From a virus: a stretch of DNA of 46,664 nt. The notes beneath the pieces were generated by a model. The model was not told where the DNA came from, searched no databases, and saw only the letters and a list, made by a program, of their open reading frames with translations. Both the position numbers and the translations under genes were made by a program. The number at the start of each line of letters is the position of its first letter. Positions within the stretch are counted from its first letter, which is position 1. Below are positions 1 through 46,664 of this stretch, piece after piece. Where the stretch lies: positions 1-46,664 of IMG/VR virus record IMGVR_UViG_3300009082_000029; one strand, 5' to 3'.

Positions 1-77
1 AAGATCTCTGCGCGCGCTTTAAAACTTTTCAATTTAATCATATCATTGCTTTGTGTTATTGTACAGTAAATTACCAT
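1..77 (-). other. Probable 5' end of the gene cut at base 46664 (across the join)
   Basis: Read on the minus strand and joined to base 46664, these bases continue the open frame of the gene truncated at the right edge. There are possible ATG starts at 77 and 41, and a stop lies upstream at 90-92. From ATG 41 the joined product starts MIKLKSFKARAEIFGDRN and totals about 233 aa; from ATG 77 it is about 245 aa. This also fills the otherwise empty 139 bases beyond the terminase stop. Circularity is inferred from the frame only; no terminal repeat is visible. Confidence 0.6.
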
Positions 78-139
78 GAAGCGTCTGTTTTATCGCTTTT
101 TTACATTTATGTGGTTCCGGATCCATGGATTTTATATGA

Positions 140-1897
140 TTATTTAACAACATGTCCTATCAAATCAAAACTGCGTTTCATATCGCTGGGCAAAAGATTT
201 GAATAATGACCGAATATTAAATACATCAGCGCACTCGGTAGCTGCGTAGATAATCCTGCCTGATGCTGAAAGGCTACTTTCTTTTCTGAGGTTTTATCCA
301 GGGCGATCTTACCATCCCTCCGATCAACCGGCGAAAGGTTAATAGCACTTACCAAATTCGGACATTCATTCTCGTCAATGCGAAGCCGCGGGAAAGATTT
401 GAGTGATTCAGACAGGAGCATCTGCAGCAGCTTGAAATGCTCATAGTAAAATATTGTGCGCTGCTTCTCATTCTTCATCTCAACACTAAAGCCATGGCGC
501 TTAAATTCAGTTTGCATCAGCCTGGCATCGGTCACAATCTTATCATGCTCAGAGCGCGATTTGTTTGCGGCCCTGTCATAGTAGAAAATAATCTTCTTAC
601 TCTTATGGTACGGACCAAAGAATTCATATATCATAGTGGCAAGCTCACCCTGTTGCCTCGGGATCCAGCAGAAAAATTCTTTAAGGATCCTCATAACGTT
701 TTGCTTTTTGTCCTCCTGGGCAACTACAATGGAAGAGAAGTGTCCGGGATCGTACCCAATGATAAGCGGCTTATCGGGATCAAAGTACTTAAGCTCATCC
801 GCGGTGAGCCTGAAGGTATCTTTAAGATTGAACTGATATATGCTTTTGAACTTATATGAATCTTCATAAGTGTGTTTACTGTTTTCATATCCGGAGAAGA
901 ACAGATCCGCAACTTTCTTAGGACGTATGTTAGCAATTGCCGTGAGGAATTCTTCTTCTTCCAGGGACTCAAACTGAGTTTTAAAATATTCAAAGCCGAG
1001 CATATCCTTATTCACAAAGGTTGAAGCTTTCAGATAGTAGATCGCCGCTTTGCGCATGGTAGTGAGTAACGGAGCCCACCGGTCGACAATTCCCTGGCGT
1101 TGCATGATCTTTTTTTGCAAATCCACAACCTCTTTAGGATCCTTGCTGGCTGCCATTTTTTTCCTGTAGTATTCAATCCGGTACTGTGCTTCGTTCATAT
1201 GAAAATAAACCGTGGCAATATCGTTGATCAGTGTTTTGTTAACCTGCTTTTCATAGTTCATGAACCAATCATCTTCGCCAAGATCTACCCGGGCAGTATC
1301 GGAAACGCCGGTAATACCCTGCCAGTAATGCGATCTTCTTACTGCAGGAGATCCACCACGGAGTGCTGGAAAGATCCTGGTCTTAACTTTGTCGCCTTTT
1401 GAATGCTTCATCTCTTCTATAAAGGCATGCACTCCAGAGGCGCCTGCAACTGAGTCAGGCTGATCACTGGAAACCAGGCGATAATGGTGCCCATTTGCCA
1501 GGACAATAGAATGGTTAGGATTCTCAATCGGGTACCGCGGCTTCTGGAAATGTTTTGGCAGGTCCTTTTCTCCAACCACGAAGTCCACGCCATCCCTTAG
1601 AAGCGGTCGCTGGTTTTCTCCCTGGGGAGTTTTCAAATAATTGATCAGTGAGGGCACAACATTAGTCAACAGCGCAATGTATGTTTTATGCCCAAAGAAA
1701 GAAAGCTCACCGGGCATGGCATAACCAACATCCATAAAGCGCCGGGCAAACCAAACAGTTTTTCCTGCAGCGCGGCCGGCTTCAACTATCATGATCTTTG
1801 CGTCGATAATGCTTGCCTTAAGCTGCATTTTGTTATTGTAGATCTCGTCAAACTTTTTCTGTTTGGCAGATTGTTCTATGAGCTTTTCTTCATTCAT
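140..1897 (-). CDS. terL: Terminase large subunit (packaging ATPase/nuclease)
   Basis: Phage DNA-packaging motor subunit with an N-terminal ATPase and a C-terminal nuclease. From the ATG at 1897 (585 aa) the Walker A is AGRAAGKT at about residues 40-47, a Walker B-like GVHAFIEEMK lies near 155-164, and an RNase H-like nuclease strand IIGYDPG lies near 379-385, followed by a YDRAANKS segment. Length and motif order fit large terminases. The frame is open to an ATG at 1933, but start 1897 leaves only an 8-nt overlap with the upstream gene and is preferred. It ends the head/packaging block; only a short gap separates it from the apparent junction of the window ends. Family call from motifs; subfamily not determined. 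Confidence 0.9.
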   Translation of the reverse strand: MNEEKLIEQSAKQKKFDEIYNNKMQLKASIIDAKIMIVEAGRAAGKTVWFARRFMDVGYAMPGELSFFGHKTYIALLTNVVPSLINYLKTPQGENQRPLLRDGVDFVVGEKDLPKHFQKPRYPIENPNHSIVLANGHHYRLVSSDQPDSVAGASGVHAFIEEMKHSKGDKVKTRIFPALRGGSPAVRRSHYWQGITGVSDTARVDLGEDDWFMNYEKQVNKTLINDIATVYFHMNEAQYRIEYYRKKMAASKDPKEVVDLQKKIMQRQGIVDRWAPLLTTMRKAAIYYLKASTFVNKDMLGFEYFKTQFESLEEEEFLTAIANIRPKKVADLFFSGYENSKHTYEDSYKFKSIYQFNLKDTFRLTADELKYFDPDKPLIIGYDPGHFSSIVVAQEDKKQNVMRILKEFFCWIPRQQGELATMIYEFFGPYHKSKKIIFYYDRAANKSRSEHDKIVTDARLMQTEFKRHGFSVEMKNEKQRTIFYYEHFKLLQMLLSESLKSFPRLRIDENECPNLVSAINLSPVDRRDGKIALDKTSEKKVAFQHQAGLSTQLPSALMYLIFGHYSNLLPSDMKRSFDLIGHVVK

Positions 1898-2531
1898 TTT
1901 CTTCCACAATTTCAGCATCAGTGATATCGGCATCAGCGTATAGCCTTACTTTATCAGCATCGCTGATATTATCGAACGAGTTAATTAGTTTCCGGTAATG
2001 ACCATCCAGTTCCCTCCGTGCGATATCTTTAAGATTGCCACGCTCGAATCCAAGATCTTCAGGTTTGATATCGATAGAAACAATGTATACATTGCCTTTG
2101 AAGTCTTCCGCTTTAAGCTTGTTCTTTGACTTGGTGCGCATTTCATGGGCGTCCTTCAGGCACCTGCGAGCTTCCTCTTCTTTGCCTTTAGCAACACATA
2201 GCTGTGCAAGATCTTCCATTTTATCTGCGTAAACGCTATCCCACACATCCTCTGTAACTGTATCATTCACATGAAACAGGTTGTATGCATCATAAACACG
2301 CTCCTTAGCGGTGGAGAAATTAAGATGAGTGAACCTGGTCATTAATGTCCTGGCCAGCCGTGAGATATTGTCAAATCTTTGGGTCTGTTTTATTTCAATA
2401 ACAGCGTCCAGCTCTTTAATAAACTGCTGGAGCTCTTTAGGTATAGCAAGTGACTTTCCTGTCTTCCTATAGTCCTGGATGATCTCAAACGGTAATAATT
2501 CTATATCGTGCAAGCGCGATGGTATACTCAT
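1890..2531 (-). CDS. Packaging-region protein, unknown function
   Basis: 213 aa, mostly charged and predicted helical, with no recognised domain. It starts inside the stop of the upstream 134-aa gene (ATGA-type overlap) and overlaps the terminase start, so it is translated within the packaging operon. The C-terminus is acidic (ends VEENE). Its position immediately before the large terminase suggests a terminase partner or a head-assembly role, but no motif proves this. It is an alternative candidate for the small terminase subunit. Confidence 0.6.
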   Translation of the reverse strand: MSIPSRLHDIELLPFEIIQDYRKTGKSLAIPKELQQFIKELDAVIEIKQTQRFDNISRLARTLMTRFTHLNFSTAKERVYDAYNLFHVNDTVTEDVWDSVYADKMEDLAQLCVAKGKEEEARRCLKDAHEMRTKSKNKLKAEDFKGNVYIVSIDIKPEDLGFERGNLKDIARRELDGHYRKLINSFDNISDADKVRLYADADITDAEIVEENE

Positions 2532-2932
2532 ATATTAAACAGCTCTTTGCGTATTTCTGATACTCTCTGATGATCCTGCCGCTTTAATAGCTCAGCAGCA
2601 CAAAGGTTATCGCCACTTTTTGCGGCTTCAGACAATCCAAGATCCACTTCAGCGTCACCCATTACAAATCCTTTTTGATATGCTCTATGTTCTTCGCTCA
2701 GCTCATCTTCAAGCGTCCTGAAGAATGCTTCGCTTTTTAGTTTATTATAACCAAGCGCTGCAGCAATTCTTTCTTTGGTATATTTAAGCTTAGCGAATGC
2801 TTCAATGCGATCAGGGAGCGGAGCATCGTCATCCAGGATAGGACTTAATTGTTCCGGTTCCGTATCATCGTTCCCTGGATCTGTATGGATATAAAAATTA
2901 CTCTCATCAAATGTTACCGGTACCTTTTTCAT
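2528..2932 (-). CDS. Putative small terminase / HTH protein
   Basis: 134 aa. Residues about 50-65 (YTKERIAAALGYNK) look like a helix-turn-helix recognition segment, followed by an acidic helical region containing FFRTLEDELSEEHRAYQKG, the general layout of small terminase subunits that bind packaging sites. The N-terminus is acidic and disordered. It overlaps the upstream gene by 4 nt and is followed by the 213-aa gene and the large terminase. The small-terminase role rests on position plus the HTH-like segment; it is not a family-level identification. Confidence 0.5.
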   Translation of the reverse strand: MKKVPVTFDESNFYIHTDPGNDDTEPEQLSPILDDDAPLPDRIEAFAKLKYTKERIAAALGYNKLKSEAFFRTLEDELSEEHRAYQKGFVMGDAEVDLGLSEAAKSGDNLCAAELLKRQDHQRVSEIRKELFNI

Positions 2933-3318
2933 TTCACTTCGCTTAATATTTCTTTCATCAACGATTCCCTGTCCTGATGCTTTTTTAGGTTGATCTTATC
3001 CTTGTCTTTTTGCTCGGCGCTGCGCCTTTTGTTTTTCAGGAAGCTGCGATAGCGCTTTACATTTTCGCGGCAATTGGCATATTCTTCCAGAAATGAATCG
3101 GGATTATCTTTGAGCAATTGCTGCAGCTGTATGCGGGTTGAAAAGTGTGCCACGAGTGGATGTCGGTTTAAAAATTCGCCTGTATTATCATAGTTCTGAA
3201 GCTCACGGAATGCCTGAATGTTTCTAATCCTGAGTTCAGCAAGCTCCTGCACTCTTGTTGCAGTTGGTTTATTGTCGATGATTGCATCGATCTCAACCAT
3301 TTTGCGCCAGGTATTCAC
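2929..3318 (-). CDS. Packaging-region protein, probably the 3' part of a frameshifted gene
   Basis: 129 aa from a GTG at 3318; unknown function, highly charged and helical, ending in a Lys/Glu-rich tail. The frame is open without an ATG back to 3474, and the upstream stretch looks coding (for example EYPNIKWDNLIDPGVQ). That open frame meets the upstream 96-aa gene exactly at a run of nine A on the coding strand (3468-3476). A one-base shift there would fuse the two into a protein of about 265 aa. The GTG start is therefore doubtful; this is more likely the C-terminal part of one gene, through programmed frameshifting or a homopolymer error. Confidence 0.55.
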   Translation of the reverse strand: MNTWRKMVEIDAIIDNKPTATRVQELAELRIRNIQAFRELQNYDNTGEFLNRHPLVAHFSTRIQLQQLLKDNPDSFLEEYANCRENVKRYRSFLKNKRRSAEQKDKDKINLKKHQDRESLMKEILSEVK

Positions 3319-3436
3319 CCGGTCATTGTACAGAATTACTGCTCGCTGAACTCCAGGATCAATGAGATTGTCCCATTTTATGTTGGGGTACTCCTGTTCC
3401 TTTTGAGTTTTTCTTTTATCACTTGAAGGATCCTGG

Positions 3437-3727
3437 CTACTTGTGCTTTCTTGGTTTGTGTTTGGACTTTTTTTTTACAATGGCAACCTTTTGGCCTGAG
3501 GCTTTTTTAACAATTATCTTCCCGGACCTGCTGGCAAGTATCTCTTCTTCATCTGCCACATCGAGCAGCTCATAAAGAACTTCTTTGCGCTCCTTATTTC
3601 TGTCAAAGAATTTTTGCGCTAGTATTTTGCTTTTAGGATTCAGCCTTGTAAGCAGCGCTTTGTCTGCATCGAGGTGATCACCTGCCTGCAGCTTAATGAA
3701 TAATTCGTTTTTTTTCAGGAAATCCAT
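3437..3727 (-). CDS. Packaging-region protein, 5' part of a possible frameshifted gene
   Basis: 96 aa, lysine-rich at the C-terminus (ends KKKSKHKPRKHK), unknown function. The codons for residues 84-87 (V-K-K-K) contain nine consecutive A, including an A-AAA-AAG heptamer. Downstream of that run the zero frame yields only the basic tail, whereas the +1 frame stays open for about 180 codons into the next gene. The gene begins just below a late-type promoter (3749-3785) that abuts a terminator, so it starts a new transcription unit leading to the terminase. Confidence 0.6.
   Translation of the reverse strand: MDFLKKNELFIKLQAGDHLDADKALLTRLNPKSKILAQKFFDRNKERKEVLYELLDVADEEEILASRSGKIIVKKASGQKVAIVKKKSKHKPRKHK
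3468..3476 (-). other. A9 homopolymer: candidate frameshift site or sequence error
   Basis: Nine A on the coding strand inside the 96-aa gene. The 0 frame reads GTA AAA AAA AAG. A +1 (or -2) shift enters the frame that is open from 3474 to the stop at 2929. Both halves look coding, which supports either programmed slippage or an indel in the assembly. Confidence 0.5.
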
Positions 3728-3748
3728 GGCTTAAATTTTATTGATGTG

Positions 3749-3785
3749 TGAAAGTAATTTGCATTGCATTTTTTTGAAAGGACAA
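3749..3785 (-). promoter_or_regulatory. Late-type promoter, copy A
   Basis: Minus strand TTGTCCTTT, then 20 nt, then TACTTTCA, matching the Bacteroidota -7 consensus TAnnTTTG at most positions. The spacing is identical to five other copies in the window. It lies 22 nt above the start at 3727 and directly follows the terminator of the previous unit. Confidence 0.75.
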
Positions 3786-3820
3786 TAAAAAAACCCCTCC
3801 AGCCATGCCCGGAGGGGTTC
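3784..3820 (-). terminator. Rho-independent terminator after the tail-tube-like gene
   Basis: Perfect 9-bp stem AACCCCTCC / GGAGGGGTT (3792-3800 with 3811-3819), followed on the minus strand by seven T before ATTG. It lies 25 nt after the stop of the 343-aa gene and ends the capsid/tail-tube transcript, immediately ahead of promoter copy A. Confidence 0.9.
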
Positions 3821-3844
3821 AAACCCTAACTATTAACCCAAACC

Positions 3845-4876
3845 CTATGCTGTTTGAACACGGCTACCAGGTACTTCTACCATGGTTGCAGTTCCATGTA
3901 TTTTAAAGGAGATCCTTGATCCGGGATTAGCAGTCCAGGTGCCGGCATCCATGAGAACAAACACTGCGTTATCAGGAATATCCGGTGCATTGGTAACGGC
4001 TGCAGGAGCCAATACTTCAATTACGCGTCCAATATCAGAGCTTCCGACTCCGGATATAGCGGCAATATGAGCTACGGCACTATGATCAGATAACAGGTAC
4101 TGGCTTGCGCTGGTAATTGCTATGGTGGTTGCATTGGCTGCAACAGTTACAGGAGCTTCAACGGCAATGGCTCCAGTGTATAACATCGTCTGGCGCCAGT
4201 GTTTACTCTGGAAGGTAAATGTGATGTACCTGCCTTCTTTACCGCCGCCTTTGCGATCGCTGGTCATTAAAACCATTGGTTTGTATACTGAACCAAGCAC
4301 ATATTTAGTGCCGGCTTCACCTATGCTATAGATAATGATGAACCCTTTACCTGCGTATTCCTCTATAAAATCGAGATGTTTTGCCCTGTTACCCGCTACA
4401 ATAAATGAGAAAGTTCCACTAAACTCGGTGACTATCTCACCTTTTGTTGCGGTACCCAACTCATCAATGGTATCAGGAATGGCATCGAAATAATGCGGTA
4501 TTTCTCCGGCCAAAAGTGGTATTGTGCCCAGTTCACGATCTCCGTTTGGGGTTGGAAATACCTGATTCGGATCTACCTGCTCCCTGGCGATGAGCCATAC
4601 CTTCATATCAATTTGGTTCATGGTGGATCCTTTATCTGATACTTCAGGCATATTGCCGATGGTGGCCATGGACGCATAAGCGACTCCGGAAGTGGTGAGA
4701 ACTGTGACAATGGTATCCCAGTTAATGGGCAAAGAGGACGATGCTGCAGCAATTATTACCAGGGCAATAATGCCAAACAGCGCAATAAACAGATTACGAT
4801 ACAGCCCGAGGCGCGATTGCATGACCTTGCTCCTTGAGTAGGCCAGCTGCTTATGATTTAATTTTTTCATTTGCAT
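3845..4876 (-). CDS. Putative tail-tube-like structural protein with N-terminal membrane segment
   Basis: 343 aa (start ATG 4876, or Met3 at 4870). Residues about 25-48 form a strong hydrophobic helix after a basic N-terminus, and a second weakly hydrophobic stretch lies near 52-75. The remainder is beta-rich (segments such as TEFSGTFSFIVAGNRAKHL and RYITFTFQSKHW), like a major tail or head-decoration protein, with a C-terminal Ala/Thr/Val-rich extension from about residue 245. It follows the capsid gene and ends in a strong terminator, consistent with an abundant virion protein. The membrane segment is unexpected for a tail tube. The role is inferred from position and composition only. Confidence 0.5.
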   Translation of the reverse strand: MQMKKLNHKQLAYSRSKVMQSRLGLYRNLFIALFGIIALVIIAAASSSLPINWDTIVTVLTTSGVAYASMATIGNMPEVSDKGSTMNQIDMKVWLIAREQVDPNQVFPTPNGDRELGTIPLLAGEIPHYFDAIPDTIDELGTATKGEIVTEFSGTFSFIVAGNRAKHLDFIEEYAGKGFIIIYSIGEAGTKYVLGSVYKPMVLMTSDRKGGGKEGRYITFTFQSKHWRQTMLYTGAIAVEAPVTVAANATTIAITSASQYLLSDHSAVAHIAAISGVGSSDIGRVIEVLAPAAVTNAPDIPDNAVFVLMDAGTWTANPGSRISFKIHGTATMVEVPGSRVQTA

Positions 4877-4895
4877 AATTTTATTTGTGGTTTGG

Positions 4896-4925
4896 AAAAA
4901 CCTGCCGGTTGACGAGACCGGCAGG
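4896..4925 (-). terminator. Hairpin after the major capsid gene
   Basis: Stem CCTGCCGGT / ACCGGCAGG (4901-4909 with 4917-4925), loop TGACGAG, followed on the minus strand by five T. It lies between the capsid stop and the next gene. The short U-tract suggests partial termination or 3' protection, giving excess capsid mRNA. Confidence 0.7.
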
Positions 4926-4958
4926 AAAACAAGAGGAAGATCCCAAACTACAGAATGA

Positions 4959-6944
4959 TTATCTCGTACCAGCGTAAGGCTGTTTTAAGGTATTTACGGT
5001 GCGTGCACCGGCAACACATCTTTCAAGTTCAAAGAACTTGGCTGCGGTAGTATCATATACTACCATCAGGTAGTCGCCTACTTTCGTAGGTGTATAAGTA
5101 GATACGATCTCACTGAACTTATTTTCTTTTGTTACAGTGGTATCGTTGGTCTCGCTTCCATTTTCGAGGATGTAAGCAACTCCACCAACAGCGCCAGTAA
5201 AATCGGTGAGTACAGTGGCCCCGGTATTTGCTGCAGTTTTAAACCAGAAGTTAACAGTAGCATCGGCTGTAGTAGCACCATCAGCCAAATCAGTTGAAAA
5301 CTGGTTCATGAATACTTCCTGCATATCGAATAAATTGTCCAGTAATAAAGCAGGGGTAGTGAACTTCTTGCCGACGAAAGTGGCAGAGAATCCTTCTTTC
5401 CATGTACTCCATGCTTTGTATGATTCCATATCGGCCTGGAACTGGATGGCAAGCATTTCGCCGGGAAGGTTTTCGAGAGCCTGGAAATTACCTGGCTTGG
5501 TAACAACAGCTAATTTGATTTGACCCATATTCGGAACCCAAACAATAGAAAGTCCGGTATCAGGAACAAGAGTATCAATCGGTCCGGTAAAATCCTGCTG
5601 CAGTCCGAATTTTGAACGTACCTGACTGCGATACCAGTATTTGTGATTGGCATTCAGTAACATTACGTTCTGATTCTCCTGGAAGTTTTTGGTTACTGAC
5701 TTGATTTTATCATACATGGCAACCACGAAGTCAACCATTGATGTTCCTGTGTTGTCGTATGCTGCAAAACCGGCTTCCGTGAAAGGTTGAAGTTTTCCTT
5801 CATGAACATAACGAAGCAGCGAATAAATAAAACCGGTTGATGCATGCAGATAATGACCAGCTTCGGTTGCAACGGGTTTTACATAAATACCGAGGATCCT
5901 GCGTTCGTATTGTTCCATGGTGAGCTTGATGGCAATTTGAAGGATAGTCCATTCAATTAGGCTCCACTTCATAGGATCAGAACCTTCCTGATTCAGGTAA
6001 CCAATGTATTGACGTTCGAGCCATTTCATTGATTCAAATAATGTTTTGAACATCGAATCATCAACATAGCCGATCTCAGCCTGCAGTTCCATGCTGCCTT
6101 TGTACACTGCACCGGTTTGGAATGCCTGGGAGAATTCACCGAAGAATGCATTGGTCATTAGTTCGCGGTCTTGTATACCAAAACGGCGCGGGAAGATGTC
6201 ATACACGTTGGGCAATTCCTGAATGCGTGCGATAAGAGCGTCCTGGCGGAGAACTACAAACTGGCTACCGAGATCAGTTGAAGCCAAATCGGAATAAGTT
6301 TGCGTGAAGGCGGCACCTTTTTTCGGGAGCGCACCTATGCTCTGCAGATGTTTATACCTTTTTGCCAGGGAAGCACCAAAAGCTTCAGTTTCTTTTTGGA
6401 ATTCTGCGAATACCCTTTTATCATCAGCAGCTGACAGATCATCCATTTTGGCCATTTTTGGATTAACCATAATGGCATTCCACCTCTTATTCAGAGAGAA
6501 GAAATCGCTTTCAATGCCGAACAGGTGCGTTTTTGAATGCTGACGGTTAAAAGCGCTGATGTCAACCTTTATGGTTTTCGGATCATCTTTTTCAACCACA
6601 GCGCCGAGCTTTATGATCTTGGCGTCTTTATCCTGATTATCCTTTGCAAGATCTTCATTTTTCTTTTTCAGTTTTGCAACTGCATCGGGCAGGTTGGTTT
6701 GCGCTTCAGGTTTATCCGTGGAATCATCCGGATCTTCTTCATCGGATTCGAGAGCAGCTACAACAGCATCATACTTAGCAGCTTTTTCAGCGTTCTCCTT
6801 TTCTTTGTCGAAATCTTCGAACATATCGCTGGAGAATAATTCCTTATATTTTGCGGATACTTTATCCTGCTCATCGCGGGTAAGTTCCTTTGCAGCTTTG
6901 GTAATGCCTAAGGCAGCAAACACCTGCTTCATTCTTTCTTTCAT
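4959..6944 (-). CDS. Major capsid protein with fused N-terminal scaffold domain
   Basis: 661 aa. Residues 1 to about 120 are acidic, Lys/Glu-rich and coiled-coil-like (LKKKNEDLAKDNQDKD), typical of a delta or scaffold domain removed on maturation. From about residue 125 the protein is a globular capsid-type region with aromatic and Gly motifs, and the last 110 residues are beta-rich (domain or decoration). It lies 10 nt after the S49 protease gene, the normal partner that cleaves such scaffolds. Two hairpin terminators lie downstream, consistent with high expression. No specific capsid family could be named; the call rests on the protease partner, length, fusion layout and position. Confidence 0.75.
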   Translation of the reverse strand: MKERMKQVFAALGITKAAKELTRDEQDKVSAKYKELFSSDMFEDFDKEKENAEKAAKYDAVVAALESDEEDPDDSTDKPEAQTNLPDAVAKLKKKNEDLAKDNQDKDAKIIKLGAVVEKDDPKTIKVDISAFNRQHSKTHLFGIESDFFSLNKRWNAIMVNPKMAKMDDLSAADDKRVFAEFQKETEAFGASLAKRYKHLQSIGALPKKGAAFTQTYSDLASTDLGSQFVVLRQDALIARIQELPNVYDIFPRRFGIQDRELMTNAFFGEFSQAFQTGAVYKGSMELQAEIGYVDDSMFKTLFESMKWLERQYIGYLNQEGSDPMKWSLIEWTILQIAIKLTMEQYERRILGIYVKPVATEAGHYLHASTGFIYSLLRYVHEGKLQPFTEAGFAAYDNTGTSMVDFVVAMYDKIKSVTKNFQENQNVMLLNANHKYWYRSQVRSKFGLQQDFTGPIDTLVPDTGLSIVWVPNMGQIKLAVVTKPGNFQALENLPGEMLAIQFQADMESYKAWSTWKEGFSATFVGKKFTTPALLLDNLFDMQEVFMNQFSTDLADGATTADATVNFWFKTAANTGATVLTDFTGAVGGVAYILENGSETNDTTVTKENKFSEIVSTYTPTKVGDYLMVVYDTTAAKFFELERCVAGARTVNTLKQPYAGTR

Positions 6945-6954
6945 TGTAGTGTAT

Positions 6955-7887
6955 TTAAAGTGAATTAAAAAGTTTATTCATTTTGGTTATCTGATCTTTA
7001 TAGTTAAAACCAAGCTTGTAGGCTTCTGCAATGGCATCTTCAAGGAGCAATTGACCATCGATCAGGCCAAGCGCGATGCTTTCTTTAGTATCAAAGGTTT
7101 CACCCTGGAAAACAGGATGCTCTGCTCCAAGCTTTGCTGTAAGAGGGCGCGCGGCAGCAACGGCGGCAATGAACTGCCCGGCAAGCGGGTCGAGTTCTTC
7201 TTTGATGTATTGTTCGGGTTTTCCATCGAGTAAATCGTTAAATTTTTTGTTTTTGCGGCTACTTTGGTTTGCATATTCCTCGTAATACTTTGCGCCCATT
7301 GCTTCATATAGCGGTATGATATCGAGGAATGCCATCATGGTGCCGATGCTGCCGATGGTTTCGTTGGGAGTTGCAGCAAAGATTCGGGTAGCGTTTATGG
7401 TTAGGTAAATAGCTGCGCTGGCTGCCACGTTCTCATATAGGGCCACAACAGGCTTTGTGAGGGATTTCATGGTATCGGCAACTACATCGAGGTACCAGGC
7501 TTCTCCACCTCCGGAGTTAACCAGTACAAAGTGCGCCATGATTTTGGGATTACTGTCAGCGGCCAGAAGATCTTCGCGGAATTGTTTGCTTGAAAAATAC
7601 CAATACGAGGGTTCGGCAATTATCATTCCCTGTATGCGGTAGAATGCAATGGAGTCGTCCTGGATTTGCGTGGATTGGTATTCGTCGGTAAGATTAATGT
7701 TGACTGACTGGGATAGCTTCTTTACGATCTCTTTGGTTTCATCTTTATAGGTGGGAATTGTGATTCCTTCAAACCAGTTGGTGCGTTCGGCTATAAATAA
7801 TTCGCCAAGCACTTCATTGAGTGCGCGGCGGTTCATCCACATTTTGGCTGAGAAGAGCTTTGTGATCTCGCGAGATGGTACAAGCAT
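6955..7887 (-). CDS. S49/ClpP-like capsid maturation protease
   Basis: 310 aa. Hallmarks of SppA/S49 head proteases are visible: an oxyanion-side NSGGGEA at 124-130, the nucleophile Ser157 in ENVAASAAIY, and basic candidates (K212, K214, K215) in SSRKNKKF for the general base. GSIGTMMA near 179-186 is the usual Gly-rich strand. Expected role: processing the scaffold part of the capsid protein encoded 10 nt downstream. A GTCCTTT-type promoter (7907-7943) ends 19 nt above the start, so this gene begins the main head transcript. Confidence 0.88.
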   Translation of the reverse strand: MLVPSREITKLFSAKMWMNRRALNEVLGELFIAERTNWFEGITIPTYKDETKEIVKKLSQSVNINLTDEYQSTQIQDDSIAFYRIQGMIIAEPSYWYFSSKQFREDLLAADSNPKIMAHFVLVNSGGGEAWYLDVVADTMKSLTKPVVALYENVAASAAIYLTINATRIFAATPNETIGSIGTMMAFLDIIPLYEAMGAKYYEEYANQSSRKNKKFNDLLDGKPEQYIKEELDPLAGQFIAAVAAARPLTAKLGAEHPVFQGETFDTKESIALGLIDGQLLLEDAIAEAYKLGFNYKDQITKMNKLFNSL

Positions 7888-7906
7888 AGCGTAATTAATT
7901 ACGCCA

Positions 7907-7943
7907 CGAATGTAAACTGAAGGTTGGATCGGCTAAAGGACGG
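7907..7943 (-). promoter_or_regulatory. Late-type promoter, copy E
   Basis: Minus strand CCGTCCTTT, 20 nt, then TACATTCG. It overlaps the stop codon of the upstream gene and sits just above the S49 protease start. Spacing is identical to the other five copies. Confidence 0.75.
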
Positions 7944-8316
7944 GTGTTTTTGAGGTGTATTCAACCACGAGCTGATCGTAATTGGTGCCGGAGATAAATG
8001 AAATTACTGCAGGAGAATCGGGAGTGCCTATGTTAACCCGGTTAACGGTTTCAACATCGAGCAGGGTAAGGATTACCGGAGCGTTGTTGGCGTAAATGTT
8101 TTTTTGTGCATCGGTGAGCTTGTCGACAGCGAGCTTAACCTGAAAGGTGTAAAGAACGCCGGCAGTTTTTTTATTTACTTCCTCCTGTGGCTCAACTTCG
8201 TTATGGGTGAAAAATTTATCGAGGGTAAAACCTGACTTCATAACAACGGCGTTGGCAGTAACCGAGCTTACCCTGAATGAGGGTGCGATATGGAAATAAT
8301 TAGCGAATTGTCTCAT
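7933..8316 (-). CDS. Small head-region structural protein, unknown
   Basis: 127 aa, beta-strand-rich (VTANAVVMKSGFTL, YTFQVKLAV, LVVEYTSKTPVL), with no signal peptide or membrane segment and no recognised family. It lies between a conserved regulatory-type protein and the capsid protease; its last codons contain the protease promoter. Composition and location suggest a minor head or stabilisation protein, by inference only. Confidence 0.6.
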   Translation of the reverse strand: MRQFANYFHIAPSFRVSSVTANAVVMKSGFTLDKFFTHNEVEPQEEVNKKTAGVLYTFQVKLAVDKLTDAQKNIYANNAPVILTLLDVETVNRVNIGTPDSPAVISFISGTNYDQLVVEYTSKTPVL

Positions 8317-8326
8317 AATGAATTAT

Positions 8327-8974
8327 TTAAAAGTATTCATAATTTTGAGGGACAGGTGAGGGACGGAAATGGCCTTTTTTCCCGTCAGGAGTGGCCAACA
8401 TTTTTTCATCTTTTTTTGGCTCGGGATGACGGTACCTATCGAAGATTTTTTTGAGGGTTTCGTAATTTGTCTTGTTCCAGTTCATATCATGCTCATCGAT
8501 AAAGTTGATGATGGCATACTTAATACTCCAATGCTCGCGGAGTACTTTATTGTTCATGTATGAAATGAAGGAGCCATAAAACAGGCCATAAATGTATTTC
8601 TTGATTTCGGGCATGGAACATTCAGGTATATAGTTCATGCTGCGTACGTTGATAACTTTGTTATAAGGGAGCTCGACAAGCATGGTATCTTCCTCAGTTA
8701 TAGGCAACTTATATTTGATGGCCTTGATCTTCTTTTCTTTCTCTTCTTCGAGGCGGATTACTTCGGTTGTATTATCGCCGGCAAGCTTAATTTTATGATC
8801 GTAATCGGACTTGATAAGGGATATTCCTTTGGACTTATTGGTAAGGTATTGCGCCAGCACAACAAAGAACTTAGTGGCTTGGGTTGCCTTTATTGGTTCG
8901 GCGCCGTGGCGGTGGATAAAAAATTCTTTGAGATAAGGAGGGATTTTGATTGAAACAATTTGTCCGGATGCCAT
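8327..8974 (-). CDS. Conserved Bacteroidota phage protein with tape-measure-like insert
   Basis: 215 aa, no catalytic motif. Its N-terminus (SGQIVSIKIPPYLKEFF) and the region after about residue 92 (MLVELPYNKVINVRSMNY, then helices) resemble a protein I associate with Bacteroidota phage head regions. Residues about 57-89 match a segment of this phage's tape measure protein: both read DYDxKIxLAGxNxTEVxRLEEEKEKK. That block looks inserted into the older protein. The gene starts below a long AT-rich leader with an inverted repeat (9026-9050) and opens the head region after the early-operon terminator, so a role early in late expression or head assembly is possible. Confidence 0.65.
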   Translation of the reverse strand: MASGQIVSIKIPPYLKEFFIHRHGAEPIKATQATKFFVVLAQYLTNKSKGISLIKSDYDHKIKLAGDNTTEVIRLEEEKEKKIKAIKYKLPITEEDTMLVELPYNKVINVRSMNYIPECSMPEIKKYIYGLFYGSFISYMNNKVLREHWSIKYAIINFIDEHDMNWNKTNYETLKKIFDRYRHPEPKKDEKMLATPDGKKGHFRPSPVPQNYEYF

Positions 8975-9025
8975 TCCTGTTTGTTTTTGCTAATGTAACA
9001 AAAAGGATTTAATATTATATGATTA

Positions 9026-9050
9026 AATATTAACGTGGTGTGTTAATATT
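9026..9050. promoter_or_regulatory. Operator-like inverted repeat in the head-operon leader
   Basis: Perfect 9-bp arms AATATTAAC (9026-9034) and GTTAATATT (9042-9050), 7-nt spacer. It lies 52-76 nt upstream of the 8974 start. Directly beside it, 9049-9067 matches 24604-24622 (just before the integrase start) at 17 of 19 bases, including GTTACCCC. Confidence 0.5.
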
Positions 9051-9094
9051 GTTACCCCGATTGTATTTATTATTTGAGGTTGATTTACTCCATT

Positions 9095-9119
9095 AAACAA
9101 AAAGCCTCCGAAGAGGCTT
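9095..9119 (-). terminator. UUCG-loop terminator of the early/DGR operon
   Basis: Minus strand AAGCCTC-TTCG-GAGGCTT (arms 9113-9119 and 9102-9108) runs into a T-rich TTTTTGTTT. The TTCG tetraloop is unusually stable. It lies about 70 nt past the stop at 9188 and separates the early transcript from the head block. Confidence 0.88.
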
Positions 9120-9187
9120 CTGGTCAAAAACTCACGGTTTTTGAGGGGAGTTATTGCTTAAACAATAAGATAAAAATAGATAATTAT

Positions 9188-9979
9188 TCAGACAACAACA
9201 TGGTTTTGATTTAAAATTCGGGCGCTGGCATGATAACCTGTTTTCTCAAATTCGTTAATCCATATTATTTTACGATCCTGTAAAAGCGGACCGCATGGTT
9301 GAAGTCTAAAGTGTCCGCTTACTTTAAATGCGTTTGATTGAACTAGGTTAGTGAACCATTTACTATCGAGGATTGTCACAGCTAATTTAGTTTCATTGAA
9401 ATGCTTAAGCCCATTAGCCTCCTTTATTTTTTTATTTGGAGGCAGTATTTTAGTTTCCACTGATGCATATTTTCTAAATAAATGTAAATTTATTACCAGT
9501 GATAATACCTTACCTAAAGCATCCTGCTTCTCATTTTGGTTTTTAAAATTTAAATGTTTTGAAAACCATGAAGAAGGATCATAATTATTCCCATCAAAAA
9601 ACATTAATAATCCGCCGTGTTTTTCAAACCAGAATAATTTAAAATATACCTGATCTCCTATATTTTCAAAATGAATGAAAAAAACGAATTTATCACATAT
9701 AAAAACTTCAGTAAATATTATATTTATCTCCTTGTCGCATAAAGTTTTCTCAAATAAATCCTTAAGTTTAGTCTCTGCTTTCTCAGCAGCCAGAGCAAAT
9801 GGTTCACACACGATAAAGATATTATTCATAAAATCAGATTGTGAGTCGTTCCATAAACCTTCAAACAAGTCACCGTATTCAATAAAAGAAGTCTTATCAT
9901 CATCAATCACTGAATTTCTATTTATTTGGTTTTTAAATAGGTATTCAAGAATCGGATACGTTCTATAGCTTATTTTCAT
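9188..9979 (-). CDS. Conserved phage protein of unknown function, AT-rich
   Basis: 263 aa. The C-terminal third carries a conserved-looking block, VSGHFRLQPCGPLLQDRKIIWI followed shortly by a GYHASARI stretch, that I recall from uncharacterised Bacteroidota phage and mobile-element proteins. The N-terminal part has many aromatic residues and alternating beta segments. Base composition is visibly more AT-rich than its neighbours. It overlaps the previous gene by 4 nt and is the last gene before the UUCG terminator. No enzymatic motif can be named. Confidence 0.65.
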   Translation of the reverse strand: MKISYRTYPILEYLFKNQINRNSVIDDDKTSFIEYGDLFEGLWNDSQSDFMNNIFIVCEPFALAAEKAETKLKDLFEKTLCDKEINIIFTEVFICDKFVFFIHFENIGDQVYFKLFWFEKHGGLLMFFDGNNYDPSSWFSKHLNFKNQNEKQDALGKVLSLVINLHLFRKYASVETKILPPNKKIKEANGLKHFNETKLAVTILDSKWFTNLVQSNAFKVSGHFRLQPCGPLLQDRKIIWINEFEKTGYHASARILNQNHVVV

Positions 9980-10347
9980 GGCTTTGATTTTACTTCGTAT
10001 TTTAAAAAATCGTGTATGAATTTATTTTCTTCGTTGTTTGTTGGAAGTTTTAATATTATGAATTCATCAGTTGGTTCGTGGCTGTAAGGATCGTGATATC
10101 GGCATCGGCCATTTTTACCATTACGTGGAGCGTATGAGTCGCAGTTGAGTTTTCCGCATGGGTTGTCATCTGTTGAACAGAACTCACAAACATCTTTACA
10201 GTAAAATATACCAGGCACTTTTGTGGGCTTTACTGTAAATACTTTAAGTTCTTCGATACCGCTTTCCTCCATTTCAGCAAGCATTCTTTTTCTTGTGTAG
10301 ACGTGCTCTTCGTCGATTTCGTCGGACCAGTATAGTTTGTGGCTCAT
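9976..10347 (-). CDS. Cysteine-rich small protein, unknown
   Basis: 123 aa. A central Cys cluster (CKDVCEFCSTDDNPCGKLNC, then a CRYHD) suggests a zinc- or metal-binding fold; flanking regions are acidic and charged. It sits in the run of small genes downstream of the DGR reverse transcriptase, 4 nt overlapping the next gene. The family is not recognised; Cys-rich miniproteins are common in early operons of Bacteroidota phages. Confidence 0.6.
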   Translation of the reverse strand: MSHKLYWSDEIDEEHVYTRKRMLAEMEESGIEELKVFTVKPTKVPGIFYCKDVCEFCSTDDNPCGKLNCDSYAPRNGKNGRCRYHDPYSHEPTDEFIILKLPTNNEENKFIHDFLKYEVKSKP

Positions 10348-10350
10348 GAC

Positions 10351-10569
10351 TCAATCTCTCATCATATCCTGCTGATGCGCGGGTAATATTATCCAGGCAA
10401 TGAATAAGATTATTGCTTCTATTACCAAAGCGAAAGTAGGTATTACCCAAGCGGGTAAAATAGGTATGCATATGGTTGACTTGTACACCCACAGCAACAC
10501 TACAACAACCAAGAATACTATTGAAAGTATTCTCCATAATGTGATTCTGATTGAATTTTTTGTTTTCAT
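10351..10569 (-). CDS. Small two-helix membrane protein
   Basis: 72 aa. A basic N-terminus, hydrophobic helix about 10-30 and second helix about 36-62 containing IPTFALVIEAIILFIAW make this an inner-membrane protein. Unknown function. It lies 3 nt before the Cys-rich gene and 16 nt after the small gene that follows the reverse transcriptase. It could be a host-interaction or superinfection function, but nothing specific is visible. Confidence 0.6.
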   Translation of the reverse strand: MKTKNSIRITLWRILSIVFLVVVVLLWVYKSTICIPILPAWVIPTFALVIEAIILFIAWIILPAHQQDMMRD

Positions 10570-10585
10570 GGTTTTGATTTTTACT

Positions 10586-10891
10586 TTAAGTGAAACTAAA
10601 TCTGTCGTTTTCTTCTATGATAGTTGTGGTGAACGGGAATCCGATTTCAGGAACTTGCTGAATTGTTTCTATTAGACCGGAGGATCCTGTAAACAGAATA
10701 TGTTTTTCGTTATTAAATGATATCTGCAAATGCAGGCATTTACCACTTCCACGGTCTTTAAATACTTTTGAATCCTCAATCTTAAAGTGATGAACTACTA
10801 TTTCACGGTTAAGAATCTTTGACATTTTTATCTTATCGCCTTCAAAGCCTTTAGTTGTAGACTTTATATTGAACTGGCTAAAATTATTCAT
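10586..10891 (-). CDS. Small DGR-linked protein, candidate accessory factor
   Basis: 101 aa, beta-rich, with segments GDKIKMSKILNREIVV, CLHLQIS and ILFTGSSGLIE. It starts inside the end of the reverse transcriptase gene (8-nt overlap), so it is translationally coupled to it. I recall similar small proteins next to reverse transcriptases in Bacteroidota DGRs. It does not resemble the four-helix Avd accessory protein; the strand pattern could fit an OB-like nucleic-acid-binding fold. A DGR accessory role is inferred from coupling and position. Confidence 0.6.
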   Translation of the reverse strand: MNNFSQFNIKSTTKGFEGDKIKMSKILNREIVVHHFKIEDSKVFKDRGSGKCLHLQISFNNEKHILFTGSSGLIETIQQVPEIGFPFTTTIIEENDRFSFT

Positions 10892-11837
10892 GTAATAACT
10901 TATTTAATAGGTTTTTACTGTTGCAGTGTATTGACCAGCCACGGTATGAGGCAATTGATTGCGCGTTTTTGTTTCGCCTGATCATTCGGGCAAAGTTTTG
11001 TTTTATTGTTTTCCGAAGCCTGGTATGGGTGTGCCTGAAAACATATCCCACAAAATCGATTCCACGGTCATCAACAGGAAATACCTGGTAATTCCCTTTT
11101 AACTGTAGTTTAAGTTTCTCTTGCAGATACGTTCTTATTTCGCTAAGCAACTGGTGAAGGTATGTTTTGTTATCTGACAGTATAACCAGGTCATCGGCAT
11201 AGCGGAAATAATACTTCACGCGCTTAACCTCTTTCATCCAGTGATCAAAATAGGTGAGATAGAAGTTTGCAAAATACTGGCTTAGATAGTTTCCGATCGG
11301 AAGACCATCGGCGCTATCAATAATTCCATCGAGGAGCCATAACAGATCCTGGTCCTTGATTTTTTTCCGGAGCAGATGCTTCAGGATGTAATGATCAACG
11401 TTAGGGTAGAACTTTTTGATATCGAGCTTCAGGCAATATTGTGTACTTGGTTCATCTCTCAGTGCGTTTTTTACTGCATTGGCTGCAGCATGAATGCCGC
11501 GAGTTTTTATGCAGCTGTAAGTATCGGCCGTGAATGTTGATACAAATATGGGCTCCAGTATATTCATCACCGCATGATGGGTAATGCGATCAGGAAAGTA
11601 CGGCAGTCGGAATATCAATCGTTCCTTTGGCTCATATATAGTGAACGTGGTATATGGCGAAGTTTTATATGTTTTTTCTGTAAGCATTTGGTGCAGCGCT
11701 TGTATGTTTGCATCCCGGTTCCGATCATGCTCGATTACCCCGGGCTGTTTTAATTTTCCTTTGCGGGCAATTGAATCGGCCAGCTGCAGGTTTTCAATGC
11801 TGCAGATTTGTGAGTATAGATTGTTTATTCTTTTCAT
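10884..11837 (-). CDS. DGR reverse transcriptase
   Basis: 317 aa. It copies the template-repeat RNA with errors at adenines. RT blocks are in order: RLIFRLPYFPDRITHHA near 73-89, LKLDIKKFYPNVDH at 136-149 (first catalytic Asp), LPIGNYLSQ at 179-187, which matches the IGxxxSQ-type motif 4 typical of DGR reverse transcriptases, YADD at 213-216 (catalytic Asp pair), and DFVGY at 261-265. There is no maturase domain, unlike group II intron enzymes. It begins 103 nt downstream of the template repeat, and the two target genes precede that repeat. All essential residues appear intact, so the element looks functional. Confidence 0.95.
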   Translation of the reverse strand: MKRINNLYSQICSIENLQLADSIARKGKLKQPGVIEHDRNRDANIQALHQMLTEKTYKTSPYTTFTIYEPKERLIFRLPYFPDRITHHAVMNILEPIFVSTFTADTYSCIKTRGIHAAANAVKNALRDEPSTQYCLKLDIKKFYPNVDHYILKHLLRKKIKDQDLLWLLDGIIDSADGLPIGNYLSQYFANFYLTYFDHWMKEVKRVKYYFRYADDLVILSDNKTYLHQLLSEIRTYLQEKLKLQLKGNYQVFPVDDRGIDFVGYVFRHTHTRLRKTIKQNFARMIRRNKNAQSIASYRGWSIHCNSKNLLNKLLHE

Positions 11838-11939
11838 GCCTTTGCTATTTTAAGATCGCGTTCTCTTACGGTACCAGCGCTCTTTAAATTAAGATCATTT
11901 TTTGCCATGTGGGCAGGGTTTATGCCGCGAGTACTTTTC

Positions 11940-12023
11940 GCATAGGTGGGAACTGACATTCGTATTCGTGTTCGTATAGTTGTAATTCGAATTCGAAAAA
12001 CTGAACCTGGAAGACAAAACTGA
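11940..12023 (-). repeat. DGR template repeat (TR)
   Basis: 84 nt in the 213-nt gap between target gene 1 and the reverse transcriptase. Read on the minus strand in the target frame it is rich in AAT, AAC, TAT, TAC and ACG codons, the classic mutable DGR codons. Against VR1 (12132-12215) 17 positions differ, all at coding-strand A of the TR (23 A in total); none of the 61 other positions differ. Against VR2, 15 of 16 differences over 79 nt are at A. Confidence 0.96.
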
Positions 12024-12050
12024 CAGCTCCGCGACATACAACCTTTTTAA

Positions 12051-12458
12051 TTATTTGGAGTAAAGAAAATAGTCGACGTACTCAGCCTCAAACTGCTTTG
12101 CTATATACAGCGCCTTTTCTGAGGTATCGGTGCAAAGGCGGGAACCGACAGACGTAAGCGCGCTCGCAGAGTTGTAATCCGAACACGAAAAACCGAACCC
12201 GGAAGACAAAACCGAGTACCATGGAAAATATTTCCATTGATTGCTATTACTCCAGTCAGGTGTCCATCCATTATTGATAGCCATGTAGATAACCATCAGT
12301 TTATATGCCGCAAGTAGAGGCTTCTGAAATTCATCCGGAAGAAATGTAAATTGAGGTAATTCAACAATGCCCAGCTTTATGCTGGCATCTTCAAAAGTTT
12401 TGATTGTTCTGAAATCAAAACTTACTTTTTTGGGTGCTTTTTTTGTTTTAATTGTCAT
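12051..12458 (-). CDS. DGR target protein 1 (contains VR1)
   Basis: 135 aa, no signal peptide or membrane helix. The basic N-terminus leads to a TFEDASIKLGI segment, then YKLMVIYMAINNGWTPDW, then the variable stretch at residues 82-109, ending VGSRLC and a short helical tail. This is a small stand-alone variable protein, probably with a C-type-lectin-like fold as in known DGR targets, not a tail fibre. It is a paralogue of the next gene upstream (same layout and C-terminal half). In VR1 the template Asn/Tyr/Thr codons have become C, D, S, A, S, A, L and S. Ligand and location in cell or virion are unknown. Confidence 0.88.
   Translation of the reverse strand: MTIKTKKAPKKVSFDFRTIKTFEDASIKLGIVELPQFTFLPDEFQKPLLAAYKLMVIYMAINNGWTPDWSNSNQWKYFPWYSVLSSGFGFSCSDYNSASALTSVGSRLCTDTSEKALYIAKQFEAEYVDYFLYSK
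12132..12215 (-). repeat. DGR variable repeat VR1
   Basis: 84 nt aligned without gaps to the TR; 17 substitutions, every one at a template adenine. It encodes residues 82-109 of target protein 1. The 3' end in coding sense (GGTTCCCGCCTTTGC) is shared with VR2 and differs from the TR at three adenines, as expected for the initiation region versus its template counterpart. Confidence 0.95.
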
Positions 12459-12462
12459 GATG

Positions 12463-12927
12463 TTATTTGGATATGGTTAATAAATCTCTGTACAAATCAA
12501 GGAATTGATTTGCTGTATATTCTGATTTTTCTTCAGATTCAAAGCAAAGGCGGGAACCGACACCCGAAGTCGTGCCCGAATAGCCGTAATCCGAATTCGA
12601 AAAACCGGACCCGGAAGACAAATTAAACCAGGGCCACCACTTCTTTTCATTTTCGTTTTTCCAATTTGGAACCCATCCGTTATTGATTGCCCTGGCAATA
12701 AGTTTTAACTTTTTATAGGCAATCTCATCGGGCGTATCTTTGTCGTGAAATACATCGCCAGGATGCACGTTAAATTTATTGCATGCATCATCGAAGGTTT
12801 TGATGTTTTCAAAGTCTTCAGCTTTCAGATTGTCTTTTCCGAATTCTTCTTCGAGCTCTTTTTTGAGCCATTCCGGAGCTTCCGGATAGAGCTTTTTGGC
12901 TTTCTGTTTTTCAATTGTAAGTGACAT
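12463..12927 (-). CDS. DGR target protein 2 (contains VR2)
   Basis: 154 aa, no signal peptide. The N-terminal 35 residues are charged and helical (ELEEEFGKDNLKAED), followed by the shared core (TFDDACNKFNV, LIARAINNGWVPNW, WWPWFNLSSGSGFS) and the variable region at about residues 103-128, ending GVGSRLCFES and a helical tail. It lies 4 nt before target gene 1. VR2 differs from VR1, so the two genes have diversified separately from one template. The core is a family I associate with many Bacteroidota phages and genomes; the binding partner is unknown. Confidence 0.88.
   Translation of the reverse strand: MSLTIEKQKAKKLYPEAPEWLKKELEEEFGKDNLKAEDFENIKTFDDACNKFNVHPGDVFHDKDTPDEIAYKKLKLIARAINNGWVPNWKNENEKKWWPWFNLSSGSGFSNSDYGYSGTTSGVGSRLCFESEEKSEYTANQFLDLYRDLLTISK
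12544..12622 (-). repeat. DGR variable repeat VR2
   Basis: 79 nt aligned without gaps to the TR; 15 substitutions at template adenines and one elsewhere (near the 5' coding edge). Homology to the TR stops beyond 12622. Seven adenine positions carry the same change as VR1; the others differ, giving a distinct protein surface. Confidence 0.93.
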
Positions 12928-12944
12928 AGATTTATAGGTATTAA

Positions 12945-13409
12945 TTAATTAAATTGAATTTGCCTTATTTGTTCCGATGTCAAAATAGTCCATCCCTGCA
13001 TTCCTTTCCAGGGGAATGGTTTAATGGCTTTTACGTTTTCGTAAATGTGACAATAAAGATCAGGATGGTATTGGACAAAGCATTTATCTTCATCCTCGGG
13101 ATTCATTGGCCGGCAATTTACAAGGCGACCGATGGCAATGGCGTTACCTGCACTCTTTGTTCCGGATCCGCTTTGAAACATTTCGCCTTTAGAAACCATG
13201 TCGATTATGCGACTCCATTGTTTTTGGCCGCAAATGCTAAATACTTTATTTAGCGGATAAGATATTTTGGAGGCGCAGATAAGTACAAGGCCGCGATATT
13301 TTGTTGGCCAGGTTCGGGTTTCGATTTTACCATGGAGCATTAAGCTGGCAAATGGCTCTTTCCAGGATAATGCGCGAACGGTTTCAGTTATTAATAATTT
13401 TTCTGTCAT
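12945..13409 (-). CDS. ASCH-domain protein
   Basis: 154 aa. The N-terminal motif RALSWKEPFASLMLHGKIETRTWPTKYRG, seen across residues about 12-40, is the typical ASCH (ASC-1 homology) opening, followed by a strand with CASK and a Gly-rich AIAIGRLVNC. ASCH domains bind RNA or modified nucleosides, and some cleave RNA or amidohydrolyse N4-acylcytidine. In phages they are frequent early genes. It sits upstream of the DGR targets, after a hairpin-containing leader. Exact substrate unknown; the domain call is confident. Confidence 0.85.
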   Translation of the reverse strand: MTEKLLITETVRALSWKEPFASLMLHGKIETRTWPTKYRGLVLICASKISYPLNKVFSICGQKQWSRIIDMVSKGEMFQSGSGTKSAGNAIAIGRLVNCRPMNPEDEDKCFVQYHPDLYCHIYENVKAIKPFPWKGMQGWTILTSEQIRQIQFN

Positions 13410-13422
13410 GGTTTAAGTTTAA

Positions 13423-13448
13423 CCAGGAGCGAACGGATCCGCTCCTGG
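13423..13448 (-). other. Hairpin in the leader of the ASCH gene
   Basis: Perfect 9-bp stem CCAGGAGCG / CGCTCCTGG (13423-13431 with 13440-13448), 8-nt loop, 14 nt upstream of the ASCH start. There is no T-run after it on the minus strand, so it is not a standard terminator; an mRNA processing or stability element is possible. Confidence 0.5.
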
Positions 13449-13456
13449 ATGGTTGG

Positions 13457-13828
13457 TTAATCAGGTAATTTTACCTTATCGAGATTTTTGCGCTGCCAGG
13501 CTTCGAACTCGTTGATGATTTGTTGAATTCCGACTATGTGTTCAGGCGCGCATCGTTCTGAATCGCATGCAACCCAATAGGCTTGTAAGGCTTCGGTGGC
13601 AAGCTTGTCTTTTGCCACGAATGTGAATGATGGCATGCCTTGCTTTTCAGCATCGGCAATCAGTTTTTTTGGATCTTTTTTGCTCATAAATTGGTTTTTA
13701 TTGGTTAAACATATAGTTCTATAGCATTCAGGACAAAATGCGCACATGCCGTCGCAGTCATACATTGACAGTGCAATCTGCCCATTTATGGTGCGCAATA
13801 GTTTCTTTACTTTGTAGCGGATTGACAT
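13457..13828 (-). CDS. Small early protein, possibly two parts
   Basis: 123 aa from ATG 13828. The first 47 residues hold a Cys cluster (CDGMCAFCPEC, then C). From Met48 (start 13687) comes a region, MSKKDPKKLIADAEKQ then CAPEHIVGIQQIINEFEAWQ, that looks like a self-contained small protein of a kind common in Bacteroidota phage early operons. Either the two parts form one protein or the true start is 13687. It overlaps the end of the upstream Cys-rich gene by 22 nt when the long start is used. Function unknown. Confidence 0.55.
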   Translation of the reverse strand: MSIRYKVKKLLRTINGQIALSMYDCDGMCAFCPECYRTICLTNKNQFMSKKDPKKLIADAEKQGMPSFTFVAKDKLATEALQAYWVACDSERCAPEHIVGIQQIINEFEAWQRKNLDKVKLPD

Positions 13829-14022
13829 AGCTGTAATTTTTTAAGATTGGCTGCGCGTTTGTGGGGTTGTAATTTTTCAACACAATCGGGCTGATCGGCG
13901 AACTCAACACAATGGCTGCAGAGATCCTGGGTTTCATTATTAAGCCAGAAACATGGTCCGAAATCGGGATGGTTGCAGGCGTTGTTTTCGGTGCATCCGC
14001 ATATTTTGCAAATTCCACTCAT
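13807..14022 (-). CDS. Cys-rich zinc-binding-type miniprotein, copy 2
   Basis: 71 aa. It opens with CKICGCTENNACNH and continues to CFWLNN then LCSHC, a pattern that should bind one or two zinc ions. The C-terminus is basic (KLQPHKRAANLKKLQ). It is a close paralogue of the gene at 14487-14696, with which it shares order, spacing of all cysteines and the basic tail. Probably nucleic-acid or protein binding; not further identified. Confidence 0.7.
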   Translation of the reverse strand: MSGICKICGCTENNACNHPDFGPCFWLNNETQDLCSHCVEFADQPDCVEKLQPHKRAANLKKLQLCQSATK

Positions 14023-14027
14023 GAATC

Positions 14028-14339
14028 TTATAAATTATGTTGAGGGTAGTTTTTTCGAAAGCTTTCGCTGATAAGTTCGATGATTTGGGATGGAGATTCA
14101 GCGACTTCGAAATAATCACCGTCGCTTAAATAAATACAAGTTGTTTTTGCGGTTTCACCATAACCTATATTGTGTTCATCTGTACTGATCTCTGAGATAC
14201 ATGATGCGTTAATCATGAATTTTTCATCGAGCTTTACTGTGTAAATGTTTGAAAAGAATTTTCTTTTAACATTTACATTGGTGAGTGCTATAAATACCGG
14301 TGCTGTAATTGGCACTTGACTTAGTGATGTTTGGTTCAT
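14028..14339 (-). CDS. Small early protein, unknown
   Basis: 103 aa, with a beta-rich first half (APVFIALTNVNVKRKF, YTVKLDEKFMINAS) and a helical end (SPSQIIELISESF). It reads like a small two-layer fold in which strands carry a conserved ISEI segment, but no named family is evident. It lies between the two Cys-rich paralogues and is expressed with them. Confidence 0.6.
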   Translation of the reverse strand: MNQTSLSQVPITAPVFIALTNVNVKRKFFSNIYTVKLDEKFMINASCISEISTDEHNIGYGETAKTTCIYLSDGDYFEVAESPSQIIELISESFRKNYPQHNL

Positions 14340-14343
14340 TGCT

Positions 14344-14499
14344 TTATTTTTTTAAAGATTTAGAATCATTATCGCGATTTAGGTATTGCAGGTACCGCGG
14401 CAATAAAAGTTCAAGCTCCTGCAGTTCGACATCGTTGCATGCCTGCAGGAATTGCTCAACTGTTACTGTGATGGTGAATTGCTTGTTTAAAATTGGCAT
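14344..14499 (-). CDS. 51-aa early protein
   Basis: Starts MPILNKQFTITVTVEQF and ends SKSLKK; an amphipathic strand-helix protein with a conserved-looking TVTVEQFLQACNDVELQEL core. Its start lies 13 nt inside the end of the upstream Cys-rich gene, and it stops 4 nt before the next gene, so spacing supports it as a real translated gene despite its size. Unknown function. Confidence 0.65.
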   Translation of the reverse strand: MPILNKQFTITVTVEQFLQACNDVELQELELLLPRYLQYLNRDNDSKSLKK

Positions 14500-14696
14500 A
14501 TCTGCAATTTTTTAATGTTGGCGGCGCGCTTGCGGGGTTGGAGCTTTTCAACGGTTGGATCATTTGGTAGCTCAACGCAATGACTGCAAAGATCTTGCTT
14601 GGTGTTATTGAGCCAGAAGCAGGTTCCGAAAATTGGGTGGTCGCATGCGTTATCTTCGGTGCAGCCACAGACTTTGCAAATTCCTTTAATTGGCAT
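14487..14696 (-). CDS. Cys-rich zinc-binding-type miniprotein, copy 1
   Basis: 69 aa. It has the same cysteine pattern as the gene at 13807 (CKVCGCTEDNACDH, CFWLNN, LCSHC) and the same basic tail (KLQPRKRAANIKKLQ). DNA similarity extends across the whole gene, indicating duplication within this operon, with the 51-aa and 103-aa genes lying between the copies. Role unknown; probably a small zinc protein acting on host factors or nucleic acid. Confidence 0.7.
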   Translation of the reverse strand: MPIKGICKVCGCTEDNACDHPIFGTCFWLNNTKQDLCSHCVELPNDPTVEKLQPRKRAANIKKLQICQF

Positions 14697-14700
14697 GGCT

Positions 14701-14865
14701 TTAACGTTTTTGAATTGTGATGACGGGCTTGCGGTAAATGCGATAAAATTTTACCGGAGAGGGATTTTGTTTTTCGCGTTTTGTGAGTATTATGACGCCG
14801 ATTGTTACGAAGGCAAGGGCTATAATAATTACCCACAATATGGCAATGAGCATTAGTGTTTTCAT
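14701..14865 (-). CDS. 54-aa single-pass membrane protein
   Basis: Residues 3-28 are continuously hydrophobic (LMLIAILWVIIIALAFV onward), followed by a basic cytoplasmic tail. Its ATG overlaps the TGA of the upstream 53-aa gene, a coupling that supports expression. It ends 4 nt before the Cys-rich gene. An inner-membrane miniprotein of unknown function. Confidence 0.6.
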   Translation of the reverse strand: MKTLMLIAILWVIIIALAFVTIGVIILTKREKQNPSPVKFYRIYRKPVITIQKR

Positions 14866-15023
14866 TCGAGCGGTTTTACGGTTGAGTTAATTAGGTTGGC
14901 AAAATCGGTAGCAAGTGAATGCCTGGTGAAGTACTCGTTTTCACCTGGTGAAACGGGTACGTAGTAGCGGAGCAATTGATCGGCTGCCTGCAGTTCGAGT
15001 ATACGGTCGGTTGTTTGTTGCAT
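14862..15023 (-). CDS. 53-aa early protein
   Basis: Starts MQQTTDRILELQAADQLL; helical N-terminus and a SPGENEYFTRHSL segment. Its stop overlaps the start of the 54-aa membrane protein (ATGA), and it begins 7 nt after the 120-aa gene. Small, coupled and plausible, but without recognised family or function. Confidence 0.55.
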   Translation of the reverse strand: MQQTTDRILELQAADQLLRYYVPVSPGENEYFTRHSLATDFANLINSTVKPLE

Positions 15024-15030
15024 GTTAAGT

Positions 15031-15393
15031 TTAATTTTGTGATGGTTTTACAACTAATTTTTTATCGTCATTAATTTCGAAGGTGTAAGCTTGCCCGCAT
15101 TCTCTACAATGCACCAGCGTGTCAACAAAATAATCAACATCTTCTTCCTCGAGCTCATCAATTTCATGATATAATCGTATCCCGCATTGGCAAGTAAATG
15201 AAACGCTGGCTGTAATTATGTGATCGTAACTGGGTTTTACTTCAATACCATTTTCAAATTGTTCCATTATTCTTTCATGCTTGCGGAGCACGTAAATCTG
15301 CTCTGCATTTCCATGCTCAGGCTTTTCTTCAACTCCATTGCGGATGAATTTACCGTTGGCTATGATTAATTTTCCTGTTGCTCTTGTTTCCAT
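15031..15393 (-). CDS. Zinc-ribbon-like early protein
   Basis: 120 aa. Two Cys pairs, CQC and CREC, separated by an acidic helix (DELEEEDVDYF), would form a zinc ribbon near residues 68-100. The N-terminal part is beta-rich (KLIIANGKFI). It is spaced 1 nt from the upstream gene in the early operon. The fold is suggested by the cysteines; no partner is known. Confidence 0.6.
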   Translation of the reverse strand: METRATGKLIIANGKFIRNGVEEKPEHGNAEQIYVLRKHERIMEQFENGIEVKPSYDHIITASVSFTCQCGIRLYHEIDELEEEDVDYFVDTLVHCRECGQAYTFEINDDKKLVVKPSQN

Positions 15394-15394
15394 G

Positions 15395-15634
15395 TTACAC
15401 TGCTTTTTCGATTCGTTCGATGATCTTCATTTCGGCGGTTTTGGCGCGGACTACTTTGAATGTGGAATAGAGACGGCCGATTATTATTTCGTAATCGGGA
15501 AGAAGGATCTGCATGCGATGTGCTTGTATTAGACCGACAAGGCCTATTACACGCGGCAGTGATGCGATTGGATACCAGGTGCCGGGTGTAAGATCGCGGA
15601 GCATGGTTTCGATGTATGGCTTTGTTTTTTCCAT
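15395..15634 (-). CDS. Small early protein, unknown
   Basis: 79 aa from the ATG at 15634, which overlaps the TAA of the exported protein upstream (TAATG), a strong coupling signal. The frame is open to 15670, but that longer start would intrude into the upstream gene. The sequence is a short alpha/beta protein with YPIASLPRVIGLVGLIQ. No family recognised. Confidence 0.55.
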   Translation of the reverse strand: MEKTKPYIETMLRDLTPGTWYPIASLPRVIGLVGLIQAHRMQILLPDYEIIIGRLYSTFKVVRAKTAEMKIIERIEKAV

Positions 15635-16116
15635 TATTTGTATTTTTTTGGTGTGTTGTAGGCGGAACATGGTTTGGTTTTGAGGCGGTACGATATGCCG
15701 GCCATGGTTTCCCAGTTGAGTGGATCGGTTATGAATAGCAGGGTGAACCGGTTGCGGCGAAGGCTCACGCCTAAATCGCAGGAGAAGTGTTTTACTTTAC
15801 TGAGCTGTGCTACCCGGGAATTGTAGGTGGTGTTGAAAAAGGTTTGTGCATTTAAACCTGCATACCATGTTAAATGCTGATCGCAGGGTATTGATATGCC
15901 GGCGCCAAGCTTTGCGTTGTTGGTGTAAAATTTAGCGCCATCATCGGACTGCCCTTTTATGTTTCCGAACCAGGCATGGGCGTAGTAACCTATGTGGTTG
16001 GTTTTTTGGTTATACATTACGCCCGGGCGCAGGAAGGCAGGCTCAATGGTTATAAATAATTGGGCTGTGGTGAGCTGGCTGATTAATAAAAAAAGGATTA
16101 AAATGGGGTTTTTCAT
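15634..16116 (-). CDS. Exported beta-barrel-like protein in the early operon
   Basis: 160 aa. The first 18 residues (MKNPILILFLLISQLTTA) form a Sec signal peptide with likely cleavage before Q. The mature part alternates aromatic and small residues in short strands (HIGYYAHAWFGNI, KLGAGISIP, HLTWYAGLNAQTFF, AGISYRLK), typical of a small outer-membrane barrel. An early, exported barrel could alter the host surface, for example superinfection exclusion; that is inference. The leader lies in the iteron region. No phage family known to me. Confidence 0.65.
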   Translation of the reverse strand: MKNPILILFLLISQLTTAQLFITIEPAFLRPGVMYNQKTNHIGYYAHAWFGNIKGQSDDGAKFYTNNAKLGAGISIPCDQHLTWYAGLNAQTFFNTTYNSRVAQLSKVKHFSCDLGVSLRRNRFTLLFITDPLNWETMAGISYRLKTKPCSAYNTPKKYK

Positions 16117-16451
16117 TGGTTTGGTTTTATATATAATTGTGATTATTAATTGTTTGAGTACTTATTTTTTGAAAATACTGATATTTCGAAAAATGAAATG
16201 ACTTTTATGGTACTACATATACTACACGTGTAATTAACTGTATTATTGATTGTTGAATGTGATTTTGTGAAAATGTCAAAAAAATGTAGTAGGTTGTAGT
16301 AGGTATGTAGTAGGCGGAATATTTTTAACCTACTACACTTTTTATTAATGCTGATGCGGGTTATAAAATGTAGTAGGTGTAGTAGGCAAAAAAGCAGTAC
16401 TTTTTTCATGATATTTTAATTATATATTATAACTACTTAATATACATATTG
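16117..16451. other. Non-coding region with iteron array, candidate replication origin
   Basis: 335 nt between the VirE-type gene and the exported protein gene. AT-rich, it contains the TGTAGTAGG repeats and, nearer 16116, a weak promoter-like TATTTTCA on the minus strand with GTCATTT 18 nt above it. No credible gene is present: an 87-codon frame here is generated by the repeats. Confidence 0.7.
16211..16386. repeat. Iteron-like array of TGTAGTAGG
   Basis: Six exact copies of the 9-mer TGTAGTAGG: plus strand at 16285, 16295, 16306, 16369 and 16378 (last two back to back), and inverted CCTACTACA at 16329. Two further TACTACA heptamers lie at 16211 and 16220. Such clusters are typical of initiator-binding iterons, and the array lies next to the replication genes. 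Confidence 0.8.
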
Positions 16452-17678
16452 TTATACGTTAATAATATTATAGGCATAGCGCGGACCTTTACCCGGGATA
16501 CGGATCATTTTTTTAGGGAAGTTTAGTTCGGTGAATGCAATACCAATATGCTCTGCATTTACACCATCGTTTTTACCTATGCGACGTTTTTTAACCAGAT
16601 CGTGCAGGATTTCGGATGGTTGTTTCCACTCACCTTCGCCATTTACCGGAACATCGAAATACATTTTGACTATTTTGGCTGCCATGCTTTCATTCATATA
16701 TCGCATGTTGTACTCTTTAAATTCACGGAAATCAGCCATATCAAAAATGTAATTGTAACCACCGTTAAGTAGTACCATGGTTTCGGCCCAAAGCTGGTTG
16801 ATATCGATAAGGGTTGAATAGGAATGGTTAATATCTTCGAGCTCGATGCATCCGAAACGACGCGTGCCCAGGCGCGGGGTTAGGAATCCTCCCTTTTCGA
16901 AGGTCATGTTGCTGGTGAAACAGGCACTGGCCACTCGCGGCATTGGAGTTGGATACGGATCGCGTGGTGAGCGAAGATCAAAACAATCGCGCTGAATTAC
17001 GTTTTTAAATAGCTCTGCAGTTCGGTTGGATATACCCAGGAGCTCATCGAAAAGGACAATCATTTTGCGGGCGAAAACTTCCTGTATTTCCATTTTATCG
17101 GGCAGGAATTCGACGTAAAGATCTTTAAGCTCAGGAGGAAGAATGAAATCGAAAAAGTAGGTTTTGCCAATACCTTCTTCGGAATGAATAAGACCAAGAG
17201 CCACAGGGTTAGCATATTTACCCAGCGAACAAGCTGTAGTGGCTACCAGCCATTTTTTAACCAGGTTGGCCAGGCGATCTTGATAGTACTTTTGTGGTTT
17301 GTCGCCAAAATCACGCGCCACCAGGTGCGAGGTAAGCATATCGATATGCGATTTTCCTTTATAGGATCCTTCGATTTTTTTAAAGTACTCGCCGATCGGG
17401 TTATAACTCTCGATCTCGTTTTGGCTTTTAAGGATCTTCCGGAGAAGGGTATCGTTATGAACGATGCCTGAGGCGTGTAGGTGAAGTGAGATATCGTCGA
17501 ATGTTGGCGGGTAACGGTATTGTTTTTTCTTTGAGTGTATTGTTGAATGTGAACTATCGAAACAGTTGATACGGATCTCGTAATGCTCGTTGAGAAAATC
17601 GAGAATCGGACGGATCTTGTCGCTATTGAGTGGCTGTGAAGCCTTATCTATTTTTAGCCCTGTTAGTTTACGTTCCAT
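16452..17678 (-). CDS. VirE-type P-loop ATPase, probable replicative helicase
   Basis: 408 aa. Walker A SEEGIGKT at 166-173 and Walker B MIVLFDEL at 206-213 lie in the context typical of the virulence-associated-E family, with a downstream PRVASACFTSN sensor-like segment and a GTRRFGCIEL arginine-containing block. The C-terminus resembles a winged helix. These ATPases act with primases in replication of phages and mobile elements; here no separate primase is recognised. It lies 1 nt from the DnaC-like gene and directly borders the iteron region, supporting a replication role. ATPase family confident, exact reaction inferred. Confidence 0.85.
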   Translation of the reverse strand: MERKLTGLKIDKASQPLNSDKIRPILDFLNEHYEIRINCFDSSHSTIHSKKKQYRYPPTFDDISLHLHASGIVHNDTLLRKILKSQNEIESYNPIGEYFKKIEGSYKGKSHIDMLTSHLVARDFGDKPQKYYQDRLANLVKKWLVATTACSLGKYANPVALGLIHSEEGIGKTYFFDFILPPELKDLYVEFLPDKMEIQEVFARKMIVLFDELLGISNRTAELFKNVIQRDCFDLRSPRDPYPTPMPRVASACFTSNMTFEKGGFLTPRLGTRRFGCIELEDINHSYSTLIDINQLWAETMVLLNGGYNYIFDMADFREFKEYNMRYMNESMAAKIVKMYFDVPVNGEGEWKQPSEILHDLVKKRRIGKNDGVNAEHIGIAFTELNFPKKMIRIPGKGPRYAYNIINV

Positions 17679-17679
17679 T

Positions 17680-18342
17680 TTACCTCCTGCTGGATCCTTT
17701 GAATTCGATTTCGTTAAATGCTGCCCGCATTCGATCGGTTATGTATTCGCCATATTCAGACTCAAGACCTTTAATGGGGCGCTGACAAGTTTGGAAGGTC
17801 CATGCGCCATTTTCTTTGCGCATAGGATATGAATCGGGAACCGGGTGTATTACATTTCCGAAGTTTTTTACCTCGCGTGGTTCGCGGCCGATATCATCGA
17901 GGAACATTGGACGCTTATAATAATAGTCGATACCATGCTTTAAAATTGTATTACCAAATTCTTTGGCATGAACCATTTCGATTTTACGATCGGAAAGTTC
18001 AGTGATCATTTCGCAAACCGACTGCAGCAGTGCAGTTTTTCCACAGCCATAAGTGCCATATAAATGAATACCTTTTTGCAGGGATCCTTTGAACTTTGAA
18101 TTTCCGGTAACGTAATAATATAGTTGCTGAATAAGATCCTTATTGTATGAATCGAAGCGGTAATCTTTAGGCTCAGACCGGTCATTAAAAATGCGCTCGG
18201 ATTTAAGCACAAGAATATCTTTAAAGGTTATCGGATCGATATCGATAAATACGCGCTTTGAATTGATTTTTTGCACGGTGAGCGCGTGCTCTTCTTTAGC
18301 GCGGTCAAAAACCTTTTTTAGTAAAGTCGGGGTCGTAGCCAT
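17680..18342 (-). CDS. DnaC-like helicase loader ATPase
   Basis: 220 aa from ATG 18342. Walker A GTYGCGKT at 96-103 and Walker B PMFLDDIG at 145-152, with the GREP/RMRA basic elements that follow in DnaC/IstB-like AAA proteins. The frame is open to 18411, but start 18342 gives less overlap with the upstream gene. It would load the replicative helicase onto origin DNA; neighbours are a replisome-organiser-like protein and the VirE-type ATPase. The family call rests on P-loop context and gene neighbourhood. Confidence 0.82.
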   Translation of the reverse strand: MATTPTLLKKVFDRAKEEHALTVQKINSKRVFIDIDPITFKDILVLKSERIFNDRSEPKDYRFDSYNKDLIQQLYYYVTGNSKFKGSLQKGIHLYGTYGCGKTALLQSVCEMITELSDRKIEMVHAKEFGNTILKHGIDYYYKRPMFLDDIGREPREVKNFGNVIHPVPDSYPMRKENGAWTFQTCQRPIKGLESEYGEYITDRMRAAFNEIEFKGSSRR

Positions 18343-18781
18343 CTTTAGTGTTTGATTTTGTTGTAGAATCGTCGATTTTATAAAAGCTTTTAGAGCCACG
18401 GGCACTGGCATAATCGAGGTATTTAATGGCCAGCTCGGGATCTTTATTTGAAAGTTCGAGAAGCAGCTTGAGCGATTTAATTTCCATGCGGCTTTTCATT
18501 TTTATGGCATGCTGCTCCTCGAGGTAATCGCGCCAAAATTTCCATGCCTCGATGAATTTATCGGAGTTGAACTTATCGGGAAGCTTTACATCGAGCTCAG
18601 TAACCGGCGAAATAAATTTACCAAGCTCATTGACCAGGCGTTGTGATTTTTCCCAGGCGCGCTTAATGGAGAGCTTGCGCTTATACATTTCGGCAGAATC
18701 GGGGACAACTGAGATGAACTCTTCGAGCTTCTCCTGGAAGTCGATAAGAATTTCATAGAGGTTGTTGTAATGCTGGATCAT
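18305..18781 (-). CDS. Replisome-organiser-like protein
   Basis: 158 aa. After a helical N-terminus, the region about 83-135 (WKFWRDYLEEQH, then KLLLELSNKDPELAIKYLDYA and ARGSKSFY) has the spacing seen in C-terminal domains of phage replisome organisers and DnaD/DnaT-like proteins. It overlaps the DnaC-like gene start, as such pairs often do. Likely helps load the helicase. No enzymatic residues; assignment from the helical repeat pattern and neighbours. Confidence 0.55.
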   Translation of the reverse strand: MIQHYNNLYEILIDFQEKLEEFISVVPDSAEMYKRKLSIKRAWEKSQRLVNELGKFISPVTELDVKLPDKFNSDKFIEAWKFWRDYLEEQHAIKMKSRMEIKSLKLLLELSNKDPELAIKYLDYASARGSKSFYKIDDSTTKSNTKDGYDPDFTKKGF

Positions 18782-18783
18782 AG

Positions 18784-18921
18784 TTAACTGGCTAAGCAGG
18801 TAATGAACAGGAGAAGTAAAATAGCAGGGAATAACAGGATCAGAATCACCAGCGCGATCAGGCTCGAGAAGATGGATAAGTTTGATAGTTTATGCCAGGT
18901 GCTTTGCATTGGAGTGCTCAT
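18784..18921 (-). CDS. 45-aa single-pass membrane protein
   Basis: After a polar start (MSTPMQSTWHKLS) the rest is almost fully hydrophobic, one transmembrane helix. The ATG overlaps the upstream TGA (ATGA), and the stop is 2 nt before the next start; this tight packing supports a real gene. Function unknown; small membrane proteins in early phage operons often target host envelope processes. Confidence 0.6.
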   Translation of the reverse strand: MSTPMQSTWHKLSNLSIFSSLIALVILILLFPAILLLLFITCLAS

Positions 18922-19079
18922 ATTATTGTAGTTTGAATTCCGTAATCGAATTCGTTTTTCAGTATTTTGACATGCCTGGATAATTCACCGGCATTATGAG
19001 GTATAAAAATGGTTTTCTGATTTGTTATAAGTTTATACCCCTGCTTACGAATGACTGAGTGCAGCCTGTATCGTTTCAT
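18918..19079 (-). CDS. 53-aa early protein
   Basis: Starts MKRYRLHSVIRKQGYKLI; a small alpha/beta protein ending FDYGIQTTII. Start 19079 lies 7 nt after the previous stop; an upstream ATG at 19103 would overlap it by 17 nt. The frame is open further but that extension is out of phase with the real upstream gene. It resembles other short phage proteins of Bacteroidota; function unknown. Confidence 0.6.
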   Translation of the reverse strand: MKRYRLHSVIRKQGYKLITNQKTIFIPHNAGELSRHVKILKNEFDYGIQTTII

Positions 19080-19086
19080 GTTTCGT

Positions 19087-19374
19087 TTACTTACCAAATA
19101 CATTGCGCGGATTTTTATTTGTGTTGAAACGGTAGTAGTTATTTTTAAAAGCAGGCGCTTTAAAATTGAGATCGATGGTGCCGATGGCCTGAAGGTATTC
19201 GGCTTCGGTAATTTGTGTGCAGTTGTGTTCATCCCAAACAGGATAGGACTTCTCGACCTTTTCATAGCGGTTACCAAACTCGGATTTCAGCCATATTTCG
19301 CAACTTTCGTTGCTGGTTTTGACATACTTCTCGGAAGAAGCATAGGTGATTTTATAGAACCAGTATTGTGGCAT
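19087..19374 (-). CDS. Small early protein, unknown
   Basis: 95 aa, beta-rich and aromatic at the N-terminus (MPQYWFYKITYASSEKYV), with a DLNFKAPAFKNNYYRF segment near the end. There is no domain I can name. It is 4 nt from its upstream neighbour in the early operon and probably translated from the same message. Confidence 0.6.
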   Translation of the reverse strand: MPQYWFYKITYASSEKYVKTSNESCEIWLKSEFGNRYEKVEKSYPVWDEHNCTQITEAEYLQAIGTIDLNFKAPAFKNNYYRFNTNKNPRNVFGK

Positions 19375-19378
19375 GGGT

Positions 19379-20167
19379 TTAGATTGAGATGTGTTCGGTT
19401 AGGGCATGCGCTTTTTTGGCTTCTTTCCAGTCGATTTTTGGATGTACCTTAAGTGAATCTAACTCGGCCTGATCAGCTTTTGCCTTGGCTTGTTCGAGCT
19501 TTTTGCGCTTGAACCAGGATAAGTCTTCGTGGTTTTGGGTTTCTGCTGCAGCATTGTTACTCATTGGTTGCTCGGAAGTGGTTGTTTGAGCTGGGACGGT
19601 GGTGACAATTGGGACGGGTGTGGTTTTAGTTTCTTTGGGCTGTGGTTTTGCTGCAGGAGAAACAGGGATGTAAGGTACACTGCCTGTGGATGTTTGCTTT
19701 GCGGCTGCTTTGCAAGCATCGGAACAATATACCTGCGAGTTAAAGCCCTGGTACGAACCATTACAATGCGCGCAGGTTTTGGTAGTTTTGCCGGCCGGTT
19801 TGCCTTTGAGTGAATTGGTTTTGCCGCTGAGCGGGTGTGCTGATTTTTGAACGGTGACGGGTGATGCGGTTGTGGTTTTGACAGGGGCGGCGGGTTCAAG
19901 GTCAGCGGTTTTTATGAAGCCGACTTTGGCGGGTATTTTTTCAGTATTGAGTTCGGTTGATTGGAGGTAAAGCTGTTCAACTTTTTGAAGCTTGTGGCTG
20001 AGATCGTTAAAACCTTTATCGGATATTGCGTGCATGATCTCCTCAACGGAGATTTCGAAACTTACATTTATTTTCATATTGTTTGAATTATTGGTTACAA
20101 ATTCGTTTAGTTCACCGGGGTATTTTTTGGCGAGCCATTGATCAATTAGCTCAACCAGGGCGCTCAT
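19379..20167 (-). CDS. Zinc-finger protein with long low-complexity linkers
   Basis: 262 aa. A folded N-terminal part (about 1-75) is followed by Pro/Thr/Ala/Lys-rich linkers flanking one Cys4 finger, CAHCNGSYQGFNSQVYCSDAC at about 132-152 (C-x2-C-x11-C-x3-C), close to MYND/FYVE-like or plant-type short fingers. The C-terminus is charged and helical. Probably an adaptor that binds DNA or replication proteins through the finger. The start codon overlaps the preceding stop (ATGA). No family assignment beyond the finger. Confidence 0.65.
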   Translation of the reverse strand: MSALVELIDQWLAKKYPGELNEFVTNNSNNMKINVSFEISVEEIMHAISDKGFNDLSHKLQKVEQLYLQSTELNTEKIPAKVGFIKTADLEPAAPVKTTTASPVTVQKSAHPLSGKTNSLKGKPAGKTTKTCAHCNGSYQGFNSQVYCSDACKAAAKQTSTGSVPYIPVSPAAKPQPKETKTTPVPIVTTVPAQTTTSEQPMSNNAAAETQNHEDLSWFKRKKLEQAKAKADQAELDSLKVHPKIDWKEAKKAHALTEHISI

Positions 20168-20526
20168 ATATTGAGTATATTATGAATGTGATTGCTTGCA
20201 GTTTTATATTCGCGCTCATCGTGAACATAGCGTAGCTTTTGAATTTCGGGCTTTATTGATTGCAGGTGATGCTCTGCCCAGCGGTGTATTGGCGTTCCGC
20301 TTTTTGTAGTGCCGGCAAACACTGTGCACGGTATGCATGCGCGCGCGTGAAGCTTGGTAAATAGTTTTTCGGATATGCCCAATACCCTGGCAGCATTGCG
20401 CTTATTAAGCACGTTGATTATGCCAGCACGCGGACCTGCTTGCGCCGGAACTGTGGGTACAAATGCCTTGCAAATGCGATCAACCAGCTCTTCGGGAGAG
20501 ATGTTTGTTACCTGAACTGTATGCAT
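20164..20526 (-). CDS. HTH DNA-binding protein, excisionase/MerR-like
   Basis: 120 aa. The central NKRNAARVLGISEKLFTKL looks like the helix-turn-helix used by HTH_17/excisionase-type proteins, followed by a strand pair (CTVFAGTTKSGTPIHRW) like the wing. It may act as a recombination directionality factor or as an early regulator. It overlaps its upstream neighbour by 47 nt and the downstream gene by 4 nt. DNA binding is fairly sure; the target is unknown. Confidence 0.6.
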   Translation of the reverse strand: MHTVQVTNISPEELVDRICKAFVPTVPAQAGPRAGIINVLNKRNAARVLGISEKLFTKLHARACIPCTVFAGTTKSGTPIHRWAEHHLQSIKPEIQKLRYVHDEREYKTASNHIHNILNI

Positions 20527-20914
20527 GGTTAGGGATATTAAGGATTGTTTTTACAATGCAATAGGGTTTGGGATCGAGCGGAGTTGAATAAGGGCAGCGT
20601 CGGTTAGCTCCCTTGCTATTGCATTGAGTATATTCAAAGTGTAATTGATTATTATCATCGATGTCCGGAATCGAGTCTAGTGAATCCCAATTACAAGCAA
20701 TGAACTGCCGAACAATTTTAAATTCTCCGGTTGTACCGGCCGCCTTCATCTTATTAATTACTTCTCGCGATCGGTTATTGCCTAATAGTGTGATGTAAAT
20801 CTGATGAACCTTAGATTCATCAAGTATTTCGCTAAGGGTAAAATACTTTTTATCAACTTTTGCCATCTGAGGTTCCGCTGTGAGAGCACTACGATGATTA
20901 AAAAATTCGATCAT
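20480..20914 (-). CDS. Cys-containing early protein, unknown
   Basis: 144 aa. The second half has RQFIACNWDSLDSIPDIDD, then a Cys cluster (CNSKGANRRCPYSTPLDPKPYC), a layout I associate with a common Bacteroidota phage protein of unknown function that often continues into an HTH. Here it stops early, and a separate HTH gene overlaps its end, so it may be a truncated or split version. No catalytic motif visible. Confidence 0.6.
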   Translation of the reverse strand: MIEFFNHRSALTAEPQMAKVDKKYFTLSEILDESKVHQIYITLLGNNRSREVINKMKAAGTTGEFKIVRQFIACNWDSLDSIPDIDDNNQLHFEYTQCNSKGANRRCPYSTPLDPKPYCIVKTILNIPNHAYSSGNKHLSRRAG

Positions 20915-20934
20915 AACAAGTTGTATTAATTAAT

Positions 20935-21492
20935 CTATGACCAAATAATCTTTACTACAATAAATCTTCCATAATAGCCCCAATTTCTTGGTCTAAATCT
21001 GCCTATACCAATAAGCTGACCTGATGTTTCCAATACCTTTCTGAAAATATCTTCAGTAATAATATCATCGAAAATGTGATAAGTTACGTCGGCCTTCCAT
21101 TTGCGTATAACCGGAAAAATTCGCTCCACTCTTGTTGTTCCTCCCCTACGACCATCAGATGGTACTAAATAGGTCTCACTTTCTACATCGTCCTTATGAA
21201 TGTTTATAAAAATCTGATCAACTACCATTACGCCAGATTCGAAATTTTTTGTAAAGGTTGATTTGCCTTTACCTGGCACTTGAAGCGATAGGTACTTTGC
21301 TGCTTCCTTTAAACTATTGCAAAATTGCATTGGCGGAATGAATACATTTCCTGAATCGTCATAATGAAGCCTTTCTCTCCATGTGCGTTTTTCATAAGCT
21401 GCTGGCAATTCTTTTTCCAGCTTTTCAGTTTGATGATATCTACCTTGTGAATAAGCGCTAACGCTTTCTAATGTTACAATTGCTTTTTTCAT
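20935..21492 (-). CDS. Conserved early protein with Gly/Arg loop, possible Cas7-like fold
   Basis: 185 aa. Notable motifs: SVSAYSQGRYH near 11-21, RTWRERLHYD near 36-45, VFIPPMQFCNSLKEAAKYLS near 50-69, VPSDGRRGGTTRVE, and near the C-terminus LIGIGRFRPRNWGYYGRF. The last is reminiscent of the Gly-rich loop of RAMP/Cas7 proteins, but this is a by-eye resemblance and no cas genes or CRISPR repeats are present. It looks like a conserved early phage protein of unknown function, perhaps RNA or ssDNA binding. It is preceded by the repeat region at 21493-21784. Confidence 0.65.
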   Translation of the reverse strand: MKKAIVTLESVSAYSQGRYHQTEKLEKELPAAYEKRTWRERLHYDDSGNVFIPPMQFCNSLKEAAKYLSLQVPGKGKSTFTKNFESGVMVVDQIFINIHKDDVESETYLVPSDGRRGGTTRVERIFPVIRKWKADVTYHIFDDIITEDIFRKVLETSGQLIGIGRFRPRNWGYYGRFIVVKIIWS

Positions 21493-21586
21493 AGTTTGGA
21501 TTTATTTAAATTAAAAAACCTTGACTAAACATACCCGGACAAGACAGAATGAGACCCAACTTGACCTGACTCAATGCACCAGTATT

Positions 21587-21627
21587 TTTATATTTGAGTT
21601 AATGATTAGCATAAAAAACCTTGACTT
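21587..21627 (+). repeat. 41-bp direct repeat, copy 1
   Basis: Identical to 21690-21730 over 41 nt (spacing 103 nt). It includes TATATTTG near its left end and AACCTTGACTT at its right end. Confidence 0.85.
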
Positions 21628-21689
21628 GATGCAACCCAACTTAACAAGCTCCGCCCAAATTTGACACACGTAAACTCGCTAAGAGTGAT

Positions 21690-21730
21690 TTTATATTTGA
21701 GTTAATGATTAGCATAAAAAACCTTGACTT
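21690..21730 (+). repeat. 41-bp direct repeat, copy 2
   Basis: Exact second copy of 21587-21627. The sequences outside the two copies are different, so the repeat boundaries are sharp. Confidence 0.85.
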
Positions 21731-21784
21731 AATAGGAGACGCATTAATCTGCCATAACTTAACTCGACTTGCCATGACTTGTAT

Positions 21785-22243
21785 TTATATTGAAATTTGC
21801 TTGTAATTAGAAACCTTTTGAGGAGATATTGCTTTTCTACCATTCTCTGCCGCCAGTCTAATGGCTCCAAAAGCAGCTCCTATAAAGTTGATCTGTTTGC
21901 GTTCTATAGCTGTAAGCTTATCATAAAATGCCTGGTTCAAATTCAAGTAACTTTTTTCTCCGCGCTTAACGGCATTATCAATTTTTGTTAATTTATGCGT
22001 AAGTATCCGAGTGGTGTTTTTTTCCCAGGCCAGTATAATCCCCTCGTTAATTACTCGCTCATATTCTAATTTCAGTTTATGTAATGCAGTTCGGAGATAA
22101 GATTTTCCAGCAGTGTTCATTTTAACTCCAGTTGCGCGCTCAATCATTTTATAAGTGATTAATGCGCCTGGATGTTGAGTAGAAAGAAAATTGACAATTA
22201 GAAGTGTTTTTTCACTAATTTGAGGTATAGTTTTCATAATCAT
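21785..22243 (-). CDS. Winged-helix-like DNA-binding protein
   Basis: About 150 aa (start 22243 or Met3 at 22237). The N-terminal region (EKTLLIVNFLSTQHPGALIT, then ATGVKMNTAGKSYLRTALHKL) has the pattern of a winged helix, followed by a basic helical part. It is the second gene of the early transcript and overlaps the first (ATG inside the stop region), consistent with an early regulator. Target unknown. Confidence 0.55.
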   Translation of the reverse strand: MIMKTIPQISEKTLLIVNFLSTQHPGALITYKMIERATGVKMNTAGKSYLRTALHKLKLEYERVINEGIILAWEKNTTRILTHKLTKIDNAVKRGEKSYLNLNQAFYDKLTAIERKQINFIGAAFGAIRLAAENGRKAISPQKVSNYKQISI

Positions 22244-22548
22244 ATTTGGGTTTTAATTATTTTATTAGGCTCTGGATTGTAGGCTATCCTTGCCACATAT
22301 GCTGGGGCCAGACCAGTAATCTTGGATAACAGTTCATGGATATACCAAATTTGTAAAGCGCATGCGCGACTCCGGAGGATATCGGCAATGCGTTTAATGT
22401 AGATATTTCTTTGTGCCTTGCGCTGTGGATCAGCATCGGTTATTATTTGAATGTATTTATCGGCCTCGAGCTGCCCTACTCCAGCCATTCTTAGATTGCT
22501 TTTAACGACTTCGGTTTCTGCTTGATATTGAATCACAATCTTTTGCAT
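22240..22548 (-). CDS. First early gene, small DNA-binding candidate
   Basis: 102 aa, helical, with basic stretches (RKAQRNIYIKRIADILRSR) and an LLSKITGLAPAYVARIAY segment that could be an HTH. It is the first gene leftward of the 26-bp palindrome and divergent from the repressor, the position of Cro in many temperate phages. Role suggested by position only. Confidence 0.55.
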   Translation of the reverse strand: MQKIVIQYQAETEVVKSNLRMAGVGQLEADKYIQIITDADPQRKAQRNIYIKRIADILRSRACALQIWYIHELLSKITGLAPAYVARIAYNPEPNKIIKTQI

Positions 22549-22565
22549 AATTTGGTTTGTTTATT

Positions 22566-22591
22566 GTATAAAATATACGTATATTTTATAC
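22566..22591. promoter_or_regulatory. 26-bp perfect palindromic operator
   Basis: The half-site GTATAAAATATAC is followed directly by its reverse complement with no spacer. On the minus strand it contains TATATTTT, one base from the TAnnTTTG -7 box, 18 nt above the first early gene. It probably serves as the operator over the early leftward promoter, bound by the repressor or the first early protein. Confidence 0.8.
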
Positions 22592-22604
22592 GTAAACCTA
22601 ACTC

Positions 22605-22649
22605 ATTTGTTAGACGCTTCCAAATTATTTATACATAATTTGTTAGACG
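22605..22649 (+). promoter_or_regulatory. Pair of 12-bp direct repeats, second operator
   Basis: ATTTGTTAGACG occurs at 22605-22616 and 22638-22649, exactly 33 bp apart (about three helical turns), between the palindrome and the repressor start at 22682. The second copy is extended by an inverted GACG-TT-CGTC. Likely operators for repressor autoregulation. Confidence 0.65.
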
Positions 22650-22681
22650 TTCGTCAAAATATTTATATATAACAGTGTATC

Positions 22682-23077
22682 ATGTTATTAAAAAGTAGGA
22701 TAACAAAATTATGTGAGGAGAATAAGTTAACTGTTAGAAAACTTGCAATTGATACAGGATTTTCTGAGCAATCGTTTTATAGATGGTTTAATGAAGACAC
22801 AATGGAGTTAAAGCACCTGCGGAAGATTGCAGATTACTTTAAAGTTGACTTGAATTATTTCTTCGGGAAAAATGAAGATTCGAATACTTATCAGAAAAAA
22901 GTAAATGAACGGCCTGCTCAAATCAGAGAGCCTGAGGAAACCTATACTATAAAAGATAAATACATAACAGTACTAGAAGAAAACATGCGATTACAGCGTG
23001 AAATAAAGGATGTAAGAGGCGAATTAGAAAAATGTAAAGCCGAAATAGATGTGATAAAAACAAAACAACTGGCTTAA
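22682..23077 (+). CDS. XRE-family lysogeny repressor
   Basis: 131 aa. Residues about 5-60 form a Cro/C1-type helix-turn-helix (LAIDTGFSEQSFYRWF is the recognition segment), followed by a linker and a coiled coil of about 95-128 (LEENMRLQREIKDVRGELEKC) for oligomerisation. There is no LexA-type peptidase domain, so direct RecA-stimulated self-cleavage is not expected. It is transcribed divergently from the early operon with operator-like repeats between. ATG at 22682 follows an AT-rich leader. Confidence 0.82.
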   Translation: MLLKSRITKLCEENKLTVRKLAIDTGFSEQSFYRWFNEDTMELKHLRKIADYFKVDLNYFFGKNEDSNTYQKKVNERPAQIREPEETYTIKDKYITVLEENMRLQREIKDVRGELEKCKAEIDVIKTKQLA

Positions 23078-23197
23078 AAAGGGCACAATATTCGGTAATA
23101 CGTATGTGGTTACGCTTAACACCTTTTACTTAAACGGATTAAATTGAAAATGGGTTGGGGGGTGGTGATGGAGTAATTGAAAAATAAATGAAAAGGA

Positions 23198-23551
23198 ATG
23201 GAACCGGGAAAACTAAGTTCACTCAGTTTGAGTTATGAGACCTTTATGAAAAGGGCTTTTAAGACTATCGACACAGCTAATCATACAAAATTGCACGCAG
23301 CTGTAATTGATAATATGATTCACACCCAGGAAGGATTAAATATAAAATACCTGGGCACGTTTGAAGAACAGTTTGATATGGCCAGGGAGTATATAAACGA
23401 AGGGTTTGAAAAGCTTTTAGAGCAAAGCAAATATAAAAAACATTTCAACCAGATAGCTGAATATTGGAGTATGGTTAAACAATCGGTTTCAATAGAAACA
23501 ATACTAGAATACCTGGATAAAGTAAACGAATTGACTAGGTCAAGTTCCTAA
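23198..23551 (+). CDS. Lysogeny-region protein, unknown
   Basis: 117 aa, helical, with no membrane segment; contains FEEQFDMAREYINEGFEKLL and ends ELTRSSS. It follows the repressor by 120 nt on the same strand and may share its transcript. The preceding gap has a G-rich stretch near 23153-23170. Its 3' end overlaps the opposing 76-aa gene by 4 nt. Function unknown; it could be a repressor partner or an immunity/moron gene. Confidence 0.6.
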   Translation: MEPGKLSSLSLSYETFMKRAFKTIDTANHTKLHAAVIDNMIHTQEGLNIKYLGTFEEQFDMAREYINEGFEKLLEQSKYKKHFNQIAEYWSMVKQSVSIETILEYLDKVNELTRSSS

Positions 23552-23778
23552 AGAAATTCAGAAGCTCCTTGTTTAATAAGATTTGTGCGAAACTCTTCAA
23601 ACTGACCAGCCTTGAGCAATTCTAACACACCATATACATCTGATGCAGGGACCACTCCTTGCCATAACATTTTGCGTAATCTTCGATATCTCCAGCTGGC
23701 GAATTCATTAGATGGTACAGCCCGTTTTTTCAAATATTCAAGCGCCTGTGCGATTGTTTCGGTTTTTATCTGGTCCAT
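23548..23778 (-). CDS. 76-aa protein under a late-type promoter, antisense to the lysogeny operon
   Basis: Helical and basic in the middle (FASWRYRRLRKMLWQG). It is the only gene outside the head and tail blocks preceded by the GTCCTTT-N20-TAnnTTTG promoter (23801-23837), and that copy has a perfect -7 box. Its transcript runs toward the 117-aa gene and the repressor on the opposite strand. It may be a late protein, an antirepressor, or mainly a carrier of antisense transcription. No family recognised. Confidence 0.6.
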   Translation of the reverse strand: MDQIKTETIAQALEYLKKRAVPSNEFASWRYRRLRKMLWQGVVPASDVYGVLELLKAGQFEEFRTNLIKQGASEFL

Positions 23779-23800
23779 AATTATAGATTTTAATTGAACC

Positions 23801-23837
23801 CAAATATAAATTGCATTGCAAAAACCCTAAAGGACAC
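23801..23837 (-). promoter_or_regulatory. Late-type promoter, copy F
   Basis: Minus strand GTGTCCTTT, 20 nt, then TATATTTG, an exact TAnnTTTG -7 box. It ends 23 nt above the start of the 76-aa gene, with the same spacing as the five structural-gene copies. Confidence 0.8.
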
Positions 23838-23841
23838 AATT

Positions 23842-24375
23842 TTGAAAAAGTTAATATGTATAATTCTGTTTGTTTCATTGTATGCGATATCGTATTCGCA
23901 GGAACCCTTGACGTTTTCAAAAGTTATTCAGACAGACAGTATTGAGAAAGATAGACTATTCGCTATTGTTAATGAGTGGTTTGCCGTGGAGTTCAGATCA
24001 GCAAATAAGGTTATTCAAATGTTGGATAAAGATGCCGGCATTATTATCGGAAAAGCAAATGATGAATTCAGATATCCCGGCCAGCAAAAATGTTTTGATG
24101 GCATTCTGCAGTATACCGTAAAAGTAATAATTAAGGATTACCGTCTTAAAATAGAAGTAAATGATTTTAGACATCAGAATATAAACAATTCAGGGCTTTG
24201 CAATCTTGGCTTAATAACTACCGCTGATAACTATAGAGAAAGTGGATTTGGAGCAAAGTATGATAATGTTGCCTGGGCAGATTTAAAGAAAAAATCAACT
24301 GTAATTGCAGAGTATTTTATAAAATCTCTTTCTGATAAAACCAAAAATATAAAAGCATCGGAAGAAGATTGGTAA
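23842..24375 (+). CDS. Secreted DUF4468-like protein (moron candidate)
   Basis: 177 aa from a TTG start at 23842, chosen because it gives a clean signal peptide (KKLICIILFVSLYAISYS, cleavage before Q); an upstream TTG at 23794 adds 16 less suitable residues. The mature part (LFAIVNEWFAVEF, VIQMLDKDAGIIIGKA, then a strand YTVKVIIKDYRLKIEVNDFRH) matches the DUF4468 pattern found in Bacteroidota exported proteins. It is located between repressor and integrase, a typical place for lysogenic-conversion genes. Function in the periplasm unknown. Confidence 0.75.
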   Translation: MKKLICIILFVSLYAISYSQEPLTFSKVIQTDSIEKDRLFAIVNEWFAVEFRSANKVIQMLDKDAGIIIGKANDEFRYPGQQKCFDGILQYTVKVIIKDYRLKIEVNDFRHQNINNSGLCNLGLITTADNYRESGFGAKYDNVAWADLKKKSTVIAEYFIKSLSDKTKNIKASEEDW

Positions 24376-24613
24376 AGTTACCCCGGCTCAGGTCTTAAAC
24401 CTTGTATATAATTGATAATAAACGCTAAACAGAAAATAAAAGTAGTTCCGCCGGGGTCACTTAGGTTGACATCTCAATTAACGAGAAAGTGACAAAAGCA
24501 TGCTAATTAAAGTTAGCATGCTTATTTACCCCGAAGGTTTACTCTTTAAGAAATGTATAAATACCCTGAAAAAGTAAAATAAAGTTACCCCTATAGTAAT
24601 TGTTTGTTACCCC
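24373..24613. other. Candidate attP region with GTTACCCC repeats
   Basis: The gap before the integrase contains the 12-mer TAAAGTTACCCC twice (24373-24384, 24580-24591), GTTACCCC again at 24606-24613 and TTTACCCC at 24525-24532, around a perfect hairpin. This resembles integrase arm-binding sites around a core. Position beside the integrase supports attP; the core itself cannot be set without a host junction. Confidence 0.5.
24496..24523. terminator. Strong hairpin upstream of the integrase
   Basis: Perfect 11-bp stem AAGCATGCTAA / TTAGCATGCTT (24496-24506 with 24513-24523), loop TTAAAG. The flanks are only moderately T-rich on either strand. It could end the secreted-protein transcript or be a recombination core structure. 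Confidence 0.6.
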
Positions 24614-24627
24614 AACTGTATTGCACC

Positions 24628-25905
24628 ATGAGAGTACCTGAACCAGGCTTTTTTCTTAAGCGCCCAAAGGATAAAACGCAAACGGCAATTGTAATGGTTG
24701 TGCGTGTGAACCGGACCGAGATTTTGAAATATTATACACGGGAAAGTATTCTGGAAGACCAGTGGGATGCTGCCGGAAAAAAAGCTAAGGAGGGTAAGTA
24801 TTCTCCGGAAGGATGGGAGGTTAATATGCGCCTGCAGAAATACCGGTTAAAGTTTAAAAGCCTATTTAGGGAATTGATTGATAAAAAGATTTTGCCGACA
24901 AAAGGAATTATTAAAAGTAAACTCGATGAGGAATTCTTTGATTTTTTGGAGCGGCCATCGGGCCTGGTGAAATATTTTGAAGAGATGATTGAGCGCATGA
25001 AAGATCACAAGCTGCTATCGGAAGAAAGTAAACCATATGCGCCCGGCACAATTGGCACATTTAATACGGCAGTGATGCACCTTAAAAAGTATGAGGAGAT
25101 CCACAGCCAGGTGCTGAGCTTTGAAAATGTTGACATGGCATTTTATTATGACTACCTGGATTATTTTTACTCGGCCAATTACTCGACAAACGCCATATTT
25201 AACCCGATAAAAAAGCTGAAGCAAGTGCTTAAGCAAGCGGAGCAGGAAGGGCACAAGGTTAACCCGGCATATAGAAACCGGAGGTTTATTGCCCCTGCAG
25301 AACTCACTGATAAAATTTACCTGAAGGAAACTGAAATTCAGAAGATTTATGAAATTAAATATGAGCTGTTCAGCCAGATCGACAATGTGCGGGACCGGTT
25401 TATATTGGCATGTTGCACCGGTGTGCGCTTTAGTGACTATGAAGAGGTTAAAGAGGATAACATATTCCGCAATGAGCACGGCGAATTTGTGCGCGTAAAG
25501 GCTGCAAAAACCGGCACGGTTGCTGTAATTCCGCTGAACTTTATGGCGAAGGCTATATTGGCAAAGTATGAATATAACCTGCCCAAGGTAATAGGGAATG
25601 CAAATTTTAATGTGTATTTGAAAACGATTGGAGTGGATGCAAAGCTGACTGATGACATTAATTTAAATTCGACCAGAGGGGGTAAATCTTTAACGGAAAC
25701 GAAGAAAAAGCACGAGCTGATACAAACTCACACCGCGCGAAGATCGTTTGCTACAAACTTGTTTTTGGCGGGATATTCGAATAATGAAATAAGAAAGATA
25801 ACCGGGCATAAAACTGAAGTTGAATTTTTAAAGTATATAAGGGTGACCAGTGAAGAAGTTGCTTTTAAAATGGCGCAAGATCCGAGGTTCTCAGACCGGC
25901 ACTAA
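24628..25905 (+). CDS. int: Tyrosine recombinase (phage integrase)
   Basis: 425 aa from ATG 24628. It has an N-terminal arm-binding domain (first 80 or so residues), a SAM-like core-binding domain around 110-205, and a catalytic domain with R267 in CTGVR, K294 in AAKTG, H368 and R371 in HTARR, H394 in TGH, and nucleophile Y403 in FLKYIRV. All catalytic residues are present. It catalyses site-specific integration and, with a directionality factor, excision. It is convergent with, and overlaps by 15 nt, the last tail gene. Typical of Bacteroidota phages and conjugative elements. Confidence 0.93.
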   Translation: MRVPEPGFFLKRPKDKTQTAIVMVVRVNRTEILKYYTRESILEDQWDAAGKKAKEGKYSPEGWEVNMRLQKYRLKFKSLFRELIDKKILPTKGIIKSKLDEEFFDFLERPSGLVKYFEEMIERMKDHKLLSEESKPYAPGTIGTFNTAVMHLKKYEEIHSQVLSFENVDMAFYYDYLDYFYSANYSTNAIFNPIKKLKQVLKQAEQEGHKVNPAYRNRRFIAPAELTDKIYLKETEIQKIYEIKYELFSQIDNVRDRFILACCTGVRFSDYEEVKEDNIFRNEHGEFVRVKAAKTGTVAVIPLNFMAKAILAKYEYNLPKVIGNANFNVYLKTIGVDAKLTDDINLNSTRGGKSLTETKKKHELIQTHTARRSFATNLFLAGYSNNEIRKITGHKTEVEFLKYIRVTSEEVAFKMAQDPRFSDRH

Positions 25906-27753
25906 CACTGTGTTTTTATTAACCACTTCGCCAGATTGTAATATTTCGGCATCGATGCTTTTAACCAGGTAGTTTAGGTGATTTACCCGGTATTTTTTCC
26001 ACCAGGCAAATGAATTAAGCATATGAGCCGGCCATGCGACATACCTGGTTTCCTCACGATAACGGTTAACCATTAAATTAACATGATCGAGGTGGAGCTG
26101 ATTGTAAAGACCATATTCGCCATCCCACCGGAGTGATAAATTGGCTGCTGGTATTTTGACGCCGGCCGGATTATAAACATCGTTGGTGCACATTGGAAAG
26201 CTAATGGTTTCGAAATGATCAGTACGCCATGCCTGGAATGAATATTCGCCGCGATAAAAGAATAAACGAAAATCGTCGTGAGTGCTTTGGTTGATGATCA
26301 TGAACTGTCCTTCTTTGTTGATAAAAGGGAACATCATGTATGTAAAACTCTTTACCAATAGCGGAGAAAACTTGGTTTGAATTGAAAATTTACCTTCGCC
26401 ACTTTGCAGTTGCAGAAAATTTTCGGAGTAAAAATCCCATCCGGATGAGCGTAAAAAACCTACTGTGGAATAGCGATAGTAAGCATTTTCACCGAGCACA
26501 AGACGCACATCGTTGTTGTTGCTGCCCAATAACGGTAAATCAGCAGCAGTGGCAACTGGATCTCTCAGTGTCATGAGATCGGTAATTTCGGCAATACGTG
26601 AGGACCAGTACTCATCGTCGGAAGGATTTTCATAAGCAAGTTTAAACCCACTTTCTTTGGTGATGGACTGATCGGAAACGCTGCCTGCGAACGTTGTGAT
26701 ATCATCGACATCGTTGCTGTTGATTATATTTTTGAGAAATATAATGCGACACTCGCGCGAGGACTCGTTGATAAATACCCGGGAAGAAGTGAGTTTTTCA
26801 ACTTCTTTAAGAAAGTTGCCACACGTAATTTCGGGCAGATGATTTTTGGCTTCCTCGGAAATTAACCCGGTGACATGCGGTTTGAAAATTGTTATATAGT
26901 TGGTGCCACTAGATAATGAAGATACAATTGGCGTTATATCAAATGAGATATTGAACTCATCCTCGACAGTAACCTTAAGTACTTTATTTGATAATTGCAT
27001 TTGAGCCGATAGCGGCCGTATGAATGCATAAACAAGCAGATAACTGCCATCGACAATATCGTGTGGCAGATCGCGGTGAAAAACATATTTGCCATCGGAA
27101 ATACTTGCACTGAATATAATATTATCGAAACCAACTATTGGGAACTCATACTTGCCGTTTGAATTACTGTTGAACATATATAACTGGTTGATATCGGCAT
27201 GTTGCTTAAGTTCGTTGCTGATTATGCCAAAGCCGAAATTACTGAAAATGCCCTCGATGACACTATTTAACTTAAGAAATGGCACCGGTGCCGTTTGCTC
27301 ACCAGGAACAGGATTACCATCGACATCGAGTGCGTTCATGTAGCCGGAATATCCACCAGTGAGCGGAAAATTATCCATTAACTTGGAATTGCTTATTGGC
27401 AGGTACCTGGCATCGAACGGAATATTGATTGAACGCAGGCTCACATTGGCCAAATTCCAAAAATCGCTTTGAGAATTGAATTGGAAATCGAGATAATTAT
27501 CGGTTACGGAATTGAAGTAAGTGGCGCCCATTAAAACTAAAGCGTCGGTAACTATCATGGAAGCATATTTAACCTGGTTATAACCAACCTCGGGCAGATG
27601 AAGCTGGTTTATAACATCTTTATTGCGAGCGGTATTAATGGTTTTGAGGTTATAAGTATGGCTTACCCGATCGTTAAACATTGGATTGAGTAACCGGAAC
27701 GGTAATGGGCCATCAAAATCGATCTCGAGACCATTAATGTAATACTTCCGCAT
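25891..27753 (-). CDS. Tail-tip-like structural protein, unknown
   Basis: 620 aa, rich in beta segments and aromatic residues; it starts MRKYYINGLEIDFDGPLPF, a strand layout seen in tail-tip or distal-tail proteins. No enzymatic motif. It is the last gene of the tail block, 4 nt after a 127-aa gene, and meets the integrase tail to tail. A host-range or hub component is likely from position. No transmembrane or signal segment. Confidence 0.55.
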   Translation of the reverse strand: MRKYYINGLEIDFDGPLPFRLLNPMFNDRVSHTYNLKTINTARNKDVINQLHLPEVGYNQVKYASMIVTDALVLMGATYFNSVTDNYLDFQFNSQSDFWNLANVSLRSINIPFDARYLPISNSKLMDNFPLTGGYSGYMNALDVDGNPVPGEQTAPVPFLKLNSVIEGIFSNFGFGIISNELKQHADINQLYMFNSNSNGKYEFPIVGFDNIIFSASISDGKYVFHRDLPHDIVDGSYLLVYAFIRPLSAQMQLSNKVLKVTVEDEFNISFDITPIVSSLSSGTNYITIFKPHVTGLISEEAKNHLPEITCGNFLKEVEKLTSSRVFINESSRECRIIFLKNIINSNDVDDITTFAGSVSDQSITKESGFKLAYENPSDDEYWSSRIAEITDLMTLRDPVATAADLPLLGSNNNDVRLVLGENAYYRYSTVGFLRSSGWDFYSENFLQLQSGEGKFSIQTKFSPLLVKSFTYMMFPFINKEGQFMIINQSTHDDFRLFFYRGEYSFQAWRTDHFETISFPMCTNDVYNPAGVKIPAANLSLRWDGEYGLYNQLHLDHVNLMVNRYREETRYVAWPAHMLNSFAWWKKYRVNHLNYLVKSIDAEILQSGEVVNKNTVLVPV

Positions 27754-27757
27754 AGGA

Positions 27758-28141
27758 TCAGAATTTTACGATAATATACTCCGCGGAGGATCCTACGGGA
27801 AAATCTTCTTCGAAGTGGATCCAAACGGCATTGGATCCGGAAGGACCATAACTGAAATGAATGGCGGACCAGATATCACCATCAGTCCAGTGCGATTTAA
27901 TGAACACAACAGGGAAAGCGGTATTAAGCGTATGCGCAACAGTAACTTCACCGTCGATTATATCGGCAGCCAGAATAGTGCCATGCGCCGGGATGCCGAT
28001 AGTGGCTGCGGAGTTAAGTTTTGAATCGTTAATATCTTTAAGCAATGCCTTAAGCTCAGCAGCATCGATTTCACCAGCATGATTGGTTGGCAAGGTAGCA
28101 TCAATGCGGTCGTTTAATTGCGAATCGGTATATACTGCCAT
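27758..28141 (-). CDS. Small tail-region protein, unknown
   Basis: 127 aa. The N-terminal half is helical and charged (DSQLNDRIDATLPTNHAGEI) and the C-terminal half is beta-rich with Trp and aromatics, as in small tail fibre or fibre-tip domains. It lies 5 nt from both neighbours, inside the tail-tip cluster. Likely a minor tail or fibre-attachment protein. Confidence 0.55.
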   Translation of the reverse strand: MAVYTDSQLNDRIDATLPTNHAGEIDAAELKALLKDINDSKLNSAATIGIPAHGTILAADIIDGEVTVAHTLNTAFPVVFIKSHWTDGDIWSAIHFSYGPSGSNAVWIHFEEDFPVGSSAEYIIVKF

Positions 28142-28146
28142 TTTAT

Positions 28147-29760
28147 TTAAACATTAAAGTCATCACTAAAATCGTTACTGAAATCGCCCTGGATTGGTAA
28201 TTCGGATCCGGGTAGAAACTCCTGGTAAAAAGTGTCATCCATATCATCGAGAGAAACTTTAAAATCAAAGTTGTGCAGGTTATCGAGGTCGGTGCGGGAT
28301 GTGGGTACGTCGGCTTCTTCGATTTGAACCGCATAAACGCGATTGTTTTTAAGCCAGTAAACATCTGGGGATCCCATAAATTCATAAGCCCAATAATTAT
28401 TCCAGGGATCGGGCATGTAACCGCTATTTACCATCATGGCTGAGGTATGCTGAATATCGACAGGTTTACGGCTTTGCGTGCGATCGACTTTGGCATGGAT
28501 AACACGATCGTAAAATTCTTTTTGGAGCTTGTTGGATTTTTCGGCATCGCCGGTGGACCGGAATAATTCATAAACACCATAGGAATTCATAAACAGGAAA
28601 TACCTGGCCATGCGCTGATAAGTATAGTCGATTTGAAAAGTTCGGCGCTCACTCACCAGGGATCCGGATCCGTTCTCGATCCAAATTTCGTATTCGGTTG
28701 GTACTTTGGCGCCGTAATCGGCCTGCTTAATGGTTTGAAAACCTACAGAAAATTCGTGAAGTGAAAATGCTGCAGCATTGAAAGTGGCAAGATCGCGAGT
28801 TTCGGCAGGATCGCTCCGGAAGCGCTCAGTTATTTTCATAACTGCATTGGGATATGCAGCAAGGAAAAGAAAATAAAGTTTTTCGGGGGCGTAAATATCG
28901 GTTTGCTTTGTAACAGGTGCAAAACTAAGGAAACGCTTTGATGATACCAAATCGGCATAAATGCTTGTGAGTTGCGTGTTGAGCGCTTTTTCTTTGGTTT
29001 GTGACATTTTGCCCGGGAGAACATAAACATAATTTGTAAGGGCGGATTCGGCAGTTTTATTATCGGCAAGGAAAGACAGGTGCAGGTGATATTTTTGCAT
29101 GATGCTGTGCGCATGCCGTAATGCCGTTTCGGGAAAGGTAAAGTGACCGGTGGCATCGGTATAAAGTAATCTTTTAAGATCATATTGCAATGAGGCATCG
29201 TGACCTGTAAAGAGAAACGGAATAGATATTGGTGAACGGTAATTGGTAAGCGTGTTACCATCGAGCATTAGCTGGATGCGTAATTTATAGTTTGAATAAA
29301 TATCGTCGGGGGTGAATGAGCTTTGAGTAGTTTGACAAGGACCGGCAGTGCTTGCATAAATAAGCAGGTTGTTAACGGCCTCTTTTACATAAGGCTCAAA
29401 CTGCAGGCGATAATAAGTCATGATCCAGCTTCCGGAAATCATGAAATTACCTGAAAGCTGGTAATGCGACATGAGTGCAAGCTGCACTTTTATGCCCCAC
29501 TCTTGCAATGACTCGGCGCCCTCCCGGACCGGATAGGTGCCTATAACACCGGTATAGTTGGAAACGCATGTGAAAGTTATGGTAATGCCGTTAAAGGTAA
29601 ACACGAGGTAATTATCGACCTCGTGAAACGACTGCAGCCATATTGAGCCTTTTACTGATACTCCGAGCGCATTGTATGCATTGGATACATCGACATTAAG
29701 CAATGTTTCGTTGCCGGATATTACAACTACGGGCGGATATGTGATTGTTTTAGTGGCCAA
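28147..29760 (-). CDS. Large tail-tip-like protein, unknown
   Basis: 537 aa, largely beta-structured with repeated aromatic strands and an acidic C-terminus (ends NDFSDDFNV). It overlaps the spanin gene by 11 nt, so structural and lysis genes share one transcript. The size and composition suit a tail-hub or baseplate-type protein, but no named family was recognised; a portal role was considered and not supported. Confidence 0.55.
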   Translation of the reverse strand: MATKTITYPPVVVISGNETLLNVDVSNAYNALGVSVKGSIWLQSFHEVDNYLVFTFNGITITFTCVSNYTGVIGTYPVREGAESLQEWGIKVQLALMSHYQLSGNFMISGSWIMTYYRLQFEPYVKEAVNNLLIYASTAGPCQTTQSSFTPDDIYSNYKLRIQLMLDGNTLTNYRSPISIPFLFTGHDASLQYDLKRLLYTDATGHFTFPETALRHAHSIMQKYHLHLSFLADNKTAESALTNYVYVLPGKMSQTKEKALNTQLTSIYADLVSSKRFLSFAPVTKQTDIYAPEKLYFLFLAAYPNAVMKITERFRSDPAETRDLATFNAAAFSLHEFSVGFQTIKQADYGAKVPTEYEIWIENGSGSLVSERRTFQIDYTYQRMARYFLFMNSYGVYELFRSTGDAEKSNKLQKEFYDRVIHAKVDRTQSRKPVDIQHTSAMMVNSGYMPDPWNNYWAYEFMGSPDVYWLKNNRVYAVQIEEADVPTSRTDLDNLHNFDFKVSLDDMDDTFYQEFLPGSELPIQGDFSNDFSDDFNV

Positions 29761-30217
29761 TTACTTTGCGTATTATGGTTGTGATTACAATAAGCAGAAC
29801 AATTATAGAGACTATGTAAATTATCCGGAGCTTTTGCATTTTAAGTTTGCGATCGGCTTTTATATCTTCGATTACAGTTACCGTTGGTGTGACAATGGTT
29901 GTATCAACAGTGACCGTATCGGCCGGCACGGATGCTTCGATTTCGGTTGATTGGTTGTTGCGGCGAACAATTATGGTAACTCCTTTTTTTGATACAGAAA
30001 TGATTGAATCGCCAGGTTGCATGCGATTGAATAAGGAATCGGGCAGGTTATACAGCGCCGTGCGTGCCGGAAAAATAACCAGGCGCGAAAACCTGGTAGT
30101 ATCATTAATGACCAGCTGGGGATTATTGCGAACAAGGCGCGTCATGCGCTGCTGGGGGGAGCAGGAAAGGAGTGAAAAGATAAAAGTGAAAAGTGAAAAG
30201 TAGAAGAGGGTTTTCAT
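29750..30217 (-). CDS. Unimolecular spanin (lipoprotein plus C-terminal membrane helix)
   Basis: 155 aa. The N-terminus has a lipoprotein signal ending in LLSCS (Cys19 would be lipidated in the outer membrane), and the C-terminus (about 131-152) is a single hydrophobic helix for the inner membrane. The periplasmic middle is beta-rich with Thr/Val strands. One polypeptide anchored in both membranes is the arrangement of u-spanins, which fuse the membranes at lysis. It directly follows the endolysin gene (ATGA overlap), the expected place. Family from topology, not sequence. Confidence 0.78.
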   Translation of the reverse strand: MKTLFYFSLFTFIFSLLSCSPQQRMTRLVRNNPQLVINDTTRFSRLVIFPARTALYNLPDSLFNRMQPGDSIISVSKKGVTIIVRRNNQSTEIEASVPADTVTVDTTIVTPTVTVIEDIKADRKLKMQKLRIIYIVSIIVLLIVITTIIRKVIGH

Positions 30218-30735
30218 ATGTCGAGATTTGCAGGGTGAACAAAACCGAGGAGTCTTAAACCATTTAATGGCTTACTGAAATCTCTGCGCTTATAAGCCCA
30301 TTCGAAGCCTTCGCGACCGCCAGCAGAATTACTGTTACCTTCGATAGTGAAATAATGATCTTTCATTACATCGATAACAATACCAGCGTGACCCTGCCAG
30401 GTTGCTTTATTACTTATATAATACTGCCAAAATACTGCAGCACCAGGAACTGGGATACAATTACATGGGAACGGACCACTTTTTCGGAGATTATGGTAAG
30501 ATTCAACAGCGCTTTTTGATAATAGCCGGTTGATATAATCTTCAAATGCAGTTCCCTGGTAGGTTTCATAAAGAACTAATTCAACTGCCAGTGCACACCA
30601 AGCATCACCCTTAACGAATCCGCGCTCAATCATTTTCTTTTGGATCCACTCAGATTTGAAACCGGCATTGCCCGATTTCTCCTGCTGGCCCAGGAGTGTT
30701 TTTGAAAATCCGACTATGATTTCAGCAGCTTTCAT
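30214..30735 (-). CDS. CHAP-like peptidoglycan hydrolase (endolysin)
   Basis: 173 aa. It has the Cys-His-type hydrolase pattern: C47 in GDAWCALAVELV, H116 in GHAGIVIDV, and a third-residue candidate in TIEGNSN (E132/N134), in the order and spacing of CHAP amidase/endopeptidases. There is no signal peptide, so it would need the holin. It lies between membrane-protein genes (holin candidates) and the spanin, forming a lysis cassette. The bond cleaved in peptidoglycan cannot be told from sequence. Confidence 0.85.
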   Translation of the reverse strand: MKAAEIIVGFSKTLLGQQEKSGNAGFKSEWIQKKMIERGFVKGDAWCALAVELVLYETYQGTAFEDYINRLLSKSAVESYHNLRKSGPFPCNCIPVPGAAVFWQYYISNKATWQGHAGIVIDVMKDHYFTIEGNSNSAGGREGFEWAYKRRDFSKPLNGLRLLGFVHPANLDI

Positions 30736-30751
30736 ATGAGTATTTATAAAA

Positions 30752-31141
30752 TCACAAATTCAGTATTAATCCTGCAATTGTTAGTGATGCGAATACAAGT
30801 AAGTATATTAACCACCTGCGATTTACTTTTTGAACTTGTTTATCGGCTTCCTGCTTGGCTATTCGGGTTTCATACATAGCTTTTTCTTGTTCGTGCGCAA
30901 TAATTGAAGCCTCAGTTTCGATTTGAAATTTATAAACAGCTGAATATGCGGTTCCGAGAGCTTCGATCTTTTTAATTAGCTCGGTTTCGGATTTTTCGCG
31001 CTGCTCCATTTGAGTGTTTAATCTTGAAACCAGCGTATAGAGCCCTGGCTGTCCATTACCTTCGACTATTTTTGATATCCGGAGCGTTCGTTCGTCGATG
31101 CGAGATATTTCAGCTTCTTTAGTGCAGGTATGTTCATCCAT
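30752..31141 (-). CDS. Coiled-coil protein with C-terminal membrane helix (lysis cassette)
   Basis: 129 aa. An acidic N-terminus (TCTKEAEISRIDERTLRIS) leads to a long coiled coil and ends in a single transmembrane helix (RWLIYLLVFASLTIAGLI). This layout is shared with XhlA-like hemolysin and holin-accessory proteins and with membrane-anchored spanin parts. It lies between the holin candidate and the endolysin. Role in lysis inferred from context. Confidence 0.65.
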   Translation of the reverse strand: MDEHTCTKEAEISRIDERTLRISKIVEGNGQPGLYTLVSRLNTQMEQREKSETELIKKIEALGTAYSAVYKFQIETEASIIAHEQEKAMYETRIAKQEADKQVQKVNRRWLIYLLVFASLTIAGLILNL

Positions 31142-31146
31142 GATTA

Positions 31147-31431
31147 TTATACTGTTTCCTTAGTGACCTTACTTTCAGACTTAGTTATTTCTGTTTTATC
31201 AATTTTAAGGTCGTTGCCCTTAAAGAATTCAGCTGTTATAGCACCGACACAAAACAAAATTATTGCAGCTGTGATATAAAGGATTTGAGGGTCAATAGTA
31301 ACCCCCTGTATGTTCGCTTTGACTTCAAGCCAGAATATAAAACAGAAAATATATAGTACAAGCCCTTTCCTACTGGTATTTCCGTTTTGATCCTCAAAGA
31401 ATCCGCCGAACCATTTAAATAAGTTTGTCAT
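31147..31431 (-). CDS. Putative holin (two membrane helices)
   Basis: 94 aa with two hydrophobic helices (about 25-40 and 50-68) and a charged, Lys/Thr/Glu-rich C-terminal tail. Size and topology match class II-type holins; it is 5 nt from the coiled-coil lysis gene. Holins form the inner-membrane lesion that releases the endolysin. No family-level similarity recognised. Confidence 0.65.
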   Translation of the reverse strand: MTNLFKWFGGFFEDQNGNTSRKGLVLYIFCFIFWLEVKANIQGVTIDPQILYITAAIILFCVGAITAEFFKGNDLKIDKTEITKSESKVTKETV

Positions 31432-31442
31432 TTTATTAAATT

Positions 31443-31655
31443 TTAGGTTGAAAGTTTATTATTATTAATAGGATCTCCGACGCCAGTGGCTTTGAGCACG
31501 TAGGCAGCAATAACACAAATTACCATTACGCCTCCAAGCCAGTAGAGTTTGCCCTCGCTTATTTCGATAAGAAAAAAGGCAACTGGAATAAGGATCATAA
31601 TTGCAAGCCTGAAATAGTAGGCTGATTTGTCGGTTTTGTTTTTGAATGTTTTCAT
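31443..31655 (-). CDS. Small membrane protein, second holin or antiholin candidate
   Basis: 70 aa with two closely spaced transmembrane helices (about 15-33 and 38-56). It heads the lysis cassette, separated by 11 nt from the putative holin. It may be an antiholin or a co-holin. Assignment by topology and position only. Confidence 0.55.
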   Translation of the reverse strand: MKTFKNKTDKSAYYFRLAIMILIPVAFFLIEISEGKLYWLGGVMVICVIAAYVLKATGVGDPINNNKLST

Positions 31656-31671
31656 TGGTGCATTATTTAGA

Positions 31672-34600
31672 TTATTCTTGTGGGAATTCGTTGGCGCCGG
31701 GATCGGGGTTGGTTCCCTGGGGTACGGTGATACCTGTTAAATCGGGAGAAGGCTGTGGCGTTAGATCGATACCCTGATCGATAAGTGTTGAAGCCGGTAA
31801 TAATTTCCAGTTTCCACCAAGCGGGTCGACGAAATTGTTATAGATATTCAACCCATCGAGATCAAAATTATTAGACCCGGTATAAGAGCCTAAAAGTGCG
31901 CGGTATAAATTATTTGTTACGACCGGAGATACTGTGCCGGTTAAACTAATAACGCCATAAACTGTATTGTGGTAATATTTCAGACCGGTGCCGGCAGTGA
32001 ACTCGATTGAGTTGCCTGTTTGGCCAGTAAATAGGTTATGGCTTACGGTTACATTATTTGACGCCTCGTTGGTTGAACCAAGCAGGCCAATTGCTGCGCC
32101 AATGAATTGATTACGGCGGATTGTGCTATTAAGAAAATCGCGAATAACTAAAGCCACATTTGCGCCGGAAGCGGGTGTAAATAAGTTATCCTCAATTAAC
32201 ATATTGGCATATGGCCAGTAAGGAGTTGAGCTTTGATGAAACCGCAGCCCTGCGTACAAATTGTTTTTAAACCAGTTGTTTCGAAAAGTTAATCTTGCCG
32301 GGGTAACATGAGCGTCTTCGATATTATTTAGTTCGGGCCCTGATGGGGTAATGACATAGACTCCATTATTAACACCCTCGAAAACGTTATCGATAAACTT
32401 AACATCTTTTTGCCTTACCTGAATTCCGCCTAAAGCAGTTGAAGGCAATGAAGTTGTGTACGGATTATCTCCTTTGGTGTAAGAGTGACGGATAATACTA
32501 CCTTTTCCGTTTGTGATTCGGAATGCAAAACATGGAAACTGGTCAATAAAAGGCCCGAACCAACAATTTGTAATTGTTACGGGGCCTGAACCTATTTTGA
32601 TGTAGGCTTTGTTTTCGGAACCAAGTCCGGATATTCCTGCGGTGTCGAATCTGACATTAATTAATTCGGTAGGCATGACCCATGCGCTATCAAGATAAGT
32701 CATGTCGTGAAACTTAAAAGCATCGTCGTTACCATATCGGTTACAGTTCATGATATCGAGGTTATAAAACCCGTATTCACAGTTAGGAATAGAACTTTTA
32801 AATGCGCTGGAATAATAGTTTTGCATGTGCAGGTCATAGAAATATATATGCTTTGCAAGCCTATCGGGATTGGTATCATACCACGGGGCTGCGTTAACAT
32901 TGTAACCAAGGAAGAATCCGATATCGGCATTAGCATCGTTACCAGTATCGCGGAAACGTGGTTTTGCACCTGCACCATAAGCGCCTATGATTGTAGGATG
33001 CTCAGCGGTTGCAAGATGAAAGCTGAATGAAATCATACCGCCATTCAGAAAAGTTTTGCCGCGCTCCATAAAATAGGCATGGCCCGGTGTTTTTGCGCCT
33101 GTAGTTGGCATATAATGCGCAGGGGTGGTTCGAGACAAGCCAGTACCAGATCCGCTCCAATTATAAAAATGGCAATAGGCACGCTCCTTAACCCATACCT
33201 GAGCCGTATCGTCTTCGTATCTTAGGCCGGAATCGTAAGTGCGAACGATTAAATTAATGACAGTATCTTGCTGAATAATTTTACCGTCGATTTTAGCGGC
33301 ATTTGAAATGGAAATGAGACCCGTGGATGGATTAATTGCGAAGGCGCCATCGTGAGAATTCTGTAATGAGTAGGAAATAGCTCCAACGCTCTGCCATGTC
33401 CATGTTTTAAGCCAAGTGCCTACATGATCATTAGTATTAACATCCTCGGGTATTGCAAATTTTTGCTTTACGGCCAGTGCATAATTAGGATTATAGCCAC
33501 CGTAAACAGGTACATCAGCAGGCGGGTCAACCGGAGGTATTACAGGATCTGCCTGCCGAGATGGATCATAAAACGTTTGGAAATAAACCACCCGGTTTAA
33601 TGGTTTTCGCTTTTTTGCAACCGGTTCGGGAGATGCTGTGCCAATATAATTGCCATTAACAAGGCAGGCTATATCATCATTGGTTGGTTCAAAATCAGTG
33701 AAGGCCATGAACTCATCGATTTGCCCGTAAAAATCGCTATTGCCATAATAATCGGCCCCTATTCTTATGCTGTCGTTTGAATTAAAAGTTAAAAGTACAA
33801 GCGAATCGAGTAAAGTAACACGACTGCCATCGAGCCAAACTCTTACGGCTGTGTTTGATACTTTTTTTTCGAGATAAACGCCAAAATGATGCCAGGTAGC
33901 GGATGAAACTGTGAATGCAGATGTACTATTTGACGAAGTATAAACCCGAACTGAATTAGTTGCTTTGCCCATAACATAAAAATTGCTTGTTGAATTAGCA
34001 ATGCAGAAAAACATCCTGTCAGTTGTTATATCGGCCTGAGTTCTGGCCCAAAAAGAAAAAAACATTTTATCGCCGTAATCAACTTTAGGAATACGCGCCC
34101 AATCGTTACCGCCATCGAGCGTTAATGAATGTGATCCGAAAGCTTTTGTTGTGCTGGTATATGAGGCAGCGCCATACCGTTTAATTGTGCGGCCGTGCAC
34201 GCTTGAATCGGCATCGGTATTATCAGAAGTATAACGATACAATGGATCGTAAATTTTAGGATTGCAATCACCTGCAGCTGCTGTAGTAACTGTTATCTTT
34301 AAAACGTTTGAGTAAGTAATTCCGCATGATGCATCAGAGGCGCGCCTCACAAACCAAGTTGTTTCGGTTAATGTGCCATGATTATAGGTTGTTGAGTTTG
34401 AGGACGGAATATCGATCCATACTCCGCTGCCGGCAACATTTGAGGTAGTGGAATATTGCCAGGTGTAAGTGAAAGACGAGGATCCTCCGGAGGCGGAAAC
34501 CGAAGAAGTAAATGCAGCCACATCAGCTCCGGGAGCTATAGTTTGATTTGCAGCCACCGTTCCACCAACAAGAATCGGGCGCACAGTAACGGTTAATACA

Positions 34601-35661
34601 TTGGAATATAATATACCACACTCATTGAGAACACGCCGGGTGTAATAGTTTGTTACATTTAGTGCTCCGGGATCGTAGGTTGTTGAATTGGATCCGGAAA
34701 GATCATACCAGGTTCCGGAGCCTGCTGTGGAGGATGTGGTAGATCGCTGCCACAGATAGGTGTAGATTCCGGACCCTCCGGATGCCGGGGATGTTGATGT
34801 GAATGCCGCTACATCGGCACTGTAACAAATAGTTTGAGTGCCGGTTACAACACCGCTTGTAAATTGCGGGTATACAGTTATTGTGACCACATTGGTATAA
34901 AATGTATTGAAATCATCGGTAACCTTGCGCGTATAGTAAGTTGTGGTGGTTAAAGCGGCAGGATCATATGTGGCGGTATTGGATGATCCGATATCAGACC
35001 AGGATCCGGAACCTGCAATATTTGATGTAGTGGAATATTGCCAGGTATAGGTTAAGGTTCCGGTGCCACCCGAAGCGCCAACAGAACTCAAAAAAGCATC
35101 GGGATTAACATTATAACAGATTGTTTGATTGTCGGTAATTACGCCTGGAGATAACGTAGATATTCCGGTTACCGCAAAAGCTAAGTCTCCGCCAGCTCCA
35201 CCAAGTACTTCCCAGGAAGACCCATTATAGGTATAAGTTGTTCCTCCGGCATATGTTCCGGATATTTTAAAATAAAACTGACATTGACTAACTGAAGAAA
35301 TTTTAATAAAATATTGAGTGCCTGGCTGAAGTAACACAGAACTCATTTGAACTGCTGTTGCCCAAGTAGTTGATCCGTCAGCCGGAATAGAACCTGTGCT
35401 TATAGCAGAACCTGTAGGTAAACCTGAAGAAGTAGCAAATAACTCATATAAAACAACTTCATTAGTAACTCGGTTATAAGTTTGTGAGATTGTTTGAAGA
35501 TAATAATTTTTGTTTTCGCCAACAGTTCCGATTGTAAAGGTCTGACCTATCTCAGTACGCAACTGATAAGCATTTGCCTCAGAATACCATTCTATATTTT
35601 CGGCTTTTAAAGAAGCAAACAAAAACAAAAAGAAAATAAGGGAATATAAATACTTAATCAT
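31672..35661 (-). CDS. Giant exported tail-region adhesin: Ig-like repeats, LamG, cadherin-like, beta-helix
   Basis: 1329 aa. Order: Sec signal peptide (1-20, ends SLKA), a beta-sandwich region to about 165, three tandem repeats of roughly 92 aa (about 173-263, 268-360, 365-458), each with NQTI or TQTI, a Y-T-W/LWQ-Y/RSTTS core and a YYTR or WFVRR end, similar to SprB-type repeats of gliding adhesins; a LamG/concanavalin-like domain (about 468-680), a cadherin-like segment (about 720-820), then a long right-handed beta-helix (to about 1300). A receptor-binding spike or fibre is likely, yet the signal peptide implies export. Overlaps the next upstream gene (ATGA). Confidence 0.72.
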   Translation of the reverse strand: MIKYLYSLIFFLFLFASLKAENIEWYSEANAYQLRTEIGQTFTIGTVGENKNYYLQTISQTYNRVTNEVVLYELFATSSGLPTGSAISTGSIPADGSTTWATAVQMSSVLLQPGTQYFIKISSVSQCQFYFKISGTYAGGTTYTYNGSSWEVLGGAGGDLAFAVTGISTLSPGVITDNQTICYNVNPDAFLSSVGASGGTGTLTYTWQYSTTSNIAGSGSWSDIGSSNTATYDPAALTTTTYYTRKVTDDFNTFYTNVVTITVYPQFTSGVVTGTQTICYSADVAAFTSTSPASGGSGIYTYLWQRSTTSSTAGSGTWYDLSGSNSTTYDPGALNVTNYYTRRVLNECGILYSNVLTVTVRPILVGGTVAANQTIAPGADVAAFTSSVSASGGSSSFTYTWQYSTTSNVAGSGVWIDIPSSNSTTYNHGTLTETTWFVRRASDASCGITYSNVLKITVTTAAAGDCNPKIYDPLYRYTSDNTDADSSVHGRTIKRYGAASYTSTTKAFGSHSLTLDGGNDWARIPKVDYGDKMFFSFWARTQADITTDRMFFCIANSTSNFYVMGKATNSVRVYTSSNSTSAFTVSSATWHHFGVYLEKKVSNTAVRVWLDGSRVTLLDSLVLLTFNSNDSIRIGADYYGNSDFYGQIDEFMAFTDFEPTNDDIACLVNGNYIGTASPEPVAKKRKPLNRVVYFQTFYDPSRQADPVIPPVDPPADVPVYGGYNPNYALAVKQKFAIPEDVNTNDHVGTWLKTWTWQSVGAISYSLQNSHDGAFAINPSTGLISISNAAKIDGKIIQQDTVINLIVRTYDSGLRYEDDTAQVWVKERAYCHFYNWSGSGTGLSRTTPAHYMPTTGAKTPGHAYFMERGKTFLNGGMISFSFHLATAEHPTIIGAYGAGAKPRFRDTGNDANADIGFFLGYNVNAAPWYDTNPDRLAKHIYFYDLHMQNYYSSAFKSSIPNCEYGFYNLDIMNCNRYGNDDAFKFHDMTYLDSAWVMPTELINVRFDTAGISGLGSENKAYIKIGSGPVTITNCWFGPFIDQFPCFAFRITNGKGSIIRHSYTKGDNPYTTSLPSTALGGIQVRQKDVKFIDNVFEGVNNGVYVITPSGPELNNIEDAHVTPARLTFRNNWFKNNLYAGLRFHQSSTPYWPYANMLIEDNLFTPASGANVALVIRDFLNSTIRRNQFIGAAIGLLGSTNEASNNVTVSHNLFTGQTGNSIEFTAGTGLKYYHNTVYGVISLTGTVSPVVTNNLYRALLGSYTGSNNFDLDGLNIYNNFVDPLGGNWKLLPASTLIDQGIDLTPQPSPDLTGITVPQGTNPDPGANEFPQE

Positions 35662-36725
35662 GGTTTTTGGAATGTTAACTGAATATTCATGCCGTATGGA
35701 GGAGTGTCACCAATTCCGAGCACAGTTTTAAAACGAATACGATCGCCACGGACAACATCGTCGTAGCTTGCATTAATGACTGCATCGGTAGTAAATGTTG
35801 CTCCGGTAGAAGTCATATTAACTTCGGTTCCGGATCGATTACGCCAAACTGTTACAGTTGGTACCTTATTGCCCTGGCTTTCGCGATAGAATAATTCAAC
35901 ATCGATAAGATTAGTGCCATGAAGCAAAGAACCAATTGATAACTCATAGCCAGTAGAATCGGGGCTAACTACGATGGTATCGGTAACTACTACCTGAATT
36001 GTTTGCGCAGGTTTTAGAATTTTTAAGGCGCCGGTACTTGTTGAACCCATTACTTCGTTAACGCCGGTTGCCTGATTGGTAACTCTTATTGTATCGTTAT
36101 CAATTGATATGTTTGTGCTGCCAGCGACCGAATCGGCGCCAGTTACATAAACAGCCTGATTGGGTGTTGTAACAGGTCCGCGGATGGTTCCGGATCCGCC
36201 ACCATGGGCATTGATCATTTTATGCACCGCAGCCTTTGAAGGCGCAAAGGCGCTATCAAATGAATGCTGAGCGGTATCGTTAGTAAAACCTTGAAAGTAA
36301 TCCTGATAAACGCTATTTGTTGGAAAAATAATTGTTTGCACGCCACCCATAGTCACACCAACCGGTTCAGTATTTGCCCCAAAATACATAGTTGCGCTTC
36401 CATTGGGGGATATTTGTACGCCGGATCCACCTGAATATTTTTTAACCCATCCGCCGCCAACAAACTGTACCTTATCAGTAAGGTATATGACATCAGTCGT
36501 ATCGGAGTAAGCAACAGATGGGTAAATGGGTTTCCAGGATCCACTATGTTTTATCCATAAGGTATCGTTGTGGTTAGCTAGCTGCATTTGCACGCCGGTG
36601 GGAAGGTTGGTGAACGGATCGAGCATTAGGGTGCCATAAATACGCACAGGGCTATATATTGGATATTCCTGGGCGGTACTGGCAATTGATACCAGGCAAA
36701 GCGCTATGAATAGTAACTTTTTCAT
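35658..36725 (-). CDS. Exported tail-region protein with fibre-like domains
   Basis: 355 aa. Sec signal peptide (MKKLLFIALCLVSIASTAQ, cleavage after A18). The mature part is beta-rich with Gly/Thr/Asn-rich linkers (SPNGSATMYFGANTEP, GSTNISIDNDTIRVTNQ) like a tail-fibre stalk, followed by a compact C-terminal beta domain. It sits between a non-exported fibre gene and the giant adhesin, all overlapping by 4 nt. A fibre component exported through Sec is unusual; the function is unproven. Confidence 0.62.
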   Translation of the reverse strand: MKKLLFIALCLVSIASTAQEYPIYSPVRIYGTLMLDPFTNLPTGVQMQLANHNDTLWIKHSGSWKPIYPSVAYSDTTDVIYLTDKVQFVGGGWVKKYSGGSGVQISPNGSATMYFGANTEPVGVTMGGVQTIIFPTNSVYQDYFQGFTNDTAQHSFDSAFAPSKAAVHKMINAHGGGSGTIRGPVTTPNQAVYVTGADSVAGSTNISIDNDTIRVTNQATGVNEVMGSTSTGALKILKPAQTIQVVVTDTIVVSPDSTGYELSIGSLLHGTNLIDVELFYRESQGNKVPTVTVWRNRSGTEVNMTSTGATFTTDAVINASYDDVVRGDRIRFKTVLGIGDTPPYGMNIQLTFQKP

Positions 36726-37555
36726 GCTCCTAAAATTTGAATGATTAAACCTGGGGCGGCAATAGCGATGGCTGACCGGATATCGACTGAATTGCTCGGA
36801 TTGGCCGGGGTATAGGTTAGTATTTGCACCATGGCATTGTTTTGATTGTCGGAGGCGCGAACGTTAATGATGTAACCTACGGCCAGATCTTTATCGTGAA
36901 CGCATGATTTGGTTACACCGGCAACCAGGGCGCCGCTTGCGTATTCGTAAAATACAATGGTGGATCCGGGAATAACATTACCGTTGGCATCAAATACGGC
37001 AGGTTTACCGATATCACCTACCACAACCGGATATTTATCGGCTTTATCATCGACTATTGCTTCGAGTGCATCGACTTCAGCCTGAATATCGGCAAGAACA
37101 GCAGCGGTTGCATAGGCGCTATCGTGATTATGAGCGGATGTAGCAAATGAGCTTGCACCGTATGCGCTTTCGACGGGATGCCCACTGGCATCGGATGTAA
37201 TAAATTTGGTTTGCGCAGGTGCAGCTACCTTATTGGCATAGGTTGTGTGGGCGTGGTTTTTAAGAGCGAGCTGAAATTCCATGAGCCACCGGCCGGGATC
37301 ACCGGAATTAATATCGGTTGGTTTAAGAACGGCAAAGCCATCATCGGATGCTGTGCTTGTGGTTTCAAATTGATAGGTTATTTGGTTTTCGAGGCACTGG
37401 ATCCTGTCTTCGTCAACGTGGGTTGTTTCCGCGCGGATCTCAGCTATGGTATTATAATCGACTGCTGCAGGCAGGGTGCCCTGTTGCGTTTCAACTAACC
37501 CAAGGCGGGTAAGGATGCCCTGCCAGAGTTTTGATGTCCAAAATGATCGTGCCAT
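36722..37555 (-). CDS. Tail fibre protein (HNHDSAY-type motif), no signal peptide
   Basis: 277 aa. It has an N-terminal attachment part (MARSFWTSKLWQGILTRLG), a KNHAHTTY segment near 118 and SAHNHDSAY near 150, the His-rich metal-binding repeats seen in trimeric phage tail fibres, then a short coiled coil (AEVDALEAIVDDKADKY) and a beta C-terminal domain. In contrast to its neighbours it has no signal peptide, so it is the likeliest standard virion fibre. It begins 16 nt below promoter copy B. Confidence 0.75.
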   Translation of the reverse strand: MARSFWTSKLWQGILTRLGLVETQQGTLPAAVDYNTIAEIRAETTHVDEDRIQCLENQITYQFETTSTASDDGFAVLKPTDINSGDPGRWLMEFQLALKNHAHTTYANKVAAPAQTKFITSDASGHPVESAYGASSFATSAHNHDSAYATAAVLADIQAEVDALEAIVDDKADKYPVVVGDIGKPAVFDANGNVIPGSTIVFYEYASGALVAGVTKSCVHDKDLAVGYIINVRASDNQNNAMVQILTYTPANPSNSVDIRSAIAIAAPGLIIQILGA

Positions 37556-37570
37556 TGCGTAATTTTGGCA

Positions 37571-37607
37571 CTAAAGTGAGGCAATGAGTCGAAAGCGGAA
37601 AGGACAG
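37571..37607 (-). promoter_or_regulatory. Late-type promoter, copy B
   Basis: Minus strand CTGTCCTTT, 20 nt, then CACTTTAG. It ends 16 nt above the tail-fibre start at 37555 and would drive the fibre-adhesin-lysis operon. Confidence 0.75.
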
Positions 37608-37752
37608 ATTTAGGGGGATAGTACTTAAAGACCCGTATGTTTTATTTTTAATTAAATTCCAATGTTTTTAACCGAATATGTTTTTATGCAACCAACAAAA
37701 TTGTTACGATTGCTATTACTATATATGATGTGGGGGTCATTTTATCTTGTTA

Positions 37753-40242
37753 TTACGGCTTTATTTTTACCCATAAAACCTTTCCATTATATTGTGTTTC
37801 AGAAGTCTCGCCTATTTCATAGAGTTGATTTAAAATCCACCCATTTGTTGTTGCTGGTTTTCTTATTGTTATATAAAGATGCGTTGGTATTCCATATATT
37901 TTACTTAATACAAATGAATGACCGTTATTATTACTTGTTATTATTCTGTTTATTTTTTCATCACTAGCTATTAATTTACCTGTCGAACTCATCAATAAAT
38001 CCATGCAAGGTTTAGGCGTTTTGAATATAATAACTTGACTCTCTGCGTTGGCTATGTCATTATATGATAACTTTCTAATGCCACACATTGCAGGGTCGTC
38101 AGTTCTGTCGCTCGACCAAATTACACTATCATTATAAAATGCCATACCTGCTGATTTAGCATCATATCCAGATAATATTGTGGTCCAAGTCCACGTATCA
38201 GCAACCCAGTTATATTTACCTTTAATCCAATGATTTTCTTCGTTAACTGTATTATGGTCACCTGTCTGAAACCAAAATGAAGTATCTTTTTCCTGATAAT
38301 TAACCGCGTGGCCGTGCCTATATGTTAACGGAGAAAGTGTAACCCCTAATTTAAATGCGCTTTTTACTGTAAGGCCATTATCTTTTGTATACCACACATT
38401 CATTATCGTGTTTTCAATACCCTCAGTTGTAGAGTAATTACACCATACCCGAATCTCACCATAGCCAGGAAATGTTATATTTTGATCTGGAATAACATCA
38501 TCAAAATTATCCATAGTTGTGGGGGTATAATCATCGCCACTAACATCTTTTGGGGTTATAACTGATACGGTTTGTAAACTGTCCGTTGAAAGGTATAATT
38601 TAGTATAATCAGCCCATAATATATTACCATTTTCAAAAATATGAGCAAATTGAGTAGTTGTTAACCCTGCTATAGTTTTAGAATACGGATAAGTCAATCC
38701 CTCATTTAGTGAATAAAACATTGTTGTTCCATACTTTCTTAAAACTTTACTATCCCTCGTAGCATTTACTGAACTTGTATCTGATTTCCAGAATATATGA
38801 TCATTTTCGTATATTCCGGCAAAAACATAATCTCCACAATATTGATCTACTATCTTAGCATAAGATGACCCTGTTTTATTTGATGCAAAAGAAAGTATTT
38901 CTTTAAGTACACTCCTGTCTTTATAGCTATGATTATCAATCTTAACAAACCACAACCCTTTATATCCAGTATTACACCATGTTTGTAATAAAATATTATT
39001 GAACTCAGATGCATGCCAATGCTTTTGAGTGCTATCATTTGTTGCGTCATAATAATAAGTAGCTGCATCTCTTGCATAATTATTATACATAGCCGTATTT
39101 GACCTGTTAAATAAGTTACTCTGAAAATATATAAGGGAATTAGATAAATTATGGTAATTAGTATTTCCTGCGTGATTTGAATGAAGTGTAGCTCCTACAG
39201 GTAATATAGGTGTATTTAAAGGGACTCCCGATTCTGCGTATGGAACATAAACATCATATAATCCACTCTCATACAAAGAATAACCTTTATCCAACCCGTA
39301 TCTAGACCCAAAAGATCCATATTTATAACTATCTGAAGTTAACTTAACGGTGGTTAAATGATAACCATTTCCACTTGCATCGTATAAATAACTTCCCCAA
39401 CCATCAAAATTAGGATAATATGCTTCATGTCCAGTAACGTGTACTCTATTATATAAGTTTGTTTTTTCAGTAGGCGTCAATAATTTAAGAAGAATACCAA
39501 CATCTGAAAATGATGCTTTTGTAATTGACCCTGGATGGACTATGCCTCCAGTATTGTTGTTTCCGGCTCCAATATAAAATTTAAAAATATCAGACATTGC
39601 GGAAAATGTTCCCGTAAATTTAACAGCTCCTATCCGCACATTGTCAATATATAATCTCATACTATCTACAGTCTGATCTATTTCCATAATTATAAAATGA
39701 GGTAATTGATCAGTAATTAATACATTAGAAGTAATTATTTGTATCCCGCCGCTTGGATGTGCCTGACATCTTATTTTATTATCAGTGTCACAATAAATTC
39801 CATATCGGCCAGCAAAATTGCCGAAAACAAGTTTTCCTCCAAAATATTTAAGTAGCCCCCCTGTTGCATCTTCATTCTTAATCCACATATAAAATGTAAA
39901 TTTATCATTTACTCCTATATCTAAAGCCCCGCTATCGGCTATATAAGCATACTCTGTGCCTAATGGTTTATATATATAGGCCGGTAGAATTGTTGCATTA
40001 GAATCAAATTCATCAACCATTGTCAACTCGTCTCTGCCGGTTACATGAAAGTTTATGTTTTCTTCTGTGAAATACTCATCCCAATTTCCCACCGCCTCCA
40101 CCCTGCCCATTGAGGTTACTGTTCTATTATTTTCCTCAGCGGAAACAGTTACGGTGTCGATTATATCAGTATTGACAACGTGAAATTGCCCGTATGTTGA
40201 AAAGGAGCAAATACAGGATAAAAGCAAAAGATATTTTTTCAT
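37753..40242 (-). CDS. Exported LamG/BNR-like tail-region protein, AT-rich
   Basis: 829 aa. Sec signal peptide (MKKYLLLLSCICSFSTYG, cleavage before Q). A LamG-like domain near 80-290 (segments FTFYMWIKNED and VDSMRLYIDNVRIGAV), then a long beta-rich region with sialidase/BNR-like repeats (LSTDSLQTVSVIT, WYTKDNGLTVKSA, WFQTGDHNTV). The base composition is much more AT-rich than flanking genes, which suggests recent acquisition. It could be a receptor-binding or glycan-active surface protein; no catalytic triad could be placed. Confidence 0.65.
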   Translation of the reverse strand: MKKYLLLLSCICSFSTYGQFHVVNTDIIDTVTVSAEENNRTVTSMGRVEAVGNWDEYFTEENINFHVTGRDELTMVDEFDSNATILPAYIYKPLGTEYAYIADSGALDIGVNDKFTFYMWIKNEDATGGLLKYFGGKLVFGNFAGRYGIYCDTDNKIRCQAHPSGGIQIITSNVLITDQLPHFIIMEIDQTVDSMRLYIDNVRIGAVKFTGTFSAMSDIFKFYIGAGNNNTGGIVHPGSITKASFSDVGILLKLLTPTEKTNLYNRVHVTGHEAYYPNFDGWGSYLYDASGNGYHLTTVKLTSDSYKYGSFGSRYGLDKGYSLYESGLYDVYVPYAESGVPLNTPILPVGATLHSNHAGNTNYHNLSNSLIYFQSNLFNRSNTAMYNNYARDAATYYYDATNDSTQKHWHASEFNNILLQTWCNTGYKGLWFVKIDNHSYKDRSVLKEILSFASNKTGSSYAKIVDQYCGDYVFAGIYENDHIFWKSDTSSVNATRDSKVLRKYGTTMFYSLNEGLTYPYSKTIAGLTTTQFAHIFENGNILWADYTKLYLSTDSLQTVSVITPKDVSGDDYTPTTMDNFDDVIPDQNITFPGYGEIRVWCNYSTTEGIENTIMNVWYTKDNGLTVKSAFKLGVTLSPLTYRHGHAVNYQEKDTSFWFQTGDHNTVNEENHWIKGKYNWVADTWTWTTILSGYDAKSAGMAFYNDSVIWSSDRTDDPAMCGIRKLSYNDIANAESQVIIFKTPKPCMDLLMSSTGKLIASDEKINRIITSNNNGHSFVLSKIYGIPTHLYITIRKPATTNGWILNQLYEIGETSETQYNGKVLWVKIKP

Positions 40243-40243
40243 G

Positions 40244-40669
40244 TTATTGCTTGAAATAATAGTTAACTGACCCCGATCGGTAGTTTGTTTTTATAAGCAT
40301 GATACCAAATTTGACCCATGTCATATGATCATCCTGGTATGTACGGGATGCATGAATGACGCCATTTTCATCGCGATAAAGATCGGCTACCGGGTTAATT
40401 GTAACGGGGAAGGTTACGCCAGGGAAAGGATAATAACTGAAAGATCCGTTATTGGTATTTGCTACAACAACCGCGAATTTTACATTAGTGGTGTCCAGAG
40501 TTTGGTACTGGGCCTCAAGCGACCATGGTTTATCCTTGAAGCTGGTGGCCCAAATGAAGGTTGTATCCGCTGTAGTGGAATCAAACACGAATGATCCTGA
40601 CCATGCGTAATTCTGCGCCGAGGCAGTTAAGCTCACGGCGCAGAAAAGGAGAAGAAGAATGCGTTTCAT
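40244..40669 (-). CDS. Small exported tail-region protein
   Basis: 141 aa. Sec signal peptide (MKRILLLLFCAVSLTASAQ) followed by a compact beta-sandwich-like domain with many aromatics (YAWSGSFVFD, IWATSFKDKPWSLEAQY). Its start overlaps the upstream stop by 1 nt (TAATG). Encoded between two other exported proteins of the cluster; likely a partner of the LamG protein. No family recognised. Confidence 0.6.
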   Translation of the reverse strand: MKRILLLLFCAVSLTASAQNYAWSGSFVFDSTTADTTFIWATSFKDKPWSLEAQYQTLDTTNVKFAVVVANTNNGSFSYYPFPGVTFPVTINPVADLYRDENGVIHASRTYQDDHMTWVKFGIMLIKTNYRSGSVNYYFKQ

Positions 40670-41361
40670 TATTCGGTTACTGTTAAGGTTATGCCCTGCA
40701 GGGCGATATCGGTGCTGCCGGCTGTGGTTGCTGTGATTAGCAAATAAAAGGTTTCATTGGCTGCTACAACCTCGGTTAATCCGGTTTTTACCGCATTGGT
40801 TGCTGATAGTGCTGCATCGGCGGTTACGGATACGTTTGAGGCCAGGCCAGCAATTGTGGCATCGGCAACATCAGCAGCTGCAGCGGTATGCTTTCGGAGC
40901 TCGGCGGTTATGGTTACGGTTCCACCCGCGCTTTCGATTTGTCCGATTACTGAAAAGCCGGTAATGGTTGCGCCGATTTTTAACGGATAATTGATAGGCA
41001 CAATTAGCGTTGAACCGGTTTGTGATGCAGGAAGTGTGGTGAGTGATGTATTTGCCCCGGCATTAACTACCCAGCCTGCTGTAGCGCCTACTTTTGCACC
41101 GGTTAAGGGCAACACATAGGTGCTGTTGGCATTTACAACGAATTTTTCAACGGTGCCAACCATTACCTGGAGCTTGATGCCATCGGATTGAATGGTTACA
41201 CCATCATTCAGCTCGATAGTGGAATTGGCGCCAGGCTGAATTTCAACAGCGCCGGTTGCGTTGCGCTTTTTATACCTTACACCACCTTCGTAATTTTGCG
41301 TTTGCGCGAAAATGCCTGTAAAAAGAAAGCCACAGACCAGGAGAAGAATTAATTTTTTCAT
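40669..41361 (-). CDS. Exported tail-region protein, first gene of the exported cluster
   Basis: 230 aa. Sec signal peptide (MKKLILLLVCGFLFTGIFAQ) followed by an Ala/Thr/Val/Gly-rich beta protein (KVGATAGWVVNAGANTS, NVSVTADAALSAT), resembling a fibrous or jelly-roll virion protein. It begins 44 nt below promoter copy D and so opens a separate operon. Its export signal is clear; why a virion-position protein is exported is unresolved. Confidence 0.62.
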   Translation of the reverse strand: MKKLILLLVCGFLFTGIFAQTQNYEGGVRYKKRNATGAVEIQPGANSTIELNDGVTIQSDGIKLQVMVGTVEKFVVNANSTYVLPLTGAKVGATAGWVVNAGANTSLTTLPASQTGSTLIVPINYPLKIGATITGFSVIGQIESAGGTVTITAELRKHTAAAADVADATIAGLASNVSVTADAALSATNAVKTGLTEVVAANETFYLLITATTAGSTDIALQGITLTVTE

Positions 41362-41404
41362 GATTTTTTAGTTTTTCTGAGTTGAATTATTAATAATTTG
41401 AATG

Positions 41405-41441
41405 TGAATGTACCGGGTTGAGAGTATATGCCAAAGGACAA
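41405..41441 (-). promoter_or_regulatory. Late-type promoter, copy D
   Basis: Minus strand TTGTCCTTT, 20 nt, then TACATTCA. It lies between the tape measure stop and the first exported protein gene, with the same spacing as the other copies. Confidence 0.75.
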
Positions 41442-41512
41442 AAAGAAATGTGCCAATTTTTTAATATGCCAATGTGCTAATGATGTGTGTGTGTGAGGTG
41501 GAGTGTGTGTGG

Positions 41513-44008
41513 TTAACGGGCGGCACGAGCATCCATAGCCTCCTGTTTTGATATTTGCTGGCGCATTTCGAATATTTTGGTTTGGTCGAAATTGGAATTA
41601 ACACCCTCTGTGAGAAGTTTATTAAGTAGAATGTTTTGGCGTTCCATGGTTGCCTGCATAAAATTTAAGCTTTGTGTGCTTATTGTTGTTTGACCTGATC
41701 CTGAGAAACCTCCATCTGCCCGGCCGGGTAAAGTGGTACTTTGGGCATAAGAACTGTAACCGAGGCGGCGCATGCGCATTGGCTCAATCACATTGCTTAT
41801 AAAGGATCGTACTTCAGGTACTGCCAGTTCTTCCTGGGCGGTTACGTATTCGCCCCTGTGGAATGTATCGCCTGATGGAAGCGTGCCTGCTACTTCGTAT
41901 TTACCGCCATCGCCTGAATATCCTCCTGTGAATAATGATTTGGCTTTGTTGCGCTCAGCGGATGCTTTGGCGATTTGGGCAGCACCTAATATACCGGTAA
42001 ATACAGCCATAATACTACCTAAGATAGGACCCAATTGGGCATATCCTTGCATTATTCCGAGGGCAGTACTGGCAATTATTTGCATAACCTGAAGCGCAAA
42101 CGTTTTGTCGGCATATTTTTTCTTAATTTCCTTTACCTTCTTTTCCTTCTCTTCCTCGAGCCTGGCTACCTCAGTTTTATTATTACCAGCAAGCTCTATT
42201 TTACGATCATAATCTGCTTCAAGATTAATCATTTCTGTGTCCTGCAGGGTTGATGCTATATTTGAGAATGTTGTTGTCAACGCTTCAGCTGCGGCAAAAT
42301 ATTTCTTTAATTCTTCTAATCCTTCCTCTTTAAATTTACGATCGATCTCAGCTTTTCCTTCCTGAAATGCTTCCTCAATCTCCAGTCGCATTTCATTGGT
42401 TAGAGAATCATTAGCCAGTATTTTATCACGAAGATTAGTAAGATTATCTATTTCTCTTTTTTGCAGCTCATCAGCCGACATACCCTGGAACTCTTCGAGA
42501 AACGCCAGGCGATCTTTTTCAAAATCTTCAGCTATTTTGCGTTTATCTTCAGCAAGCTTTTTCTCTGCAGTGAGTGATTCTTCCGCCATTTTTGCTTCAG
42601 CATCGGCTCGTTTTATGGCAATTTCCTGGTCACGAATACCTTCGATTTGCGCAATGGCATTAGCGGCCTCTTCAGCATTAATTATTTTATCTTCAGCCGC
42701 TTTTTTAACGGCGTCGATTTCCTTGGCATAGCGATCTTTTATATTTGTTAATTCCTGATCGAGTTCAGATAATTGAGAATCCTGGTATTGCTTTGCCATT
42801 TCGGTTAACCGGGCATATAGGGCTGCTTTAGCGGTTTTAATTGCTTCGCTATCGTCAGCGCCTCCGGGTTCGGTTGAAGATTTTGCATCCTGAGCGAGCA
42901 ATGAATCGCGCCTGGCTTTTGTACGTAGCGTATTTTCGAGCGCTGAAGAATCGGCTTGCTGCCAGGCATCGTATATTTGAACAATTTTATTGAGCTCTTC
43001 ATCAGTGCCTTTACCAATTTCTTTCAGAACATTTTTGGCGGCAGTTCCGGTGCGATTGTAGTTCTCTACCTGTTCTTTAGTTAGACTTTTACCTATAAGG
43101 AATTTCTTAATTTCAGCATCATAAGCCTCTTTTTGTATTGCGGCCCTCATGGCTGCCAGCTCATTTTCTTTGGTTATGATTTCATCGGCGGCCTGTATAC
43201 GGGCTTTATCGTCTTTTAATTGAGAGCGTAGAATTTGTTGACGTTCGAGAATATACCGGCGTGAATCGGCTTCAGCCATTTGCAGCGAACGTGTTTTTTC
43301 TTCGATCTCATCGAGTGTTTGCGCATATTGCTTACCGCCCTGCCAGGCTTCTTTAATATTTTTAAAGAAATGTGAAAAATCGAGTGTGGCTAGTAATTTA
43401 CCAACTGTTGACAGTGTGGTTTTAATGGAGCTCATTACTTCTTCAAACTTATCGGCTGATGCTCCTGCCGATTTTAATATGGCTTCACCTACCTTTAGCG
43501 CAGCTCCAAATGTGAGACCAGCAATGCCAGCCGCCTTAAGTGCTCCGCCGAGCTTACCCAAAGTACCTCCGGTTTGTGAGGATCCGGCACGAACCTTACC
43601 CATTTGAGTGTTTACCTGGCCAAGCTCGCGGTTATATTTGTTCCACTTTTCGGGTTCAAGTTCTTTGACTATATTATTCATTTTACCTCGGAGTTCGGCA
43701 GCACGTTTGGAGAGCTGACTAAAAGTCATCTCCGAGATCTTCATTTGGGAGTTTAATTTTGTCAGCTCTTCTCTATTTCGTGCAGTGGCTTCTCGGTTTG
43801 ATTTTAGCGCGGTTTCGTTTTTTTTCCATTCTTCGGTGTTTTTCTTACCCTGTGATTCGAGCTTGTTTTTAATGAATAGCAGGTTTTTTTCTTCCTGGGC
43901 AAGATCCTTAATGGCACGATTCACTTTAATAAGATCATCCTGCACCTGCTTGCCTCCGGTTGTGCGGATTTCGGATTCAATTACCTCTTTTTGGATTCCT
44001 GATGCCAT
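41513..44008 (-). CDS. Tail tape measure protein
   Basis: 831 aa. Long coiled-coil and Lys/Glu-rich stretches make up most of the protein; hydrophobic stretches are present at about 150-175 (GGALKAAGIAGLTFGAALKV) and at about 640-690 (ASTALGIMQGYAQLGPILGSI), the usual membrane-interacting part of tape measures. The N-terminus carries an EVIESEIRTTGGKQVQDD segment typical of these proteins. It is the longest core tail gene and follows the tail-assembly-region genes. Residues near 600 hold the DYDRKIELAGNNKTEV block duplicated in the 8327-8974 gene. Its length would set a tail of roughly siphovirus size. Confidence 0.85.
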   Translation of the reverse strand: MASGIQKEVIESEIRTTGGKQVQDDLIKVNRAIKDLAQEEKNLLFIKNKLESQGKKNTEEWKKNETALKSNREATARNREELTKLNSQMKISEMTFSQLSKRAAELRGKMNNIVKELEPEKWNKYNRELGQVNTQMGKVRAGSSQTGGTLGKLGGALKAAGIAGLTFGAALKVGEAILKSAGASADKFEEVMSSIKTTLSTVGKLLATLDFSHFFKNIKEAWQGGKQYAQTLDEIEEKTRSLQMAEADSRRYILERQQILRSQLKDDKARIQAADEIITKENELAAMRAAIQKEAYDAEIKKFLIGKSLTKEQVENYNRTGTAAKNVLKEIGKGTDEELNKIVQIYDAWQQADSSALENTLRTKARRDSLLAQDAKSSTEPGGADDSEAIKTAKAALYARLTEMAKQYQDSQLSELDQELTNIKDRYAKEIDAVKKAAEDKIINAEEAANAIAQIEGIRDQEIAIKRADAEAKMAEESLTAEKKLAEDKRKIAEDFEKDRLAFLEEFQGMSADELQKREIDNLTNLRDKILANDSLTNEMRLEIEEAFQEGKAEIDRKFKEEGLEELKKYFAAAEALTTTFSNIASTLQDTEMINLEADYDRKIELAGNNKTEVARLEEEKEKKVKEIKKKYADKTFALQVMQIIASTALGIMQGYAQLGPILGSIMAVFTGILGAAQIAKASAERNKAKSLFTGGYSGDGGKYEVAGTLPSGDTFHRGEYVTAQEELAVPEVRSFISNVIEPMRMRRLGYSSYAQSTTLPGRADGGFSGSGQTTISTQSLNFMQATMERQNILLNKLLTEGVNSNFDQTKIFEMRQQISKQEAMDARAAR

Positions 44009-44018
44009 TTTGGTTGAA

Positions 44019-44420
44019 TTAAACGGTTACTTCTATTGTTAATTTGCCTTCTACGGCCGTAGCCTCCCGAATATTAGAATTAAGTGCTGCCCTGAGGCGC
44101 GCAAATGCATAGCCATACACATAGCCATAAAGCGGTTTATTGTAAATAGGATAGTAAACTTTCTTCAGACGTCCGAGAACTGACTTTTTGAGATCGAGAA
44201 AGCGGATCTGCTTTGGATAATTGATGACTAGGCTGGCGCCATCATCGTTGGAGGTTACCGTGTAAATGCCTGAACCAAGTTGTTCAGACAGCCATCCGGT
44301 ACGACGCAGGTAAACATCGGCAATGCCGGATTGCTGTTTGGTGACTCCGGATCCGGTTTCGGATAATACTTCAGCAGCAAATTGTCCAAATCGCGGCTGA
44401 TTAAGCTCATGAGTTATCAT
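44019..44420 (-). CDS. Tail-assembly-region protein, unknown
   Basis: 133 aa, mixed strands and helices (GIYTVTSNDDGASLVINYP, KPLYGYVYGYAFARLRAAL), lying immediately before the tape measure in the usual chaperone or minor-tail position. Promoter copy C ends only 5 nt above its ATG, so transcription would begin at or beside the start codon, giving a leaderless mRNA, or this promoter mainly serves the tape measure. Confidence 0.6.
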   Translation of the reverse strand: MITHELNQPRFGQFAAEVLSETGSGVTKQQSGIADVYLRRTGWLSEQLGSGIYTVTSNDDGASLVINYPKQIRFLDLKKSVLGRLKKVYYPIYNKPLYGYVYGYAFARLRAALNSNIREATAVEGKLTIEVTV

Positions 44421-44424
44421 GCAG

Positions 44425-44461
44425 CTAAGGTGATAGGAATGCAGTGAACTGGAAAGGACAA
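44425..44461 (-). promoter_or_regulatory. Late-type promoter, copy C
   Basis: Minus strand TTGTCCTTT, 20 nt, then CACCTTAG. Located in the gap between the 185-aa gene and the gene before the tape measure; its -7 box ends 5 nt from the downstream start codon. Confidence 0.7.
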
Positions 44462-44465
44462 TATT

Positions 44466-45023
44466 TTATACCAGGTGAGCACCTTTTATTCTAAAAGTCA
44501 TTGTCCATCCAACTGAATTGGATATATCAGGCATAAATAAAGACGATATTTCAGTAGGGAATGTGAGGTATTTTAAGAAATGATTGCGGTTTGCATCGTA
44601 CTTGGCAGTATCCTTAAGCTGCGTGATCATGCCTAGCGTTTTATCGGCAAGCAGGACCTGCTCAATCTGATCTTTATCATCGGGCTGCGTTTTTTTCGCA
44701 ATGGTGACCGCAATGTTGAATTCGCCCTGCTCTGTTTTCATTGGTTCAATGAGGGTATCGTAGATATTGCCATAGTCAATAAACAGGTAAATACCGTCAA
44801 TGGCTTCAACGCGCTTTTTTAATGATATGATATCTACCCCAAAAATATAGTCATTGAGATCAGTAATAAGGCTGTTTGGAGTGATTTCGGCAATAGATGC
44901 TTTAAAAGTGTCATAAGCAGTTACCGGATCCGAAACCGGTTTATTGAAATTCTTAAGCACTCCGGACATTAACGGATATTTGGCAAAATATTTAAAGGTA
45001 TCCTGGATAAGAGTAGTTGTCAT
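44466..45023 (-). CDS. Tail-region protein, unknown
   Basis: 185 aa; helical N-terminus, then strands (GIYLFIDYGNIYDTLIEP, FNIAVTIAKKTQ), a layout compatible with tail terminator or minor tail proteins. It starts 4 nt inside the upstream gene. No family recognised; the role is suggested only by its position two genes before the tape measure. Confidence 0.55.
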   Translation of the reverse strand: MTTTLIQDTFKYFAKYPLMSGVLKNFNKPVSDPVTAYDTFKASIAEITPNSLITDLNDYIFGVDIISLKKRVEAIDGIYLFIDYGNIYDTLIEPMKTEQGEFNIAVTIAKKTQPDDKDQIEQVLLADKTLGMITQLKDTAKYDANRNHFLKYLTFPTEISSLFMPDISNSVGWTMTFRIKGAHLV

Positions 45024-46000
45024 AGTAGATCATTTACTTGTTCAATGGTCAGATTCATGATCTCAGCGATTTCGCCAAGTTTTTTACCGGATGCTTTGAG
45101 CTCGGCTGCCTGATCGGACATTTCTTTAATCAGGAGGTCAAAGAACTTGAAAAGCCCTGCATTTTCCATTTGTTTACTGTCGCCATAGCCTTTTTTTGAC
45201 AGCATATACATGTTTTCGGAAAGTCCCAGGGAATACTTGTGCTGCTTGGTAGATTTCTTTGGCCGGTCGAACAGAATGGCGTATTTAGTGCGGTGAACAA
45301 TAAAATTGGTAATGGCAAGGAAATTGAGTAGTACTGCCTCTTTAATATCGCTGTTGATGCCGGCAAATTGCTTATCCAGTTCGAGTGCAATTTCCTCAGA
45401 GTAATTATCCTGGTAAAGAATTCCACACAGCAGATCCAGGAGCGCGGAAGATTCATTTTGATTGTACTGCGATACTACTTTTTGCGCTTCAGCATATTGC
45501 AGTGCGGTGAGTGAGGTTTGTGCAATGTTGTCGATAATAACAAATTTGTATCCCGGCAATGACATCCGGCCTTTTTTAACTTCCGGCAGGATATTCTTAC
45601 CAAACTCAACATTGAGGTGAATATGTTTTTTTAACCTGGCCGCCACTCTTACTTCGGGTAATTGTTCAAGATCCTCCGGAAATTTCTTGAGCAGCTGCTG
45701 TCTTAATTTGGGTGAAAACGCTGAAAATGCTTTTTCATCTTCATATTCTATCCTGAAAAAGAAGTCGAGCTCACGTGATAAGTGATAGATATTTTCGTCC
45801 ATGTGGCCACCGGTGCGAATCCGTTTTATATCGATGCCGATCAGCAATAGAGTCATGAGAATGCGTAAATCAAAGAGGGTGATATCACCTTTGCTGAATC
45901 GTTTCAAAAGCCCTGCAATAATGATGAATTCACCAGGTGTTAATTCATCCCAGGAAGTTTTCATTTCACGCTCTTTTTCGCCCAGATAAAATTTATACAT
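45020..46000 (-). CDS. Tail-assembly or connector-region protein, unknown
   Basis: 326 aa, helical and charged; the C-terminus has LKASGKKLGEIAEIMNLTIEQVNDLL, which looks like a small HTH-like or domain-closing helix pair. It follows the truncated connector-position gene by 3 nt and precedes the 185-aa tail gene. It may be a tail assembly chaperone of the kind encoded ahead of tape measures; a portal role is not supported by length or motifs. Confidence 0.55.
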   Translation of the reverse strand: MYKFYLGEKEREMKTSWDELTPGEFIIIAGLLKRFSKGDITLFDLRILMTLLLIGIDIKRIRTGGHMDENIYHLSRELDFFFRIEYEDEKAFSAFSPKLRQQLLKKFPEDLEQLPEVRVAARLKKHIHLNVEFGKNILPEVKKGRMSLPGYKFVIIDNIAQTSLTALQYAEAQKVVSQYNQNESSALLDLLCGILYQDNYSEEIALELDKQFAGINSDIKEAVLLNFLAITNFIVHRTKYAILFDRPKKSTKQHKYSLGLSENMYMLSKKGYGDSKQMENAGLFKFFDLLIKEMSDQAAELKASGKKLGEIAEIMNLTIEQVNDLL

Positions 46001-46003
46001 GGC

Positions 46004-46664
46004 TTATATTGTTAAGTAAAACTTCTTGTCCTCGGAATTAATATCGGCATCAGGCACAACCGGTGCATCAGTACTGGCAGCTGATTTAATACGCAGATCT
46101 ACTTTACCCAGGTACTCCATGGCCTTATTATGCAGCATGGTGGCAATGCCTGTTTTAATGCTTCCAAGCTCATTGCGGTTTACTGATCCGGAGATCTCTT
46201 TTACAATATCATTACGGATCCCTTTGGGTAATTCTGAGTAGTCAAACCGCTGGCAGGCTATTGAAACAGTTTCAAATGCGATCGCTTTTTTCGTGAGCCA
46301 TAATATATCGGCATCTGTTGGAGCGGTAGTAAATCGTGGCCTGATATTCTCATTTTCAACTTCGCGCATGATGAAAAGCACGTTATAGAAGAAATATGAT
46401 GAGCTGTCGATATTGTAAAGCGCATGAAATTCGGCAGTATTGGGAATATAAAACTCATCGCGCATGAGGTATAGTGGAAAATCTGAAAACTCTATAAATG
46501 GCGTTTCATAGGTTTCAGTTATGTCATCTAGCTCTTTTTGAATGTCTGCCTCGATGTGATTAATGAGTTGATCAAGTTCAGCCCACGCATTCTCTAGGTA
46601 ATTTTCAATGATCTTATCTTCTTGGTACCGATATAGCTTTTTATCGGTTGCATTACGGTCACCG
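46004..46664 (-). CDS. Connector-position protein, 5' end beyond the window edge
   Basis: The frame is open to the right edge; 219 codons are visible (starting GDRNATDKKLYRY), and an internal Met (46465) is not the true start because the coding pattern continues upstream. The N-terminal half is helical and charged (LENAWAELDQLINH), the rest mixed. If the ends join, the start lies at base 41 or 77. The location between terminase and tail genes suits a head-tail connector; I recall similar uncharacterised proteins (DUF6712-like) in Bacteroidota phages, but with low certainty. Confidence 0.6.
   Translation of the reverse strand, partial: GDRNATDKKLYRYQEDKIIENYLENAWAELDQLINHIEADIQKELDDITETYETPFIEFSDFPLYLMRDEFYIPNTAEFHALYNIDSSSYFFYNVLFIMREVENENIRPRFTTAPTDADILWLTKKAIAFETVSIACQRFDYSELPKGIRNDIVKEISGSVNRNELGSIKTGIATMLHNKAMEYLGKVDLRIKSAASTDAPVVPDADINSEDKKFYLTI

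Follow-up and report, generated by a model that had tools for sequence, protein, structure and literature searches.

What kind of element is formed by a reverse transcriptase gene and three related repeats in this phage, and does each difference between the repeats mark random diversification? Diversity-generating retroelements (DGRs) are the main natural system of targeted protein hypermutation and are being adapted as engineering tools. The window analysed here, 46,664 bases long, comprises the complete virus record. The cassette lies entirely on its minus strand (Table 1), where the order of transcription is T2, T1, the template repeat (TR), the reverse transcriptase (RT), and a 101-aa gene.

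The cassette and its repeats

The plus strand of the record encodes an integrase and a Cro/C1-type repressor between 22.7 and 25.9 kb. These, together with genes for a VapE-like primase/helicase, a DnaC-like loader, a head maturation protease, and a tape measure protein, point to a temperate tailed phage. The cassette lies outside the tail region, with replication genes on one side and head genes on the other. Relatives of the RT in bacterial genomes (58-82% identity) are nearly all from Bacteroidota, the closest being from Prolixibacteraceae; a prophage of Pedobacter arcticus A12 (L115) also carries this kind of cassette. The RT itself matches PHROG 1423 (reverse transcriptase, E 1.4e-124) and is of the DGR type; among solved structures its best match is PDB 8ub7, entered under the name 'Reverse transcriptase' (E 7e-45).

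Table 1. Features of the cassette, in coordinates of the 46,664-base record.
Feature	Position	Strand	Remarks
Target gene T2	12463-12927	minus	154 aa, PHROG 11581 (function unannotated); VR2 near C-terminus, followed by a 26-residue tail
VR2	12544-12622	minus	79 nt; 16 mismatches to TR, 15 at A and one T to C
Target gene T1	12051-12458	minus	135 aa, PHROG 11581; ancient paralogue of T2
VR1	12132-12215	minus	84 nt; 17 mismatches to TR, all at A
TR-enclosing RNA helix, 5' arm	12032-12043	minus	
Template repeat (TR)	11940-12023	minus	84 nt, 23 A
5' CAG-context template adenines (12021, 12008, 12002)	12002-12021	minus	G in VR1 (3/3) and in VR2 (2 covered); fixed G in relatives
TR core	11959-11993	minus	17 adenines of the family-variable type; 11 changed in VR1, 10 in VR2
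3' CAG-context template adenine	11954	minus	G in both VRs; pairs with U in conserved TR-RNA helix 2
IMH*-like TR 3' end	11943-11947	minus	A11947 to G and A11943 to T in both VRs; fixed in relatives
TR-enclosing RNA helix, 3' arm	11917-11927	minus	
Small conserved hairpin in TR-RT spacer	11903-11915	minus	UGCC/GGCA type
DGR reverse transcriptase (RT)	10884-11837	minus	317 aa, IGNYLSQ and YADD
Small conserved gene overlapping the RT stop	10586-10891	minus	101 aa, PHROG 19665 (function unannotated); candidate accessory factor, non-Avd

Two neighbouring features were noted in passing. The minus-strand gene directly upstream of T2 (12945-13409) encodes a 154-aa protein of PHROG 3193 with, by eye, an ASCH-type domain; it is not kept with the cassette at other loci. 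The minus-strand stretches 13758-14022 and 14487-14696 are regions with ORFs of about 70 aa, and form 77-82% identical repeats some 670 bp apart, probably a duplication.

A preliminary description of this DNA had called it an intact DGR in which one template serves two targets, and its counts were confirmed when recomputed. VR1 aligns to TR without gaps, with every difference at a template adenine (hypergeometric P ~4e-13) and all 61 non-adenine sites identical. VR2 agrees with TR at every non-adenine site but one (P ~5e-10). The motif 4 described as IGxxxSQ-type and the YADD motif are both present in the RT, and VR1 and VR2 are indeed unlike each other, differing at 13 of the 17 core adenines. 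Both VRs lie in frame inside their ORFs, 26 codons before the stop. Searching the whole 46.7-kb record with TR revealed no further TR or VR copies, only TR, VR1, and VR2. The region assigned in the preliminary description (11940-12622) takes in TR and the VRs but misses the RT, the small partner gene, and the greater part of T1 and T2.

The TR/VR pattern and the RT bear out the view of an intact DGR, but some of the adenine differences are fixed. Six of the 17 changes in VR1 and five of the 15 adenine changes in VR2 are constant across the family. They comprise adenines in the context CAG (four in VR1, three in VR2) and two in each VR at an IMH-like 3' end. Being constant, these changes are no evidence of random diversification; the core changes that remain number 11 and 10, respectively. 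Across 118 loci the last ~10 nt of TR and VR carry fixed mismatches, one of them silent, a difference of the IMH versus IMH* kind. A hairpin or cruciform of the BPP-1 type was sought after the VRs, where only short inverted repeats occur, those downstream of VR1 and VR2 being unlike each other. Stop-codon avoidance in the TR frame was also considered as a signal; all three frames (3/3) are stop-safe, so it is uninformative.

Activity was assessed in relatives, drawn from 80 viral and 80 genome contigs that encode relatives of the RT and later 79 more, partly overlapping, which provide more than 200 related cassettes for comparison. Over 81 loci, 67% of the VR cells that face a TR adenine are altered, versus 0.5-0.7% for C, G, and T. 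The preliminary description had suggested comparing related genomes for variants confined to template adenines, and such variants were found. In one pair of contigs (L005/L014), VR1 differs at 12 of 88 sites, all opposite a template A, with 1 difference in 4332 flanking positions. In a second pair (L008/L009) the two distal VRs differ, against 1 in 3742 positions outside, and in a third (L012/L013) VR2 differs at 9 of 78 sites, all at A, with VR1 identical. Because the differences between such closely matching contigs are nearly confined to template-A sites, these relatives must be active, and because the changes fall in T1 or T2 separately, the two targets must be rewritten independently. Neither phage records nor IMG/VR yielded a close relative of this phage, which is presumed active on the strength of its family. 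Adenine-directed retrohoming into two genes, as first claimed, is supported by these sequence traces among family contigs and would extend to this phage.

It is very improbable that the cassette is a degenerate remnant whose activity has been lost. No sister phage carrying other VRs came to light for this record, which would fit such a loss, but all frames are open, the catalytic motifs of the RT are intact, TR and the VRs still agree almost perfectly at non-adenine sites, and close cassettes are active.

A conserved pair of targets

The TRs of relatives fall into a short class of ~75-90 nt, which includes the TR of this phage, and a long class of ~115 nt. Where at least 1.1 kb of upstream sequence is available, short-class loci carry two VRs in 116 cases, three in 11, and one in five, giving at least two targets in 127/132; a single VR is present at 65/66 long-class loci. 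At one locus (L138), a third VR lies 3365 bp upstream of TR, more distant than at other loci. T1 and T2 are homologous (hhalign E 4e-54), and in a tree built from the non-VR parts of 106 target proteins they separate with 3 label changes, compared with a mean of 36.8 for shuffled labels. Judged from these counts, the two-target layout is ancestral for the family and not peculiar to this phage, and on the tree T1 and T2 are an old duplication maintained as a pair, in two paralogue clades. Their homology, and the third copies that sometimes arise (the 11 loci above), would also be expected if T1 and T2 were recent, redundant duplicates, but the family-wide clades and the retention of at least two targets at nearly every short-class locus leave that reading with hardly any weight.

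Neither target has a match in Pfam or, by sequence or fold, in the PDB. AlphaFold models of T1 and T2 have a mean pLDDT of 79-81 and are weak over the VR, and their BFVD matches are uncharacterised phage proteins only. No fold is claimed for T1 or T2, since the models are weak over the VR and no PDB fold matches. With hhalign, the VR segment of T1/T2 matches the C-terminus of the long-class targets, which are ~445 aa in length (probability 95%, 33 columns); no other part of a C-type lectin domain could be recognised in T1 or T2. We infer that T1 and T2 are recognition proteins working as a pair.

Multiple targets are known from about one in seven DGRs (PMC3521204) and from several phages (PMC8143477, PMC8008677, PMC10743442). 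Like the cassette described here, the DGRs of Bacuni, Quimbyvirus, and nd4/nd12 serve two diversified genes from one template; however, their targets are far apart or architecturally different, whereas T1 and T2 are tandem, small, family-conserved paralogues. A conserved, tiny diversified pair that lies near replication and packaging genes, and not within a tail-fibre gene, points to a role different from classical receptor switching.

Template RNA and a probable partner of the reverse transcriptase

The sequence surrounding TR is strongly conserved among relatives, and an 11-pair helix encloses TR. Across this helix, an inner helix, and the hairpins of the spacer, 98.5% of cells are paired, and 11 pairs show compensatory change. 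None of 500 shuffles reaches the observed pairing, and slid versions pair at 28-42%. Folded alone, the TR RNA of this phage is no better than shuffles (z -0.8), the structure being visible only through covariation. Rfam has no match within the record. The U that pairs with the 3' CAG adenine belongs to the inner helix, and this pairing may be the reason why TR retains A where the products need G.

No match to bAvd was found in the record. Avd homologues are absent from about a quarter of DGRs (PMC7290462), and since Avd is not a defining feature, its absence does not exclude membership of the DGRs. The crAss-type RTs that lack Avd form 'lineage 3' in the same study (PMC7290462), and the RT of this phage is a candidate member by its 49-59% identity to crAss-like RTs and by its gene layout. 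The 101-aa gene is the sole other gene conserved with the cassette, lying 3' of the RT in 151 of 160 loci; the nine loci without it are mostly cut contigs or belong to another TR class. A homologue is also found 3' of the RT in the archaeal virus vir525. In a Bacteroidia genome contig (L144, 5773-7242; E 6e-40) and in the Bacteroides hankyphage p00 (L265, 2998-4302; E 4e-14 to 3e-13), the RT and the 101-aa domain form a single protein, with the domain at the C-terminal end. The possibility that it is Avd itself was rejected, as a profile comparison with the Avd-position protein of BPP-1 left the two unaligned (hhalign 0.4%). Pfam, NCBIfam, PADLOC, and the PDB hold no convincing relative. The 101-aa protein probably works with the RT as a substitute for Avd, and to judge from the pattern of its residues it may be a small beta-barrel that binds nucleic acid. 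A conserved partner gene that is twice fused to the RT could explain how an Avd-less DGR functions.

Several loci without the 101-aa gene (L141, L150, L155, L176, and L177) have another small gene after the RT, whose product starts MKSxSDVRP... and is perhaps a different accessory factor. ORFs resembling this gene also follow the RT in phages Versailles and cr7_1.

The DGR of Bordetella phage BPP-1 (mtd, avd, TR, brt) shares with the present cassette the adenine-specific TR/VR changes, a homologous RT (35% identity), the IMH/IMH* difference at the 3' end, and the order target, TR, RT. It differs in having one large tail-fibre target and a 134-nt TR without CAG, where this phage has two compact targets and an 84-nt TR. 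Furthermore, in BPP-1 the small gene bbp7 occupies the avd position, flanked by VR and TR, whereas here Avd is missing and another small gene follows the RT. Hankyphage p00 likewise carries a DGR of a Bacteroidales phage, and the C-terminal domain of its RT is homologous to the 101-aa protein; in contrast, it has a single, very large C-type-lectin target (PMC6199706) and a TR of ~117 bp that contains no CAG. The crAss-like DGRs (crAssphage LMMB, cr53_1, cr60_1, cr115_1) have RTs 49-59% identical to that of this phage, the same target-TR-RT order, and CAG adenines that mostly become G. No avd was reported for the crAssphage LMMB DGR (PMC7290462). Unlike the present cassette, they have a single tail-protein target, and no homologue of the 101-aa gene was found in them.

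Adenines in the context CAG

Whereas template adenines of the core become A, G, T, or C, the adenine of the 'YCAG' motifs flanking the core is nearly always G in VR1 and VR2 across 118 loci. Adenines in C-A-G read G at 98% of short-class sites (n=598) and 99% of long-class sites (n=153), counts that come from related sequences and are thus non-independent trials; in the well-sampled core contexts GAA, AAT, AAC, and TAC, G accounts for only 11-34%. At internal sites flanked on each side by three or more changed adenines, 68/71 CAG adenines are G, compared with 867/3451 in other contexts. Pairs of VRs made from one template differ at 3.1% of CAG adenines versus 64.5% of core adenines. The contrast persists where the protein is indifferent. 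At fourfold degenerate third positions within the core, CAG adenines give 57 G and one A (57/58), while other contexts give 21 G, 25 T, 18 A, and 5 C (21/69 G), a difference with a Fisher P of 4e-17 on rows that are related by descent. Exceptions to the rule amount to 15 of 743 sites, with A retained in the L185-L187 lineage. One of the few exceptions is a locus (L161) where an internal CAG reads T in both VRs (d594 and d199). We found no prior description of the CAG rule in the DGR literature looked at.

Several explanations that leave the RT out were weighed. The CAG sites could lie outside the transferred tract, as IMH/IMH* do in BPP-1, so that the VR would keep its own base. This is clearly true of the last 3' positions, where a silent CTA to CTT change is fixed and template C or G also mismatches, and the 5' CAG sites too lie beyond the first variable adenine. 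As a general account it is nonetheless unlikely. The silent long-class site AATGCAGG lies between changed adenines, yet reads G in 50/53 VRs from 29 distinct TRs. Silent non-adenine columns beside CAG marks agree between TR and VR in 98-100% of cases though they vary between loci, which points to transfer, and the mismatches there are almost exclusively A to G. Somewhat less likely again is that the RT copies CAG faithfully and mismatch repair of T.G restores the resident G. CAG could be a low-error context, given that the single CAG of each of the distant DGRs BalMu-1, VP58.5, and Closwp03 remains A. However, the rule tracks relatedness of the RT across Bacteroidota phages, crAss-like phages, and an archaeal virus, and not one host repair system, and a single-base correction would need to spare the neighbouring core changes. 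Repair of the CpG type was judged insufficient, as outcomes C and T are absent.

In the products, most CAG sites specify glycine (SSGFGF, VGSRLC), as would be expected if ordinary random mutagenesis were followed by selection of the protein for glycine. That explanation is improbable and, like protein selection in general, insufficient, because silent sites also become G: TCA to TCG (serine) and GCA to GCG (alanine) still show ~97-98% G. Moreover, A at several sites where glycine is required would waste most products, yet TR conserves it. To non-transfer, repair, and selection we prefer, with slightly better than even confidence, the view that the CAG rule is a property of the RT of this clade, and we infer that the RT itself is its cause. 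In the slippage idea, the RT re-uses the base it has just copied (PMC12875486), which would predict A to G before G; the same paper reports context effects for BPP-1, and CAG goes unnamed in its text.

The region is, in all likelihood, a functional-type DGR of a temperate Bacteroidota phage. In the proposed mechanism, the enclosing helix would bring both sides of TR together in the TR transcript, which the RT would copy with errors at adenines. The cDNA would then replace the VR of T1 or T2, so that one template would diversify two small proteins independently, with the small protein encoded right after the RT taking the place of Avd and the last ~10 nt acting as IMH/IMH*, untransferred. The error spectrum would depend on context, core adenines (in GAA, AAT, AAC, TAA, and others) giving any of the four bases and the adenine of C-A-G nearly always giving G. 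Such a rule would let the template hold A, either for RNA pairing or as a neutral base, where the products require glycine. The elements of this scheme that have support in sequence are the TR/VR pattern, activity in the family, paralogy of the targets, the CAG statistics, RNA covariation, and linkage of the small gene together with its two fusions.

The cassette is a real DGR of a known kind, within a distinct family marked by a paralogous target pair, a non-Avd partner, and the CAG rule. More tentatively, at a little under even odds, the evidence also allows for an RT clade with a two-mode code (CAG adenines almost always to G, adenines in most other contexts random), a new non-Avd accessory protein, and a conserved, compact, perhaps non-tail target pair. 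A CAG context with a fixed outcome would amount to built-in protection for chosen codons, which bears on protein engineering.

Beyond the family, CAG adenines read G at 20/20 sites in five crAss-like phages and an archaeal virus, at two of four sites in crAssphage LMMB (A retained at two), and at two of three in phage Perkons (A retained at one). The rule is separable from the 101-aa gene, because the crAss-like phages show it without the gene. In one crAss-like group (L264, L270-L275), template adenines before G in GAG and TAG are also often G in the VR, suggesting that there the rule may extend beyond CAG.
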